A stretch of DNA of 64,000 nt, from NCBI RefSeq assembly GCF_039545455.1, contig NZ_CP154467.1, positions 1,978,501 to 2,042,500 of the forward strand. Reading direction: 5' to 3'. This stretch comes from Brucella sp. BE17 (GTDB taxonomy: Bacteria; Pseudomonadota; Alphaproteobacteria; Rhizobiales; Rhizobiaceae). Positions 1 through 64,000 of this stretch are shown one piece after another. The notes under the pieces were generated by a model. The model worked only from the letters and a program-made list of their open reading frames with translations. It searched no databases and was not told where the DNA came from. A program made the position numbers and the translations under genes. Positions within the stretch are counted from its first letter, which is position 1; every line of letters begins with the position of its first letter.

Positions 1-131
1 GCTTTGGGTAGGGCCTTCATGACAGCAAGCGATGTCGCATAATCCGGGTCGCCGCCCATGAAATAGGTGACGAGTGCTGGACGTCCTTCGGACTTGAGGT
101 GAGCGAATTTGGTGTCGATGCGTGTGGTCAT
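1..131 (-). CDS. trpA: Tryptophan synthase alpha subunit, N-terminal fragment cut by the window edge
   Basis: Only the first 43 codons are present, running off the left edge. The alpha subunit cleaves indole-3-glycerol phosphate and passes indole to TrpB. The visible N terminus ([20 protein letters not shown], then [10 protein letters not shown]) matches the first helix and strand of TrpA proteins of related bacteria. The catalytic Glu and Asp lie outside the window. The start ATG overlaps the stop of the upstream unknown gene by four bases (ATGA), which suggests translational coupling. Identity rests on this short N terminus and on the adjacent trpB and trpF. Confidence 0.88.
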
Positions 132-598
132 ACTGTGCCTCGTGGCAAAATGCGCGAAAGATAATCGTCGCTGGACAAGCCGGACATTGCGGTCTCGATC
201 CATGCGCGCCGTTCAAAGTCGATGATTCCCAATTCCCACACACAAGCCATCAGCAGAGGCTGTGCAGGTACGAACTTTATTGTGTCGCCGAGTTCGGACT
301 GCCAGAGAATTCGGGTTGCAATACCGCCCTCCACCCACCAGTGCAGAAGCAGCCACAGGCTTTCTTCACCCTGGTGAAGGATGGCAAAGCCTGCGCCGAG
401 ATGCGGTGTCTGTTCGAGCTTGCCCGCAACCGCAGCGATTTGCCTGCGGGCAATGCCGACAGCGGCCTCGGCCAAGGGGTTGCCAGGATCGGCTTCAATG
501 ATGTTGAGCTTGATTGTCGCCGGACCACACTCCGTCAGCCCGTCGAACCATGCGGCGCGCGGCTTGTAAAACGAAGTGTTGGCAACGGTGTTGCTCAT
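128..598 (-). CDS. Conserved-looking hypothetical protein between trpB and trpA
   Basis: A 156-residue protein that I do not recognise. It starts at an ATG ([10 protein letters not shown]) seven bases after the trpB stop and ends in an ATGA overlap with trpA, so it is almost certainly co-transcribed and co-translated with the trp genes. It has no signal peptide or clear membrane segment. It is mixed alpha/beta in character, with a tryptophan-rich stretch ([10 protein letters not shown]) near the middle. Codon use looks like its neighbours, so it is probably a real gene and not a shadow. No function is proposed. A longer start at 658 would run into trpB and is less likely. Confidence 0.75.
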
Positions 599-605
599 GA
601 AAAAC

Positions 606-1838
<1,233 letters not shown>

Positions 1839-1849
1839 TTATGGGCAAG

Positions 1850-2497
1850 CTATTGTCTGGTATCAGCGATAGCCTGGAAAAACTGTTCGATAAGACGCAC
1901 ATCCTTTTCACCGGGCGCGCGTTCCACTCCGGACGATATATCTATGCCCGGTGCCTGCGTCTTTTGCAGCGCCTCGGCGATATTGCCCGCATTCAAACCA
2001 CCGGAAAGCATGTAATCGACGCATTCGTCAAGCGTGTCGAGCAAGCTCCAGTCAAAGGAAACACCGTTGCCGCCGGGAAGTTCAGCGCCTTTCGGCGGCT
2101 TGGCGTCGAATAAAAAGCGGTCGGCAATGCCTTTGTAAGGTTCTATCGCCTGAAGGTCGGATGCCTCGCATATGGCAAAAGCCTTCATGACCGGTAAGCC
2201 ATAGCGGGCCTTGACGATACGCACGCGCTCCGGCGTTTCGTGTCCGTGCAGTTGCAGCATGTCGGGTCTAACAGAAGCGACGATTGTATCGAGTGTCGCA
2301 TCATCGGCATCGACGGTGACCGCGACGACCTTGGCCCGGTCTTCTGCAGCCTCTCGCAGGGCGACGGCTTCGGTGATCGTGAGATGACGAGGGCTTTTGG
2401 GAAAAAAGATCAAGCCGATACGTGTCGCGCCTGCGTCCAGCGCGGCGTTAACGGCATCGAGCGTTTTCAGCCCGCATATCTTGATATCCAGAACCAT
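1850..2497 (-). CDS. trpF: Phosphoribosylanthranilate isomerase
   Basis: This 215-residue TIM-barrel enzyme catalyses the Amadori rearrangement of N-(5-phosphoribosyl)anthranilate in tryptophan synthesis. The N terminus DIKICGLK carries the catalytic Cys at residue 8. LFDAKPPKG carries the catalytic Asp at residue 131. The C-terminal LSGGLNAGN and GIDISSGVE motifs form the phosphate-binding site. Length is normal. It is the first trp gene of this minus-strand group, 47 bp after the YdcF-like gene. Confidence 0.97.
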   Translation of the reverse strand: MVLDIKICGLKTLDAVNAALDAGATRIGLIFFPKSPRHLTITEAVALREAAEDRAKVVAVTVDADDATLDTIVASVRPDMLQLHGHETPERVRIVKARYGLPVMKAFAICEASDLQAIEPYKGIADRFLFDAKPPKGAELPGGNGVSFDWSLLDTLDECVDYMLSGGLNAGNIAEALQKTQAPGIDISSGVERAPGEKDVRLIEQFFQAIADTRQ

Positions 2498-2544
2498 GGC
2501 GTTTCAGTCGCACAAAACAACGCTCCACTCAAGCGATTCCCGGT

Positions 2545-3180
2545 TTAGCCGATCGCGTGGCCGGTAAATCCTTGCGCAATCAGGTAATCATACGCTTCCA
2601 TGACTTTTAGGGGAACCGCTTGCGGGATCTGATAGCCTTTTGCGGGATAATCCAGAATGCGTTCCAGATCGCCAGTCATTTCATGGATCAACATGTCCAG
2701 CGGAAAGTCTGCTGTTGGCTGATCCTCAAAAGGGGTCAAAGGCGCGGTCACACGTGCTTTAGCCTGCGGCCATTGCTTGGGGACGGTTGCTTGCACGCGG
2801 CGCTGGGTCTGCGGCTTGGTCACAAAAATCGGGCTGACCACTCCAGGCACCATCTTGCAAAGCGAAAAGCGGATATTTTCACCGATATTGGTGGCTTGCG
2901 TTTCCAGCACGATGGCCTTTTCCGGCACGCCACGGGCAATCGCTACTCTAGCAAAGGCTTCCGCCTCGCTTGAAGGATAGCGATTTTGGGTAAAGTTACC
3001 GCTCTTGCCGCTAAAGATCAGCCATGGTGCCAGACCTTCAAGATAAAGATCGGCAGCGCGTTCGGCTACACGCAGATCGTAACTGCCAAGCCCGACGATG
3101 ACGTCGCAGGCGGGAACAGGATCGTAAATGCAATGGTAGTCCCACAGCATTTGGGCGGCAGAAAGAATGGAGGGGTTCAT
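2545..3180 (-). CDS. YdcF-like (DUF218) family protein
   Basis: A 211-residue protein with the DUF218 fold: a first strand ACDVIVGLGS, a helix of repeated RVAERAADLY type, then LIFSGKSG followed by the conserved SSEAEAF motif, and later LETQATNTG-like residues (LETQATNIGENI). Some members of this family bind S-adenosylmethionine or act on envelope lipids, but the function is not settled. The ATG at 3180 overlaps the stop of the upstream metalloprotease gene (ATGA), so this start is preferred to the upstream one at 3264. No signal peptide is seen, so it is probably cytoplasmic. Confidence 0.8.
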   Translation of the reverse strand: MNPSILSAAQMLWDYHCIYDPVPACDVIVGLGSYDLRVAERAADLYLEGLAPWLIFSGKSGNFTQNRYPSSEAEAFARVAIARGVPEKAIVLETQATNIGENIRFSLCKMVPGVVSPIFVTKPQTQRRVQATVPKQWPQAKARVTAPLTPFEDQPTADFPLDMLIHEMTGDLERILDYPAKGYQIPQAVPLKVMEAYDYLIAQGFTGHAIG

Positions 3181-3938
3181 GTAAAATCTATAGCCTGTAA
3201 TGCGCTGCCATTGCGCTTCAGCCATGCTTTGCAGCGTTCGGTATCGGGGCAAAGTTTTTGGCAAAGTTTCCAGAATTCCGGCCCATGGTTCATCTCGATG
3301 AGATGCGCCACTTCATGGGCGACGAGATAATTGATGACGGGTGTCGGTGCCATGCCGATGCGCCATGAAAAGGAAAGCACGCCATCTGACGTGCATGATC
3401 CCCAGCGGCTCCTGGTGTCTTTGAAGCGGAGCGCCTTGGCCTTGCGTCCAACAGTGGCCGTGTGCCGTGCCACCATGGCTTCGATGTCGCGCTTGACCTC
3501 GCGCTTGAGGTAATCAGCAACCCGACGGGGCAGATGAGCGGGGTCGCCATGAACGAGCAAAATATGGCCATCCAGAACATCCACCGTGCCGCGTCCGCTC
3601 TGGTGCATGATCAGATGCGGGGTGCCGCGAATGGGGATTTTGACGCCTGCGCGCAGGCCCGGCTGGTCGGGCAGTTTTGCGATCCGGCTCTCGATCCATC
3701 CTTCATGCCGGTTGAGAAAGCTTTGCACCTCCCGCTCAGGCAATCCGGGTGGAATAGTGACACGCAAACCCTTGCCGCCCGCCTCGATACGCAGGGTCAG
3801 CCGTTTGGCGCGGGGATTCTCAAAAACACGCAATGGCAATTCACGCCCACCGACCGCGTGAATACGCTCGTTGCGGACGGTCGTCGCACCAGTGGAAGCC
3901 CCCTTGCCACTGAAATGTCGAAGAAATGAAAGGCCCAT
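3177..3938 (-). CDS. YgjP-type zinc metallopeptidase (M48/DUF45)
   Basis: A 253-residue protein, using the internal ATG at 3938; an upstream start at 3989 would add 17 residues. The C-terminal half has the YgjP/DUF45 signature: RSRWGSC followed by HEVAHLIEMNHGPEFW. The zinc ligands are two histidines in HEVAH and a third in the NHGPEFW segment, with the catalytic Glu between the first two. Family members are small SprT/YgjP-like proteases; substrates are unknown. The gene is coupled to the YdcF-like gene by a 4-bp overlap, so the two are likely made together. Confidence 0.85.
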   Translation of the reverse strand: MGLSFLRHFSGKGASTGATTVRNERIHAVGGRELPLRVFENPRAKRLTLRIEAGGKGLRVTIPPGLPEREVQSFLNRHEGWIESRIAKLPDQPGLRAGVKIPIRGTPHLIMHQSGRGTVDVLDGHILLVHGDPAHLPRRVADYLKREVKRDIEAMVARHTATVGRKAKALRFKDTRSRWGSCTSDGVLSFSWRIGMAPTPVINYLVAHEVAHLIEMNHGPEFWKLCQKLCPDTERCKAWLKRNGSALQAIDFT

Positions 3939-4002
3939 CACTAAAGAATAAGCGATTCGCGAAAAAAGCCAGAATAAATTTGGGCACAATGAAAAACGGC
4001 AT

Positions 4003-4031
4003 GAAAAACGGCGCGATCAATTCGCGCCGTT
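4003..4031 (-). terminator. Rho-independent terminator for the DUF2852 gene
   Basis: The arms AACGGCGCGA and TCGCGCCGTT form a perfect 10-bp stem with a 5-base loop. On the minus strand the stem is followed by TTTTTC, placed just after the DUF2852 stop at 4060. It separates that gene from the metallopeptidase-YdcF-trp group. Confidence 0.85.
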
Positions 4032-4059
4032 CCCAGAGTTTTCAGGCTGTTATTGGTGA

Positions 4060-4518
4060 TCAAAGATCGGTGATATCACTCTTGCCGGATCTGCTGCGCG
4101 TTGTGGTCGGCGCTTTGCGGCTATTGGCGCGGCGCTCGGACATGAAGCGGTCGAACTCTTCCTTATCGCGTGCACGGCGCAATTCGGCAGCATAGGCTTC
4201 AAACTCGGCACGCGCTTCCTCAAGCTTGCGGCGTTCTTCATTTAGACGCTCCAGCTCTTCGCGGCGCCAGTCATCGAAAGCGGCATTGCCGGTGCTGCCT
4301 GTAAAGCCGAAGCTCTCGCTTTTGCTGCAATTGCGGAAAGAACTGAACACGGAATCGGTCTTCTCGTTTACACTGCGTTTGAAATCACCGAGGCGGTCGC
4401 CCCAGATAATGTATGCCAGCATGGCGAGGCCGAGCGGCCAGAAAAAGATGAAACCCAGCACCATCAGCGCAATTGTCGCTGGCGTCCATGCGGGGCGGAT
4501 CAACGCGGAATTTGTCAT
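4060..4518 (-). CDS. DUF2852 family membrane-anchored protein
   Basis: This 152-residue protein has one or two tightly spaced N-terminal membrane segments (about residues 12-38, ATIALMVLGFIFFWPLGLAM). A long charged C-terminal part follows, with a predicted coiled coil rich in E, R and K (about residues 85-135, including RLNEERRKLEEARAEFEAY). The layout matches the alphaproteobacterial DUF2852 family, which has no known function. The C-terminal coiled coil would lie in the cytoplasm if the short loop between helices is periplasmic. It is probably a single-gene transcript, ending at the terminator at 4003-4031. Confidence 0.85.
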   Translation of the reverse strand: MTNSALIRPAWTPATIALMVLGFIFFWPLGLAMLAYIIWGDRLGDFKRSVNEKTDSVFSSFRNCSKSESFGFTGSTGNAAFDDWRREELERLNEERRKLEEARAEFEAYAAELRRARDKEEFDRFMSERRANSRKAPTTTRSRSGKSDITDL

Positions 4519-4643
4519 GGTCTGCTCCGTAAAATCAGGGCCGGTCGATAATCTCTCGGCTCGATTTTGACGTGGGGAAAGGATTGCGGCATTTCAAGAA
4601 CGTCGCCACCCGATTCTCCTCCGTTTACGGCTAAGCAATATGA

Positions 4644-5795
4644 TTAGCTGGAAATTTTCTTGCGAAAATGTTCGAGAAACGTGACGCCCAGCCCTGCAAG
4701 GAGCGCCCAAAAGGCTGAACCAACGCCGAAAAAGGCAATGCCTGAGGCGGTGACCCCAAAAGTGATGATCGCGGCAAGGCGCTCATTTTCATCCTTTAAG
4801 GCCAACGACATTGCGTTGATAAAAGGTCCGGTCAGCGCAAGCCCTGCCACCAGTGCGATAAGCGTCGCTGGCAGAACTGCAAAAATAGCCACCAGTGACG
4901 CGCCAAACAGTGCAAAGACAACATAGATCGCGGCATAGACCGGCCCGGTCAGCCAGCGCTTTTTTGGATTTGGATGGGCGTCGGGATTGGTGCAGAGCGC
5001 TGCCGATATTGCCGCGAGATTGGTGGTGGAAGCTCCGAAAGGTGCGGAAAGAACAGAGAATACTCCGGTCACACGCAGACACGCGCTGGTCGGCGGTTCA
5101 TAACCTGATGCGCGCAGCACTGCAAAGCCGGGGAGGTTCTGCGATGCCATCGTCACCAGATAAAGCGGTAGCGCCAGACCGATCATCGCACTCATGTGAA
5201 ATTCCGGCCAAACAAGGGTGAGTGTTGAGATTTCCGGTGTCGGAAGTGATGGCGAGCGGCCGGTTAACAGCGCGAAAACCATGCCGATCACCAGAACGGC
5301 AATGACGGCAATCGACGGATTGAACAGGCGGATTAGAAAAAATAATCCGACCATTGGCAGTATGAAGAGCGGGTCTATCGGTGCGGCTTTGGCGGCGGCA
5401 ATGACGAATCCGAGCAAAACGCCCGCCAGCATGCCCGATGCCACCGAGGCGGGTATGCGTGAGACGAGAACCGCAAGCTGTCGGATAAGGCCGGTTGCAA
5501 TCAGCGCCAGTGCGGTGACGATAAACGCGCCCACGGCCTCGGCCATGCTAAAGCCGCTGCTTGCACCGATCAGCGCCAGTCCCGGAGTGGACCAAGCCGC
5601 GATGATCGGCATTTTGTAGCGTATACTAAGCCATGCGGAAGCGCCTGCCACCGCGATGCAGATGGCGGTGACCCAGCTTGCTGTTTCGGCCTGCGTGGCA
5701 CCCAGTGCCTGTGCGGCTGCGATGATGAGCGCCAGCGTGCCACCAAAGCCGACAATTGCCGCGACTGTCGATGAAGCGAAAACCGAAAAGCGCAT
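4644..5795 (-). CDS. BenE-family benzoate/H+ symporter-like transporter
   Basis: This 383-residue polytopic inner-membrane protein has about 11-12 hydrophobic segments throughout, the length and layout of the BenE family (usually near 390 residues). Typical segments include GFGGTLALIIAAAQALGAT near the start, AWSTPGLALIGAS (about 68-80) and SAPFGASTTNLAAISAALC (about 250-268). Known members import benzoate with protons. No aromatic catabolic genes are nearby, so the substrate here is uncertain. Its start lies 8 bp from the stop of the upstream hydrolase gene, so the two are probably co-transcribed. Confidence 0.9.
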   Translation of the reverse strand: MRFSVFASSTVAAIVGFGGTLALIIAAAQALGATQAETASWVTAICIAVAGASAWLSIRYKMPIIAAWSTPGLALIGASSGFSMAEAVGAFIVTALALIATGLIRQLAVLVSRIPASVASGMLAGVLLGFVIAAAKAAPIDPLFILPMVGLFFLIRLFNPSIAVIAVLVIGMVFALLTGRSPSLPTPEISTLTLVWPEFHMSAMIGLALPLYLVTMASQNLPGFAVLRASGYEPPTSACLRVTGVFSVLSAPFGASTTNLAAISAALCTNPDAHPNPKKRWLTGPVYAAIYVVFALFGASLVAIFAVLPATLIALVAGLALTGPFINAMSLALKDENERLAAIITFGVTASGIAFFGVGSAFWALLAGLGVTFLEHFRKKISS

Positions 5796-5803
5796 GATCC
5801 GCT

Positions 5804-6583
5804 CTATGCTTTTGGGCTGATATGTTCGGCCAGCCCTGAGACCGTACGAATGAGAAGATCGAGATCCTGTGGGCGTGACAGCCGGTGATCGCCGTCACGC
5901 ACCAGCGTCAGCGTGACGTCATCAACCGGCAGATGCTCCATAAGCAGTGTGGCGTGTTTATAAGGAACATCCGCATCCTGCATGCCTTGCAGGATATGCA
6001 CCGGGCAGCCGGTTTCGATGATGCCTTTGAGCACCAGATTGTCCCGTCCGTCCTCGATCAATGCGCGGGTGTAAACATAAGGGTTGGGCGAATATTCTGA
6101 TGGTTCTTCAAAATAGCCTTGTTGTTCGAGATCGCGCTTTTGCGCTTCCGTAAGCGACGCCTCGACCAGCAGCGCCGTAAAATCGGGGGCGGGGGCGATC
6201 AGCACGATGCCAGCTGGTGATTTGCCCCGTTTTTGAAGTTCTTGCGCCATGCGAAGCGCAATCCAGCCGCCCATGGATGAGCCGACGAGGATTTGGGGGC
6301 CTTGAGCATAGTGGTTGTAGACGGCCAGGCTTTCGGCAAGCCAGCGCGAAATCGTACCGTGATTGAAATCACCACCTGATTCGCCGTGGCCGGAATAATC
6401 AAGACGCAATGCGCTGTGGCCGGTCTTTTGGGCCCAGTCATCAAGGACGACGGCTTTGGTGCCCAGCATGTCGGAACGATAACCACCAAGCCAGACAACG
6501 CCGGGAGTTTTGGCTCCTTTTGTAAGGCGAACAGCGATTTTTGTGCCGTCCACATCCAGAAACTCCGGTCCCGCCACGCTCAT
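5804..6583 (-). CDS. Alpha/beta hydrolase, ABHD10-like
   Basis: A 259-residue serine hydrolase. GSSMGG gives the nucleophile S103, MQDADVPY supplies the likely acid (D205) and DGDHRLSR gives the histidine (H233). The WLGGYRSDM loop near residue 31 forms the oxyanion region. Overall it resembles the ABHD10 group, whose members hydrolyse acyl-glucuronides and acyl-protein thioesters; activity here is inferred only. The start at 6583 is chosen because AAGGAG lies at the right distance upstream; the longer frame to 6700 lacks such a site. It precedes the BenE-like gene with an 8-bp gap. Confidence 0.88.
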   Translation of the reverse strand: MSVAGPEFLDVDGTKIAVRLTKGAKTPGVVWLGGYRSDMLGTKAVVLDDWAQKTGHSALRLDYSGHGESGGDFNHGTISRWLAESLAVYNHYAQGPQILVGSSMGGWIALRMAQELQKRGKSPAGIVLIAPAPDFTALLVEASLTEAQKRDLEQQGYFEEPSEYSPNPYVYTRALIEDGRDNLVLKGIIETGCPVHILQGMQDADVPYKHATLLMEHLPVDDVTLTLVRDGDHRLSRPQDLDLLIRTVSGLAEHISPKA

Positions 6584-6852
6584 ATCAGTCTCCTTGTTGC
6601 TATTCGCGTTTTGCCATGTCTTGGCGCGGGAGGAAAGCCACCGGACTGTGCTGACTTGAAATTCAAGGAAATGTGTCCGATATGTCGCTTGGTCCTTCAA
6701 ATTTTATCGTTTGAGGGGTGGGGGTGATTTTTCCAACCAAAGATGCTATTGACTTCGCCGCCTGCTTGACGACATTTCCCTGATTAACTGCGGTTTGATG
6801 GAAAGATGTCGTTAAAGGCGACAGAATTCACGCCGTATGAACGTCAACAATC

Positions 6853-6858
6853 AGGAGA
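6853..6858 (+). promoter_or_regulatory. Ribosome binding site that supports an ATT start for infC
   Basis: AGGAGA at 6853-6858 lies 8 bases before ATT at 6867. The only in-frame ATG (6837) is upstream of this site, has no Shine-Dalgarno sequence at a useful distance and would put the site inside the coding region. Confidence 0.75.
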
Positions 6859-6866
6859 TAACGACC

Positions 6867-7403
6867 ATTCGCCGACCGTTCAGAGCGACGCCGGTCCAGA
6901 AAGACGGACCGCGCTCCAATCGTGATATCCGGGTTCCCCGGGTTCAGCTTATCGATGCCGAAGGCCAGAATCATGGTGATATATCCATTCAGGATGCAAT
7001 CGCCATGGCTGAAGAAGCAGGGCTTGATCTCGTTGAGATCGTGCCGAATGCGGAACCTCCGGTCTGTAAAATCGTAGACCTCGGCAAGCTGAAATATCAG
7101 AATCAGAAAAAAGCCGCCGAGGCACGCAAGAAGCAGAAGACGGTTGAAATCAAGGAAATCAAGATGCGACCGAACATCGACACCCATGATTATGAGGTGA
7201 AGATGAAAGCAGCGCTGCGTTTCTTTGATGAAGGCGACAAGGTCAAGTTTACCTTGCGTTTCCGTGGTCGCGAAATGGCGCACCAGGAACTGGGGATGAA
7301 GCTTCTCCAGCGCGTGAAGGAAGAAACCGTCGAAATCGCCAAGGTGGAAGCCGAGCCCAAGCTCGAAGGCCGCCAGATGATGATGGTTCTCGCGCCACGC
7401 TGA
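6867..7403 (+). CDS. infC: Translation initiation factor IF-3, probable AUU start
   Basis: IF-3 binds the 30S subunit, prevents premature 50S joining and checks the start codon. From the ATT at 6867 the protein is 178 residues, the length I recall for Brucella IF-3. It begins IRRPF (Met when initiated), then [11 protein letters not shown], the IF-3 N-domain (about 20-85), the lysine-rich linker [16 protein letters not shown] and the C-domain with [16 protein letters not shown] non-AUG start is a hallmark of infC, where it permits self-regulation through IF-3 start-codon discrimination. The ATG at 6837 would add ten residues, [11 protein letters not shown] terminator follows, so rpmI-rplT form a separate unit. 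Confidence 0.95.
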
Positions 7404-7425
7404 TTCGCGCTTCCAATGCATTCCT

Positions 7426-7454
7426 GAAAACCGCCTCCGGGCGGTTTTCGTTTT
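7426..7454 (+). terminator. Rho-independent terminator after infC
   Basis: AAAACCGCC and GGCGGTTTT pair around a TCCG loop, followed by CGTTTT. It lies 23 bp after the infC stop. Confidence 0.88.
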
Positions 7455-7478
7455 GATGCGGCAAGTGCGATTCAACCG

Positions 7479-7507
7479 TTGCGTTTTACAGGGTTTGCGC
7501 TTATAAG
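7479..7507 (+). promoter_or_regulatory. Candidate sigma-70 promoter for rpmI-rplT
   Basis: TTGCGT at 7479-7484 and TATAAG at 7502-7507 are separated by exactly 17 bases. It lies after the infC terminator and about 170 bp before rpmI, leaving a leader that contains the stem-loop element at 7627-7662. It is predicted by consensus only. Confidence 0.5.
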
Positions 7508-7626
7508 CCGCCTCGAACCGACCGGCAGGGCATGCCGTGGCGGTTTCATATGCTTTTCGGGCTTGGTCAGTCCGAAAGTTAAATCAGTTCCTTCTCCGCA
7601 ATACGCGGCAGGGATGCCTAATCAAG

Positions 7627-7662
7627 AGGCGTCGAGTGCCGTAGGCACGAGGGGGAAGTAAA
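7627..7662 (+). repeat. Stem-loop element, copy 1, in the rpmI leader
   Basis: A conserved block reads AGGCGTCGA, then GTGCC-GTA-GGCAC as a 5-bp hairpin, then GAGGGGGAAGTAAA. Copies 2 and 3 lie at 8421-8457 and 8463-8496 before pheS. In this copy a separate Shine-Dalgarno AAGGAG follows at 7665-7670 before the rpmI ATG. The function is unknown; see findings. Confidence 0.7.
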
Positions 7663-7677
7663 ACAAGGAGTAGCAAA

Positions 7678-7878
7678 ATGCCCAAGATGAAGACCAAATC
7701 GGCCGCCAAGAAGCGGTTCAAGATCACCGGCACCGGCAAAATCAAGGCCGCAGCTGCTGGCAAACAGCATGGCATGATCAAGCGCTCGAACAAGTTCATT
7801 CGCGATGCTCGCGGCACCATGGTGCTATCCGACGCTGACGCGAAGATCGTAAAACAGTTCCTGCCGAACGGCCTCTGA
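7678..7878 (+). CDS. rpmI: 50S ribosomal protein L35
   Basis: This 66-residue basic protein has the L35 signature [20 protein letters not shown] at the N terminus and [19 protein letters not shown] in the middle. It is part of the large ribosomal subunit. AAGGAG lies 7 bases before the ATG. It is 26 bp upstream of rplT, with which it forms the usual L35-L20 pair. Its leader has a candidate promoter and the stem-loop element. Confidence 0.97.
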
Positions 7879-7904
7879 GCCGCGCCTTTTAAGGAGATCA
7901 TACC

Positions 7905-8309
7905 ATGGCACGTGTTAAACGCGGCGTTACGTCTCACGCCAAGCACAAGAAAGTTCTCGAACAGGCTGCCGGTTTCCGCGGTCGTCGTAAGAACACCATC
8001 CGTACAGCCAAGGCTGCTGTCGATCGTTCCAAGCAGTACGCTTATCGCGACCGCAAGAATCGTAAGCGCACGTTCCGCGCTCTGTGGATTCAGCGCATCA
8101 ATGCTGCCGTTCGCGAACAGGGCCTGACCTATGGCCGTTTCATCGACGGTCTGGCCAAGGCTGGTATCGAGATCGACCGCAAGGTTCTGTCCGACATCGC
8201 AATCCATGAGCCCGATGCGTTCGGTGCGCTGATTGCATCGGCAAAGAAGGCGCTCGAATATCTCAAGAACACCGAGACGCCGAACGCTTTTGAAGGCGCT
8301 GTTCGTTAA
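7905..8309 (+). CDS. rplT: 50S ribosomal protein L20
   Basis: This 134-residue protein starts [20 protein letters not shown] and has the L20 core [20 protein letters not shown] (about residues 45-64). L20 is a primary 23S rRNA binding protein needed early in 50S assembly. In several bacteria it represses its own operon by binding leader RNA that mimics its rRNA site. AAGGAG precedes the ATG. A strong terminator follows at 8346-8380. Confidence 0.97.
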
Positions 8310-8345
8310 GCCAGCCCTTCCCGAAGTGATATCGTGAATTTTGGG

Positions 8346-8380
8346 AACCCGCGCTGGCTCGGCTGGCGCGGGTTTTCTTT
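8346..8380 (+). terminator. Rho-independent terminator after rplT
   Basis: AACCCGCGC pairs with GCGCGGGTT around an 11-base loop and is followed by TTCTTT. It ends the rpmI-rplT unit before the pheS leader. Confidence 0.88.
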
Positions 8381-8420
8381 CGGGCTACGCGATTGCGGGC
8401 GCGACAGGGATATAAACAAA

Positions 8421-8457
8421 AGGCGTCGAGTGCCGTAGGGCACGAGAGGGAAGTAAA
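8421..8457 (+). repeat. Stem-loop element, copy 2, in the pheS leader
   Basis: AGGCGTCGA, a GTGCC...GGCAC hairpin with one extra G in the loop, then GAGAGGGAAGTAAA. Nearly identical to copy 1 at 7627-7662. It is followed after five bases by copy 3. Confidence 0.7.
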
Positions 8458-8462
8458 TACAA

Positions 8463-8496
8463 GAGGCGTGGAGTGTCTTCAGACACGACAGGGAAG
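8463..8496 (+). repeat. Stem-loop element, copy 3, abutting the pheS start
   Basis: GAGGCGTGGA, then GTGTC-TTCA-GACAC, then GACAGGGAAG. Compared with copies 1 and 2 both arms of the stem have changed (GTGCC/GGCAC to GTGTC/GACAC), so pairing is kept. The GGGAAG at 8491-8496 sits 6 bases before the pheS ATG and may act as its ribosome binding site. Confidence 0.7.
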
Positions 8497-8502
8497 CAGA
8501 TA

Positions 8503-9612
8503 ATGAGCGATCTTGAACAACTCGAACGGACGATCCTTGGCGAAATTGCTACCGCTTCCGACGAGCAGGCGATAGAAGCGGTGCGCGTTTCAGCGCTCGG
8601 CAAGAAGGGTACGGTTTCCGAAAAACTGAAGACTCTGGGCGCGATGACGCCGGAAGAACGTCAGGTTCAGGGACCGGCGATCAACGGTTTGAAAAACCGC
8701 GTCACCGAAGCGCTGAACGAGCGCAAGAGCGAATTGCGCGAGCAGGCAGTTGTCGCACGCCTTGAGCGCGAGAAACTCGATGTAACACTTCCCGTTCGCG
8801 AAAGTGCTGCCTCACGTGGGCGTATTCACCCGATCAGTCAGGTCATTGACGAAATCACCGCGATTTTCGCCGATATGGGGTTTTCGATTGCCGAAGGCCC
8901 GGATATCGAAACAGATTACTATAATTTCACGGCACTTAACTTCCCCGAAGGCCATCCGGCCCGCGAGATGCACGACACCTTCTTCTTCAATGCGGATGAG
9001 CAGGGTGGGCGCAAGCTGTTGCGCACGCATACGTCGCCGGTGCAGGTGCATACGATGGAGAAGTTTGCCGCCATTCGTGACAAGGAAGGCCGCGACGAGC
9101 CGATCCGCATTGTTATTCCCGGCAAAACCTATCGTATGGATTCGGATGCCACCCATTCACCGATGTTCCATCAGGTCGAGGGGTTGGTTGTTGATAAGTC
9201 GGCTAACGTTGCCAATATGAAATGGGTGCTGGAAGAATTCTGCAAGGCGTTTTTCGAAGTTCCGTCGCTCACCATGCGCATGCGCCCGAGCTTCTTTCCC
9301 TTCACAGAGCCGTCTGTTGAAGTCGATATTCAGTGCGACCGTTCCGGCCCGCATGTGAAATTCGGTGAAGGCACCGATTGGCTGGAAATTCTCGGCTGCG
9401 GCATGGTGCACCCCAATGTGCTGCGCGCATCGGGCTATGACCCGGACGTCTATCAGGGTTTTGCCTGGGGCATGGGTATCGACCGTATTGCGATGCTGAA
9501 ATACGGAATGCCGGACCTGCGCGCTTTCTTCGACGCCGATGTGCGCTGGCTCAACCATTACGGGTTCCGCCCGCTTGATATTCCCACACTTTTCGGCGGC
9601 CTGAGCGCGTAA
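8503..9612 (+). CDS. pheS: Phenylalanyl-tRNA synthetase alpha subunit
   Basis: This 369-residue catalytic subunit charges tRNA-Phe in an alpha2-beta2 complex with PheT. An N-terminal coiled coil (about 1-90) is followed by the class II catalytic core. GRIHPISQV begins the core near residue 105, and [31 protein letters not shown] and the C-terminal [17 protein letters not shown] form the class II motifs. The ATG at 8503 gives the family's normal length; an in-frame GTG at 8473 falls inside the third stem-loop and is unlikely. It is 24 bp from pheT. Confidence 0.97.
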
Positions 9613-9636
9613 AGAGACGAGGCAAGGAACAAACAG

Positions 9637-12051
9637 ATGAAATTCACGCTTTCCTGGCTCAAGGACCATCTTGAAACAGACGCCACGCTCGATGAGATCG
9701 TTGAAAAGTTGACCGATATTGGCCTGGAAGTGGAAGAGGTCGATGACCGCGCCGCTTTCAAAGCCTTCAAGATCGCCAAGGTTTTGAGTGCCGCTCCACA
9801 TCCCGATGCCGACAAGTTACAGGTGCTCTCGGTTGATACGGGCGAGGGGCAGCCGGTTCAGGTCGTCTGCGGCGCGCCCAATGCGCGTGCTGGTCTTTAT
9901 GGCGTTCTGGGACGCCCGGGTGATTATGTGCCGGGCCTTGATGTGACGCTTGCGGTCGGCAAAATTCGCGGTGTCGAGAGCTTTGGCATGATGTGTTCCG
10001 AGCGCGAGCTGGAACTTTCTGACGAGCATAATGGCATTATCGATCTGCCCGACGATGCGCGGGTCGGCACGAGCTTTGCGAGCTACATGGGTCTGGATGA
10101 TCCGATCATCGATGTGGGTCTCACGCCCAACCGTTCCGATTGCACGGGCATTCGCGGTATTGCGCGCGATCTGGCAGCGAGCGGTCTTGGTACGCTAAAA
10201 CCACTTGCCGCTGAAGCCGTCAAAGGCGAAGGCGAGACGCCGGTAAAAGTCATCCTCGATCAGGGTGCGCAGAACCCGTTCTGTCTCGGTTTTGCGCTGC
10301 GTCTGGTCAAGGGCGTCAAGAACGGTCCCAGCCCCAAATGGATGCAACAGCGCCTAAAAGCTATCGGCCTGCGCCCGATCAATGCGCTGGTGGATATCAC
10401 CAATTACGTGACATTTGATCTCGGCCGTCCGCTGCATGTGTTCGATGCGGCCAAGGTCAAGGGCAACCTCACCGTGCGTGAAGCCCGCGAGGGCGAAACC
10501 ATTCTGGGTCTCGACCAGCGTGAGTATAAATTCAAGCCGGGCATGTATGTGATCGCCGATGATAATGGCCCTGAATCCATTGCCGGTATCATGGGCGGCG
10601 AACATTCGGGCTGTGACGAGAACACGGTGGATGTGCTGATCGAATCCGCCCTTTGGGACCCGCGCAGCATTGCCCGCACGGGCCGCGAGCTTGGTATCGT
10701 CACCGATGCACGTTATCGTTTCGAGCGCGGCGTTGATCCCGCAATGATGGTTCCGGGGGCGGAAATCGCCACAAAGCTCGTGCTGGAATTGTGCGGTGGC
10801 GAGCCGAGCGTTCTCGATGTGGTTGGTTATACCGCTCCAAGCTTGTGTGTGATTGACTTCCCCGTCTCTGAAGTTAAGCGCCTCACCGGCATCGATGTGC
10901 CTTATGACGTTTCGCTGGATATTTTGAAACGCCTTGGTTTTGGCGTCGAAGGGGACGGCGAAGTTATCAAGGCAACGGTGCCGACCTGGCGCAATGATGT
11001 CGAAGGCAAGGCCGACCTTGTCGAAGAAGTCATGCGTATTCATGGCATCAACCAGATCGCGCCCCAGCCTTTGCCCAATCACGGCGCGGTCAATGGCCGT
11101 ATTCTGACAACGTTGCAAATCCGCACGCGGCTTGCGCGTCGCACACTTGCCTCGCGCGGCATGATGGAAGCGGTGACCTATTCCTTCATTTCGCAAGCAC
11201 AAGCCAAGGCGTTTGGTGGTGGTGCGCCGGAACTGAAGCTTGCCAATCCAATTGCAGCCGACATGTCTGATATGCGCCCAAGTCTGCTTCCGGGCCTGCT
11301 TCTGGCCGCGCAACGCAATGCGGATCGCGGTTTTGGTGATACGGCATTGTTTGAAGTGTCGGGCATTTATGAAGGCGATACGCCGGAACAACAGCGTCGC
11401 GTGGCCGGTGGCATTCGTCGTGGCACGGCAGGCGTGGAAGGTTCGGGGCGTTTCTGGGCCAGCAATGCGGTACCCGTTGGCGTGTTCGATGCGAAGGCCG
11501 ATGCGATGGCCGCACTGGAAGCAGCAGGTGCGCCGGTTGATCGTGTCCAGATCGAAGCAGGTGGGCCGGAATGGTTGCATCCGGGGCGTTCTGGAACGCT
11601 GAAACTCGGTCCAAAGGTCGTGCTCGGCTATTTTGGCGAGTTTCATCCCGATACGCTGGAAGCGCTTGATGTGTCGGGAGCGTTATGCGGCTTTGAAGTC
11701 TATATCGATGCGATCCCTGAGCCGAAAGCCAAGAGCACCCGCACAAAACCGGCGCTCAGCCTGTCGCAGTTGCAGAGCCTCAAGCGCGATTATGCCTTCG
11801 TGGTTGATGATAGCGTGGAAGCTGGCAATGTCGTACGCGCCGTCTCGTCCGCCGACAAGAAGCTGATTGCCAGCGTTCAGGTCTTCGACATTTTCACCGG
11901 CGCTTCGCTCGGTGAAGGCAAAAAATCGGTTGCGGTCGAGGTTCTCATTCAGCCGCAGGATCGCACATTGACCGATGAAGATCTGGATGCACTTTCAAGC
12001 AAGATCATCGCCAGTGTCTTAAAGCAGACGGGCGGGACCTTGCGCGGGTGA
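9637..12051 (+). CDS. pheT: Phenylalanyl-tRNA synthetase beta subunit
   Basis: This 804-residue subunit provides tRNA binding, structure and editing of mischarged Tyr-tRNA-Phe. Domains in order: the EMAP-II-like tRNA-binding domain (about 40-150, with [15 protein letters not shown] and CGAPNARAG), the B3/B4 editing domain (about 210-400), the B5 domain (about 405-475), a catalytic-like domain, and the C-terminal ferredoxin-fold anticodon-binding domain (about 710-804, with [17 protein letters not shown]). Normal length. It is co-transcribed with pheS and ends at the terminator at 12071-12102. Confidence 0.97.
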
Positions 12052-12070
12052 TTGCAAATTTGATGAAGTT

Positions 12071-12102
12071 AAAAACCCGCCATCTGGCGGGTTTTTATTT
12101 TG
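12071..12102 (+). terminator. Rho-independent terminator after pheT
   Basis: AAAAACCCGCC and GGCGGGTTTTT pair around ATCT and are followed by ATTTTG. It lies about 20 bp after the pheT stop. Confidence 0.9.
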
Positions 12103-12227
12103 TTCAAAAGAGTATGACCGCAATTTATATTTATTATGACGTGCTTAAATATATCCGGCTTGTTTTCCGTTAAATGTGAGCATTATATGGAAAAATCGTT
12201 CAATCATGAAACGCAAAGGCGGAGTGA

Positions 12228-13766
12228 ATGGCGCGAGGCAAAACTTCAGGCAGTGCAACGCAGGTTGAACCCTTAACAATTCAGGACATCAAGGTCATCG
12301 ATAACGTCAAGCTGAAGAAGGCGATCACCGCCGCAGCGCTTGGCAATGCGATGGAATGGTTCGATTTCGGTGTTTATGGCTTTGTCGCTTATGCTCTGGG
12401 GCAGGTGTTCTTTCCCAATGCCGCCCCCGGCATTCAGACGATCGCCGCCCTTGCGACATTTTCGGTGCCGTTTCTGGTGCGCCCGCTGGGCGGCCTTTTC
12501 TTTGGCGTCATGGGCGATAGGTTCGGGCGGCAAAAAGTACTTTCGCTCACCATCATCATCATGGCCGCAAGCACATTTTGCATCGGCCTGATCCCGTCTT
12601 ATGCAACGATCGGCATCTGGGCGCCGATCCTGCTTTTGATCTGCAAGCTCGTGCAGGGTTTTTCGGTGGGCGGTGAATATACGGGGGCTGCGATTTTCGT
12701 GGCCGAGTATGCGCCCGACCGCCGCCGCGGCTTTCTGGGGAGCTGGCTTGATTTCGGCTCTATTGCGGGCTTTGTCATGGGCGCGGGTCTGGTGGTGTTT
12801 TTAAGCACCATGATGGGTGAGGGCGATTTTCTCGACTGGGGTTGGCGCATTCCGTTCTATCTTGCTGCCCCCTTGGGTCTCATCGGGCTTTATCTTCGCC
12901 ATGCGGCGGAAGAAACACCTGCCTTCACACAGCAGCTGGAACGCATGGAGCAGGAAGATCAGGACGCGATCAAGGATCGCCCGATGGTTTCCTTTACGGA
13001 AATTGTCAGAAACTACTGGCGCGCTCTGTCGGTCTGCATAGGTATGGTTCTGGTCACCAACATCACCTATTATATGCTGCTCACCTATATGCCGACCTAT
13101 CTTTCGCAAAGCCTTGGCTATTCGGAGGATCACGGGGTGCTGATCATCATTGTGGTGATGATCGGTATGCTGTTCGTGCAGCCGGTGGTCGGCTTTTTAA
13201 GCGACAGGTTCGGACGAAGGCCATTTCTGCTCATCGGCAGTCTGGGGCTTTTGTTTCTGTCGCTGCCTGCGTTCCAGCTTGTGACGAGCGGCAATACGCC
13301 CAAAATTTTCTTAGGTCTGCTTTTGCTGGCGATTTTCCTCAACTGCCTGACCGGCGTGATGGCTTCCACTTTGCCAGCGCTGTTCCCGGCCCGTATACGC
13401 TATAGCGCCCTGGCTGCGGCCTTCAATATTTCGATCATCGTTGCCGGTCTGACACCGACGGTTGCTGCTTGGCTGGTCGAGACGACAAACAGCCTTTATG
13501 TGCCGGCTTATTATCTTATGGCTGCGTCGATTATCGGCCTGATTACCGCTTTCTTCCTCAGCGAAACGGCAAACAAGCCGCTTCGTGGTGACACGCCAAG
13601 TGCCTCCAATAAAAAGGAAGCCAAGCTGCTGCTCAGGGAAGCCTATGCGCATATCGAGGAGCGGGTGGAGGATATTGATGAAAAGATCGCATCACTTGAA
13701 AATGATATCGAGGCGTTGAAGACGCGCAGGCAGACGCTGGTGGACCGGCATCCGAAACTGACCTGA
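12228..13766 (+). CDS. proP: ProP-like osmolyte/proton symporter of the major facilitator superfamily
   Basis: This 512-residue inner-membrane protein has 12 predicted membrane segments of the metabolite/H+ symporter subfamily. It resembles enterobacterial ProP along the whole length, including GNAMEWFDFGVYGFVAYALG, GFSVGGEYTGA, GSWLDFGSIAGFV and SDRFGRRPF. The charged C-terminal tail (about 455-505) includes HIEERVEDIDEKIASLENDI, a heptad coiled coil like that of E. coli ProP, which tunes the osmolality at which the transporter activates. The likely substrates are proline, betaine and similar compatible solutes. GGAG precedes the ATG. It is a single-gene unit with its own terminator. Confidence 0.92.
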   Translation: MARGKTSGSATQVEPLTIQDIKVIDNVKLKKAITAAALGNAMEWFDFGVYGFVAYALGQVFFPNAAPGIQTIAALATFSVPFLVRPLGGLFFGVMGDRFGRQKVLSLTIIIMAASTFCIGLIPSYATIGIWAPILLLICKLVQGFSVGGEYTGAAIFVAEYAPDRRRGFLGSWLDFGSIAGFVMGAGLVVFLSTMMGEGDFLDWGWRIPFYLAAPLGLIGLYLRHAAEETPAFTQQLERMEQEDQDAIKDRPMVSFTEIVRNYWRALSVCIGMVLVTNITYYMLLTYMPTYLSQSLGYSEDHGVLIIIVVMIGMLFVQPVVGFLSDRFGRRPFLLIGSLGLLFLSLPAFQLVTSGNTPKIFLGLLLLAIFLNCLTGVMASTLPALFPARIRYSALAAAFNISIIVAGLTPTVAAWLVETTNSLYVPAYYLMAASIIGLITAFFLSETANKPLRGDTPSASNKKEAKLLLREAYAHIEERVEDIDEKIASLENDIEALKTRRQTLVDRHPKLT

Positions 13767-13787
13767 CAACGGCTTGGCAGTAGGCAT

Positions 13788-13820
13788 AAAAAAAGCCGGG
13801 TCATGCGCCCGGCTTTTTTT
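13788..13820. terminator. Bidirectional terminator between proP and the DUF3829 gene
   Basis: AAAAAAAGCCGGG and CCCGGCTTTTTTT pair around TCATGCG. The A and T runs on both sides let it serve the two converging genes. Confidence 0.92.
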
Positions 13821-13830
13821 GGTTTAAAAA

Positions 13831-14754
13831 TTATTCTTTCGAGAAGATTGTCGCGCTTTGCGACGTTGAAACCATCAGGTTGTAATCATTGACGATCCAC
13901 TGAAGATCCGAAGCCGCATTTCCTTTGCGGGCGTCGCCTTTGGTCTTGGTGAGCTTTTCCTGCAAGCCACGCAGCTTGCCGAGCAGGCTTGCCGGACGCG
14001 ATTCGAAAACGTGGAAGGAATTGGGGTTTTCGGTTGCGTAATCGTCCATTTCACGCACCGCACCCGCATAGGCATCCATGGCCTTTCCGAAAGCATCCAT
14101 ATCCACGACGGGCTTGTCATTATCGGGCAGCAGATCGATGACCGCATTGGCGCGTATCATGACATTGCGCACGTGCCAGCTGGCTTTTTTGCCATGCGTC
14201 TTTTCAAGGGCTGCGAGTTCGGCCAGATCAAGCTTGCCCTTCTCGACCGTCACCAGCGCATCAACGCGCTTGCGTTCTTTGAGGAAGTCGGGAGCGGCTT
14301 CCACAATCTGCTTGTGAAAGACTTTGGCTTCCGCGTATTTGTCGGACATATAGTCCTTGCGCTCGTAATATTTGTTGGCCTTTTCAATCACCGGCGCAAG
14401 CTTCTGGTAGGCGGCGATATAATTCACCATGGCCGCATCGAGTTCCGGTATTTTGGGATCGGCGGCAGTTGCTTCCTGCGCGGTCTCGATTTCCTTGCGC
14501 ACATCGTAGAGCGAGTAAAGACCGTAGACGATACGTTCCTTGCCGGTCGGGCCTTTTTTCATATTGACCCAGCTCTCGTAACGATTAAGCGATTCCGAGG
14601 CGCGAATGGTTCGGTTGAGAAGCGAGACATAGGCGTTCATCTTTTCGATGGCCGCATTGGTGTCGCTATCATCGGCTGTTTGAGCGAAAGATGCTGTCGG
14701 TATCAAAACCGCAACAAGGGAGAAGATCATCGCGCGTAGTGAATATCGTTTCAT
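13831..14754 (-). CDS. Exported DUF3829 (YiiG-like) protein
   Basis: This 307-residue protein has a Sec signal peptide (about 1-25, MKRYSLRAMIFSLVAVLIPT then ASFAQ). The mature part is mostly helical and matches the DUF3829/YiiG layout: a first helix KMNAYVSLLNRTIRASESLN, a tyrosine-rich centre with YYERKDYMSDKYAEAK, and a C-terminal helix ending in a conserved IVNDYNLMV segment. Enterobacterial YiiG is a lipoprotein; no lipobox is seen here, so this one is probably soluble in the periplasm. Function unknown. AAGGAAA precedes the ATG at 14754. Confidence 0.82.
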   Translation of the reverse strand: MKRYSLRAMIFSLVAVLIPTASFAQTADDSDTNAAIEKMNAYVSLLNRTIRASESLNRYESWVNMKKGPTGKERIVYGLYSLYDVRKEIETAQEATAADPKIPELDAAMVNYIAAYQKLAPVIEKANKYYERKDYMSDKYAEAKVFHKQIVEAAPDFLKERKRVDALVTVEKGKLDLAELAALEKTHGKKASWHVRNVMIRANAVIDLLPDNDKPVVDMDAFGKAMDAYAGAVREMDDYATENPNSFHVFESRPASLLGKLRGLQEKLTKTKGDARKGNAASDLQWIVNDYNLMVSTSQSATIFSKE

Positions 14755-14807
14755 GTTGGTTTCCTTTGAGGCCGGGATAGACAACTAGGCAAGCTTATTC
14801 TCTAAAC

Positions 14808-15389
14808 TCATTTTCTGGTGTTATCGGGCAACCATGTGCTGCCTTTATCGGTTGCATTGACGGGCAGCCAGTCGGCGCCCCGACGTTTGCGGATTACTGT
14901 AATCAGCGTCACCAGCAGGCTGAGCACGACGATATATTCCACGAAACGGAAGGGCATCACGAGCCAACCGCTGATCGAGCGTTCGATGGCACTGTAAAGA
15001 TTGACGATCTGAAATTCGTAATTCACGCCGGTGCTGCCGCCGCCATGGCTGACGATCTCGCGAATGTTGAGATGGCTACCGTTGCTGCCAAACAGCCAGA
15101 CCAGTGGCTGATTATAGATCGGATTGCCGCGTGAATCGACGCACATGCCGATAAACGAGAAGAAGGAAATCATGATGGCAGCGGCTTCCGGTTTGAGCCA
15201 GTCGATTTTTGTGCGCCAGAAGACAATCGAGAAAATCATGAGCAGGATAATACTCGCGACACCATCGATAAAAATCACCCCATAAGCGCCATATATGAAC
15301 GCAAGGCCAATGAGGCCGAAGCCAGCTACCACCAGGGCTGCGATGGCGAATATGCCAAGCACTTTTTTGACAGAAGATGTTTTTTGCAT
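14808..15389 (-). CDS. Hypothetical integral membrane protein
   Basis: A 193-residue protein (start chosen at MQKTSSVKK, 15389; a start at 15425 adds 12 residues) that I do not recognise. It has three or four hydrophobic segments: about 8-32 (VLGIFAIAALVVAGFGLIGL), 36-57, a weaker one near 70-85, and one near 150-170 (FRFVEYIVVLSLLVTLITVI). Between the last two is a polar loop with a GSNGSHLN stretch, probably periplasmic. The C terminus is basic and polar. It lies 53 bp upstream of the DUF3829 gene in the same orientation, so the two may form an operon. Confidence 0.7.
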   Translation of the reverse strand: MQKTSSVKKVLGIFAIAALVVAGFGLIGLAFIYGAYGVIFIDGVASIILLMIFSIVFWRTKIDWLKPEAAAIMISFFSFIGMCVDSRGNPIYNQPLVWLFGSNGSHLNIREIVSHGGGSTGVNYEFQIVNLYSAIERSISGWLVMPFRFVEYIVVLSLLVTLITVIRKRRGADWLPVNATDKGSTWLPDNTRK

Positions 15390-15423
15390 GAGAAGGCAAA
15401 AAGCATGACACTGTTTGAATGAC

Positions 15424-15456
15424 AAGCCATATCAGCCATGACTGATATCGCGGCTT
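15424..15456. promoter_or_regulatory. Operator-like inverted repeat between divergent genes
   Basis: AAGCC-ATATCAG, a 6-base centre and CTGATAT-CGC-GGCTT form nested arms in the 186-bp gap between the membrane protein gene (minus) and the oxidoreductase gene (plus). It has no T-run after it on either strand that would fit a terminator for a gene reading into it. Confidence 0.45.
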
Positions 15457-15575
15457 TTCACGTATCATTTCTGTTTGAAGCAAACTGTCTAGTGGTGTGT
15501 CGTGCTATCGACGGATAACGTGAAAATCCGATAGGAATAGCCGGTTTGACGGCAAATCTTGATGAAGGGAACGGC

Positions 15576-16562
15576 ATGTTTCGTTGGGGCATTCTTTCGA
15601 CCGCAAAAATTGGCGTCACACAGGTCATTCCTGCGCTCGCAGCCTCTGATAATGGCGTCGTTCATGCCATTGCCAGCCGAGATGCGGCGCGTGCGCGTAT
15701 GGTGGCGGACCGTTTTGGCGCGCCACTGGCCTTTGGTTCCTATGAAGAATTGCTGGCCAGTGACGAAGTAGATGGTGTCTATATTCCGCTTCCGACAGCG
15801 CAGCACGTCGAATGGACGCTGAAAGCAGCGCAAGCGGGCAAGCATGTGCTGTGCGAAAAGCCGATTGCGCTGAACGCCGAAGATATCGACCAGCTGATTG
15901 CGGCGCGCGACCAGCATAAGGTTGTGATCGCTGAAGCTTTTATGGTCTTCTACCATCCGCAATGGATCAAGCTGCGTTATCTTCTGGCAGAAGGTGCCAT
16001 TGGAACCCTCCGCCATGTGCAGGGTGCATTTTCCTATTTCAATGTCGATCCCGGTAATATGCGCAACCAGCCTGAACTTGGCGGCGGCGCGCTCCCCGAT
16101 ATTGGCGTCTATCCGACCGTCGTCACACGCATGGTGACAGGCAAGGAGCCACTTTCGGTTCGAGCTTCGGTCGAATACGATCCAAAGTTCGGTACTGACC
16201 GCTATGCAAATGTCGCAGCGCGCTTCGATGGTTTTGATTTAACCTTCTATGTGGCAACCCAGCTTGCAGCACGCCAGGCAATGGTTTTCCACGGCGACAA
16301 GGGCTTTATCGAGGTTCACGCACCCTTTAATACGGGCAAATATGACCATGGCCGCATCACGCTGCATGATGTCGGACACAATCAGACGAGCGAATGGTCT
16401 TTTGGCGATGAAAACCACTATAAGCTTCAGGCCGAGAATTTTGTGCGCGCCACAAAGGGAGAAGGCGTGGCACTGTTTTCGCTGGAGAACTCCAGAGCCA
16501 ATCAGCGCTTTATCGATGCAATTTATCGTGCCAGAAAGGATGGTGGTTCCGTGGATGTGTAA
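15576..16562 (+). CDS. Gfo/Idh/MocA family NAD(P)-dependent oxidoreductase
   Basis: A 328-residue sugar- or polyol-type dehydrogenase. The N-terminal Rossmann domain begins FRWGILSTAKIG, with an acidic/basic turn AIASRDAARA near residues 31-40. CEKPIA at 93-98 carries the conserved catalytic Lys (K95) of the EKP motif. The C-terminal alpha/beta domain includes GGGALPDIGVY, which matches the GGG-x(n)-D-x-G-x-H substrate motif with Y in the last position, as in the dimeric dihydrodiol dehydrogenase-like branch. Substrate unknown. GAAGGGA precedes the ATG at 15576. Confidence 0.88.
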   Translation: MFRWGILSTAKIGVTQVIPALAASDNGVVHAIASRDAARARMVADRFGAPLAFGSYEELLASDEVDGVYIPLPTAQHVEWTLKAAQAGKHVLCEKPIALNAEDIDQLIAARDQHKVVIAEAFMVFYHPQWIKLRYLLAEGAIGTLRHVQGAFSYFNVDPGNMRNQPELGGGALPDIGVYPTVVTRMVTGKEPLSVRASVEYDPKFGTDRYANVAARFDGFDLTFYVATQLAARQAMVFHGDKGFIEVHAPFNTGKYDHGRITLHDVGHNQTSEWSFGDENHYKLQAENFVRATKGEGVALFSLENSRANQRFIDAIYRARKDGGSVDV

Positions 16563-16883
16563 GGTCTGGTTCCGCCATCCTGTAAAAACGACGGGGCAGG
16601 AATTTATGCCCGTTTATCTGTTGTGACTTGCAGTAAAAATTTGCCTTTCTTATATACGCCACGCAAAGGGCTTTGATTATAGGCTGGAGCGTCTTGAAAA
16701 TGGCTTCAGAAATCACACCTTGAAGCGAGCCCAGCCTTGAGAAAGGTTTGGCCTTGTTATAGGCCAGCGTGAACAGGCCCAGCCTGTTTAGGCCCCGGTC
16801 TGTTTGGGCATTGTGAAAACCGATGGGAGCCGCCCATGGAACGCTCGGTAGAGGTCCTGGCGGTTTGCTGAATGGAGAGAAAT
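16563..16883 (+). other. Intergenic region and long dnaK leader
   Basis: A 321-bp gap. It holds the RpoH promoter at 16627-16655, followed by about 220 bp of untranslated leader. The leader is rich in short GGCC/AGCC hairpins, such as ACAGG-CCCAG-CCTGT near 16774-16788. No supported gene is seen in it. Confidence 0.6.
16627..16655 (+). promoter_or_regulatory. RpoH (sigma-32) heat-shock promoter of dnaK
   Basis: CTTG at 16627-16630 and CTTATAT at 16649-16655 are separated by 18 bases. This is an exact match to the alphaproteobacterial heat-shock consensus CTTG-N17/18-CYTATNT. Confidence 0.8.
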
Positions 16884-18794
16884 ATGGCTAAAGTTATTGG
16901 TATCGATCTGGGAACGACCAACTCCTGCGTCGCCGTTATGGACGGCAAGAGCGCGAAGGTCATCGAGAATGCCGAAGGCGCGCGCACGACGCCTTCCATT
17001 ATTGCTTTTTCGGAAAGTGACGAGCGCCTCGCCGGTCAGCCTGCGAAGCGTCAGGCCGTTACCAATCCGGAAGGCACTCTGTTTGCCATCAAGCGCCTGA
17101 TCGGTCGCCGTTTCGACGATCCGATGGTGCAGAAGGATAAGGACCTCGTCCCTTACAATATCGTCAAGGGCGACAATGGCGATGCCTGGGTCGAAGTCCA
17201 CGGCAAGAAATATTCCCCCTCGCAGGTCTCTGCGATGATCCTTCAGAAGATGAAGGAAACGGCTGAATCCTATCTCGGCGAAACCGTGACGCAGGCCGTC
17301 ATTACGGTTCCCGCATATTTCAATGACGCTCAGCGTCAGGCCACCAAGGATGCCGGCAAGATTGCCGGCCTTGAAGTGCTGCGCATCATCAACGAACCAA
17401 CGGCAGCAGCCCTTGCCTATGGTCTCGACAAGAGCGAAGGCAAGACCATTGCGGTTTATGACCTTGGCGGCGGTACTTTCGACGTGTCGGTTCTCGAAAT
17501 CGGCGATGGCGTCTTTGAAGTGAAGTCGACCAATGGTGACACTTTCCTTGGCGGCGAAGATTTTGACATGCGTCTGGTCGAATATCTGATTGCCGAGTTC
17601 AAGAAGGAAAGCGGCATCGACCTTAAGAGCGACAAACTTGCTCTGCAGCGCCTCAAGGAAGCCGCAGAAAAGGCCAAGATCGAATTGTCGTCGGCGCAGC
17701 AGACCGAAGTCAACCTGCCCTTCATCACAGCGGACGCAACCGGTCCAAAGCACCTTGCGATCAAGCTGTCGCGTGCCAAGTTCGAGAGCCTTGTCGATGA
17801 TTTCGTCAAGCGCACGATCGAGCCTTGCAAGGCAGCACTCAAGGATGCAGGCATCAAGGCTGGCGAAATCGACGAAGTGGTTCTGGTCGGCGGCATGACC
17901 CGCATGCCCAAGATTCAGGAAGTCGTAAAGCAGTTCTTCGGCAAGGAGCCGCACAAGGGTGTGAACCCGGATGAAGTGGTCGCCATGGGCGCGGCCATTC
18001 AGGGCGGCGTGTTGCAGGGCGACGTCAAGGACGTGCTGCTTCTCGACGTAACGCCTCTGTCGCTCGGCATCGAAACACTGGGTGGCGTGTTCACGCGTCT
18101 TATCGACCGCAACACGACGATCCCGACCAAGAAGTCGCAGACCTTCTCCACCGCTGAGGATAATCAGTCGGCTGTGACGATCCGCGTCTTCCAGGGCGAG
18201 CGTGAAATGGCTGCCGACAACAAGAGCCTCGGCCAGTTCGACCTCGTCGGTATTCCGCCCGCACCGCGCGGCGTGCCGCAGATCGAAGTCACCTTCGACA
18301 TCGATGCCAACGGTATCGTCAACGTGTCGGCCAAGGACAAGGGTACTGGAAAGGAACACCAGATCCGCATTCAGGCCTCTGGCGGTCTTTCGGATGCCGA
18401 CATCGATCAGATGGTCAAGGATGCCGAAGCCAACGCCGAAGCCGACAAGCAGCGCCGTGAAGCGGTCGAAGCCAAGAACCAGGGTGAAAGCCTTGTTCAT
18501 TCGTCCGAAAAGTCGCTTGCTGAATATGGCGACAAGGTATCGGCTGATGACAAGAAGGCTATCGAAGACGCGATTGCAGCACTGAAGACTTCGCTCGAAG
18601 GCGACGATGCCGAAGATATCAAGGCCAAGTCGCAAACCCTTGCCGAAGCTTCTATGAAGCTTGGTCAGGCCATGTACGAAGCAGCACAGGCTGCGGAAGA
18701 ACAAGGCGCTGAAGGTGGCGAGCAGTCCGCTTCAAGCGACGATGTTGTCGATGCCGATTACGAAGAAATCGACGACGACAAGAAGAAGTCGTAA
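16884..18794 (+). CDS. dnaK: Chaperone DnaK (Hsp70)
   Basis: A 636-residue Hsp70. The ATPase domain (about 1-385) has the phosphate loops [12 protein letters not shown] and [13 protein letters not shown], and the [10 protein letters not shown] segment. The flexible linker [13 protein letters not shown] leads to the substrate-binding domain. The C terminus is acidic and ends with [14 protein letters not shown], like the EEVD-type tail for DnaJ and client binding. GGAGAG precedes the ATG at 16884; a start at 16872 would add MERN. It is controlled by the RpoH promoter and followed by a terminator before dnaJ. Confidence 0.98.
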
Positions 18795-18810
18795 TTTCTG
18801 TCACTGATGT

Positions 18811-18841
18811 AAAAGCCCGGCTTCTATAGGCCGGGCTTTTG
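18811..18841 (+). terminator. Rho-independent terminator between dnaK and dnaJ
   Basis: AAAAGCCCGG and CCGGGCTTTT pair around CTTCTATAGG. Its position suggests that dnaJ is made at a lower level by read-through or from its own promoter. Confidence 0.85.
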
Positions 18842-18915
18842 CCAGTTTCGACAATATAACAAGAATAAGATGGCTCCGGTTGGGAGTCCGGTCCAGCCGC
18901 CGGGGTAACGGACAT

Positions 18916-20052
18916 ATGAAGATCGATTATTACGAATCATTGGGCGTTGAGAGAACAGCGGATGACAAGACGCTGAAATCGGCTTTCCGCAAGCTCGCCA
19001 TGCAATATCATCCGGATAGAAATCCGGATAATCCTGAAGCCGAGCGCAAGTTCAAGGAAATCGGTGAAGCTTACGAAACGCTGAAAGACCCGCAGAAGCG
19101 CGCAGCCTATGACCGCTTTGGCCACGCCGCCTTTGAAAATGGCGGTATGGGCAATGGTTTCGGCGGAGGCGGCTTTGGCGGTGCGGGTGGTTTCTCCGAT
19201 ATTTTCGAGGATATCTTTGGCGAGATGATGGGTGGCGGTCGTCGCCGCTCCAGCGGCGGTCGCGAACGTGGTGCCGATCTACGCTATAATATGGAAGTGA
19301 CGCTCGAAGAAGCCTATGCTGGCAAGACCGCGCAGATCAGGGTTCCGACCTCCATCACCTGCGATGAATGTTCGGGGTCGGGTGCAAAGGCCGGATCGCA
19401 GCCCGTCACCTGTAGCATGTGCTCAGGCTCTGGACGTGTGCGTGCAGCACAAGGCTTTTTCTCGGTCGAGCGCACCTGCCCCACCTGTAACGGTCGTGGA
19501 CAGATTATCAAGGATCCATGCGGCAAGTGCCATGGTCAGGGCCGGGTGACGGAAGAGCGTTCGCTCTCGGTCAATATTCCAGCTGGTATCGAGGATGGAA
19601 CGCGGATTCGTCTGGCCGGTGAAGGCGAGGCAGGATTGCGTGGCGGCCCATCGGGCGATCTCTATATTTTCCTCTCGGTCAGGCCACATGAGTTTTTCCA
19701 GCGCGATGGTTCCGATCTTTATTGCAAGGTGCCGATTTCGATGACCACGGCGGCTCTTGGCGGCCAGTTTGAGGTCTCGACGCTCGATGCGACACAGACG
19801 CGCGTCAAGGTTCCTGAAGGCACGCAGAACGGCAAGCAGTTCCGACTTAGGGGCAAGGGCATGCCGGTTCTGCGCCAGCAGGTGACGGGCGATCTCTATA
19901 TTCAGATCGATATCGAGACACCGCAGAACCTCACCAAGCGTCAGCGCGAGTTGCTGGAGGAGTTCGAGCAACTTTCGTCCAAGGAGAACAGCCCAAAGTC
20001 GGCCGGGTTCTTCTCGCGGATGAAAGAGTTTTTCGAAGGAATAGGGGAATAA
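18916..20052 (+). CDS. dnaJ: Chaperone DnaJ (Hsp40)
   Basis: A 378-residue type I J protein that stimulates the ATPase of DnaK. The J domain (1-70) has HPD at 32-34. A Gly/Phe-rich region (about 78-105) follows. The zinc-binding domain has the four motifs [24 protein letters not shown] and CGKCHGQG (about 150-215). The C-terminal substrate domain is complete. The ATG at 18916 is preferred because MKIDYYE is the usual N terminus; the frame opens further upstream at 18880. A terminator follows immediately. Confidence 0.98.
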
Positions 20053-20082
20053 AAAAGGGAGCCTTTGGGCTCCCTTTTTTCT
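20051..20082 (+). terminator. Rho-independent terminator after dnaJ
   Basis: AAAAAAGGGAGCC and GGCTCCCTTTTTT pair around TTTG, directly after the dnaJ stop codon. Confidence 0.92.
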
Positions 20083-20161
20083 GTTTCTGCTATTCCTTGC
20101 TTGCTTCATTGCTTTGAAGCGGCATAAACTTGTTCGATAACGACAAACGGGAGCAGCGAGA

Positions 20162-20761
20162 ATGGCAGGACAGCTCGGCAGGAAACTGGCCGCGAAGTTC
20201 GATGAGGAAATCCGTTTTTTCAAAGGCTGGATAGACGGACCCAAAGCGGTTGGCGCCATATTGCCGACAAGTTCTGTTACGGCGCGGCGCATGGCGAGCG
20301 TTATCGATACCAAATCCGGGCTGCCTGTGCTTGAACTTGGGCCCGGTACTGGTGTCATCACCAAGGCAATTCTTGCGCATGGCATAAAGCCGTCTGATCT
20401 TTATTCGGTCGAATACTCGCCGGACTTCGTCGATCATCTCAACAAGGCCTTTCCCGCAGTGAACATCATCCACGGCGATGTGTTCGATCTCGACAGTGCT
20501 CTGGGTGAGAAGAAGGACCTGCAGTTCGACAGCATTATTTCCGCAGTCCCCATGCTCAACTTTCCGATGGAAGACCGCATCCGGCTTATGGAAGAGCTGC
20601 TGTCGCGAATCCCGCGCGGTCGTCCGTTGATACAGATCACCTACGGTCCGCGTCCTCCGGTTCCTGCCGGAAAGGGCAATTACACCGTGCAGCATTATGA
20701 TTTCGTGGTGCGCAACGTTCCGCCTGCACAGCTCTGGGTCTATCGCAGCGCACTATCCTAA
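20162..20761 (+). CDS. pmtA: Phospholipid N-methyltransferase
   Basis: This 199-residue SAM-dependent enzyme methylates phosphatidylethanolamine stepwise to phosphatidylcholine. Length, the N-terminal segment KFDEEIRFFKGWIDGPKAVG (13-32), GAILPTSS and motif I VLELGPGTGVI (56-66) match the Sinorhizobium/Agrobacterium PmtA type. It has no membrane segment and is probably peripheral on the inner membrane through its basic N terminus. It lies after dnaJ in the order common to Rhizobiales. Confidence 0.93.
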   Translation: MAGQLGRKLAAKFDEEIRFFKGWIDGPKAVGAILPTSSVTARRMASVIDTKSGLPVLELGPGTGVITKAILAHGIKPSDLYSVEYSPDFVDHLNKAFPAVNIIHGDVFDLDSALGEKKDLQFDSIISAVPMLNFPMEDRIRLMEELLSRIPRGRPLIQITYGPRPPVPAGKGNYTVQHYDFVVRNVPPAQLWVYRSALS

Positions 20762-20778
20762 CCCTTCGGAGATCATTC

Positions 20779-21357
20779 ATGTCTGCAAAAATCCTGATCT
20801 TTGCCGGATCAATCCGCAAGGGTGCCTTTTCCGGGCATATGGCTGAGGCGGCTTCAAGGGAGCTGTCGGCGCAAGGGGCAGAGGTTAGCGAGATATCGCT
20901 GGCTGATTATTCCCTTCCGATCATGAACGAGGATCTGGAGAAGGAAGAAGGTATTCCCGAAAACGCGATCAAGCTTGGCCGCCTTCTGGCCTCGCATGAT
21001 GGCCTGATGATCTGCTCGCCGGAATATAATGCCTCGATCCCGCCGCTTCTTAAAAACACGCTCGACTGGGTGAGCCGCATTTCAAAAGACGGCGACAAGC
21101 CGCTCAAACCCTATGCCCGTCTGACCGTCGGGCTTTGCTCGACGTCCAATGGTGCTTTTGCAGGTATGCGCGGACTTTATCACTTACGGGCTGTGTTGAT
21201 GGCTGTCGGCGCGCAGGTCATCACCGAGCAATGTTCGGTCGGTGGTGCAGCGGAGGCGTTCGATGCTGACGGCACACTCAAGAATGAACGCAGTGCCAGA
21301 ATGCTGACGGCGGTCTGTAAAAGCCTGATCGAGCGGGCGGCTAATCCGGGACGTTGA
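20779..21357 (+). CDS. NAD(P)H-dependent FMN reductase family protein
   Basis: This 192-residue flavodoxin-like protein is probably a flavin or quinone reductase. The FMN phosphate loop is [10 protein letters not shown] (about 9-18). The family motif [20 protein letters not shown] (about 75-94) contains the PEYN segment of SsuE/ChrR-type reductases. It starts 17 bp after pmtA, with CGGAG upstream of the ATG, so it is likely co-transcribed. The specific electron acceptor cannot be told from sequence. Confidence 0.9.
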
Positions 21358-21448
21358 AAATGGCGATCATTGCATAATTTCCGGCCATGGTCTCTTCCGT
21401 GCGGCCTTGTGTTGTGCGAAGAAAACGCAAATCACAGCGGAGGCTTTC

Positions 21449-22153
21449 ATGACGACGACAGATTTGCGCGATCAATTGATCGTGGGCCTTGATTTGCCGA
21501 GTGTCACCGAGGCTGAGAAACTGGTCGAGGAACTGGGCGATGCCGTTTCCTTCTATAAGATCGGCCATCAGCTTGTCTTTGCAGGCGGACTTGATTTCGC
21601 AAAGAGCCTGATTGCGGCCAGAAAAAAAGTCTTTCTCGACATGAAGCTGCTCGATATCGACAACACCATTGCAAAGGGCGTGGAGAACGTTGCGAAAATG
21701 GGCGTTTCCATGCTCACGCTTCATGCCTATCCAAAGGCTATGCGTGCAGCGGTTGAAGCGGCAAAAGGGTCCAATCTTTGTCTGCTTGGCGTGACGGTGC
21801 TCACGTCCATGGATGAGGCCGATCTGAAAGAAGCCGGTTATTCCGACACTCCTGAAGCGCTGGTTTTGAAGCGTGCGCTGCAAGCGCGTGAAGCTGGCAT
21901 GGGCGGCATTGTGGCTTCCGCTGCCGAAGCGGCCGCCATTCGCAAGGCAATCGGCCCCGATATGGCGGTCGTCACCCCCGGCATTCGCCCGGCGGGAGCC
22001 GAGAAGGGCGATCAGAAGCGTGTCATGACGCCGGCGGACGCGCTTCAGGCCGGTGCAAGCCATCTCGTGGTCGCGCGTCCGATTGTCGGTGCTCAGGACC
22101 GCAAAGCGGCTGCCCTTGCCATTCTGGAAGAAATGCGCTCAGTTTCCCACTAA
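21449..22153 (+). CDS. pyrF: Orotidine 5'-phosphate decarboxylase
   Basis: This 234-residue TIM barrel catalyses the last step of UMP synthesis. The catalytic D-x-K-x-x-D motif is DMKLLDID, with D64, K66, D69 and D71. VTPGIRPAG near residue 176 and VVARPI near residue 210 form the phosphate-binding site. The ATG at 21449 gives the usual length and follows GCGGAGG. An upstream in-frame start at 21407 is less likely. The DUF1330 gene follows after 15 bp. Confidence 0.96.
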
Positions 22154-22168
22154 CTTGGGAGGAAAACC

Positions 22169-22456
22169 ATGCCGAAAGCCTATTGGATCGCCCGTGTCGA
22201 TGTGCGTGATGGCGAACGCTACAAGGATTATGTCTCGACGGCCAAGCCGGCCTTTGAACGCTATGGCGCGAAATTCATTGCGCGTGGCGGCAAGGCGGAA
22301 GCGGTTGAAGGGCAAGGCCGCGCACGCAATGTGATCATCGAATTTGCAACCATGCAGGCAGCACTCGATTGCTATCATTCTGCCGAATATCAGGCCGCAA
22401 AAGCCATCCGTCAAACTGTTGCGGATGGCGAGATCGTTATCGTTGAAAGCATCTGA
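22169..22456 (+). CDS. DUF1330 family protein
   Basis: A 95-residue ferredoxin-like dimeric alpha/beta barrel protein. The DUF1330 pattern is clear: MPKAYWIARVDVRDGERYKD at the start, FIARGGKAEAVEG in the middle and YHSAEYQAAKAIR near residues 69-81. The function of the family is unknown. GGGAGG lies before the ATG. It is 15 bp downstream of pyrF and probably in the same transcript. Confidence 0.9.
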   Translation: MPKAYWIARVDVRDGERYKDYVSTAKPAFERYGAKFIARGGKAEAVEGQGRARNVIIEFATMQAALDCYHSAEYQAAKAIRQTVADGEIVIVESI

Positions 22457-22522
22457 CCACAACAGTCACCAGTTGTTGTAGCATGTGCGCCAGTCGTTCA
22501 GCTGTTGCGCAAAGGATTTCCA

Positions 22523-22987
22523 TTGACGTCTTCAATCAGAGCCAGAAATGAAAGGTGGCGATCTTTCCTTGCCGATACGCTGGCTCTGATTCTGTTCTTC
22601 ACGGCAAGCGGTATTATCAATGAGCGGTTCATTGCAGGAATGACGTGGGAACAGGTATTTCATGCGCGGCTTCTCGGGGCTTTGCTGATGGTCGTATCTG
22701 GACGCCCCTATGGCCTGTGGCGTGACTGGTTCATGCGTCATGCGGGTGCGAGCAAGATATCCCGGCTGCTTTGGGATACTGTTGCACTGGTAAGTTTCCA
22801 GGTGCCGATCTACGCAGCAATATTAGCCGTCAGCGGTGCCAATTTGAACGAACTGTTGCGCGGGTCGCTTGGGGTGGTGGTGATCATGCTGGTTTTGGGA
22901 AGGCCATATGGGGCCTTCCTGAATTTTGTAAGAAACTGCTTTGGTCTCCCCGCAGGAGGAGAAAAGCCGATGTCGTTGAATAGCTAG
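22523..22987 (+). CDS. alaE: AlaE-family L-alanine exporter-like protein
   Basis: This 154-residue inner-membrane protein has four hydrophobic segments (about 13-33, 45-62, 84-108 and 113-135). It has the AlaE repeat pattern: SGRPYGLWRDWFMR near residue 65 and LGRPYGAFLNFVRN near residue 126, each with the conserved PYG. E. coli AlaE exports L-alanine; the same role is inferred. The start is the TTG at 22523, six bases after AAAGGA (22511-22516). The stop TAG is the first three bases of the 105-bp repeat. Confidence 0.82.
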   Translation: MTSSIRARNERWRSFLADTLALILFFTASGIINERFIAGMTWEQVFHARLLGALLMVVSGRPYGLWRDWFMRHAGASKISRLLWDTVALVSFQVPIYAAILAVSGANLNELLRGSLGVVVIMLVLGRPYGAFLNFVRNCFGLPAGGEKPMSLNS

Positions 22988-23089
22988 AGCATAAGTCCTA
23001 TCGGAGTGAAACGAGGATCGATAAGATTATGCTTAAAATAAAAGGAGTTAGAGCGCCGATCTGATTCAATCAGATCGGAATATGCTCTA
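22985..23089. repeat. 105-bp palindromic repeat of Bru-RS type, copy A
   Basis: The ends are exact 9-bp inverted repeats, TAGAGCATA (22985-22993) and TATGCTCTA (23081-23089). Inside is a near-perfect palindrome CCGATCTGATT-C-AATCAGATCGG (23056-23078). Length and layout resemble the Bru-RS1/RS2 elements of Brucella. Its terminal TAGs form the stop codons of the genes on both sides. A second, more diverged copy lies at 36325-36428. Confidence 0.8.
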
Positions 23090-23962
23090 AAGCCTGACGG
23101 GCGGATCATGACGTCCGGCGAGCGTCAGATCGAGCAGAACCACTTTGCCGGCATGCGGATCGGCCTCTTTTGCCGCGTCATCCATGCCTTGGCGCGCGCT
23201 GGTGACGATCATCACGCTCGCATCCGGTCCCACGAAAGCCGGACATGAAGGCTGACTTACGGGAAGGGCAATCGACCGGATCAGCCGTCCCTGCGGCGAA
23301 TAGGTGTGCACTGCATTTGCCCCCCAGCACGCATTCCACAACGTGCCTTCGCCATCCACTACCGAACCATCCACCCCACCTTCTTCCGTACGATGGTGAA
23401 AGACGCTTTTTTCCGATATCGGCAGGCCGGTTTCCGGGTCCGTATCGACACGCCAGATGATATTGCGATCCGTATCCGCAAAATAAGCGATTTTTCCGTC
23501 GGGCGAAAACGAGATCGAATTGGTGATGGTGATATCGGAAAAGAGCTTTTTCACTTGGCCCTCGCAATACCACCAGATTGACCCTGCTTGCTTTTCCGCC
23601 TTCTTGCCCATGGTGCCGATCCAGAATGCGCCGGAGGGATGCACGCGTGCATCGTTGGAGCGGGTTACGGTGTTATCCGCTTCCAGGGGATGATGCAGCG
23701 TCAGTTTTCCATTGGAACGCTCACGAATGAACAAGCCATGCTCGCTGACAATCAACTGCCGCTCGCGGTCGATGACGGCCATTGCGCTGGCCTTCATGCC
23801 AAGATCATGCTCTTGCAACGCGCCGCTGTCCCAATTGCGCTCGATCAGCTTGTGGCCCAGAATATCGAACCACCAGACATGGCCGGTGAGCGGGTCATAG
23901 CCCGGACCTTCACCAAGTTCGGCGACATGATCGGCGAATAGGGTCGTTTTGACGGCGGTCAT
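23087..23962 (-). CDS. SMP-30/gluconolactonase family protein
   Basis: A 291-residue six-bladed beta-propeller of the SMP-30/LRE-like family, likely a sugar lactonase. ELGEGPGYDP near residue 13 has the first metal-binding Glu. NDARVHPSGAFWIGTM and TITNSISFSPDGKIAYFADT supply the conserved Asn residues. GGVDGSVVDGEGTLWNACW gives the conserved Asp. The start at 23962 follows GGGAGG. The stop codon falls in the right end of the 105-bp repeat. It lies 55 bp after the luciferase-like gene with a strong hairpin between. Confidence 0.88.
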   Translation of the reverse strand: MTAVKTTLFADHVAELGEGPGYDPLTGHVWWFDILGHKLIERNWDSGALQEHDLGMKASAMAVIDRERQLIVSEHGLFIRERSNGKLTLHHPLEADNTVTRSNDARVHPSGAFWIGTMGKKAEKQAGSIWWYCEGQVKKLFSDITITNSISFSPDGKIAYFADTDRNIIWRVDTDPETGLPISEKSVFHHRTEEGGVDGSVVDGEGTLWNACWGANAVHTYSPQGRLIRSIALPVSQPSCPAFVGPDASVMIVTSARQGMDDAAKEADPHAGKVVLLDLTLAGRHDPPVRL

Positions 23963-23983
23963 GCTTTCCTCCCGAAAATATGT

Positions 23984-24006
23984 CGCCCGGCGAATTTCGC
24001 CGGGCG
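23984..24006 (-). other. Strong hairpin between two co-oriented genes
   Basis: CGCCCGGCGA and TCGCCGGGCG form a perfect 10-bp GC-rich stem with a 3-base loop, between the stop of the luciferase-like gene and the ribosome binding site of the SMP-30 gene. It has no clear T-run, so it may be a processing or stability element and not a full terminator. Confidence 0.6.
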
Positions 24007-24017
24007 TTGCGTTCATT

Positions 24018-25040
24018 TTACCGCCAGCCGAGTTCCGGAGCAACCGTGGTCAGGATGGCTTCGATCACATGGGCATTATAATCGACGCCAAGCTGGTTGG
24101 GCACGGTCAAAAGCAGCGTGTCGGCTTCGGCGACTGCCTCGTCCTGTTTGAGTTCCCTGATCAACGCTTCAGGTTCTGCTGCATAGGAGCGGCCAAAAAT
24201 TGCCCGCGTGTTTTCGTCGATATAGCCGATGCTGTCCTGCTCTTTGCTGCCGCCCCCGAAATAGGCGCGGTCACGATCATCGACGAGCGCGAAAATACTG
24301 CGGCTCACTGAAACACGTGGCGTGCGTGTGTGTCCTGCTTCCTTCCATGCTTCACGATAGGCACGGATCTGCTTGGCCTGCTGGACATGGAACGGTTCAC
24401 CCGTTTCATCATCCTTCAGGGTTGAGCTTTGCAGGTTCATGCCGAGCTTTGCTGCCCAGATGGCCGTGGCGTTTGAGCCCGCACCCCACCAGATGCGGTC
24501 CTGCAGCCCTTCGGAATAGGGCTCAAGGCGCAACAGACCGGGAGGGTTGGGGAACATTGGACGTGGATTGGGTTGTGCAAAGCCTTCGCCCTTCAGCGCC
24601 TGCAAAAACGCTTCTGCATGTTGGCGGCCCATATCGGCATCGGTTTTACCCTCTTCCGGCTTGTAGCCAAAATAGCGCCAGCCATCGATGACCTGCTCGG
24701 GTGAGCCGCGGCTGATACCCAATTGCAGGCGCCCACCAGCAATGAGGTCCGCCGCACCGGCATCTTCAGCCATGTAAAACGGGTTCTCATAGCGCATGTC
24801 GATGACGGCGGTACCGATCTCGATCTTGCTGGTTTTCGCCCCAACGGCTGCCAGCAGTGGAAACGGCGAGGCAAGCTGGCGGGCAAAATGATGCACGCGG
24901 AAGTAAGCACCATCCGCGCCGAGTTCTTCGGCAGCGACCGCAAGATCGATCGATTGCAGAAGCGTGTCGCCAGCCGAACGGGTTCCCGACTGGGGAGATG
25001 GCGACCAATGGCCGAAGGAGAGAAAGCCGATATTTTTCAT
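24018..25040 (-). CDS. LLM-class flavin-dependent oxidoreductase (luciferase-like)
   Basis: A 340-residue TIM-barrel protein of the bacterial luciferase family. Diagnostic segments are AVAAEELGADGAYFRVHHFA (about 34-53), SKIEIGTAVIDMRYENP, LIAGGRLQLGISRGSPEQV and the RIWWGAGSNATAIWAAKLGM segment. Members reduce FMN or use reduced flavin with various substrates; no specific reaction can be assigned. It is followed in the same direction by the SMP-30 gene, so the pair may act on related small molecules, but this is speculation. Confidence 0.88.
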   Translation of the reverse strand: MKNIGFLSFGHWSPSPQSGTRSAGDTLLQSIDLAVAAEELGADGAYFRVHHFARQLASPFPLLAAVGAKTSKIEIGTAVIDMRYENPFYMAEDAGAADLIAGGRLQLGISRGSPEQVIDGWRYFGYKPEEGKTDADMGRQHAEAFLQALKGEGFAQPNPRPMFPNPPGLLRLEPYSEGLQDRIWWGAGSNATAIWAAKLGMNLQSSTLKDDETGEPFHVQQAKQIRAYREAWKEAGHTRTPRVSVSRSIFALVDDRDRAYFGGGSKEQDSIGYIDENTRAIFGRSYAAEPEALIRELKQDEAVAEADTLLLTVPNQLGVDYNAHVIEAILTTVAPELGWR

Positions 25041-25226
25041 GATGTTTACTCTGACTGGAACAATTAATCTTGGGCATCATATGGGGTAGCGGGTCTCATT
25101 TGAAAGCAGCTGGCATGGTGAACACTGTATCGTGTTTCCTTGAACAGGCTGTTCGTGCCAGAAAAAGCTATATCGCAGCCGTGTTCCATCCTAAATTCTG
25201 AGCAATTTCGAATCGCGAGGAAAATC

Positions 25227-26165
25227 ATGGCTCTCAAAGTCGCGGTCCAGATGGACCATATCAGAACCGTCTCCATTGCAGGCGACACCACTTTTGCCCT
25301 GTCGCTTGAGGCGCAAAAGCGCGGCCATGAGCTTTATCATTATACGCCCGACCGGCTTTCCATGCGCGATGGCGTGGTTTCGGCAGCGGTCGAGAAACTG
25401 GAAGTGCGCGATATCGAGGGCGATCATTTTACGCTCGGTGAGTCGGTGCGGCGCGATCTTTCGCAAATGGATGTTATCTTGCTGCGGCAGGATCCGCCGT
25501 TCGACATGAACTATATCACCACGACGCATCTTCTGGAGCGCATTCATCCAAAGACGCTGGTGGTCAATGACCCCGCCTGGGTGCGCAACAGCCCGGAGAA
25601 GATTTTTGTCACCGATTTTCCCGATCTGATGCCCGAAACGCTGATTACCAAAGACCCACAGGAGGTCATGGATTTCCGCCACCAATTCGGCGATATCATT
25701 TTAAAGCCGCTTTATGGCAATGGTGGCGCGGGGGTGTTTCATCTGGCTGATGGCGATCGCAACCTGACCTCGCTGCTGGAAATGTTCGGGCAATTGTTCA
25801 AGGAACCTTTCATCGCCCAGCGTTACCTCAAGGATGTCCGTGCCGGCGACAAGCGCATTATCCTGATCGATGGTGAGCCGGTGGGGGCTATTAACCGCGT
25901 GCCGTCGGAAACCGATGCCCGCTCCAACATGCATGTCGGTGGCCGCGCGGAGCAAAGCAAACTGACGCCGCGTGAACGCGAAATCTGCGAGCGCATCGGT
26001 CCGTCCTTGAAAGAGCGTGGCTTTATTCTCGTCGGCATCGACGTGATCGGCGATTACATGACCGAGATCAACGTCACCTCGCCAACCGGCATTCGGGAAA
26101 TCGAACGCTTTGACGGCACCAATATTGCAGCCCTGTTCTGGGATGCAGTTGAAGCCAAACGATAA
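25227..26165 (+). CDS. gshB: Glutathione synthetase
   Basis: A 312-residue ATP-grasp ligase that joins glycine to gamma-glutamylcysteine. The N-terminal domain starts [11 protein letters not shown], with [20 protein letters not shown] near residue 88. The ATP-grasp domain has [27 protein letters not shown] (P-loop-like lid) and the C-terminal [19 protein letters not shown], where EINVTS provides Mg ligands. The ATG at 25227 gives the normal family length; AGGAAA lies upstream. The frame opens earlier at 25140 but without support. Confidence 0.96.
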
Positions 26166-26198
26166 AATGTTCCTGAAACGTTCTTGAAATCTCCCTTT

Positions 26199-26237
26199 GA
26201 ATATGCTTAAATCTCATGGTTGTATTTAAGCATATTC
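26199..26237. other. Perfect 14-bp inverted repeat between gshB and comM
   Basis: GAATATGCTTAAAT (26199-26212) and ATTTAAGCATATTC (26224-26237) flank an 11-base centre. It is AT-rich, 34 bp after the gshB stop and 40 bp before the comM start. It lacks a T-run on either side, so it could be an operator or an RNA hairpin. Confidence 0.6.
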
Positions 26238-26276
26238 TCACTTTTGGGATGTGCCGATGAGCATGCGGGGGCGCTC

Positions 26277-27809
26277 ATGGTTGCACGGGTTGGAACGGTT
26301 GCCTTTCAGGGCATAGAGGCAGTGCCGGTTGACGTTCAGGTCATGGTGGCACCGGGCAAGATGGGCATGTCCATTGTCGGGCTGCCCGATAAGGCTGTGG
26401 CCGAAAGCCGGGAGCGGGTGCAGGCAGCACTGCACGCCTGTGGGCTTTCCATGCCGACCAAGCGGGTAACGGTTAATCTCGCACCAGCCGATCTGCCCAA
26501 GGAAGGTTCGCATTACGATCTGCCGATTGCGGTCGGATTGATGGCAGCAATAGGGGCTATTCCGGCAGATGCCATTCAATCCTATATTGTTTTGGGTGAA
26601 CTGTCGCTCGATGGTTCGATTACTGCTGTGGCAGGCGTCCTTCCCGCGGCAATTGGTGCCAACCGGGAGGATAAAGGTCTGATCTGTCCGCATGATTGCG
26701 GGCAGGAAGCAGCATGGGCAGGCGCGGATATTGATATTCTTGCGCCGCGTAGTCTGATCGCGCTGGCCAATCATTTCAAGGGTACGCAGGTTCTGACGCG
26801 CCCTACACCTTCCATGCGGGTCGCGAACGAAGGGCTACCCGATCTTTCCGATATCAAGGGCCAGGAGACGGCCAAGCGTGCGCTGGAGATTGCAGCTGCA
26901 GGCAATCACAATCTGCTTTTGGTCGGCCCGCCGGGTTCGGGTAAATCCATGCTGGCGCAACGCCTGCCGTCAATCTTGCCCAAACTCAGCCCGCGTGAAT
27001 TGCTCGACGTATCGATGATCGCCTCGATAGCGGGTGAGCTTTCCGGCGGGAAACTCTCTGACCGTAGGCCGTTTCGCGCTCCGCATCATTCAGCTTCCAT
27101 GGCGGCGATGGTGGGTGGCGGCTTGCGCGCACGGCCAGGCGAAGTCTCGCTTGCGCATAATGGTGTGCTGTTTCTCGATGAGTTTCCTGAATTCTCGCCG
27201 CAGGTTCTCGATTCGCTGCGCCAGCCGCTTGAAACCGGTGAATGCATGATTGCGCGTGTCAATCACCGCACCAGCTATCCGGCGCGGTTCCAGCTTGTGG
27301 CGGCGATGAACCCGTGTCGCTGTGGCATGGCGGGCGAACCGGGGCATACTTGCGCACGTGGCCCACGCTGCCAGAGCGATTATCAGGCGCGGATATCCGG
27401 CCCGCTTCTCGACCGTATCGATTTGCGTGTCGATATGCCGGCTGTTTCAGCGCTTGATCTTATTACGCCTTCGCAGTCGGAAAGAAGCGAAACGGTTGCG
27501 ATCCGTGTGGCAAGGGCCCGTGCCATACAGGCGGCGCGATATGGTGCGCGCGGGCTTGAGTCTTCCATGACCAATGCCCATTGCCCGGCAAGCCTGATCG
27601 AAGATGTGGCCGGTCCCGATACGGCGGGGCTTAAGCTTTTGCGCGATGCCAGCGAACGCATGCATTTTTCCGCCCGCGCCTATCACCGTATTTTGAAAGT
27701 AGCGCGCACGCTTGCTGATCTTGATGGCGTCGAACAGGTAGGACGCATTCATCTGGCCGGTGCCATTTCATATCGCATGGGCGCAGAAAGGCTTATTTCA
27801 GCAGCATGA
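26277..27809 (+). CDS. comM: ComM/YifB-type Mg-chelatase-like AAA+ ATPase
   Basis: A 510-residue protein with an N-terminal Lon-protease-like fold domain (ChlI type, about 1-180), a central AAA+ domain with Walker A VGPPGSGKS near residue 217 and Walker B VLFLDEFPEF near residue 300, and a C-terminal Mg-chelatase domain containing CRCGMAGEPGHTC. ComM is a hexameric helicase that drives branch migration during natural transformation, and is also kept in species not known to be competent. The start at 26277 excludes the inverted repeat; a longer frame from 26220 would include it. Confidence 0.93.
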   Translation: MVARVGTVAFQGIEAVPVDVQVMVAPGKMGMSIVGLPDKAVAESRERVQAALHACGLSMPTKRVTVNLAPADLPKEGSHYDLPIAVGLMAAIGAIPADAIQSYIVLGELSLDGSITAVAGVLPAAIGANREDKGLICPHDCGQEAAWAGADIDILAPRSLIALANHFKGTQVLTRPTPSMRVANEGLPDLSDIKGQETAKRALEIAAAGNHNLLLVGPPGSGKSMLAQRLPSILPKLSPRELLDVSMIASIAGELSGGKLSDRRPFRAPHHSASMAAMVGGGLRARPGEVSLAHNGVLFLDEFPEFSPQVLDSLRQPLETGECMIARVNHRTSYPARFQLVAAMNPCRCGMAGEPGHTCARGPRCQSDYQARISGPLLDRIDLRVDMPAVSALDLITPSQSERSETVAIRVARARAIQAARYGARGLESSMTNAHCPASLIEDVAGPDTAGLKLLRDASERMHFSARAYHRILKVARTLADLDGVEQVGRIHLAGAISYRMGAERLISAA

Positions 27810-27843
27810 TCCAGCATAGGCTTGCCGTAACAATGATAGAGTA

Positions 27844-29208
27844 TCAACCGGGAAGGTTTTCCGAACCGTTGCCGCGATAATCCTGCCGGTTGATACCATG
27901 GCGCTGCATTTTGTCGTAAAATGTCTTGCGCGGAATGCCGAGCGCCTCGATGGTTGCCTGAACATTGCCTTTATGGGCGGCAAGGGTATCTCGGATCAGT
28001 GTCGCCTCATACCGTTCGATCCGTTTTGGCAGTGGGTCGTTAGCTTCGACCGGCATTGCGGTGCGCATATCCTGCGGAACACCGAGGGCTACGCGGTCCG
28101 CGAAATGCGCCAGTTCGCGGACATTTCCGGGCCAATCATGGTGCATAAGATAGGCATAAGTTCCAGTATCAATATTGGGAGCATCGCGGTTGAAGCGCTT
28201 TGCGGCGCGCGTGAGGAAATGCGCGAAGAGGAGGGGAATATCCTCACGGCGTTCCCGAAGCGGCGGGATGGAAAGTGTCACCACGTTCAGCCGGTAGTAA
28301 AGGTCTTCGCGAAAATCGCCGCGCTGGGCAGGATCCCCGAGATTGATCTTTGCAGCCGCCACTACGCGCAGATCGACGGGTCGCACTTCATTGGTTCCGA
28401 GCGGTGCAATCTCGCGCATTTCGAGAACACGAAGCAGTTTGACTTGCGTTGCGGCAGGCATGCTTTCGATTTCGTCGAGAAAAAGCGTGCCGCCGCTTGA
28501 ATGTTCGATACGACCAAGGCGCTTTTTCTGAGCGCCGGTAAAGGCACCTGATTCATGGCCAAACAGTTCGCTTTCAATGACTGTTTCCGGCAATGCGCCG
28601 CAATTGAGTGCCACGAAATTACCCTTGCGACGGCGGCCCCAATCATGCAGCAACTGCGCCACCACTTCCTTGCCGCTGCCTGTTTCACCGGCGATCAGAA
28701 CATCGACATCCATATCGGCAATATCGCGCACGGTCCGGCGCAGGTTTTCAATTGCTGGCGTCTGTCCGATCAGCGGCAGGCTGGTTCCGGCATTTTCTGC
28801 TGCTTCGCGCAAGTTTCGGTTCTCAAGTACCAGTTGCCGCTTTTCACCTGCACGACGGACGCTGTGCACCAGGCGGTCAGTGGCGAAAGGCTTTGCGATG
28901 AAATCATAGACCCCGTCCTGAATGGCCTGAACGGCCATGGGAATGTCACCGTGGCCGGTGATCAGGATGACCGGCAGGTCGGCATCGATGCCCTTGATGC
29001 GTTCGAAAAACTGCAGGCCATCCATTTGCGGCATGCGCACATCGGTAATGATTACGCCTTCATAGTCGGGTGAAACGGCATTGATCGCATCGGTTGCCCG
29101 AGCAAAATCACGAACATTGAAGCCTGCAAGCTCAAGTGTCTGCCGGGTTGCGCGGCGCAAGGCATTGTCGTCGTCAACCAGAATGATCGGAAGCAATTTT
29201 GTCGTCAT
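27844..29208 (-). CDS. dctD: C4-dicarboxylate response regulator DctD (sigma-54 activator)
   Basis: A 454-residue NtrC-family activator. The receiver domain (about 8-125) has phospho-acceptor D56. The AAA+ domain has Walker A GETGSGKE (174-181) and the sigma-54 contact loop GAFTGA (221-226). A Fis-type helix-turn-helix sits near the C terminus ([20 protein letters not shown]). The ATG overlaps the dctB stop (ATGA). It should bind the paired palindromes at 31065-31113 and activate the dctA promoter at 31187-31202. Confidence 0.95.
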
Positions 29209-31055
29209 GCTTTTTTGAGTTCCACATAAAAGACAGTACCGTCTGTGCTGCTATTCACTGCGATTGTGCCGCCGTAATCGGTGACGATCTCCTTTACGAT
29301 CACGAGGCCAAGCCCAAGTCCCTTTTCCTTGGAGGTATTGAAGGGCGAAAACAAATTGTCGTGTATGGACTGCGGCATGCCAGGGCCATTATCGGAGATG
29401 GTAATAAGAACGCTCTCGCTTTTCTCTTCCACGCGCACGTCGATCCGCCCCTTGTCACCGTGCGGCTCGACCGCTTCCAGCGCATTCTGAAACAGATTGA
29501 TCAGCACCTGTTCGAGCCGGATCGAATGTCCGATGACATGCAATTCTGGCGGTGGCAGTTTGATGTCGAGCTGATCCATGCGACCGGCAAACCGGCTGCG
29601 CAACAAGACGAGCGCGCCGGAAATAACCCGTTCCAGCACAGTCGGTCCGGCAGGTGTACGGCCCTTGCGAGCGAGCGCCTTGAGGTCGCCGGTAATGGTT
29701 CCGATACGGTCGGTCAGGGCTGCGATTTCATCGAGATTTTCCACCGCATCGTTGAAACGCTTGCGGGCAAGAAAAGTCTTTGCATTATCCGCATAGGCCC
29801 GAATGGTCGCCACCGGCTGGTTGATCTCATGTGCCACGCCTGCCGCCACCTGCCCCATGATGGCCAGCCGGTTGGCGTGAACAAGGTCTTGCTGCACGCC
29901 CTGCAACATGGTTTCTGTTCGCCGGTGATCGCTGATTTCGACTTGCAGGCGGTCATGAGCGAGGCTCAGATCGCGGGTACGCTCCTTGACGCGCTCTTCC
30001 AGTTGCATCTGCGTGTGCCGGGCGCGGGCAATGCGTGCCGCCAGTTTCTGACGCCGGCGTAAAAGCAGGCCGACAATCGTAGTCAGAGCCGCGAGAACGA
30101 TGAAGGTATAGAGGCGCGCTTCGCGCACGGCTGCGGTTACTACTGGTCGCAGCGGTGCAAGGCTATACATCTGCCATGGGGTGGAGGGCACGGTGGAATG
30201 GATGGCCAGAAAATCGGTGCGCTGTGTGTTACCGGGCAGCAATGCATTTAACAGCAAGAGATTGCTGCCATTGCCGGATTTAACCGAGAGCGGCAGGGGA
30301 GAGAGCGATGTATCGCCAAATTGCAGGCTCTCCCGAATAGCCGCACTCTGCTGGCGTCCGATTGTGCCGATGGTCATGAAGCGCCATGACGGCAGGCTGG
30401 TGATGAGAACGATGTTGCGCTCATCTGTCACGAAAGTGGGGCGGCCAGCATTTTTCCAGTCGTTTTCCAGGCGATCAAATTCCAGCTTGACCACGATGAC
30501 GCCCAGTGGCCCGTTCGGCCCATCGACGCGGCGCGAGATATAAAGGCCGGGACGATGACTGACGGTGCCCAGCGCAAAATATTCGGCGCTGCCGCTTTTC
30601 ATCGCCTCCTGAAAATAAGGCCGGAATTCGTAATCATTGCCGACGAAGCTTAAAGGTTCGCGCCAGTTGCTTGCAGCAATGGCGACGCCGTCAAGACCGA
30701 CCAGATAGATCACCGCAGCCTGCGTGCCTTCTGCCAGCACTTCCAGCTTTTCGTTCAAAGCTGCGGTGGCGGACTCATCTTCAAGAGCTGCCTCCAGCGC
30801 CTTGTCCTTGGAAAGTACCAGCGGCAACGCGCGCTGCTTTTCCAGCACCGCCAGCAACAGTGCGGTATTGAGATTGGCATCGATCGTGGTTCGTTCGCCC
30901 AGCGAAAGCACGGCCCTGTTGCGGGCGATATCGCCGACAGCCCAGAAGCCGACCACGAAAACCATCAGACATACGAGCGCGAACAAACCCCATAGTCGCA
31001 AGTTGGAGGCGGTCAGCCCGCTTTGGCTGTCGTCGAATGGGCTGATCTTATTCAT
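29205..31055 (-). CDS. dctB: C4-dicarboxylate sensor histidine kinase DctB
   Basis: A 616-residue inner-membrane sensor. A first membrane segment (about 20-40, [20 protein letters not shown]) and a second (about 305-325) enclose a periplasmic double-PAS-like sensor domain. A cytoplasmic coiled coil ([20 protein letters not shown]) leads to the HisKA domain with VAHEINQP, where His is near residue 407. The ATPase domain has [10 protein letters not shown] (N box), ISDNGPGMP (G1) and [12 protein letters not shown] (G2). The start at 31055 is preferred; one at 31070 would overlap the first activator site. Confidence 0.95.
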
Positions 31056-31064
31056 CGTATAGAT

Positions 31065-31080
31065 GTGCAATATATCGCAC
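31065..31080. promoter_or_regulatory. Upstream activator site 1, probable DctD binding site
   Basis: GTGCAATATATCGCAC is a 16-bp near-palindrome (one mismatch) centred 33 bp from site 2, close to three helical turns. Confidence 0.78.
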
Positions 31081-31097
31081 TTTTAATAAAGAAGAAT

Positions 31098-31113
31098 GTG
31101 CGATATATCGCAC
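31098..31113. promoter_or_regulatory. Upstream activator site 2, probable DctD binding site
   Basis: GTGCGATATATCGCAC is a perfect 16-bp palindrome. It lies about 75 bp upstream of the -24 element of dctA, a normal distance for a sigma-54 enhancer. Confidence 0.8.
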
Positions 31114-31186
31114 GATTTTTAGGGTTTTCCAAGCCCAACTGAATTAAATCTATTTATTTTAATAACTTAAGTTGACCTTGCTAGTT

Positions 31187-31202
31187 TGGCATGAGGATTG
31201 CT
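31187..31202 (+). promoter_or_regulatory. Sigma-54 (-24/-12) promoter of dctA
   Basis: TGGCATGAGGATTGCT has GG at 31188-31189 and GC at 31200-31201 with exactly 10 bases between them. It fits TGGCAC-N5-TTGCW with one change. Confidence 0.88.
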
Positions 31203-31300
31203 CCTAGTGACTGCAGCAGCGGCGCAGACCGTTGGAATTCCCAGACTGAGAGGCTCGGGAGGCTGGATGAAGATCCGGGCTGGGCCCAACGGAGGATATC

Positions 31301-32635
31301 ATGATTGCAGTACCGACAGGCGCCGCCGCAGAGCCGCGCCGTCCCATCCCGCTTTACAAGCATCTTTATGTGCAGGTTCTGGTGGCTATTGCCGCCGGTA
31401 TTCTGCTTGGCCATTTTTATCCCGATCTCGGCACTCAGCTGAAGCCGTTGGGCGATGCGTTCATCAAGCTGGTGAAGATGATTATCGCCCCGGTTATCTT
31501 CCTCACGGTTGCGACTGGCATTGCCGGCATGACCGACATGAAAAAAGTCGGTCGAGTAGCCGGTAAGGCGATGCTCTACTTCCTCACCTTCTCAACCCTT
31601 GCTCTGGTCATAGGTCTCGTCGTTGCCAATGTTGTACAGCCGGGTGCCGGCATGCATATCGATCCGGCATCTCTGGACCCGAAGGCTGTTGCGGATTACG
31701 CCGCCAAGGCGCATGAGCAGTCGATTACCGGCTTCCTGACAAATATCATTCCGACCACCATTGTTGGTGCTTTCGCAAGTGGAGATATTCTTCAGGTCCT
31801 TTTCTTTTCGGTCCTGTTCGGTGTTGCGCTCGCCATGGTTGGCGACAAGGGCAAGCCGGTCACCGATTTCCTGCATGTCTTGATGGCCCCTGTCTTCAAG
31901 CTAGTGGCGATCCTCATGAAGGCCGCTCCCATCGGTGCGTTCGGTGCCATGGCCTTTACCATTGGCAAATATGGCATTGGTTCCATCGCCAATCTGGCGA
32001 TGCTGATCGGAACATTCTATCTGACCTCGCTGCTCTTCGTTCTGGTCGTACTGGGTGCCGTCGCGCGCTATAATGGCTTCTCCATCCTTGCCTTGATCCG
32101 CTACATTAAGGAAGAACTGCTGCTGGTTCTGGGTACCTCTTCATCGGAGGCCGCCCTGCCGACGCTTATGGACAAAATGGAAAAAGCCGGCTGCAAGCGC
32201 TCGGTGGTGGGGCTCGTCATTCCAACGGGCTATTCCTTCAATCTTGACGGTACCAACATCTATATGACGCTGGCCGCCCTCTTCATCGCGCAGGCGACCG
32301 ATATTCCGCTGTCGCTCGGCGACCAGATTTTGCTGCTTTTGGTGGCGATGCTAAGCTCCAAGGGGGCTGCTGGTATCACGGGCGCGGGCTTCATCACCCT
32401 GGCTGCGACCCTGTCGGTGGTTCCCGCCGTCCCGGTCGCCGGCATGGCGCTTATTCTCGGTATCGACCGCTTCATGTCTGAATGCCGTGCGCTGACCAAT
32501 CTGGTCGGCAATGCGGTTGCAACCATCGTTGTTGCGCGCTGGGAAGGTGAGCTCGACACGACCAAGCTCACAGCCGCAATGCAGGGCACACCGGTTATCA
32601 TCGATACGGTGCCCCAGCTTGAGCCTGCGGAATAA
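31301..32635 (+). CDS. dctA: C4-dicarboxylate/proton (or sodium) symporter DctA
   Basis: A 444-residue inner-membrane carrier of the DAACS family that imports succinate, fumarate and malate. Eight membrane segments and two re-entrant loops are expected. The signatures [20 protein letters not shown] (about 62-81), [16 protein letters not shown] (loop 1 serine-rich motif), [20 protein letters not shown] and [18 protein letters not shown] are present. GGAGGAT precedes the ATG after a leader of about 90 bases. It is transcribed from the sigma-54 promoter and activated by the adjacent DctBD pair. Confidence 0.97.
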
Positions 32636-32661
32636 GGCCCAACCTTACAAGCTATGATCAT

Positions 32662-32694
32662 GGAACGGCCCGCTTTGGTGGGCCGTTCTTTTTC
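32662..32694 (+). terminator. Rho-independent terminator after dctA
   Basis: GAACGGCCC and GGGCCGTTC pair around GCTTTGGT and are followed by TTTTTC. Confidence 0.9.
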
Positions 32695-32762
32695 GGCCTT
32701 AAGCGTGCCGTATTCTATCCTATTGAGGAAACACACTTTTTTTAATGGCGAATCGGTGAATC

Positions 32763-32790
32763 AAAACAGGCGGGATTTCCCGCCTGTTTT
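32763..32790. terminator. Bidirectional terminator between dctA and the cysteine peptidase gene
   Basis: AAAACAGGCGGGA and TCCCGCCTGTTTT form a perfect stem around TT. The A and T runs suit the minus-strand peptidase gene ending at 32817. Confidence 0.88.
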
Positions 32791-32816
32791 GATTGATAAG
32801 TCGTTTGAAATGATTA

Positions 32817-33437
32817 CTATCGCACTGCGCCGACCAGAAGGTTTTCGGGTGCTTCGATGGAAACCCAGCGACCGCTATGGTTCGAAGCCTGGCGCTTCAG
32901 ATAGCTATAATCCGTATCATCCCAGCGCATGACTTCATCGGTCAGATTGTCCAGAATGTAATCGCCGCGATCTGTGCGAACCGTCAGAACGGCATGGCCT
33001 TCGCCGTCGGGTTTGCGAACAACGGTAATCAGAAGATTGCTAATCGGAATACCGGCCTCGTTCAATTCACGCTGCTTGAGAAGGACATAGTCCTCGCAAT
33101 CGCCAACGGTGGTCGGGTAAGCCCAGTATTCCTCAACGCCGTAGATTTCCATATCGGTCATTGGTTTGATGCGCTCGTTGATCGAATGATTGACGGCGAT
33201 GATGTTTTGCCAATTGGCTGACGTCAATTGTAGCGGGCGCGTGTCGCGGCTGGTGACGTTGCATTCGGCAGCTTCGCGCTTGCAGAACTCATAATGGCCT
33301 ATCGGCTGTGATGTCGTTTTGCCGGTCTGCATGAAATTGCTTGATGCTGCTTCGGCACTAAAGCCAGTCAGCAACACCGAAGCCGCCAAAGCGGCTGCTG
33401 CCATGATCTTTGTGGTTGAGCGAACAACGCAAAACAT
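32817..33437 (-). CDS. Exported transglutaminase-like cysteine peptidase (BTLCP/DUF920)
   Basis: A 206-residue protein with a signal peptide (about 1-30, TKIMAAAALAASVLLTGFSA then EA). The catalytic triad of the bacterial transglutaminase-like family is visible: Cys in TVGDCEDYVLLK, His in GEGHAVLTVRT and Asp in YILDNLTDEV. In other bacteria LapG of this superfamily cleaves a surface adhesin, but this protein belongs to the broader Rhizobiales DUF920 group without known substrate. The upstream region shared with the divergent gene has two full CtrA boxes. An in-frame TTG at 33443 is an alternative start. Confidence 0.88.
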   Translation of the reverse strand: MFCVVRSTTKIMAAAALAASVLLTGFSAEAASSNFMQTGKTTSQPIGHYEFCKREAAECNVTSRDTRPLQLTSANWQNIIAVNHSINERIKPMTDMEIYGVEEYWAYPTTVGDCEDYVLLKQRELNEAGIPISNLLITVVRKPDGEGHAVLTVRTDRGDYILDNLTDEVMRWDDTDYSYLKRQASNHSGRWVSIEAPENLLVGAVR

Positions 33438-33476
33438 ACTCAACGCCCTTGCCGAAGATTAACATTCGTTCATTTA

Positions 33477-33491
33477 TTAACGAAACGTTAA
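33477..33491. promoter_or_regulatory. Candidate CtrA box 1
   Basis: TTAACGAAACGTTAA fits TTAA-N7-TTAA exactly and is itself palindromic. It lies 40 bp upstream of the cysteine peptidase start. Confidence 0.6.
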
Positions 33492-33543
33492 AGACTGAAA
33501 CAGGCGAGAGTCAATTCGGATTGCCACTTGGTGGTTCAACTTC

Positions 33544-33559
33544 TTAAGTAATGGTTAAC
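33544..33559. promoter_or_regulatory. Candidate CtrA box 2
   Basis: TTAAGTAATGGTTAAC fits the full CtrA consensus TTAA-N7-TTAAC exactly. It lies 67 bp from box 1. Confidence 0.65.
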
Positions 33560-33760
33560 GCGCGCGGAATGAATTAATGCACCAAATAGTTGATTCTGTT
33601 GGATGGTAACCAGCGCCAAACTCGCTCTGAACCACTCATAATTTTGCCATGGTCGGCGCGCTTTTCTTTTGTCCTGAACGGCTGGTTTCTGGCTTGTTCG
33701 GTCGGGCCTGAAATGCCGGCATTGGGCACGGTGTGAGGCCCTTTGACAAGGGGCCACGGG

Positions 33761-34867
33761 ATGACAGGCGCAACCACGCGCAAGGCCACCGCAGATGACA
33801 TTGATGCGCTCTTACGCATTGAGGAGTGTTGTTTCGAGACGGACCGCATTTCCCGCCGTTCGTTTCGCGTTCTGATCGCACGCCCGACTGCCGAAACAAT
33901 AGTCGCCGAGGTGGGCGGTGCGGTTGTTGGTTATGCGATGATCCTGTTTCGCCAAGGGACCGGACTGGCGCGGTTTTATTCACTTGCTGTTCTGCCAGAT
34001 AGCGGGCTGAAAGGCATCGGGTCACTTCTTCTGATGGCGGCGGAAACCGTAGCCTTCGAACATGATCGTATGTTGTTGCGGCTGGAAGTGCGCGAAGACA
34101 ATGCGCGTGCCATCGCACTTTATACCCGCCATGGCTACCGACCTATCGGCCGCTATCTCGATTATTATGCCGATCATTCCAGCGCTCTTCGCTTTGAAAA
34201 GACGGTGCGCGGCGATTTTTCGCCGGTTCCGTCCTTTCCCTATTACGAGCAGACGACGGATTTTACCTGCGGTGCGGCCTGCCTGATGATGGTTCTGGCT
34301 CGTGACATGCCGCAGACACGCCTTGATCCTGTACTGGAAATTCGGCTCTGGCGCGATGCAACGACCATCTACATGATGTCGGGGCCGGGCGGTTGCGAGC
34401 CGTTCGGACTGGCTGTTGCCGGATATGAGCGCGGCCTTGCGGCATCAATCATCGTGTCGACACAGGACACGCTTTTTCTGCAATCGGTACGCTCAGTCGC
34501 AAAACGAAAGGTCATGCAACTGGCACAAACCGATTTTCGCCAGCGAGCGGAAGCCTATGGCATTCCGGTCGAATATCGCCACTTTACTTTATTCGATATT
34601 CTCTGCGCCCTGCGGCGGGGTGCGTCTGTAATCGTTCTTATCAGCGGTTACCATATGTTCGGCAAGAAAGTGCCGCACTGGGTGCTCGCGCATGGCGAGG
34701 ACGGACGCCATATTTTCATTCATGATCCGTGGGTGGCGGACGAGCGTGGTGAGACCATCGCCGATGCGGCCAATTTGCCGGTACCCTTCCATATTTTTAA
34801 TCGTATTGCACGCTTTGGTGCCGATGGGCTGCGAGCGACTATTATTTTTGAAAAAGGAAAAGATTGA
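33761..34867 (+). CDS. GNAT acetyltransferase fused to a C39-like cysteine peptidase
   Basis: A 368-residue two-domain protein. Residues about 5-150 are a GNAT domain with FYSLAVLPDSGLKGIGSLLL (acetyl-CoA loop) and LEVREDNARAIALYTRHGY. Residues about 158-365 are a C39-like peptidase domain (DUF3335 type) with C170 in TTDFTCGAACLMMV, H306 in VPHWVLAHG and D322 in FIHDPW, a plausible Cys-His-Asp triad. No signal peptide, so it is cytoplasmic. Its stop TGA overlaps the ATG of the ATP-grasp gene (TGATG). ATG at 33761 is used; 33743 is an alternative. Substrate unknown. Confidence 0.85.
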   Translation: MTGATTRKATADDIDALLRIEECCFETDRISRRSFRVLIARPTAETIVAEVGGAVVGYAMILFRQGTGLARFYSLAVLPDSGLKGIGSLLLMAAETVAFEHDRMLLRLEVREDNARAIALYTRHGYRPIGRYLDYYADHSSALRFEKTVRGDFSPVPSFPYYEQTTDFTCGAACLMMVLARDMPQTRLDPVLEIRLWRDATTIYMMSGPGGCEPFGLAVAGYERGLAASIIVSTQDTLFLQSVRSVAKRKVMQLAQTDFRQRAEAYGIPVEYRHFTLFDILCALRRGASVIVLISGYHMFGKKVPHWVLAHGEDGRHIFIHDPWVADERGETIADAANLPVPFHIFNRIARFGADGLRATIIFEKGKD

Positions 34868-36327
34868 TGACCATATGCGCTATTCTTGTAGGGCGTCTTT
34901 CCGATATCGACAACGGTGCGACGCCGCACAAGGTCATGACCCATCGCGATTATCTTGCCCATCCAGCTTTGTTCAACGATCAGCTACGGCCACGCATCAT
35001 CAATCTGTCGCGTTGTTATCGCTACCAAAGCCGCAGCTATTACGCTTCGCTGCTGGCCGAAGCACGCGGTCACCGCGTCATCCCCTCCGTTGAAACGATG
35101 ATCGATCTCTCAGAACGAAAGCTTTACGAAAATGCCATTCCAGAACTCGAAGATGCCTTGAACAAAACATTTGCAAAGTATCCGCATAAACAGTGCGACA
35201 CTGTCCATGTGCATTTCGGTTTTGCAGAAGACCCGGATTTCGAACGCTTCGGTCGGCTCCTGTTCGACTGGTTCCGGGCACCGTCGCTGGAAGTGACTGT
35301 GAAGCCCGGCGAATGGGTTTGTATCCAGAAGATCGGCTTTGCCAACATCGCCAAATTTCACGATGAGCGCAAAGTGCAGTTCGAAGAGGCGCTGGCGCGC
35401 TATACGAAACGCGAATGGCGCGCCGCAAGGCCAAAAGTTCCAGCGCGCTATTCTTTCGCCACGCTTTGCGATCCCAAAGAGGCCATGCCGCCTTCATCGG
35501 TGTCGACGCTTAAACACTGGGCAAAAATTGCCGGGCGTCTTGGCGTCGATGTGGAACCCATCGGTCGCAAGGAGCTGTCGCGCCTTGCCAATTACGATGC
35601 GCTGTTCATTCGCGAGACAACGTCGATTTCCAATCATACCTATCGTTTTGCACGGCGGGCGCAGCAGGAAAACATGCCGGTTATCGACGACCCGATCTCG
35701 ATGATCCGCTGCACCAACAAGGTCTATCTGCATGAACGCATGCAGGCCAATGACGTGGCCGTGCCGGAAACGCTTATGATTGCAGGCGAAGAGGATCTGG
35801 AACGGGTCGCCGATGTTCTCGGTTTTCCGCTGGTTATCAAGATACCGGATTCGTCTTTTTCGCGTGGCGTCAAGAAGGCGAAGAATCTTACCGAACTCAA
35901 GCAGCTGGCCGGGCTTTGGCTTCAGGATAGCGACCTGTTGCTGGCACAAAAATATATGCCGACCGCTTTTGACTGGCGTGTCGGCGTTCTCGACGGAAAA
36001 CCGCTTTTTGCCTGCCAGTATATGATGGCAAAGAACCACTGGCAGATCATCCAGCACGATACGGGCGGCGAGCCACAGGAAGGCGGTTTTCGCTCCTTTG
36101 CGCTCGGTGATGTACCGATGAAGGTTCTGGAAACTAGCCTGCGGGCTGCCCGATGCATTGGTGACGGATTATATGGTGTCGATCTGAAGGAGGGGGAGGA
36201 TGGGGTTGTAGTGATCGAGGTGAATGACAATCCTAATCTCGAACATGGCGTGGAAGATGCCGCCGAAAAAGACGAGGTCTGGATCAATCTCACGCGCTGG
36301 TTCACAGATAGGCTCGACCGGCGTTAG
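34867..36327 (+). CDS. RimK-like ATP-grasp ligase with RLAN N-terminal domain
   Basis: A 486-residue protein. Residues about 1-200 match the RimK-like ATP-grasp N-terminal (RLAN) type, with LSRCYRYQSRSYYASLLAEA near 40-59. The ATP-grasp part (about 225-480) has IRETTSISNHTYRFARRAQ, a substrate/ATP segment FPLVIKIPDSSFSRGVKKA and the metal-binding VVIEVNDNPNLEHG near the C terminus. RimK relatives ligate amino acids to proteins or small molecules; the substrate here is unknown. It is translationally coupled to the GNAT-C39 gene. Its stop TAG lies at the left edge of a 105-bp repeat copy. Confidence 0.88.
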   Translation: MTICAILVGRLSDIDNGATPHKVMTHRDYLAHPALFNDQLRPRIINLSRCYRYQSRSYYASLLAEARGHRVIPSVETMIDLSERKLYENAIPELEDALNKTFAKYPHKQCDTVHVHFGFAEDPDFERFGRLLFDWFRAPSLEVTVKPGEWVCIQKIGFANIAKFHDERKVQFEEALARYTKREWRAARPKVPARYSFATLCDPKEAMPPSSVSTLKHWAKIAGRLGVDVEPIGRKELSRLANYDALFIRETTSISNHTYRFARRAQQENMPVIDDPISMIRCTNKVYLHERMQANDVAVPETLMIAGEEDLERVADVLGFPLVIKIPDSSFSRGVKKAKNLTELKQLAGLWLQDSDLLLAQKYMPTAFDWRVGVLDGKPLFACQYMMAKNHWQIIQHDTGGEPQEGGFRSFALGDVPMKVLETSLRAARCIGDGLYGVDLKEGEDGVVVIEVNDNPNLEHGVEDAAEKDEVWINLTRWFTDRLDRR

Positions 36328-36428
36328 AAGCGCATCCCGAAAAGTGTGAAACGGTTTTCGGATAAGATGCGCGTTAAATAAGAGAGATGGAGCGCAGATC
36401 TTATTCAATCAGATCAAATCGCACGCTA
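36325..36428. repeat. Palindromic repeat of Bru-RS type, copy B
   Basis: It begins TAGAAGCGCATCC, has AAAGTGTGAAACGGTTTTCG in its left part and the internal palindrome AGATCTTATTCAATCAGATC, and ends GCACGCTA. The same plan as copy A at 22985-23089, more diverged. It follows the stop of the ATP-grasp gene, whose TAG coincides with its first bases. Confidence 0.75.
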
Positions 36429-36462
36429 AAGATGCCCGCCAGAATGCAGGCGCTCGGGCATC
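36428..36462 (-). terminator. Probable terminator of the RlpA-like gene
   Basis: GATGCCCG (36431-36438) pairs with CGGGCATC (36455-36462), directly after the stop codon on the minus strand, followed by TTTA. Confidence 0.6.
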
Positions 36463-36818
36463 TACATGCGTGTATAGCAGATTTTGGTATGCCCGGCACT
36501 GATGAAGCCGAGGCGGCTCGCAGCCCCTTTGGAGAGGTCGAGCACGCGTCCCTTGATGAAGGGGCCACGATCATTGATCCGCACAACGAGTGATTTACCG
36601 TTTCTCTGATTGGTGACCCGTATTTTGCTGCCAAGCGGCAATGTACGGTGCGCTGCGGTCAGACCAGCGGGGTTCATGCGTTCACCGGAAGCCGTTTTCG
36701 AGGTGAGAGCGTACCAGGAGGCACCGCCGCATTGGCCTGCCGAGGCTTCGATTGCAGTTACGGCGAGAAGGCCGCTGGTCGCAAGAGCGAGCGTAGCCAT
36801 ACGGGTCTTGAAGTTCAT
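36462..36818 (-). CDS. Short RlpA-like double-psi beta-barrel protein
   Basis: A 118-residue exported protein. The signal peptide spans about residues 1-27 ([20 protein letters not shown] then ASAGQ). The rest is one RlpA double-psi beta-barrel with [20 protein letters not shown], the [13 protein letters not shown] strand and [20 protein letters not shown], which includes the conserved Asp/His-region residues NDRGP. RlpA proteins cleave or bind denuded glycan strands at division sites. There is no SPOR domain, so it would lack septal targeting through that route. The start at 36818 follows GGAACTGAC, a weak site. Confidence 0.85.
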
Positions 36819-37354
36819 GTCAGTTCCACTAACTGTTAACTTTGGTTCCTTCAGAGTTACGCTGAAGGGCATTAGCCCAATGGTGACTAAATGCGGCCTT
36901 GGCGTGATTATAATGAGAATATTCCAAGACATTGAAAAATCTAAATAATAAGGAAAAATATCCTATACTGAGCTATTATTACTTATCTTTCTAAACATAC
37001 ATCAGGAATATTATCGATGGATTCCATTTTTTCCTTAAAAGAAAAGAGATAATTCCGTAATATTATTTATCGTTGTTTTTTCGTGATGGATGCTTAGTGA
37101 AAGCGAGAGGTTTCATTTTTAAGCTCTGAGGAGCGGCTGTCCACCATTACAATCTTTATTTGTATTGTAAGTTGAACGCGTCTCGCTCAAAGTTGAGGAA
37201 ATGCGGCCATTGTGGGGCCAAGAATGCAATTCATGGCTGTAAACTGTTAGAAATTTACCTCGGCCTTTTTCTCAATGACATTTCTTTGACCGCTCTTATA
37301 TACCGCTTTCACGGAATTACCTGCTATAAGCGTGGGACAATCTGGCGGAAAACC
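36819..37354. other. AT-rich intergenic region
   Basis: A 536-bp gap between the RlpA-like gene and the DUF454 gene. Positions 36930-37100 are clearly AT-rich compared with the rest of the window. An inverted repeat TTACAAT-N10-ATTGTAA is at 37147-37170. The open frame from 37160 into the DUF454 gene has unlikely protein content. No other gene is supported. Confidence 0.6.
37147..37170. promoter_or_regulatory. Operator-like inverted repeat upstream of the DUF454 gene
   Basis: TTACAAT and ATTGTAA are perfect 7-bp arms separated by 10 bases. It lies about 185 bp upstream of the DUF454 start. The binding factor is unknown. Confidence 0.4.
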
Positions 37355-37771
37355 ATGCACGACCCCCACACCAAAGACGAGATCGACACGAACGCTCCCC
37401 GCACCTCGGCGGTCATGCGGGTGCTTTATATGGCGCTGGGTATCATCATGGTCATGCTGGGGATCATCGGGGCGGTGCTTCCGGTGATGCCGACGACGAT
37501 TTTTCTCATTCTTGCCGCTTGGTTTTTTGCGCGCTCATCACCGAAACTTGAAGCACGTCTGCTGGCCGATCCCCGGTTCGGGCCACTAATTATCAAATGG
37601 CGAGAGCGCGGTGCCATTCCCCCGCGGGCTAAACTCTATGCCTCCATCGGCATGAGCGTGGGTTATCTTCTGTTCTGGTGGAGCGCCCGTCCCGGACCGC
37701 TGCTTGCTTCAGTTGTCACCATTTTCATGCTTGGATCGGCAGTCTATGTTCTCTCACGCCCGAGTGCGTAA
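37355..37771 (+). CDS. DUF454 (YbaN-like) membrane protein
   Basis: A 138-residue inner-membrane protein with three or four hydrophobic segments. The DUF454 pattern is GIIMVMLGIIGAVLPVMPTT (about 31-50), FLILAAWFFARSSPKLEARL and LIIKWRERGAIPPRAKLYA, then a C-terminal hairpin of two membrane helices. The function of this family is unknown. The ATG at 37355 gives the usual length; the frame upstream to 37160 reads through AT-rich DNA and is unlikely to be coding. The Pho box of pstS lies downstream, so it is not part of the pst unit. Confidence 0.87.
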   Translation: MHDPHTKDEIDTNAPRTSAVMRVLYMALGIIMVMLGIIGAVLPVMPTTIFLILAAWFFARSSPKLEARLLADPRFGPLIIKWRERGAIPPRAKLYASIGMSVGYLLFWWSARPGPLLASVVTIFMLGSAVYVLSRPSA

Positions 37772-37921
37772 GGCTGATCTCAATTTTTAAGCGCTCAATC
37801 ATTCGCAAGCGTTCAGGCTCTGCTTATCAAGCTAGAAGATTGATTCCCATGTAAGTTCTTCAGTCTGGGTCGCGGGATGCGAAATCCCACTTAATTGCTG
37901 GCAGGCATGATTGATACAATC

Positions 37922-37950
37922 CTGTAACATGGCTGTCATATGACTGTTAT
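37922..37950 (+). promoter_or_regulatory. Pho box with three direct repeats upstream of pstS
   Basis: CTGTAAC, CTGTCAT and CTGTTAT start at 37922, 37933 and 37944, an exact 11-bp spacing. This is the arrangement bound by phosphorylated PhoB. It lies 60 bp upstream of the pstS start. Confidence 0.88.
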
Positions 37951-38009
37951 AAAGAGCGCGTAGACGGCTACTGACGCTCATCGTCATATGTCCTTTCGAA
38001 CAGGAGCTG

Positions 38010-39062
38010 ATGCTCATGAACAAGATGATTTCCTCGACTGCAGCGCTTGCAATTGCCGCTGTATTGTCGGTATCCGCAGCGCAGGCGCGTGATCAGATTC
38101 AGGTGTCCGGTTCCTCGACCGTTCTGCCCTATGCAAAGATCGTTGCTGAAACCTTTGGTGAAACCTACCCTGATTTCAAGACGCCGGTTATTGAATCGGG
38201 CGGTTCGGGCGCAGGCATCAAGGAATTCTGCAAGGGTGTCGGCGAAAACACCATCGACATTGCCAATGCATCGCGCGCCATGAAGTCTTCGGAACTCAAA
38301 TCCTGCATCGACGCTGGCGTCAAGGATGTTCAGGAAGTGCGCTTCGGCTATGACGGCATCGTCTTTGCAACCGATGCAAAAGGTCCAGACTTCAAGTTTG
38401 CTCCGGTTGACATTTACAAGGCGCTTGCCGCCAAGCTCGTCGTCGATGGCAAGCTGGTCAACAACCCGAACACCAAGTGGAGCCAGGTAAACGACAAGCT
38501 TCCTGACTGGGACATCGCTGCCTATATCCCTGGTGAAAAGCATGGAACGCGTGAAGTTTTTGAAGAAAAGCTTCTTGCTGACGGCTGCAAGGAATCTGGT
38601 GCTCTTGATGAAATCAAGAAGTCCGGCCTTGACGACAAGGCTTCGGCTGCTGCCTGTATCGCTGTGCGTAAGGATGGCAAGGCTGTCGACATCGATGGCG
38701 ATTACAGCGAAACGCTGGCCCGCATCGACTCCAACAAACAGGGCGTTGGCGTTTTCGGTCTCTACTTCTTTGAAAACAATGCCGACAAGCTGAAGGTCGC
38801 AACCGTCAATGACGTGACCCCGTCGGCTGAAACGGTCGCTGCGGGCGAGTATCCGGTTTCGCGTCCGCTGTTCTTCTATGTCAAGAAGGCACATCTGGGC
38901 GTCATTCCCGGCCTGAAGGAATATGTGGAATTCTTCCTGAACGAACAGATGGTTGGCCCTGATGGTCCGCTTGCTGAATACGGACTGGTTCCGTCTCCCG
39001 ATGCAGAGCGTGAAGAACAGCGCAAAGCCTTTAACGATGGCAACACGCTGGCTGCCAAGTAA
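38010..39062 (+). CDS. pstS: Periplasmic phosphate-binding protein PstS
   Basis: A 350-residue substrate-binding protein of the high-affinity phosphate ABC transporter. The signal peptide spans about 1-27 (STAALAIAAVLSVSAAQA). The mature start DQIQVSGSSTVLPYAKIVAE and ESGGSGAGIKEFCKG carry the phosphate-binding serines and glycines. SRAMKSSEL and the KHGTREVFEEKL segment complete the site. AGGAG lies 5-6 bases before the ATG at 38010; the ATG at 38016 is possible. It is controlled by the Pho box at 37922-37950. Confidence 0.96.
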   Translation: MLMNKMISSTAALAIAAVLSVSAAQARDQIQVSGSSTVLPYAKIVAETFGETYPDFKTPVIESGGSGAGIKEFCKGVGENTIDIANASRAMKSSELKSCIDAGVKDVQEVRFGYDGIVFATDAKGPDFKFAPVDIYKALAAKLVVDGKLVNNPNTKWSQVNDKLPDWDIAAYIPGEKHGTREVFEEKLLADGCKESGALDEIKKSGLDDKASAAACIAVRKDGKAVDIDGDYSETLARIDSNKQGVGVFGLYFFENNADKLKVATVNDVTPSAETVAAGEYPVSRPLFFYVKKAHLGVIPGLKEYVEFFLNEQMVGPDGPLAEYGLVPSPDAEREEQRKAFNDGNTLAAK

Positions 39063-39080
39063 GTTGCAAGTTGTGGAGGT

Positions 39081-39112
39081 GGGGATGTCGTTGCGGCATC
39101 CCCGCTTTCTTC
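39081..39112 (+). terminator. Partial terminator or attenuator between pstS and pstC
   Basis: GGGGATG and CATCCCC pair around a 9-base loop and are followed by GCTTTCTTCTT. Its place after pstS fits the usual excess of binding protein over transporter. Confidence 0.65.
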
Positions 39113-39230
39113 TTCCGCGCATATCATTTAGATGAGCGCATCCGCGTGGAATTGGCCAATTTCTTTTATTGCATGACTTTATTGCACGACAAGGCCAATC
39201 TGCATTTTCAGGGGCAACCGGGGAAATTGA

Positions 39231-40724
39231 ATGTCCTTCTTTCTGGTTCTCGTCAGTATCATTGCCATTGGGCTGGTTGGCTTTTTTATCGGCCGTCAGC
39301 GCGCCACCGCGATTGACAAGACGCAGCCTGTACCTAGCGCAGGCTTAAGTTTAGAAAAAATGCATTCCCGTCCGCATTATCACGGCTGGTGGGTTTTTCT
39401 CGTTTCGGCTTTGCCCGCACTTGTTTTTCTGGTGCTGTGGACTATCGGTTCGTCCGTCTATCTCAATCATGCGGCTACCGCACGCATGCCCGATGCGATC
39501 GAAGAGGGGGCCTATTCGGCGCGCAGTCTGCAACTCAGCATGATCGGCAGCTTAGCCGACGGCATGAAAAGACTGACACCTGCCGAGCTTGAGGCCTTAC
39601 CTCAATCCTATGATGATGTGCGCAAGGTGCTCGGGTCCAAAGGCGTGGCCCTGCCAAGCGAGGGCCAGGATTATATGGTCCCCATCGCCATCTTCCTTGA
39701 AAAGGCTGGCAAGACAGTCGGAATGATCGGCAGCGTCGTTGCGCTCGTTCTGGCCGTGGCGGGGCTGATTTTCGGCCTTTCGGGTATCAGGCGCCGTACG
39801 CGTGCGCGTAATAATGTTGAGCGCATCGTGTTATGGGGATTGATTGCAGCCTCCGGCATCGCCATTCTGACGACAATCGGCATTGTCTTTTCGGTTCTGT
39901 TTCAGTCAATAAGCTTCTTCCAGTCCATTTCTCCCATGAATTTCTTTTTCGGCACGGTGTGGGATCCACGCTTTGCTGCCGCCGGTTCTGGTGGCGCGGT
40001 CGGCCAGTTTGGTCTTATCCCGCTATTGGCCGGTACACTTTATATCGCTTTTGTCGCGATGCTTTTCGCGGTGCCGGTTGGGCTGTTCTCGGCAATCTAC
40101 ATGTCCGAATACGCCTCGCCGCGTGTTCGAACGGTGATCAAGCCTGTACTGGAGCTTCTGGCGGGTATTCCGACTATTGTTTACGGCTTCTTCGCACTCA
40201 TTACGGTCGGACCATTCCTGCGCGACCTTTCGGCGGCAATCGCTGGAGGTCAGGGTTTCATCATGGCACAGAGCGTGCTGACCGCAGGCCTCGTCATGGG
40301 CGTGATGCTCATCCCGTTCGTATCGTCCCTGTCGGATGATATTATCACCGCCGTGCCGCGCTCATTGCGTGATGGCTCTCTCGGTCTTGGCGCGACGCGT
40401 TCGGAGACCATCAAGCGTGTCGTCTTGCCGGCGGCCCTCCCGGGTATTGTCGGTGCCCTTTTGATGACGGCTTCGCGCGCTATCGGTGAAACCATGATCG
40501 TGGTGCTCGCCGCCGGTGTTGCAGCTCGCCTGACGGTCAATCCGTTCGAGGCGATGACAACGATCACCGTCAAGATCGTCAGTCAGCTCACGGGTGATCT
40601 TGAATTCGATTCGCCGCAAACGCTGGTCGCCTTTGCGCTGGGTATCACGCTTTTCGTCCTTACGCTGATCATGAACATCTTTGCGCTCTATATCGTTCGC
40701 AAGTACCGGGAGCAGTACGAATAA
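39231..40724 (+). CDS. pstC: Phosphate ABC transporter permease PstC
   Basis: A 497-residue inner-membrane permease. The last 290 residues are the typical PstC core with six membrane segments and the EAA loop around SRSLRDGSLGLGATRSETIK. The first 200 residues are an extension with an N-terminal membrane segment, another near 55-78 and a periplasmic stretch, as often seen in alphaproteobacteria; other PstC proteins are near 300-320 residues. The stop overlaps the pstA start (TAATG). Confidence 0.95.
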   Translation: MSFFLVLVSIIAIGLVGFFIGRQRATAIDKTQPVPSAGLSLEKMHSRPHYHGWWVFLVSALPALVFLVLWTIGSSVYLNHAATARMPDAIEEGAYSARSLQLSMIGSLADGMKRLTPAELEALPQSYDDVRKVLGSKGVALPSEGQDYMVPIAIFLEKAGKTVGMIGSVVALVLAVAGLIFGLSGIRRRTRARNNVERIVLWGLIAASGIAILTTIGIVFSVLFQSISFFQSISPMNFFFGTVWDPRFAAAGSGGAVGQFGLIPLLAGTLYIAFVAMLFAVPVGLFSAIYMSEYASPRVRTVIKPVLELLAGIPTIVYGFFALITVGPFLRDLSAAIAGGQGFIMAQSVLTAGLVMGVMLIPFVSSLSDDIITAVPRSLRDGSLGLGATRSETIKRVVLPAALPGIVGALLMTASRAIGETMIVVLAAGVAARLTVNPFEAMTTITVKIVSQLTGDLEFDSPQTLVAFALGITLFVLTLIMNIFALYIVRKYREQYE

Positions 40725-42040
40725 TGACCGACGCAACTATCAACGGTGCCGCTGCATCCGCAAAGCCCCCGCGCCGCGATATCGGTATCAAGCGCCGTTA
40801 CGCTGCCGAACGCCGCTTCCGTATCTATGGCGTCATTGCCATTGCAATCGGTGTGTTCTTCCTGTTTGCCCTGCTGTTTTCGGTGTTTTCCAAGGGCTAT
40901 ACGGCATTTGGGCAGACCACGCTCTATCTGCCTGTCAAACTCGATGCGCAGGTGATCGATCCGTCCAACAAGCGCGAGACGGACAATAGCGTACTGATTG
41001 CCGCAAATTATCCGCTTCTCGTGCGTAATGCATTGGCGGAAAAGCTTGGCGTGTCGCCGACCAATCGCCCCGTCATGCGTGAACTTGGAAAGTTCGCATC
41101 TGATGGCGTGCGCGTTCAACTGCGTCAGATGGTGATGAAGGATCCTTCGATCATCGGAACCACGCAGACCATTCCGGTTCTGGTTGGTGCAGATATCGAT
41201 TCCGCCTTCAAAGGACAGATCGATCTGACCGTGCCCGAAGCAAACCGCAAAGTTTCCGACCAGCAGGTTGGATGGATGAATACGCTTTCGGAAGAAGGCA
41301 TCATGCGGCAGGCTTTTAACACGGGCCTCTTCACCTTCGGCGCTTCCAGCCGACCAGAAACCTCTGGTTTGGGTGTCGCGCTGGTGGGGTCGGCTTATAT
41401 GATGCTGATCGTGCTGGTTCTGGCGCTACCGATTGGTGTGGCAGCATCGATCTATCTCGAAGAATTTGCCAAGAAGAACCGCTTTACCGATCTGATCGAG
41501 GTCAATATCAATAATCTGGCTGCCGTGCCTTCGATCGTGTTCGGCCTGTTGGGTCTGGCTGTGTTCATCAATTTCTTTGGCCTGCCACGCTCGGCTTCGA
41601 TCGTCGGCGGTCTGGTTCTGACATTGATGACGCTGCCAACCATCATTATCGCAACGCGCTCAGCTCTTCGCGCCGTACCGCCTTCCATTCGCGCAGCAGC
41701 CCTAGGGCTTGGTGCATCGCGAACCCAGATGGTCTTCCATCACGTGTTGCCGTTGGCAGCACCCGGCATTCTGACGGGTACGATCATTGGTCTGGCGCAG
41801 GCGCTTGGTGAAACCGCCCCGCTTCTGCTGATTGGCATGGTCGCGTTCGTCGCCAATATGCCGACTACACCGATGGATCCGGCGACCGCTTTGCCTGTGC
41901 AAATATTCATGTGGGCCAGCGAACCGGAGCGGGCCTTTGTAGAACGGACATCAGGCGCTATCATCGTCCTGCTTCTGTTCCTGGCCGTAATGAACATTGC
42001 AGCAATTATTCTGCGCCGCCGCTTTGAGCGCCGCTGGTAA
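40724..42040 (+). CDS. pstA: Phosphate ABC transporter permease PstA
   Basis: A 438-residue permease. An N-terminal part (about 1-195) of DUF3333 type has one membrane segment near 40-62 and a large periplasmic loop. The C-terminal core (about 200-438) has five or six segments with the EAA-type loop RAVPPSIRAAALGLGASRTQ. GETAPLLLIGM marks the last core segments. It pairs with PstC to form the channel. Translationally coupled to pstC and followed after 15 bp by pstB. Confidence 0.95.
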   Translation: MTDATINGAAASAKPPRRDIGIKRRYAAERRFRIYGVIAIAIGVFFLFALLFSVFSKGYTAFGQTTLYLPVKLDAQVIDPSNKRETDNSVLIAANYPLLVRNALAEKLGVSPTNRPVMRELGKFASDGVRVQLRQMVMKDPSIIGTTQTIPVLVGADIDSAFKGQIDLTVPEANRKVSDQQVGWMNTLSEEGIMRQAFNTGLFTFGASSRPETSGLGVALVGSAYMMLIVLVLALPIGVAASIYLEEFAKKNRFTDLIEVNINNLAAVPSIVFGLLGLAVFINFFGLPRSASIVGGLVLTLMTLPTIIIATRSALRAVPPSIRAAALGLGASRTQMVFHHVLPLAAPGILTGTIIGLAQALGETAPLLLIGMVAFVANMPTTPMDPATALPVQIFMWASEPERAFVERTSGAIIVLLLFLAVMNIAAIILRRRFERRW

Positions 42041-42055
42041 ACGGGAGAGCAAGTA

Positions 42056-42877
42056 ATGAATCTGATGACAGAACGATCTCTCGAGAAAGCCGTAGGAGAA
42101 AAGATGAACGCCAACGCAAATTCCGTAAAGATGCGCGGCGACAAGGTTTGTGTATTCTATGGTGAGAAGCAGGCCCTGTTCGAAGTTGATCTGGAGGTGC
42201 CGGAAAAGATGGTCACGGCGCTGATTGGTCCTTCTGGTTGCGGCAAGTCTACCTTCCTGCGCTCGCTCAATCGCATGAACGACACCATCGAGGGCTGCCG
42301 CATCACTGGCAAGATCACGCTCGATGACGAGGATATCTACGATCCAAAAATCGACGTGGTAGAACTGCGCGCCCGTGTCGGCATGGTGTTCCAGAAGCCG
42401 AACCCGTTTCCAAAGACCATTTATGAAAATGTGGCCTATGGACCGCGTATCCATGGTCTGGCGCGCAACAAGGCCGATATGGAAGAAATCGTCGTGACCA
42501 GCCTTCAGAAGGCCAGCCTTTTCGAGGAAGTGAAAGACCGTCTGCACGATGCAGGCACTGGCCTGTCAGGCGGCCAGCAGCAGCGCCTGTGTATTGCTCG
42601 CGCCATTGCAGTCAGCCCAGAAGTAATCCTCATGGATGAGCCATGCTCGGCACTTGATCCTATCGCCACCGCCAAGGTGGAAGAGCTTATCGACGAATTG
42701 CGCCAGAACTACACCATCGTTATCGTGACCCACTCCATGCAGCAGGCGGCACGTGTGTCGCAGCGCACGGCCATGTTCCACCTGGGCAATCTCGTCGAAG
42801 TGGGCGATACCGAGACGATGTTTACGGCACCGACCGAAAAGCGCACCCAGGATTACATCACCGGACGCTTTGGCTGA
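42056..42877 (+). CDS. pstB: Phosphate ABC transporter ATPase PstB
   Basis: A 273-residue ATPase. Walker A GPSGCGKS is at 58-65, the signature LSGGQQQRL near residue 170, Walker [14 protein letters not shown] near residue 190 and the switch His in [22 protein letters not shown] precedes the ATG at 42056. An internal ATG at 42104 is possible, but the N-terminal extension resembles that of related species. Confidence 0.97.
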
Positions 42878-42910
42878 CGGGTTCTCACGATTTCCATAAC
42901 GAGGTTTATT

Positions 42911-43624
42911 ATGGCTCAGCATACCGTTAGTGCCTATGACGATGAACTGAAATTCCTTGCGCAAAAGATCGCCGAAATGGGCGGTCATGCCGAACGCATG
43001 GTCGAGCAATCCGTGGCAGCCATTGTCAATGCCGACAATGCGCTGGCCCAGCGCGTGATTTCCGACGATCTCATTCTAGATGCAAGCGAGCGCGAGATTG
43101 ACGATAAGGCTGTCATGATTATCGCCAAGCGCCAGCCAATGGCTGTGGATTTGCGTGAGATCATTGGTTCGATCCGCATTTCAGCCGATCTGGAGCGCGT
43201 CGGTGATCTGGGTAAGAATATTGCCAAGCGCGTTGCTGCTGTTTCCGAATCGAGGCAGCCGATCAAGCTTTATCGCGGTCTTGAAACGCTGGCAGAGCTG
43301 GCCCTGACGCAGTTGAAGGATGTGCTTGACGCCTATGCGACGCGCTCCGTGCAGCAGATCAATGTGGTGCGTGATCGCGATGACGAAATTGATGCGATGT
43401 ACACCTCGCTGTTCCGCGAGTTGCTGACCTATATGATGGAAGATCCGCGCAATATTTCGGCCTGCACGCATCTTTTGTTCTGCGCCAAGAATATCGAGCG
43501 TATCGGCGATCATGCCACCAATATTGCCGAGACGGTCTATTATATCGTGACTGGCCTGCAGATGCCCACGGAACGCCCCAAGGACGATCTTAGCCACGGC
43601 ATCGTCGTGGATACGCCAAGCTGA
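42911..43624 (+). CDS. phoU: Phosphate-specific regulator PhoU
   Basis: A 237-residue cytoplasmic protein made of two similar three-helix bundles. Each has the metal-binding E/D-rich signature: DDKAVMIIAKRQPMAVDLRE (about 58-77) and DEIDAMYTSLFRELLTYMME (about 158-177). RISADLERVGDLGKNIAKR and KNIERIGDHATNIAE are the matching ends of the repeats. PhoU links PstSCAB to the PhoR-PhoB pair and represses the Pho regulon when phosphate is ample. It follows pstB by 33 bp. Confidence 0.97.
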   Translation: MAQHTVSAYDDELKFLAQKIAEMGGHAERMVEQSVAAIVNADNALAQRVISDDLILDASEREIDDKAVMIIAKRQPMAVDLREIIGSIRISADLERVGDLGKNIAKRVAAVSESRQPIKLYRGLETLAELALTQLKDVLDAYATRSVQQINVVRDRDDEIDAMYTSLFRELLTYMMEDPRNISACTHLLFCAKNIERIGDHATNIAETVYYIVTGLQMPTERPKDDLSHGIVVDTPS

Positions 43625-43737
43625 GGCAGACCGACCATTGTCGCTTTGGCGGGGAGCATGAAGGAATAGCGCGACGGCACAGGATCGATACTGGGGGATT
43701 TGATCTGCCGTTCGCGGATTTGAACAGGAAATACCGC

Positions 43738-44424
43738 ATGTCACAGGTACCCAAAATCGCTGTGGTTGAAGACGAAGAAGCGTTGAGCGTTCTGCTGCGC
43801 TATAATCTGGAAGCCGAAGGCTATCACGTCGATACAATGTTGCGGGGGGATGAGGCGGAAATCGCGTTGCGTGAAAATGTGCCCGACCTTCTCATTCTAG
43901 ACTGGATGTTGCCGGGCGTTTCTGGCATCGAGCTTTGCCGCCGTCTGCGCCAATGGCCGGAAACGGAACGTCTGCCGGTCATCATGCTGACCGCGCGTGG
44001 CGAGGAAAGCGAGCGCGTGCGGGGATTGAGCGTTGGTGCGGACGACTATGTGGTCAAGCCCTTTTCCACGCCGGAACTTCTGGCCCGCGTCAAGGCCATG
44101 CTGCGCCGCGCCAATCCGAGCCTGCTTTCGCATGTGCTCAAAGTGGGCGAGCTGGTGCTCGACCGCCAGCAGCACCGCGTTTACCGCAAGGAAAAGGAAA
44201 TTCGTCTCGGACCGACAGAATTTCGCCTTCTGGAATATTTCATGATGTCGCCGGGCCGCGTCTTTTCGCGCAGCCAGTTGCTCGATGGCGTCTGGGGTCC
44301 GGACATCTATGTCGATGACCGTACCGTGGATGTGCATGTCGGACGCCTGCGCAAGGCGATCAATGTCAGCCGCGGTCTTGATCCCATTCGCACCGTGCGC
44401 GGAGCTGGCTACTCGTTCGGTTGA
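43738..44424 (+). CDS. phoB: Phosphate regulon response regulator PhoB
   Basis: A 228-residue OmpR-family regulator. The receiver domain has phospho-acceptor D55 in LLILDWMLPG, and the switch Lys in DYVVKPFS. The winged-helix domain (about 130-228) includes RLGPTEFRLLEYFMMSPGRV and DDRTVDVHVGRLRKAI. It binds Pho boxes such as 37922-37950. The ATG at 43738 follows AGGAAA. Its partner kinase PhoR is not in the window. A terminator follows at 44445-44480. Confidence 0.97.
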   Translation: MSQVPKIAVVEDEEALSVLLRYNLEAEGYHVDTMLRGDEAEIALRENVPDLLILDWMLPGVSGIELCRRLRQWPETERLPVIMLTARGEESERVRGLSVGADDYVVKPFSTPELLARVKAMLRRANPSLLSHVLKVGELVLDRQQHRVYRKEKEIRLGPTEFRLLEYFMMSPGRVFSRSQLLDGVWGPDIYVDDRTVDVHVGRLRKAINVSRGLDPIRTVRGAGYSFG

Positions 44425-44444
44425 ATTCTTTCCGCACTGAATTC

Positions 44445-44480
44445 AAGGTCCGCTTTCCAGCTGGAAGGCGGGCCTTGTTT
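44445..44480 (+). terminator. Rho-independent terminator after phoB
   Basis: AAGGTCCGCTTTCCA pairs with TGGAAGGCGGGCCTT with two bulged or mismatched pairs and is followed by GTTTG. Confidence 0.75.
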
Positions 44481-45033
44481 GATATCTGCGCCAAGCAACA
44501 CCAGTGATTCGCCTCGTCATAAAGATGAAAACCGGCTGTTTTCACGTAATATTACATTCACCACATCAAAGTTCATGGAACCGTTACGTAGTCAGAAATA
44601 TGTGCCGGTTGATGTTCTTCGGCGATCATTTTCAAGAAGAAAACCTTGGTGGAAGAAGTTTTTCAGATTAAGGTAATGTTGTGACGCGTATTGCAAGCCG
44701 TTGAATTACAACGAATACCATCCATCTCGTCAAGGTCATGTATATTTAAGAAAATATTAATGATTTTGAACTATTTGCGCGGCGATTGAAAAATACGAAA
44801 TGGTTTACTCCAAGTCAGCAAGGCGTCAAAGAAGCGATTGCAGAATTTGCTCTTTCGTCATTTTTTAGCCTAAAAGTTACAAAACTTTGGATATGACAAG
44901 TGAAGTAACGGGCGCGAGAAACTGATCTTCGTCCATTTTCAAAATTGCACCCCAGCCGTGCGCTTATGCTTTTTGACCGGCTGATTATGAAGGGTTCAGA
45001 TATGCGAGTGAACCCGAGCTATGGAGTGTGCCA
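44481..45033. other. Intergenic region upstream of the cell-wall hydrolase gene
   Basis: This 553-bp gap is AT-rich between about 44690 and 44900. A site TTAA-GAAAATA-TTAA at 44746-44760 fits the CtrA spacing but lies in AT-rich DNA about 275 bp from the next start. A 65-codon frame near 44479-44676 looks random. No gene is supported. Confidence 0.55.
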
Positions 45034-45930
45034 TTGACGCGCGTGGGTAAATGGAAGCTGCCTGTTCTGGCGGGATTGATTGTAGCACCTTTTTTGGTGA
45101 CGGGTTGCACGACGACCGGTTCCTCGGCAAAGAGCGATAAGACGGCGTCGACAAGTCACGTCAAGTCAGTCAATGGCGTCAAGACTTACACCTACACGGC
45201 GCGAGACCGCAATTGCCTTGAGCGGGCAATGTTCTTCGAATCAAATCGTTCAAGCCCGGACGGCCTCGTCGCTGTGGGTACGGTTGTCATGAACCGTCTC
45301 GCCTCTGGCCGGTATCCCGGCACGGTATGCGGCGTCGTCGGTCAGAAGAACCAGTTCGCGCCCGGTGTTCTCAGTCGCAAAATGAATTCAAAGGCATTGC
45401 CGGATGTGCAAGCCGCAGCCGATGCGGTGCTGAAGGGCAAACGGCATCCCAAACTGAAGAACGCCATGTTCTTCCACACCGCGGGCCTCAAGTTCCCATA
45501 CCAGAACATGCATTATGTTCTGGTTGCCGGAGGTAACTCCTTCTACGAAAAGCGTAAACGCGATGGATCGCTTCTGCATCCGGTTCCGCAGGATCCCTAC
45601 AGACTTGCTTTCGCGGGGGCATCATCGAAATCGGCTCCCGATGCTGCGCCAAGCGTGCAGGTTGCGCTGGCAAGAGCTGTCACCGGCGAAACAAATGCGG
45701 AAAATGGCGGTTTCGGCCCACAGGCTCAGGAGAATCGGGTTGCGCCAGCTGTAGCACAAGCAAACGTTGATACGACATCGCAGCAGCTTGCATCCTATCA
45801 GCCGCGCGTCGAAGCCTCGACGCTCGACAGCCAGTCGCAGGCACTTGGCTATGCTCGTGTGGAACAGAAGCAGATTGATTCCGTCGGTGCATTGCTTCTG
45901 GCACAGGATCGTCCCGAAACACCGCTTTGA
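45034..45930 (+). CDS. SleB-type cell-wall hydrolase, lipoprotein
   Basis: A 298-residue exported protein. The N terminus is a lipoprotein signal: a basic start, then LPVLAGLIVAPFLVTGC, where VTGC is the lipobox and the Cys would be acylated. Residues about 55-180 form a hydrolase 2 (SleB-like) domain with ERAMFFESNRSSPDGLVAVG carrying the catalytic Glu, NRLASGRYPGTVCGVV, and QNMHYVLVAGGNSFY. The Ala/Gln-rich C terminus is low complexity. The TTG at 45034 is chosen because TATGGAG lies at a proper distance; a GTG at 45028 is nearer than usual. Confidence 0.87.
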   Translation: MTRVGKWKLPVLAGLIVAPFLVTGCTTTGSSAKSDKTASTSHVKSVNGVKTYTYTARDRNCLERAMFFESNRSSPDGLVAVGTVVMNRLASGRYPGTVCGVVGQKNQFAPGVLSRKMNSKALPDVQAAADAVLKGKRHPKLKNAMFFHTAGLKFPYQNMHYVLVAGGNSFYEKRKRDGSLLHPVPQDPYRLAFAGASSKSAPDAAPSVQVALARAVTGETNAENGGFGPQAQENRVAPAVAQANVDTTSQQLASYQPRVEASTLDSQSQALGYARVEQKQIDSVGALLLAQDRPETPL

Positions 45931-45954
45931 TCGGCGCTTTAATTGGTCCGCGCC

Positions 45955-46233
45955 TTATTTTTTTACGGCGCGGACGGCTACGGGACGATAGGCCGGCTGG
46001 TAGAAAATGACCGGACGGTCATAGAAATCAGCGCGGTTTTCAAAAGCGCGACGGTCTGCGCGGCGATCAAGGTCAAGACGCATCAGGCAATTGGCAAAGA
46101 AATCCGTCCTTGCTCTGAAACCGTAGCTGCGACAGGTATTCTCGTCTGCGGCACGACGCTCTTGCGGCGTCATCGTGGTACAGCCGACAAGTAGCCCCGC
46201 AAATCCCAACAAAACAACAAGCTTCCTATTCAA
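45955..46233 (-). CDS. Small lipoprotein, paralogue 1
   Basis: A 92-residue lipoprotein with signal MNRKLVVLLGFAGLLVGC and a lipobox LVGC. The mature part shares the core TPQERRAADENTCRSYGF, then FFANCLMRLDLDRR, with the gene at 46340-46549. The C-terminal part is rich in Arg, Tyr and Pro. Three Cys in total (one acylated). I do not recognise a function. It converges with the cell-wall hydrolase gene, and probably forms one unit with its paralogue. Confidence 0.75.
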   Translation of the reverse strand: MNRKLVVLLGFAGLLVGCTTMTPQERRAADENTCRSYGFRARTDFFANCLMRLDLDRRADRRAFENRADFYDRPVIFYQPAYRPVAVRAVKK

Positions 46234-46339
46234 CCTTTTGCCCTCATATTGTGACCGCGAAAAACATTATAGCGCTATAAGGGCGAAAAGCGTGGTAAAT
46301 TATACCGGTTGTGAAGTGCGATTTTAAAGGACTGTTTCC

Positions 46340-46549
46340 TTATTCCAGATCTTGCTGGGCGCTCATAATTGCTTGCTGACGATATAGATCCAGACGCATC
46401 ATACATTTGGCGAAAGCGTCCGTGTGTGGCTGAAAGCCGTAGTTCACACATGTGTTTTGATCGATTGCGCGTTGTTGCGCTGGTGTCATGGCGATGCAAC
46501 CGGCAAGAATGCTCGTCATTCCTGATAAAATAAAAAACTGTTTCTTCAT
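46340..46549 (-). CDS. Small lipoprotein, paralogue 2
   Basis: A 69-residue lipoprotein with signal MKKQFFILSGMTSILAGC and lipobox LAGC. The mature core TPAQQRAIDQNTCVNYGF, then AFAKCMMRLDLYRQ, aligns with paralogue 1 without gaps. It lacks the Arg/Tyr-rich tail. The start at 46549 gives a complete signal peptide; the longer frame to 46903 would run into the divergent aminopeptidase gene. Function unknown. Confidence 0.72.
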   Translation of the reverse strand: MKKQFFILSGMTSILAGCIAMTPAQQRAIDQNTCVNYGFQPHTDAFAKCMMRLDLYRQQAIMSAQQDLE

Positions 46550-46741
46550 TAGGGCTGGTCTTCCTTGGGCTGACCGTTTGAAAATATCCGGCAGTAGGAA
46601 GGAAAGAGTGGTGGAATTATGCCGCTGAGCTGTTGTCCGCGTATTTGGTTGCCGCTTGGGAAAATTAATCTCATTGATGTTAAATTTGCGCAGATTTATA
46701 CAATATGCGGCAACGTACCAGCATGAAAAAGGTTGAACTCC

Positions 46742-47998
46742 ATGGCCAATGATACAACGCAGCATTCCGTTATCGACCCGGTTAAACTCGAACGTCTGGC
46801 GGAGGTTGCAATTCGTGTCGGGCTGCAACTGCGTGAGGGGCAGGATCTGGTCGTCACAGCACCTGTGGTGGCACTGCCTCTGGTGAGGCTGGTCGCCAAG
46901 CACGCCTATAAGGCCGGTGCCGGGCTGGTAACGCCATTTTTTGCCGATGATGACATTGCGCTGGCGCGGTATGAGAATGCGCCCGATGCAAGTTTCGACC
47001 GCGCCTCGGACTGGCTCTATGAGGGCATGGCAAAAGCCTACGCAAATGGTGCTGCACGTCTGGCTATTGCTGCCGATAATCCAATGCTTTTGTCGTCACA
47101 GGACTCATCCAAAGTTTCGCGCGCCAATCGCGCCAATTCCAAGGCCTATCAACCGGCACTCGAAAAAATTGCCGGTTTCGATATCAACTGGAACATCGTC
47201 TCCTATCCCAATCCGGACTGGGCAAAGCTGATGTTTCCTGAGGATACGCAGGATGTTGCCACCCGCAAGCTGGCCGAGGCGATCTTTGCGGCCTCGCGCG
47301 TCGATGTCGAAGATCCGGTCGGCGCATGGGCCGCGCATAATGCAGCACTGCGCACGCGCACGCGTTTTCTCAATGCAAAGCGCTTCAGTGCACTACATTT
47401 CAAGGGGCCAGGCACTGATCTGATCGTCGGGCTTGCCGATGGGCATGAATGGCACGGCGGTGCATCAACGGCCAAGAACGGCATTACCTGTAATCCCAAC
47501 ATTCCGACCGAAGAGGTATTTACCACGCCGCATGCGCTTCGCGTTGATGGTTATGTTTCAAGCACCAAGCCGCTGTCGCATCAGGGAACGCTGATCGACA
47601 ATATCGCCGTGCGCTTTGAAGGCGGGCGCATCATTGAAGCAAAGGCAAGCCGCGGCGAGGAAGTGCTTGCAAAAGTGCTGGACACGGATGAAGGCGCAAG
47701 AAGGCTCGGTGAAGTAGCACTTGTGCCGCATTCCTCGCCGATTTCGCAGAGCGGGCTTTTGTTCTACAACACGCTGTTTGATGAAAATGCGGCAAGCCAT
47801 ATCGCGCTCGGCCAGTGCTATTCCAAATGTTTTGTCGATGGCGCGAAATTGTCACCGGATGAGATCGCGGCACAAGGCGGCAATGCGAGCCTGATCCATA
47901 TCGACTGGATGATCGGCTCAGACCAGATCGATGTGGACGGAGTGCGTGCCGATGGCAGCCGTGAGCCGGTGATGCGATGCGGCGAATGGGCCGAGTGA
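46742..47998 (+). CDS. M29 family aminopeptidase
   Basis: A 418-residue cytoplasmic metallo-aminopeptidase of the AmpS/AmpT type. The family pattern includes LAEVAIRVGLQLREGQDLVV (about 15-34), the GHEWHGG segment, NIPTEEVFTTPHALRVDGYV with metal-binding Glu residues, and GQCYSKC plus HIDWMIGSD near the C terminus, which provide His and Asp ligands. The ATG at 46742 follows AAAAAGG; an upstream in-frame start at 46733 adds MNS. A perfect bidirectional terminator follows. Confidence 0.92.
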   Translation: MANDTTQHSVIDPVKLERLAEVAIRVGLQLREGQDLVVTAPVVALPLVRLVAKHAYKAGAGLVTPFFADDDIALARYENAPDASFDRASDWLYEGMAKAYANGAARLAIAADNPMLLSSQDSSKVSRANRANSKAYQPALEKIAGFDINWNIVSYPNPDWAKLMFPEDTQDVATRKLAEAIFAASRVDVEDPVGAWAAHNAALRTRTRFLNAKRFSALHFKGPGTDLIVGLADGHEWHGGASTAKNGITCNPNIPTEEVFTTPHALRVDGYVSSTKPLSHQGTLIDNIAVRFEGGRIIEAKASRGEEVLAKVLDTDEGARRLGEVALVPHSSPISQSGLLFYNTLFDENAASHIALGQCYSKCFVDGAKLSPDEIAAQGGNASLIHIDWMIGSDQIDVDGVRADGSREPVMRCGEWAE

Positions 47999-48000
47999 AA

Positions 48001-48039
48001 AAAAGCAAAGGCCGGAGAAGTTCTCCGGCCTTTGCTTTT
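48001..48039. terminator. Perfect bidirectional terminator between the aminopeptidase gene and dps
   Basis: The two 19-base arms (48001-48019, starting AAAAGCAAAGGCCGG, and 48021-48039) are exact inverted copies with one central base. A and T runs at the ends serve the two converging genes. Confidence 0.92.
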
Positions 48040-48053
48040 GGGGAAAGATATAA

Positions 48054-48551
48054 TCAGTTCTTTTCCTGCACATGCGCTTCCAGGAACCAGAGCGCTTTGT
48101 CGAGCGAGCGCGAGGCGGCGGTAAAAATATCAGCCGAGTTATCATCGCCCGCTTCGTCGGCATCCTTGATCGATTTGCGCAAAAGATTGGCGACATCGCC
48201 ATAGCGCTCGATCAATGCGCCAAGATGGTCATGCACGGCATAAATATCGGTCGGATAAGGTTTTAGCTTTGTTTCGCTGGCGACAACCTGTGTCGTGCCA
48301 AGGGCCGTACCGCCAAGCTGCACGGCGCGTTCGGCAATCGTATCGACATGATTGTCGAGATCGGCGCGGAAAGTGTCGAGCATTTCGTGCACGGCAATGA
48401 ATTGCGGACCCTTGAGGTTCCAGTGTGCCTGCTTGGTAATGAGCGCCAGATCGATGGTTGCGGCCAGATTTTCATTCAAAAGTGCAATCACCGTCGTCTT
48501 GGCATTGGAGGGAAGATCGTTGCGGGTTGCATGCATCGACTTCTTGGACAT
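48054..48551 (-). CDS. dps: DNA-binding ferritin-like protein Dps
   Basis: A 165-residue Dps family protein that forms a 12-mer, oxidises Fe(II) with hydrogen peroxide and stores iron while shielding DNA. The ferroxidase centre residues are in [20 protein letters not shown] and [17 protein letters not shown] (His, Asp, Glu). The N-terminal tail with several Lys and Arg residues may bind DNA. The start at 48551 follows GAGGATAAA; a longer frame reaches 48620. The 257-bp region between dps and tsaB shows no gene. Confidence 0.95.
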
Positions 48552-48808
48552 TTTATCCTCATATCCTTTTTTGATGCCGGCTTTATCTGGTCCGGCTAGC
48601 GACGATTGGGAGTTCGTCATGAGCAGCGCAATGGATCATGCATAAGGTGCTTGCCGGGCCATTAAAAAGCCGCAGCCAAGCTGGCACACTCCTGCACCTG
48701 TGCGGGAAACGCTCTTGAGCGGATATGGTTCCCTCCATTGCGCTGAATTTTCCCGACCTTTCTGTGCTTTAGCTTGTCGGCAGACCAAATCTGATTTACG
48801 CAACCGCT

Positions 48809-49498
48809 ATGAAAATACTTGCACTCGATACCGCAGCCTCCTGGTGTGCCGCCGCTGTTCTGGATAAAGAGCACGATAGCGTGCTTGGCGCAGTCAGCGA
48901 AAATATCGGCAAAGGCCATGCCGAAGTGCTGATGGATCATATCGGGCGCGCGTTGGCGCAGGCAGCCCTCTCGATCCGTGATATTGATCGCGTGGCGGTC
49001 AATGTCGGCCCGGGTTCGTTTACTGGCGTGCGCATCGGTGTTTCTGCGGCGCGTGGCTTTGCGCTTGCGCTTGATTGCCCGGCCATTGGCATCACCGCCT
49101 TTGAGGCGCTGGCCTTTGAAACGCAGGACAAGACCGCCGGAAAACCTGTGACGGTGTTTCTCGACGCACACCGCGGCGAGATTTATGCGCAAGGCTTTGA
49201 TGCCGGACTGCATCCATTGTCGCAACCGCTCATCTTTTCGCGTGGAGAGGCTGAAGCCTATGCGCGCGCGCTGTCCGGCGATACCGTTTTGGCCGGTTCT
49301 GCTGCCGCATCCATCAATGAGGCCTGTGGCGGCGGATTTGCATTGGCGTCCCTTGAGCCGACGGCCCGGATCGATACTTATGCCCGGCTTGGCGCAAAGC
49401 GTGCGTCGGGTGACGCGCCAAAGCCGCTTTATATGCGTGGACCCGATGCCAAGCCGCAGGTGGGGTTTGCATTGCCGCGCAAGCCAGCCGGAGTATAG
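48809..49498 (+). CDS. tsaB: tRNA threonylcarbamoyladenosine biosynthesis protein TsaB
   Basis: A 229-residue protein of the ASKHA fold. It partners TsaD and TsaE in making the t6A base at position 37 of tRNAs that read ANN codons. LALDTAASWCAAAV (4-17) and VNVGPGSFTGVRIGVSAARG (about 64-83) are the classic TsaB motifs. It starts the plus-strand housekeeping run and is followed by rimI after 3 bases. Confidence 0.95.
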   Translation: MKILALDTAASWCAAAVLDKEHDSVLGAVSENIGKGHAEVLMDHIGRALAQAALSIRDIDRVAVNVGPGSFTGVRIGVSAARGFALALDCPAIGITAFEALAFETQDKTAGKPVTVFLDAHRGEIYAQGFDAGLHPLSQPLIFSRGEAEAYARALSGDTVLAGSAAASINEACGGGFALASLEPTARIDTYARLGAKRASGDAPKPLYMRGPDAKPQVGFALPRKPAGV

Positions 49499-49501
49499 AC
49501 G

Positions 49502-50014
49502 ATGATGGGCTTGTTGTTTGGGCGCTTTGCGCACAGAGCGGTTTCCGTGGAGCCGCTCGCTGTCAAGGACAGCCAGGCAATCCAGCGCCTTCATGCGGTC
49601 GCCTTTCATCATGGCTGGAGTTCGGATGATTTCCGCTCGCTGATTGTGCAGGATACGGTTTTCGGCTTCGTGGCGCGCCCGCACGGCAAGCCCGATGCGG
49701 TTTGTGGGTTCGTACTTGCGCGCCTTGTGGCGGGTGAGGCGGAAATCCTGACCATCGCCGTTGCGCGTGAGATGCAGCGACACGGTGTCGGCCGCGCATT
49801 GATGGATGCAGTATTACGTCATCTCTATCAGGAGCGTACTGAGACGCTGTTTCTGGAAGTGGATGCCGCCAATGTGGCGGCACAGGCGCTTTATAGGCGC
49901 CTGGGATTTCACAAGGTGGGAGATCGTCCGGCCTACTATGAAACTGCCGATGGGCGCTCATCAGCACTCATTCTGCGCCGTGATCTGGTACGCAATGCAG
50001 AGACGCCGCAATGA
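49502..50014 (+). CDS. rimI: Ribosomal protein S18 N-acetyltransferase RimI-like
   Basis: A 170-residue GNAT protein. The acetyl-CoA loop REMQRHGVGRALMDAVLRHL (about 83-102) has the Q/R-x-x-G-x-G/A signature. LEVDAANVAAQALYRRLGF follows, as in RimI, with YYETADGRSSALILRRDL at the end. RimI acetylates the N-terminal alanine of S18. Position next to tsaB supports the assignment. The last codons overlap the next gene by 4 bases (ATGA). Confidence 0.9.
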   Translation: MMGLLFGRFAHRAVSVEPLAVKDSQAIQRLHAVAFHHGWSSDDFRSLIVQDTVFGFVARPHGKPDAVCGFVLARLVAGEAEILTIAVAREMQRHGVGRALMDAVLRHLYQERTETLFLEVDAANVAAQALYRRLGFHKVGDRPAYYETADGRSSALILRRDLVRNAETPQ

Positions 50015-50814
50015 TTGGCGCAATCCGCATTTTTATCGTGGTTGCGGCCATGGTGGCGCTCTGTCTCACGTTGATCCCGGTTCAATATGTGTTTCTGAAA
50101 CTCAAAAATGGCTGGAAGCGCAGCCTGCCGAAGCTCTTTCATCGCATAGCGGCGCGGCTGTTCGGGTTTCGCATTCGCACGGTGGGGGAAATACATCGCG
50201 GGCGTCCGCTGCTGCTGGTTGCCAACCACACATCATGGAGCGATATCATCGTGATGTCGGCAGTGGGGCAGGTGTCGTTTATTGCCAAGTCGGATGTGCG
50301 GAGCTGGCCGGTTTTCGGCCATTTTGCGATTTTGCAGCGCACCGTTTTCGTCGAGCGCGAGCGGCGCGGCAAGACCGGCGAACAGACCTCCGAGATCGCA
50401 AAGCGCCTGATTGCGGGCGATGCGATGGTGCTTTTCCCGGAAGGCACGACTTCGGATGGCAATCGTGTGCTGCCGTTCAAGACGGCACTTTTTGGTGCAG
50501 CCCACGCGGCGATCCGCGAAGCAGGCGTTGCGGAAGTGATAGTGCAGCCGGTGGCGATTGCCTACACACATGTGCATGGCATGGCGATGGGGCGCTATCA
50601 TCGCCCGATTGCTTCATGGCCGGGCGATGTCGAGCTGATGCCGCATTTGAAGGGTATCTTGCGCGAAGGTGCCATTGACGTCGAGGTGCGTTTTGGCGAG
50701 CCGGTGGTGGTGACAGCGGCAACCGATCGCAAGGCGTTGGCACGCACTATGGAAGCCAAGGTGCGGGCATTGCTGCAAACTGCCCTTCTTGGACGAGAAA
50801 TTTCGGAAGAATAG
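50011..50814 (+). CDS. 1-acyl-sn-glycerol-3-phosphate acyltransferase (PlsC-like)
   Basis: A 267-residue inner-membrane protein. An N-terminal membrane segment spans about residues 3-29. The acyltransferase domain has NHTSWSD with H73 and D78 of the HX4D motif, FVERERRGK (motif II) and LFPEGTTSDG (motif III, about 147-156). It likely makes phosphatidic acid or acylates an ornithine lipid; OlsA-type enzymes have the same motifs, so the acceptor is uncertain. The start codon overlaps the rimI stop. Confidence 0.9.
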   Translation: MIGAIRIFIVVAAMVALCLTLIPVQYVFLKLKNGWKRSLPKLFHRIAARLFGFRIRTVGEIHRGRPLLLVANHTSWSDIIVMSAVGQVSFIAKSDVRSWPVFGHFAILQRTVFVERERRGKTGEQTSEIAKRLIAGDAMVLFPEGTTSDGNRVLPFKTALFGAAHAAIREAGVAEVIVQPVAIAYTHVHGMAMGRYHRPIASWPGDVELMPHLKGILREGAIDVEVRFGEPVVVTAATDRKALARTMEAKVRALLQTALLGREISEE

Positions 50815-50869
50815 AAGCGACAAGTTTGTCACCTTTCAAAGCGACGATAAAAGCTGTAGATAGCCGCGC

Positions 50870-52258
50870 ATGAGCGAAAATAGAACCGATATCCAGAAAG
50901 CACCGGCAGGCAACAACACGCGCAAGGTTTTTGTCAAAACCTATGGCTGCCAGATGAATGTCTATGACAGCCAGCGCATGGCCGATAGCCTTGCCGCGGA
51001 CGGCTATGTCGCGACCGATACGCCGGATGATGCCGATCTGGTGCTGCTCAATACCTGCCATATCCGCGAAAAGGCATCGGAAAAGCTCTATTCGGCGCTG
51101 GGCCGCCTGCGCAAGATGAAGGACAAACGTCAGGCTGATGGGCGAGAGCTGACCATCGGTGTGGCCGGTTGTGTCGCACAGGCCGAAGGACAGGAAATCC
51201 TGCGCCGTGCGCCCAATGTCGATCTGGTCATCGGCCCGCAGACCTATCACCGCCTGCCCAATGCCCTGGCGCGGGTTCGCTCCGGCGAAAAAGTGGTCGA
51301 AACAGACTATGCGCTCGAAGATAAGTTCGAGCATCTGCCTGCGCCCAAACGCGAAGAGGTCCGCAAGCGCGGCGTCTCCGCATTTTTGACGGTGCAGGAA
51401 GGCTGCGATAAATTCTGCACTTTCTGCGTCGTGCCCTATACGCGCGGATCGGAAGTCTCGCGCAGTGTGAAGCAGATCGTGGCGGAAGCCGAACGCCTCG
51501 CCGATAGCGGCGTGCGCGAATTGACCCTGTTGGGCCAGAACGTCAATGCCTGGCACGGCGCGGGCGATGATGGCCGCGAATGGGGCCTGGGTGAATTGTT
51601 GTTTCGTCTCGCCCGCATTCCCGGTGTGGCGCGGCTGCGTTATACGACCAGCCATCCGCGCGACATGGACGACAGCCTGATTGCCGCGCACCGCGATTTG
51701 CGGCAATTGATGCCCTATCTGCACCTGCCTGTGCAGTCAGGCTCCGACCGCATTCTCAAGGCCATGAACCGCCGCCACAAGGCTGATGAATATGTGCGGC
51801 TCATTGAGCGTATTCGTGGTGTCCGTCCCGATATGGCGCTGTCGGGCGATTTCATCGTCGGCTTTCCCGGTGAAACGGATCAGGATTTCGAGGATACGAT
51901 GCAGCTTGTGCGCGAGGTTCATTACGCTCAGGCCTATTCGTTCAAGTATTCGCCGCGTCCGGGAACGCCCGGTGCCGATCTTGCTAATCACGTTGAAGAA
52001 TCGGTCAAGGACGAACGGCTGCAACGGTTGCAAGCGCTTCTGGCCGAGCAGCAATATGCGTTCCAGAATTCGATGATCGGACGCGAGATGGATGTGCTCA
52101 TTGAAAAGCCGGGCCGCGAGGCGGGGCAGATGATGGGTCGTTCGCCCTGGCTTCTGCCCGCAGTTGTAGAAAACTGCAGCAATGTGGTCGGTGATATTAT
52201 TCCTGTGAAAATTTACGCTACCGGCACCAATAGTCTTATTGCGCAAAAACTGCCCTGA
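50870..52258 (+). CDS. miaB: tRNA-2-methylthio-N6-dimethylallyladenosine synthase MiaB
   Basis: A 462-residue radical SAM methylthiotransferase that converts i6A37 to ms2i6A37 in tRNA. The N-terminal domain has the three Cys for the auxiliary cluster in [21 protein letters not shown] and VAGCVAQ. The radical SAM motif is CDKFCTFC near residue 185. [18 protein letters not shown] and the C-terminal TRAM domain (about 395-460) complete the family layout. Normal length. It lies 55 bp after the acyltransferase gene. Confidence 0.97.
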
Positions 52259-52360
52259 ATGCATGATGGTTAACAGGCAGATGTTTCGGCGCGTGAGTCT
52301 CTTGCCGAGAATGCTGTCGCAATTTTGTTTGCAATGCGTGAACCTTTTAAGGAGATACGG

Positions 52361-53488
52361 TTGAGCGCTACGGAAAAGCTGAAGTCTGCCCAGAAGTCTG
52401 CCCAAAAATCTGCAAAGCCAACCAGTCATACGCAAAATAAACCGGCGCAAAAAACTCCGGTGATCGAACCGGCGAACAACTCACCGGAAAAATCATCGGC
52501 GGGGGCCTCAGACATGGCCCACATCGTGCTTACCTTCGACAATAACCGTCTTGCGAGCGCGCTTTACGGCCAGTTCGACGAGAATCTGGCCCGTATCGAG
52601 CAAAAGCTTGGTGTCGATGTCCGCTCCAAGGGCAATCAACTGTCGATCCGGGGCGAAGCAGTGGCTACCGAACAGGCACGCCGTGCGCTCGATCATCTCT
52701 ATGAAAGCGTGCAGAAGGGCCATGAGCTGAGCGTATCCGACGTTGATGGTGCATTGCGCATGGCAATCGCCGCTGACGATCAGTTGAGCCTGCCGACGCT
52801 GGAAAACAAGGGTAAGCTGTCTGCTGCCCAGATTTCCACGCGCAAGAAGACGATCTTTGCCCGCACGCCGACGCAGGATGCCTATATGCGTGCGCTCGAC
52901 CGCTCCGAACTGGTCTTCGGTGTCGGACCGGCGGGTACCGGCAAGACCTATCTGGCGGTGGCGCATGCTGCGATGCTTTTGGAACGCGGCCTTGTCGAGC
53001 GCATCATCCTGTCGCGTCCAGCGGTGGAGGCGGGCGAGCGTCTCGGCTTCCTGCCCGGTGACATGAAGGAAAAGGTCGATCCCTATCTGCGTCCGCTTTA
53101 TGACGCGCTTTACGATATGATGCCTGCGGAAAAGGTCGAACGTGCCTTGATCGCCGGTGTGATTGAGATCGCGCCGCTTGCCTTCATGCGCGGGCGCACA
53201 CTGGCGCATGCCGCGGTTATTCTCGATGAAGCGCAGAACACCACCTCGATGCAGATGAAGATGTTTTTGACGCGTCTGGGCGAGGGATCACGCATGATAG
53301 TCACTGGTGATCCAAGCCAGATCGATCTGCCCCCCGGTCAGAAATCGGGTCTGGTGGAAGCGCTTCGGGTGCTTGAGGATGTGGAGGGTGTTATCAAGGT
53401 GCGCTTCACCGAAAAAGACGTGGTGCGTCATCCGCTGGTGGCAGCCATTGTCGGGGCCTATGACCGCGACGGCAAAAAACCGGCGTAA
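52361..53488 (+). CDS. phoH: PhoH family ATPase, TTG start
   Basis: A 375-residue protein. Walker A GPAGTGKTYLA (about 188-198) and Walker B AVILDEAQNTT mark the PhoH NTPase domain, and TGDPSQIDLPPGQKSGL follows. Residues about 50-120 form a KH-like segment. The first 45 residues are a K/S/Q/P-rich low-complexity tail with the near-repeats SAQKSAQKSA. The TTG at 52361 follows AAGGAG by 6 bases, a much better start than the ATG at 52325. It is grouped with ybeY, as in many bacteria, where the pair is linked to rRNA handling. Confidence 0.93.
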   Translation: MSATEKLKSAQKSAQKSAKPTSHTQNKPAQKTPVIEPANNSPEKSSAGASDMAHIVLTFDNNRLASALYGQFDENLARIEQKLGVDVRSKGNQLSIRGEAVATEQARRALDHLYESVQKGHELSVSDVDGALRMAIAADDQLSLPTLENKGKLSAAQISTRKKTIFARTPTQDAYMRALDRSELVFGVGPAGTGKTYLAVAHAAMLLERGLVERIILSRPAVEAGERLGFLPGDMKEKVDPYLRPLYDALYDMMPAEKVERALIAGVIEIAPLAFMRGRTLAHAAVILDEAQNTTSMQMKMFLTRLGEGSRMIVTGDPSQIDLPPGQKSGLVEALRVLEDVEGVIKVRFTEKDVVRHPLVAAIVGAYDRDGKKPA

Positions 53489-53582
53489 AGTCCGTTCTCT
53501 TGCAATTTGGGCGTGGCATAAGCATTTAAAAAGACGCCGTCTGCCTTCAGGCAGATGGCTTTTGCACAAATGAAAGGATGAT

Positions 53583-54104
53583 GTGACCTGCCCGAATGGG
53601 AGGTCGCCACTACAAGTGCCAGATAACACGATAGATATCGATCTCATGATCGAGGCCGGTTCATGGCCAGACGAAACCGTTCTTGAAGACCTTGTAAAAA
53701 AAGCTGTCGAGGCGGCATGGTCCAATCTGGACCTCAAGCATATGCCAAGCGAATTGAGTGTCGTCTTTACCGACGACGCTTCGATAAAGCTTCTCAACGC
53801 GCAATGGCGCGACAAGGACAAGGCGACCAATGTGTTGTCGTTTCCCGCCTTTCCTGTCAAGGCGGGTAGCCAGCCGGGTCCGATGCTCGGTGACATCGTC
53901 ATTGCCTATGAAACCGTCGAGCGCGAAGCCGCTGACGAGGGCAAGCCTGTCAACAATCACCTGACTCATCTGATCGTGCATGGATTTCTGCACCTTCTGG
54001 GTTATGATCATGAGACGGACATTGAGGCGGAGGAAATGGAGCGTCGGGAGCGCCAGATCCTTCATGCTCTTGCCATCTCCGACCCTTATGCTGTATGCGA
54101 TTAG
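53583..54104 (+). CDS. ybeY: Endoribonuclease YbeY
   Basis: A 173-residue zinc-dependent endoribonuclease used in 16S rRNA 3' maturation and quality control. The zinc motif H-x3-H-x5-H is [11 protein letters not shown] (about 137-147). [20 protein letters not shown] and [15 protein letters not shown] are the other family blocks. The GTG at 53583 has AAAGGA a few bases upstream. Homologous sequence begins near the GTG at 53616, so the true start could be there, with 162 residues. Confidence 0.93.
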
Positions 54105-54124
54105 GACCTTAACAACGAACGACC

Positions 54125-55219
54125 ATGGCTGATCACACATCACACCCCCCGTCCGCCGGTGATAATCGCGGCGAAAATCAGGACGCCGAAGGGCAAAGTA
54201 CGCAGCGGCCGGTAGCGGCCGAGAAGCGTTCGATCCTGTCGAATATTTTCCCATTCATGCGCTCGCGCCAGCAAACGTCGCTGCGTGAGGATCTGGCAGA
54301 CGCGCTTTCCAGCACGGCAAGCCATCCAGATGAGGCCTTTTCGCCTGAAGAGAAGGCGATGCTGCACAATATCCTGAGCCTGCGTGAAATCCGCGTCGAG
54401 GATGTCATGATCCCTCGCGCCGATATCGAAGCCGTCGAGGTTTCGACGCCTTTGTGGGAATTGCTGGAACTTTTTGAGGAATCCGGTCATTCGCGCATGC
54501 CGGTCTATGCCGAAACGCTGGATGATCCACGCGGTATGGTGCATATCCGCGACGTGCTCAATTATATCACGCGTCAGACGCGTCAGAAGAAGGTCGATGC
54601 GGACCATCCGCAAATGCCAATCGAATTCGACATGAGCAGGCTTGACCTCACCAGAACGATCGGTGAACTCGATCTCATGCGTAAGCTTTTGTTCGTACCG
54701 CCGTCGATGATGGCGAGTGGACTCATGGCGCGTATGCAGGCAGCGCATATCCAGATGGCGCTGGTCATCGACGAATATGGCGGTACCGACGGACTGGTTT
54801 CGCTCGAAGACATTGTCGAAATGGTTGTCGGTGATATTGAAGATGAGCATGATGACGAAGAAATCATGTTGTCGAAAGAGGGTGACGGTGTTTTTGTCGT
54901 GGATGCCCGCGCCGATCTTGATGAGTTGGCTACAAAAATTGGTCCCTCATTCGAGGCGGGTGAGCACGGTGAGGATGTCGACACGGTTGGCGGACTCATT
55001 TTCTCGGTATTGGGCCGGATTCCGGTCGCAGGCGAGGTCGTGCAGGCGATCCCCGGTTACGAACTCCATGTATTGGAAGTCGATTCGCGCCGGGTGAAGA
55101 AGGTGCGCATCGTGCCGCTTTCGGGGGGCGATCGCAGCCATGACCACACCACTGGTGGTGCGCACAATGAAGCAAGATTTGCGGGCGAGGGGCTTGGAAG
55201 TTCAAAAGAGGCCCGATGA
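54125..55219 (+). CDS. CorC/HlyC-type CBS-domain protein
   Basis: A 364-residue protein without the DUF21 membrane part. Two CBS domains (about 85-215; VEDVMIPRADIEAVEVSTPL and MALVIDEYGGTDGLVSLEDI) are followed by the transporter-associated CorC domain (about 245-335; TVGGLIFSVLGRIPVAGEVV). The N and C termini are polar and disordered. CorC is tied to magnesium/cobalt efflux or membrane homeostasis; the ybeY-corC-lnt order is widely kept. The end overlaps the lnt start by 4 bases (ATGA). Confidence 0.92.
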   Translation: MADHTSHPPSAGDNRGENQDAEGQSTQRPVAAEKRSILSNIFPFMRSRQQTSLREDLADALSSTASHPDEAFSPEEKAMLHNILSLREIRVEDVMIPRADIEAVEVSTPLWELLELFEESGHSRMPVYAETLDDPRGMVHIRDVLNYITRQTRQKKVDADHPQMPIEFDMSRLDLTRTIGELDLMRKLLFVPPSMMASGLMARMQAAHIQMALVIDEYGGTDGLVSLEDIVEMVVGDIEDEHDDEEIMLSKEGDGVFVVDARADLDELATKIGPSFEAGEHGEDVDTVGGLIFSVLGRIPVAGEVVQAIPGYELHVLEVDSRRVKKVRIVPLSGGDRSHDHTTGGAHNEARFAGEGLGSSKEAR

Positions 55220-56814
55220 TTGAAAAAATCGCGGGCAGGATAATTTATTCAAGCGGCTGGCGTCGTGCGCTGGTCGCTTTTTTGAGTGGTGCTTTCGCAT
55301 CGCTGACGCAGGCACCTTATGATTTTCTGCTCGCGGGCTTCGTTTCTTTTCCTGTTCTCGTCTGGCTTATTGACGGTGTGCGAATTGCTCCGGATGCAGG
55401 AGCGATCAGGCGGTTTTTTCCCGCAGCACGGGTCGGCTGGTGGTTCGGCTTCGGTTATTTCGTCTCGGGTCTTTGGTGGATCGGGACGGCACTTCTGGTC
55501 GATGCGGACCAGTTTGCCTGGGCCTTGCCGCTGGCCGTGCTTGGACTGCCAGCCTTTCTCGCAACTTTCTATGCTTTTGCCGTTCTTGTTGCGCGTGGCC
55601 TCTGGTCAGACGGACTTGGGCGCATCTTTGCGCTCAGCTTCGGTTTTGCGCTTGCTGAATGGCTACGCTCCTTTCTTCTGACCGGGTTTCCCTGGAACGC
55701 TATCGGCTATGCTGTAATGCCCACGCCGCTTCTGATGCAGTCTGTCGCTTTGGTTGGTCTTTTCGGCATGAGCGCTTTGGCCACCCTCGTTTTTTCGAGC
55801 CCGGCGCTTTTTGCGGGCGGACGGTTTGCGCGGTGCGGATTGGCGCTTGCGACACTGATTACGGCTGCCCATGTCGGTTTCGGCGCATGGACCCTGTCGC
55901 GCGCACCTGCCGTTGGCGAGCAAAAAGGCGGGTTAACGATCCGCATCGTGCAACCTTCCATCGCGCAGGCGTTGAAATGGGATAATAGTGAGCGCCGTTC
56001 GATCTTCGACAGGTTGATCGAATTGACCGCTCGTCCGCCATTGGAAGGCAAGTCGCGCCCCGATGTCATTGTTTGGCCGGAAACGGCGGTGCCCTATCTT
56101 CTCTCATCGACCCCTTCGGCACTGACACGGATCGGTGAGACATTGCAGGCGGGACAGCTTCTTCTCACAGGTGCTGTGCGCGAACAGATCTCTGCCGATG
56201 GCAACGCGCCACGCTATTATAATTCCATTCTTTCAATCAATAATGAGGGCAGGATCGTCGGCTCCGCCGATAAGGTGCATCTGGTGCCTTTTGGTGAATA
56301 TCTGCCATTCGAGGGGCTATTGCGCAGGCTTGGGCTTCAGGAAGTGGTCGAAATGCCGGGCGGTTTCACTGCCGCCCCCTCGCGTCATACCGTTGCGGTC
56401 AACAACAATGTCCATTTTCTGCCGCTTATCTGTTACGAGGCTATCTTCCCCGATGAGCTTGGTTTCAGTGGGCCGAAGGCGGATGCCATCCTCAACGTGA
56501 CAAATGATGCCTGGTATGGCGATACACCCGGTCCCTACCAGCATTTCCGGCAGGCGCAGGTGCGCGCCGTCGAGCAGGGATTGCCGCTCATCCGTGCGGC
56601 CAATAACGGTATTTCAGCTGTTACGGATGCTTACGGTCGAATCACCACTCATCTTACACTCAATGAGATTGGTGTGATCGATGCCGACTTATCCCCAGCT
56701 CGTGTGCCATTCTGGGGAAAAGCGCCCGGTTTTCTCCAGACTGTTATCGCGCTGTTAACCTTGCTGGCTGCTAGCGTGGCCTTTCGATTATCATTCCACA
56801 GGCGTTTTAATTGA
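55216..56814 (+). CDS. lnt: Apolipoprotein N-acyltransferase
   Basis: A 532-residue inner-membrane enzyme that N-acylates the lipidated Cys of lipoproteins. Six to seven membrane segments in the first 230 residues are followed by a periplasmic nitrilase-like domain. The triad is visible: Glu in VIVWPETAVPYLL (near residue 293), Lys in ADKVHLVPFGEYLP (near 355) and Cys in LICYEAIFPDE (near 406). A last membrane segment lies at about 500-520. It serves the lipoproteins encoded at 45-46.5 kb among others. Confidence 0.95.
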   Translation: MIEKIAGRIIYSSGWRRALVAFLSGAFASLTQAPYDFLLAGFVSFPVLVWLIDGVRIAPDAGAIRRFFPAARVGWWFGFGYFVSGLWWIGTALLVDADQFAWALPLAVLGLPAFLATFYAFAVLVARGLWSDGLGRIFALSFGFALAEWLRSFLLTGFPWNAIGYAVMPTPLLMQSVALVGLFGMSALATLVFSSPALFAGGRFARCGLALATLITAAHVGFGAWTLSRAPAVGEQKGGLTIRIVQPSIAQALKWDNSERRSIFDRLIELTARPPLEGKSRPDVIVWPETAVPYLLSSTPSALTRIGETLQAGQLLLTGAVREQISADGNAPRYYNSILSINNEGRIVGSADKVHLVPFGEYLPFEGLLRRLGLQEVVEMPGGFTAAPSRHTVAVNNNVHFLPLICYEAIFPDELGFSGPKADAILNVTNDAWYGDTPGPYQHFRQAQVRAVEQGLPLIRAANNGISAVTDAYGRITTHLTLNEIGVIDADLSPARVPFWGKAPGFLQTVIALLTLLAASVAFRLSFHRRFN

Positions 56815-56839
56815 CAGGGTATTTCTGTTTATATGTTAT
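56811..56839 (+). promoter_or_regulatory. Candidate promoter of the XRE-family regulator gene
   Basis: TTGACA at 56811-56816 and TGTTAT at 56834-56839 are 17 bases apart. The -35 hexamer overlaps the lnt stop codon. A leader of about 120 bases follows. Consensus evidence only. Confidence 0.45.
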
Positions 56840-56960
56840 GAGCTCTCAGCGACGTTTCCTTGCGCGAATACGCCAGACTACCTCCCAAAACATAATGATG
56901 TTCCCGTTCGTTTGAACAGGGTATGAATGAAAGCTCGCAGCCGCGAGGAGTGACAATTGT

Positions 56961-57374
56961 ATGGTTGAAAATAAAAAGAAGCCGAATCCGATTGACGTGC
57001 ATGTCGGCAGCCGCATCCGGCTGCGCCGTAACATGCTGGGCCTTAGTCAGGAAAAACTCGGAGAGAATCTGGGCATTACCTTTCAGCAGATTCAAAAATA
57101 CGAGAAGGGCACCAACCGTGTCGGTGCCAGCCGACTTCAGGCGATTTCTTCCGTGCTCAATGTTCCTGTTTCCTTCTTCTTTGACGATGCACCGGGTTCC
57201 GGCAACACGTCCACGAGTGGCTTTGCCGAAGACAATGAAGCGACCTATGTGGTCGATTTCCTCAGTTCCAACGAAGGCGTTCAGCTCACACGGGCTTTTA
57301 CCAAGATTTCGGACCCGAAAGTGCGCCGCAAGATAATCGATCTGGTGAAATCGCTCGCTGCCGATACCGAATAA
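56961..57374 (+). CDS. XRE-family transcriptional regulator, PraR/PhrR-like
   Basis: A 137-residue cytoplasmic regulator. The helix-turn-helix lies at about 15-70, with GSRIRLRRNMLGLSQEKLGE and LGITFQQIQKYEKGTNRVGA. The C-terminal half, with NEATYVVDFLSSNEGVQLTR and FTKISDPKVRRKIIDLVKSL, matches the small XRE regulators kept across Rhizobiales that include PraR of Azorhizobium and Rhizobium. That assignment is from memory of the family and is moderate. Its place between lnt and metK is common in the order. Confidence 0.88.
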   Translation: MVENKKKPNPIDVHVGSRIRLRRNMLGLSQEKLGENLGITFQQIQKYEKGTNRVGASRLQAISSVLNVPVSFFFDDAPGSGNTSTSGFAEDNEATYVVDFLSSNEGVQLTRAFTKISDPKVRRKIIDLVKSLAADTE

Positions 57375-57429
57375 AAGCCTCTTTGGAACGAAATTTTCAA
57401 AGAGCGGGCTGGTAGAGCAGGAATTTGCA

Positions 57430-57458
57430 TTGACGGTTTATTCCCAATTTCGCTAACA
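57430..57458 (+). promoter_or_regulatory. Candidate promoter of metK
   Basis: TTGACG at 57430-57435 and CTAACA at 57453-57458 are 17 bases apart. The predicted transcript would start close to the hairpin at 57466. Confidence 0.5.
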
Positions 57459-57465
57459 CATGCAT

Positions 57466-57487
57466 GCGCCCGGTCAGTTCCGGGCGC
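57466..57487 (+). other. Hairpin at the 5' end of the metK leader
   Basis: GCGCCCGG and CCGGGCGC form a perfect 8-bp stem with a TCAGTT loop, 57 bp before the metK start. No T-run follows. It does not look like any SAM riboswitch that I can recognise. Confidence 0.6.
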
Positions 57488-57543
57488 TACTGTGTTTCCA
57501 TGACGGAGCATTCGCGCCGTTGGATTTTCAAGAGGGGTTACCC

Positions 57544-58809
57544 GTGTCGCGCAGTTCTTATCTCTTCACCAGCGAATCGGTGTCTGAAGGTCATCCAGAC
57601 AAGGTTTGCGATCGCATTTCCGATGAAATCGTTGACATGATCTATAAGGAAGCGCGCCGCAGCGGCGTCGATCCGTGGTCTGTCCGTGTCGCCTGCGAAA
57701 CCCTTGCCACGACGAACCGCGTGGTGATTGCCGGTGAAGTGCGGGTTCCAGAAACGTTCCTGAAGAAGAACAAGGACGGCTCAATCGCCCACGACGAGGC
57801 TGGGCATCCGCTCATCAATCCGTCGCGTTTCCGCTCGGCAGCCCGCAAGGCAATCCGTGAAATTGGCTATCAGCAGGATGGCTTTCACTGGAAAACGGTA
57901 AAAATCGATGTGTTGCTGCATCCGCAATCAGCCGATATCGCGCAGGGCGTGGATAATGCCGCCGACCGGCAGGGTGAGGAAGGTGCGGGTGATCAGGGCA
58001 TCATGTTCGGTTATGCCTGCCGTGAGACGCCAGACCTCATGCCGGCGCCGATCTATTATTCGCACAAGATTCTCGAAAAGCTCGCTGAAGCCCGCCATAA
58101 GGGCGAAGGTGACGCCGGTAAGCTCGGTCCCGACGCCAAGAGCCAGGTGACTGTACGTTACGAAAACGGCAAGGCTGCCGAAATCACCCAGATCGTACTT
58201 TCAACCCAGCACCTGGATGCAAGCTGGGATTCAAAAAAGGTACGTTCTGTCGTTGAACCCTATATCCGTGAAGCGCTTGGCGAGCTGCCGATTGCCGCCA
58301 ACTGCAACTGGTACATCAACCCGACCGGCAAATTCGTCATTGGCGGACCGGATGGTGATGCAGGCCTGACGGGCCGCAAGATCATCGTCGACACCTATGG
58401 CGGTGCAGCCCCCCATGGCGGCGGCGCTTTTTCGGGTAAGGACACGACCAAGGTCGACCGCTCTGCCGCCTATGCCGCACGCTATCTGGCCAAAAACGTG
58501 GTTGCGGCCGGATTTGCAGACCGCTGCACGATCCAGCTTTCCTATGCCATTGGCGTAGCGCAACCGCTGTCGGTCTATGTCGATCTGCACGGCACCGGCA
58601 AGGTTGCAGAAGCTGCCGTCGAGAAGGCCTTGCGCGAGGTCATGGACCTGTCGCCGACCGGTATTCGCAAGCACCTCGATCTTAACAAGCCGATCTATGC
58701 CAAAACCTCGTCTTATGGCCATTTTGGCCGCAAGCCGGGCCGTGACGGTTCTTTCTCCTGGGAAAAAACCGATCTGACTAAGGCCCTGAAGGTCGCTCTT
58801 GCGGCATGA
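57544..58809 (+). CDS. metK: S-adenosylmethionine synthetase, GTG start
   Basis: A 421-residue enzyme making SAM from methionine and [23 protein letters not shown] (9-28) holds the ATP-binding His and metal-binding Asp. [20 protein letters not shown] is the family signature 1, and [19 protein letters not shown] is signature 2. The GTG at 57544 starts the usual [11 protein letters not shown] and follows GAGGGG by six bases. The frame upstream to 57460 has no support. SAM made here feeds PmtA, MiaB and TrmB, encoded nearby. Confidence 0.96.
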
Positions 58810-58851
58810 TCAGGCAACTTGAAGGCTGCTCTTTCTGTTCGATTGGCCATT

Positions 58852-59553
58852 ATGAGTGATGAAAACCATCCAACACGCGCGGCCGGAAATTTTTACGGTC
58901 GCCGTCACGGCAAACCGCTTCGTCCGCATCAGAACGATCTGTTCGGCGATTTGCTGCCGCGCCTAAAGCTCAATCTTGATGCGCCTGCGCCTCAGGATTT
59001 GAGAAGCCTGTATGATATTCGGGTCGAGGCCGTCCGTCTTGAAATCGGTTTTGGCGGTGGTGAGCATTTGCATCATGAGAGTGGGCGCTACCCGGAAACC
59101 GGCTTTATCGGGATCGAACCTTTCATCAATGGCATGGCCAAGATGCTGGCAGCCCTCGATCAGGCTTCGCGCCCCAATCTGCGCCTTTATGATGAAGATG
59201 CGACGGCCGTTCTCGACTGGCTTCCCGATGCCTCGCTTTCCGGGATCGATCTTTTTTATCCCGATCCGTGGCACAAGCGCCGTCACTGGAAACGCCGTTT
59301 CGTGAGTGACGCCAATCTCGACCGTTTTGCGCGCGTGCTCAAACCTGGTGCGAAGTTCCGCTTTGCCTCTGATATCGAGCATTATGTCAACTGGACGCTG
59401 CAGCATTGCCGCAGGCATCCCGCCTTCGAGTGGCAGGCGCAAGGCCCATCCGACTGGGCAGAAGCCTATGACGGCTGGCCCGGCACCCGCTATGAAGCCA
59501 AGGCATTTCGCGAGGGCCGGGTTGCCGCTTATCTGACTTTCATCCGGCTTTGA
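58852..59553 (+). CDS. trmB: tRNA (guanine-N7)-methyltransferase TrmB
   Basis: A 233-residue SAM-dependent enzyme that makes m7G46 in t[18 protein letters not shown] (about 64-78) is the SAM loop, and the catalytic and tRNA-binding segment [20 protein letters not shown] (about 138-157) has the conserved PDPW-K-RH motif. [12 protein letters not shown] near the C terminus is the T-x-x-E motif. Begins 42 bp after metK. Confidence 0.96.
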
Positions 59554-59628
59554 AACGGAACCGAATTGCGGTCTTGAAAAAACCTGCGTCCGCTGGTATA
59601 TAAATGTCAAATTCTTGGTCAGGTGAAC

Positions 59629-59661
59629 AAGAGTGGGTCCCTCCGGTCCCGCTCTTTTTTG
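59629..59661 (+). terminator. Rho-independent terminator between trmB and rimP
   Basis: AAGAGTGGG and the right arm CCCGCTCTT pair around a 10-base loop and are followed by TTTTG. It lies 76 bp after the trmB stop and only 35 bp before rimP, so it could end trmB or attenuate the rimP-nusA-infB unit. Confidence 0.85.
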
Positions 59662-59695
59662 TTACCTGCGACCCTTAAAATGAGGTTTTATCGGC

Positions 59696-60352
59696 TTGAC
59701 GCAGCAGATTGAAGGCAATGAAGCAGCAGCGAATGATGCGGATGAGCGCATCATTCGTGAAACAGGTGTCGACGCCAAAGTGGCAGGCATCGTGGAGCCT
59801 GTGATCAATACGCTTGGCTTTCGTTTGGTGCGTGTGCGGCTTTCAGGGCTGAACGGCCAGACCTTGCAGATCATGGCGGAACGGCCCGACGGCACCATGA
59901 CGGTTGAGGATTGTGAATTGTTGAGCCGTACGGTTGCGCCTGTTCTCGATGTCGAAGACCCGCTTAGTGGCAAATATCATCTTGAGATTTCCTCGCCGGG
60001 TATCGACCGTCCCCTGGTGCGCAAATCGGATTTTTCCGACTGGGCCGGTCATATTGCTCGCGTTGAAACGTCGATCGTGCACGAAGGTCGCAAGAAATTT
60101 CGCGGTCGCATCGTTGTCGGCGATGCAGCATCGGTGACGATTGAAAGCGACCAGATTTCCTACGGCAATGATCCGGTCGTGCGCATTCCTTTCGATCTGA
60201 TTGCCGATGCGCGTCTGGTTCTCACCGATGATCTCATTCGTGATGCGCTGCGCAAGGACAAGGCTCTGCGCGAAGGTCGCATTCCTGATGATGATCTCGG
60301 GGGTGATCTGGGTGATGAAGATACGGCGGAAGCTGAAACGGACCAGAAATAG
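59696..60352 (+). CDS. rimP: Ribosome maturation factor RimP, TTG start
   Basis: A 218-residue protein that assists 30S subunit assembly. The N-terminal domain (about 20-105) has [18 protein letters not shown] and [12 protein letters not shown], the family hallmark. The C-terminal SH3-like domain lies at about 110-180. The tail is acidic ([12 protein letters not shown]). The TTG at 59696 is the only start that gives the normal N terminus (MTQQIEG); TGAGG is 12 bases upstream. First gene of the rimP-nusA-ylxR-infB unit. Confidence 0.94.
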
Positions 60353-60405
60353 AATTCAGGCAGCCGGCGCAAGGAGAAGCCGGTTGCGACACCAAGGAGA
60401 GACCC

Positions 60406-62022
60406 ATGGCAGTCAGTGCTAACAGGCTGGAACTTCTGCAGATCGCCGATGCGGTGGCACGCGAGAAGTCGATTGACCGCGAGATCGTTCTTGCGGCCAT
60501 GGCCGATGCTATCCAGAAGGCGGCGCGTTCGCGCTATGGCCAGGAAAGCAACATCCGCGCCGACATCAATGCAAAGTCGGGCGAGATCAAGCTTCAGCGC
60601 CTGCTCGAGGTCGTGGAGACTGTCGAGGACTATGCCACGCAGATTTCACTGTTCACTGCACGTGATCGCAATCCGGACGCGCAAGTGGGCGATTTCATCG
60701 CCGATCAGCTGCCGCCGATGGAATTTGGTCGTATCGCTGCCCAGTCCGCCAAGCAGGTTATCGTGCAGAAAGTGCGCGAAGCCGAGCGTGATCATCAGTA
60801 TGACGAATATAAGGATCGCGTCGGCGAAATCGTCAATGGTAGCGTAAAGCGCGTCGAGTACGGCAACGTGATCGTTGATCTGGGACGCGGTGAAGCCATC
60901 GTGCGCCGCGACGAACTGATCCCGCGCGAAGCCTTCCGCTATGGCGACCGCATTCGCGCCTATGTCTATGATGTGCGCCGCGAACAGCGCGGTCCGCAGA
61001 TTTTCCTGTCGCGCACGCATCCCTCCTTCATGGCGAAGCTCTTCACCATGGAAGTGCCGGAAATCTATGATGGCATCATCGAGATCAAGTCTGTGGCCCG
61101 TGATCCGGGTTCGCGCGCCAAGATAGCTGTCGTTTCCCGCGATGCTTCAATCGATCCGGTCGGTGCCTGCGTCGGTATGCGCGGCTCCCGCGTTCAGGCG
61201 GTGGTTGGCGAATTGCAGGGCGAAAAGATCGACATCATTCCATGGTCACCGGATGCGGCTTCCTTCATCGTCAACGCGTTGCAGCCGGCAGAAGTCGCCA
61301 AGGTTGTTCTTGATGAAGATGCGGAACGTATTGAAGTTGTAGTCCCCAATGACCAACTATCACTTGCGATCGGTCGTCGCGGACAGAATGTGCGCCTTGC
61401 TTCGCAATTGACCGGCTGGGATATTGATATCCTCACCGAGGATGAGGAATCCGAACGCCGCCAGAAGGAATTCGCCGAGCGCTCGAACCTGTTCATGGAC
61501 GCGCTTAATGTCGATGAAATGGTCGGTCAGGTGCTTGCTTCTGAAGGTTTTGCCTCGGTCGAGGAGCTGGCCTATGTCGAGTCTGGTGAAATCGCTTCTA
61601 TCGACGGTTTCGATGACGATACGGCAGGCGAAATTCAGGATCGTGCGCGTGAATATCTGGAGCGTATCGAGAGTGAACTCGATGCACGCCGCAGGGAACT
61701 GGGCGTCGAAGACGAACTGCGCGAACTGCCGGGGCTGACTTCGGCGATGCTGGTTGCGGTCGGTGAAGACGGCGTGAAGAACATCGAGGATTTCGCGGGT
61801 TACGCGGTCGATGATCTGGTCGGCTGGCGCGAACGCAAGGAAAGCGAAACCGTCAATCATGCTGGTGTGCTGACGCCATTCGATGTGTCGCGCGTCGATG
61901 CCGAGCAGATGGTGATTGCAGCCCGCCTCAAGGCTGGATGGATTACCGAGGAAGAACTGGCTGCCGCAGCTCAAGAGGGCGAAGCCGAGGTGGAAGCTGG
62001 CGAAGAAGAAGTCGTTTCCTAG
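60406..62022 (+). CDS. nusA: Transcription termination/antitermination protein NusA
   Basis: A 538-residue protein. An N-terminal RNA polymerase-binding domain (about 1-130) is followed by the S1 domain (about 135-200), two KH domains (about 200-345; [20 protein letters not shown] and [20 protein letters not shown]), and a C-terminal part with helix-hairpin-helix repeats (about 365-500; [20 protein letters not shown]). The tail is acidic. Full length for alphaproteobacteria. AAGGAGAG lies 7-8 bases before the ATG. Confidence 0.97.
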
Positions 62023-62200
62023 GTCTTGCGGGTTTTGGGGGCTGCATGGTTCTTACGCTCTTTGCAAAATGGGCGTAAGCTTGCGGCTTCTGTACCTGAC
62101 CCGCGCGGGACCAAAGCGCTGGCCCCGTGCTGGAATTGAGTTTGGTGTTGTGATGAGACCTATCCTCTGATAGGCCGCTCAAAGTTTAGAAATCGGGACT

Positions 62201-62860
62201 ATGGCGAGACCGGAACGGCGCGTGGAACAGGATATGAACGATAGAATGTGTATCGTTTCACGCGAGAGCGGCACTGCTAGTGACATGATCCGGTTTGTGG
62301 CAGGTCCGGACGGCTCTGTGGTGCCGGATCTGAAAAGAAAACTGCCGGGCAGGGGTTGCTGGGTGAAGGCCGAGCGGCGTCTGGTGGATGAAGCGGTCAA
62401 GCGCAAGCTTTTTGCACGCGCGTTGAAGGAAGGTGTAATACCGCAGGCGGATCTTGGCGCGCTGGTCGATCAGTTGCTGGCGAAATCCGCACTTGGCAGT
62501 CTGGCGCTTGCACGCAAGGCGGGCGCGGTGGTGTCAGGTTCTGCCAAGGTGGATCAGGCGATCCGCACCGGGGCTGCTGCGATGGTGCTGCATGCCAAGG
62601 AAGCGGCGGCGGACGGGGTGCGCAAGCACGATCAGGCCCGTCGGGCGGTCGTTCATATGGAAGGCCCCGACATCCCCTCCTTCTCTCTTTTTACGGGAGA
62701 AGAAATGGATTTGGCATTTGGGGGCGGAAATGTGATACATGCAGCCGTGCTGGGCGGGAAGGCGGCAGCAGGCTTCATTCAAAGGGCGCTGCTTTTGCAT
62801 CGCTATCGCGGCGAATGTGCCGCGAATTCGGATGAGAGCATAATCGTGCAGGAGCTTTAG
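62201..62860 (+). CDS. YlxR/DUF448 protein fused to an L7Ae-like domain
   Basis: A 219-residue putative RNA-binding protein. Residues about 12-85 are the YlxR domain, with [29 protein letters not shown] and [18 protein letters not shown]. Residues about 95-185 form a ribosomal L7Ae/L30e-like domain with [20 protein letters not shown]. The two-domain form is common in alphaproteobacteria. Its role is probably in ribosome biogenesis or transcription near NusA. The ATG at 62201 has a weak ribosome binding site; the ATG at 62234 (MNDRMCIV) is possible. Confidence 0.9.
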
Positions 62861-62887
62861 GGCCGGATTATGCGTTGAAAATGACTG

Positions 62888-62928
62888 GAGCATTATCCAA
62901 CCCGACGTGGTCGTGTTGGATAATGCTC
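62888..62928 (+). other. Long perfect hairpin between ylxR and infB
   Basis: GAGCATTATCCAAC (62888-62901) and GTTGGATAATGCTC (62915-62928) are exact 14-base inverted arms. Inside, CGAC and GTCG add four more pairs after one C-T mismatch, leaving a 3-base loop. No T-run follows. It lies 28 bp after the ylxR-like gene and 38 bp before infB. Confidence 0.75.
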
Positions 62929-62966
62929 GGGTAAGGCGGCCGGAGCCGCGAAGGAAACGGAACGTA

Positions 62967-64000
62967 ATGAGCGATAAGACAAACGACGACAAGACGCTGA
63001 GCGTCAACACCAAGAAGACCCTGACCCTCAAGCGGCCGGGCGTCGAGCAGAGCACCGTGCGCCAGAATTTCAGCCACGGCCGCACGAAGGCTGTCGTCGT
63101 TGAAACCAAGAAGCGCAAATTCTCGCGGCCAGATGAAAAGCCTGAAGCATCGGCTCCAGCGCCTGCGCCAGCCCCTGCGTCAACGACTCCTGTCGCCCCG
63201 GTATCGGCTCCAGCGCCCGCCGCAGTCGAGCCAAAGGTGGCAGAAGCGGCAAAGCCAGCGGTTGCGCCTGCACCGGCAGCAGCACCCGCGCCCGTTGCAG
63301 CTAAGCCTGCCGCTCCGGCACCGAAGCCCGCGGCACCCGTGTCCAAGCCACATGTGGCGCAACAGCGTCCCGTGCAGCGCAATTCGGCCCCGCAGACCTC
63401 GCAGCGTCCGCGTCCCGCCGATCGCTCCGGCATGGTGCTCAACACGCTTTCCCGTTCTGAAATGGATGCCCGTCGCCGTGCGCTCGAAGGTGCTCAGGCC
63501 CGAGAGATTGAAGATCGTGCGCGCGCTGTCGAGGAAGCCAAGCGCCGCGCCGAGGAAGATGCCCGCCGCGCCAAGGAGCGCGAAGAATCAGAGCGCCGTC
63601 AGGCCGAGGAGGAAGCCCGCCGTGCCACTGAGGCCGAAGCGCGCCGCAAGGCTGAAGCCGAAGCTGCCAAGCGCGTGCCGCAGGGCGAAGTCCGTACCGA
63701 ACGTCGCGATGCGCCTCAGGGTGCGCGTCCGCAGGGTGGCCGTCCGCAACAGGGTGCACGCACGTCGACACCGTCCATCGTGGACAGCGCTCCCGGTCCA
63801 GACAAGCCATTGCCGCAAAGCCAGCTTCGCAGGCCTGCGCAGTCGGATGACGATGACCGTCGCGGCCCGGCTGCCAATCGTCGCGGCGCACCGGCTAAGC
63901 CGGAAGTGCGCGCGCCCAAGGTCGTCAAGGGCGAGGATGATCGTCGTCGCGGCAAGCTGACACTGACCAGCAATCTGGAAGACGAAGGCCGTTCGCGGTC
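62967..64000 (+). CDS. infB: Translation initiation factor IF-2, N-terminal part, cut by the window edge
   Basis: The first 344 codons are present. The N terminus [20 protein letters not shown] then LKRPG matches alphaproteobacterial IF-2. Residues about 55-150 are Ala/Pro-rich, and residues about 165-235 are a charged helical stretch ([20 protein letters not shown]). Both belong to the variable N-terminal region; the GTPase and fMet-tRNA-binding domains lie beyond the right edge. AAGGAAACGGAA precedes the ATG. Confidence 0.95.

What the first reader, a model, noticed from the sequence alone, without database searches (positions are those of the whole stretch)
33761..36327. GNAT-C39 peptidase fusion coupled to an RLAN/RimK-like ATP-grasp ligase
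The two genes overlap in TGATG and so are made together. One protein has an acetyltransferase domain and a cysteine-peptidase domain with a complete candidate triad (C170, H306, D322). The other is an amidoligase-type ATP-grasp enzyme with metal-binding residues in place. A ligase plus a peptidase plus an acetyl/acyl transferase is the pattern expected for synthesis and trimming of a peptide or peptide-like tag. Comparative genomics has linked ATP-grasp amidoligases to peptidases in general, but the substrate of this pair is not known to me. The neighbouring exported cysteine peptidase could be functionally linked.
Basis: partly seen in the sequence, partly recalled or inferred. Interest (0 to 1): 0.75.

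Follow-up and report, generated by a model that had tools for sequence, protein, structure and literature searches.

The report
Paired peptide-acetylating and amino-acid-ligating enzyme genes
Two overlapping bacterial genes encode an enzyme that looks like one that acetylates the front end of peptides, here fused to a peptide-cutting enzyme, and a second enzyme that looks like one that adds an amino acid to the back end; the pair has been kept together across many bacteria, but what it makes is still unknown.

Summary
Gene A (33761-34867) is GNAT plus a DUF3335/C39-like peptidase with a Cys-His-Asp triad; gene B (ATG 34867-36327) is RLAN plus a RimK/LysX-type ATP-grasp ligase; they overlap in TGATG. 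The coupling is real: a GNAT lies beside the RLAN ligase in 80 of 80 named loci, and the expected partner lies beside it at 58 of 59 places in a 299-genome sample. Cys and His are invariant in 81 peptidase sequences (acid Asp or Glu), and the ATP and metal residues in 124 ligases. C39 is missing beside 30 of the 80; none of 23 such genomes searched has it over cut-off. By fold the GNAT is RimI/Ard1-like and the ligase RimK/LysX/ArgX-like. Best reading: a two-enzyme module that N-acetylates a small peptide and extends its carboxyl end, with C39 as optional hydrolase. The product is unproven. The neighbouring exported peptidase is not linked. DUF155 and DUF2817 genes join the cassette in some lineages.

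The parts
33761..34867 (+). gene A: GNAT acetyltransferase fused to DUF3335/C39-like cysteine peptidase (an upstream in-frame TTG at 33743 is possible)
33806..34138 (+). GNAT domain (Pfam Acetyltransf_1 match); fold nearest Ard1 and RimI N-terminal acetyltransferases
34235..34846 (+). DUF3335 (C39-like, papain-like) domain
34250..34252 (+). codon of Q170 (TTG numbering), candidate oxyanion-hole Gln (role inferred)
   Evidence: 81 of 81
   Evidence: 81 of 81
   Evidence: 81 of 81
   Evidence: D 68, E 13 of 81
34865..34869 (+). TGATG stop/start overlap of the two genes
34867..36327 (+). gene B: RLAN domain plus RimK/LysX-like ATP-grasp ligase, 486 aa
34945..35391 (+). RLAN domain
   Evidence: own genome search
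35449..36324 (+). pre-ATP-grasp plus ATP-grasp region that matches whole RimK, LysX and ArgX structures
   Evidence: model residues 194-485
35719..35721 (+). codon of K285 (ATP site by alignment to RimK; role recalled)
   Evidence: 124 of 124
36181..36183 (+). codon of D439 (metal site by alignment to RimK; role recalled)
   Evidence: 124 of 124
36217..36225 (+). codons E451-V452-N453 (metal site by alignment to RimK; role recalled)
   Evidence: E451 and N453 124 of 124

Best explanation
The two genes form one enzymatic module. The ATP-grasp protein activates a carboxylate with ATP and joins it to an amine, as RimK, LysX and ArgX do; the RLAN domain probably helps to select its partner. The GNAT, of the RimI/Ard1 type, acetylates a free alpha-amine of the same molecule, so the product would be an N-acetylated peptide extended at its carboxyl end. 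I think the product is a small soluble peptide rather than a tag on a protein. The fused C39-like domain hydrolyses an amide bond in that product or a precursor (trimming or recycling) and is an add-on that many lineages do without. Shown here: domain make-up, folds, conserved active-site residues, conserved pairing, dispensability of C39. Inferred: the reaction of each enzyme, the order of steps, that both act on one molecule, and that the molecule is small. Confidence that GNAT and ligase act in one pathway is about 0.9; that the product is a free small N-acetylated peptide, about 0.4.
Against: The nearest solved relatives of both enzymes (RimI, Ard1, RimK, LysX) act on proteins or protein carriers, not free small peptides. 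In 11 f28 genomes and one f30 genome a DUF155 gene lies near the ligase; its eukaryotic relative RMND1 is tied to mitochondrial translation (recalled; the listing shows it as a mitochondrial disease gene), which would fit a translation-linked role. The small-molecule neighbours concern DUF3335 paralogues or one genome, not the window's own locus. A shared fold shows no function. NAGGN synthetase is not clearly associated with RLAN (8 of 28 NAGGN genomes, about 5 expected). G193 and the P. aeruginosa plasmid locus L162 have RLAN without an adjacent GNAT.
Confidence: 0.42

Rival explanations
1. Protein-modifying pair: the ligase adds amino acids to the C-terminus of a target protein (as RimK does to ribosomal S6) and the GNAT acetylates an N-terminus of the same or a partner protein; the C39 domain removes the tag.
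For: Closest folds are RimI/Ard1 and RimK/LysX, which act on proteins; DUF155/RMND1-family genes are near the ligase in 11 f28 genomes and one f30 genome, and near GNAT-C39 in G006.
Against: No candidate target gene is conserved beside the pair. The window genome has its own RimI at window 49571-49969 over the family cut-off. DUF3335 paralogues sit in transporter and deacetylase clusters.
Confidence: 0.3
2. Ribosomally made peptide (graspetide/microviridin-like): ATP-grasp cross-links, GNAT N-acetylates and a C39 peptidase cuts a precursor peptide.
For: Microviridin clusters join ATP-grasp ligases, an optional GNAT that acetylates the N-terminus, and in classes II-III often a C39 peptidase domain in a transporter (PMC13039773, passages; PMC7823629, passages).
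Against: The 14 largest clusters of small frames (18-110 aa) near the pair in 80 loci, the only ones printed, were confined to rhizobial relatives. The C39 here is DUF3335 fused to GNAT, not a transporter domain. One ligase, not two.
Confidence: 0.07
3. Resistance or detoxification: the GNAT and C39 domains inactivate a foreign peptide-like compound, with the ligase attaching an amino acid to it.
For: GNAT and amidoligase enzymes are used this way in general (recalled); few conserved neighbours.
Against: Wide presence (56 of 299 genomes) but few plasmid records (11 of 72,556 hold at least 80% of the ligase); no match of either window protein in the defence library PADLOC at E 0.01.
Confidence: 0.1
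4. Co-location without shared function.
For: None found beyond the lack of biochemical proof.
Against: 58 of 59 and 80 of 80 adjacency with changing gene order.
Confidence: 0.03

Closest known systems
RLAN ATP-grasp / GNAT-DUF3335 families (Pfam PF14401, PF11814); Iyer et al. 2009 (pmid 20023723, not held, nothing seen; recalled as the source of RLAN)
   Same: Gene B is RLAN plus ATP-grasp; gene A is GNAT plus DUF3335. PMC10318531 (passages) says DUF3335 members are often fused to GNAT domains and cites Iyer 2009.
   Different: In the listings and passages I saw nothing states that the GNAT is the constant partner and C39 the variable one, nor the DUF155/DUF2817 neighbours; Iyer 2009 itself could not be read and may say some of it.
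N-acetylglutaminylglutamine (NAGGN) synthetase system (TIGR03103, TIGR03106)
   Same: Same kinds of parts: GNAT, ATP-grasp ligase, peptidase.
   Different: Gene A scores 24.4 bits against a cut-off of 569 and gene B is not listed for the family; the window genome has a separate full NAGGN synthetase at G000:C2:797255-798886, 906 bits.
RimK (ribosomal S6-glutamate ligase), LysX, ArgX
   Same: Whole-enzyme fold over model residues 194-485, metal and ATP residues.
   Different: Adds RLAN in front; rimK_fam cut-off not reached (76.5 of 143.4 bits); invariant HWQ motif at the place of the RimK FRSN segment; no LysW match over cut-off in the genome.
RimI / archaeal Ard1 / NatA
   Same: Fold and YYxD motif.
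   Different: Below the rimI cut-off (69.8 of 86.4 bits); the genome's RimI is another gene.
Microviridin maturation genes
   Same: ATP-grasp plus GNAT N-acetylation plus C39 in some classes (passages).
   Different: No precursor peptide found; RLAN-type ligase, one not two.

Membership tests
RLAN ATP-grasp (PF14401) | RLAN domain over the curated cut-off | tested here: met
   135.5 bits, cut-off 25
DUF3335 / Peptidase_C39-like (PF11814) | domain over cut-off with Cys, His, acid | tested here: met
   260 bits, cut-off 25; residues
DUF3335 / Peptidase_C39-like (PF11814) | peptidase activity | not testable with these tools
   no biochemistry; placed among papain-like cysteine proteinases by PMC10318531 (passages)
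RimK alpha-L-glutamate ligase family (TIGR00768) | subfamily score over cut-off | tested here: not met
   76.5 bits, cut-off 143.4
RimK/LysX-type ATP-grasp fold | whole-enzyme fold and ATP/metal residues | tested here: met
LysX/LysW carrier system | LysW carrier protein in the genome | tested here: not met
   best 14.8 bits, cut-off 53.2
NAGGN synthetase (TIGR03103) | equivalog score over cut-off | tested here: not met
   gene A 24.4 bits of 569, gene B not listed
RimI (TIGR01575) | equivalog score over cut-off | tested here: not met
   69.8 bits of 86.4; separate RimI 90.1 bits
N-terminal acetyltransferase fold (RimI/Ard1) | fold match | tested here: met
Graspetide/microviridin | precursor peptide gene nearby | tested here: not met
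   among the 14 largest small-frame clusters printed for 80 loci none reached beyond rhizobial relatives; short or unusual precursors could be missed
RLAN domain fold | known fold for residues 1-190 | tested here: inconclusive
   searches were filled by the ligase part; RLAN was not folded alone

The most novel reading that the evidence does not exclude
A widespread, undescribed two-ended peptide-capping pathway: a RimI-type enzyme and a RimK-type enzyme bound together in evolution act on one peptide, acetylating its front and extending its back, giving a class of N-acetylated peptides in about a fifth of sampled genomes of the phylum (56 of 299). C39 is a plug-in hydrolase gained or lost many times, and DUF2817 and DUF155 are further plug-ins in some lineages.
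Probability: 0.3. Interest if true: 0.75.

Novelty: new member of a known kind. Interest (0 to 1): 0.48.

Why it matters
If right, a conserved orphan pathway present in many soil, plant-associated and aquatic bacteria would yield a new N-acetylated peptide metabolite or protein modification. The GNAT-only and GNAT-C39 variants, found even within one genus (Nitratireductor), give a natural experiment that separates making the product from cutting it.

Tried and rejected
The exported cysteine peptidase (BTLCP, 32817-33443, minus strand) as a partner: kept in L062-L064 only, plus a 35% partial stray in L105; rejected.

A conserved third gene in all lineages: none found. The families shared by several non-rhizobial loci were generic (such as ABC ATPases) or shared by close kin such as Hyphomonas. 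DUF2817 and DUF155 are kept only in part, and the window genome has neither. Their co-occurrence with RLAN (25 of 40 DUF2817 genomes, Fisher 2e-11; 19 of 31 DUF155 genomes, 2e-8) is not corrected for kinship and leans on one family, f28. The DUF2817 figures drop the matches under 250 bits: the script kept 50 full-length places in 40 genomes, of 64 genomes matched at E 0.001.

Partner swap (a different GNAT lineage replacing GNAT-C39 beside the same ligase): the first GNAT tree suggested it, but a test with 58 hand-picked rows of the 124 did not reject the alternative that the rhizobial GNATs are one clade (p-AU 0.60); left open.

NAGGN pathway itself: rejected. Defence system: no PADLOC match at E 0.01. 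Precursor peptide: not found. Distribution outside the phylum: no sample of another phylum was searched. Two Acidobacteria-labelled contigs (L126, L136) cluster inside Hyphomonas and share neighbours with it, so I count them as probably mislabelled. One search drew 21 genomes of the same phylum; its places repeat ones apart from its centre's own, so it is not counted.

The C39 part was likewise barely tested by the fold search.

Mended on re-check: one search gave 82 peptidase rows; one of them is the S. meliloti paralogue, so recounted 81.

Full report
What is there. Gene A (ATG 33761 or TTG 33743, to 34867) and gene B (ATG 34867 to 36327) overlap in TGATG. Gene A is a GNAT domain followed by DUF3335, a C39-like papain-fold family; gene B is RLAN followed by an ATP-grasp ligase. 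Both open frames are intact. The closest named relative of gene B is from Ochrobactrum teleogrylli, 85% identical, in a scan that may leave out nearer records; the window genome has 3.89 Mb in two contigs. I do not name its genus.

Is the coupling real? In a sample of 299 genomes of the phylum, RLAN occurs in 56 (59 places) and DUF3335 in 47 (50 places). 46 genomes have both; 10 have RLAN only, and G008 has DUF3335 only. 44 of the 59 RLAN places lie next to a DUF3335: 27 same strand upstream, 13 divergent, 3 downstream same strand, 1 downstream opposite. The open frames of those 44 DUF3335 hits are 361 codons or more, long enough for the fusion, except G201, which is cut by a contig end; not all 44 were checked one by one for the GNAT. 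Of the other 15 places, 14 have a standalone GNAT next door and one, G193, has none, but G193 holds a GNAT-C39 on another contig. So 58 of 59 places have the expected partner adjacent, G201 counted although only its C39 part is visible.

Named genomes. All 80 have a GNAT beside the ligase, in a few of them cut by a contig end (such as L094); 50 have C39 and 30 do not. Because the 80 are the best matches, they lean to Alphaproteobacteria. 78 are same-strand upstream, with 48 overlapping, 21 spaced 0-30 bp and 9 wider; start codons were chosen by script. Only two other GNAT-like hits appeared in the flanks.

The C39 domain is optional. 23 of the 30 genomes without a linked C39 were searched whole: none has DUF3335 over cut-off and one has a weak 21.7-bit partial hit; completeness of these assemblies was not given. 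On a ligase tree of 124 rows (122 labelled) the state changes at least 15 times, at least 12 forced by starred branches. The data reject the C39-less ligases being one clade (p-AU 7e-5, 58 rows). Whether C39 was lost in place or the whole GNAT gene was replaced is undecided. G006 and G247 carry both kinds of GNAT.

Active sites. In 81 peptidase sequences of this kind Q, C and H are invariant and the acid is D (68) or E (13); five DUF3335 paralogues outside this context keep all four, with D. In 124 ligases K285, K325, D369, R371, H391, W392, Q393, D439, E451, N453 and N455 are invariant. By alignment D439, E451 and N453 fall on the D, E and N of the RimK sequence; that these bind metal in RimK is recalled.

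What it is not. It is not the NAGGN synthetase, of which this genome has a separate copy. It is not RimI, which lies at window 49571-49969. No LysW carrier is found over cut-off. No conserved precursor peptide was found. The window leaves only about 300 bp upstream and 134 bp downstream between genes.

Clues to the substrate. DUF3335 paralogues sit with a peptide-type ABC transporter and a DoeB-like deacetylase (below that family's cut-off) in one genome (L142), after ABC transporter genes in S. meliloti pSINME02, near an amidohydrolase in another (L143), and between sucB-like and lpd-like genes in G008 (these two names, and the permeases and ATPases of L142, are my reading of the translations). 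In G006 a GNAT-C39 lies downstream of the NAGGN synthetase and NAGGN M42 peptidase genes, one other frame between it and the M42 gene, and precedes DUF2817 and DUF155. DUF2817 lies within 6 kb of RLAN or C39 at 15 of 50 full-length places (13 f28, 2 f29), and DUF155 at 13 of 31 (11 f28, 1 f29, 1 f30). In the six f28 genomes where DUF155 is on the ligase's strand it lies downstream of it. A further named locus, L140, has DUF2817 between GNAT-C39 and the ligase.

Most likely mechanism. A RimI-type enzyme and a RimK-type enzyme that evolution hardly ever separates most simply act on one molecule: acetylation of its alpha-amine and ATP-driven amide formation at its carboxylate. The repeated loss or gain of C39 says that it acts beside, not within, the synthesis. 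I lean to a small peptide because DUF3335 otherwise keeps company with transporters and deacetylases, but the folds alone would equally fit a protein target.

Literature. PMC10318531 (passages) states that DUF3335 is often fused to GNAT and cites Iyer et al. 2009, which I could not read. PMC4431377 and PMC2922099 (passages) describe ATP-grasp or GNAT peptide-ligase gene neighbourhoods in general. PMC13039773 and PMC7823629 (passages) give the microviridin analogue. Searches for RLAN, DUF3335 and the pair listed no functional study of it. The library lacks most subscription papers.

Noticed in passing
window 49571-49969: The genome's proper RimI gene lies about 13 kb downstream of the pair, over the rimI cut-off.
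   Followed up: partly
window 32817-33443 (minus): BTLCP cysteine peptidase (Peptidase_C93, LapG-like), divergent from the pair; kept beside it only in the closest kin.
   Followed up: yes
L142:4017-15397: In genome G197 (same family as the window's; genus not named) a cluster with two DUF3335 proteins lacking a recognisable GNAT match, a peptide-type ABC transporter and a DoeB-like deacetylase: looks like uptake and breakdown of an N-acylated compound.
   Followed up: partly
L144:8120-8821: A bare DUF3335 gene sits between genes that read like 2-oxoglutarate dehydrogenase E2 and dihydrolipoamide dehydrogenase.
   Followed up: no
L174, L187, L188, L160, L153: DUF155 (RMND1 family) and/or DUF2817 genes join the RLAN or GNAT-C39 cassette in three family groups.
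   Followed up: partly
L162:5899-7488: RLAN ligase on a P. aeruginosa plasmid with no adjacent GNAT found.
   Followed up: no
L126, L136: Contigs labelled Acidobacteria carry Hyphomonas-like RLAN loci with shared neighbours; probably mislabelled assemblies.
   Followed up: partly
G000:C2:797255-798886 (outside the window): A full NAGGN synthetase gene in the same genome.
   Followed up: no
L163 (S. meliloti pSINME02): A C39-family gene follows ABC transporter genes, facing genes for an aminotransferase, AsnB, a formyltransferase, a CDP-alcohol phosphatidyltransferase and a phosphocholine cytidylyltransferase family protein: possibly a lipid or peptide natural-product cluster.
   Followed up: no
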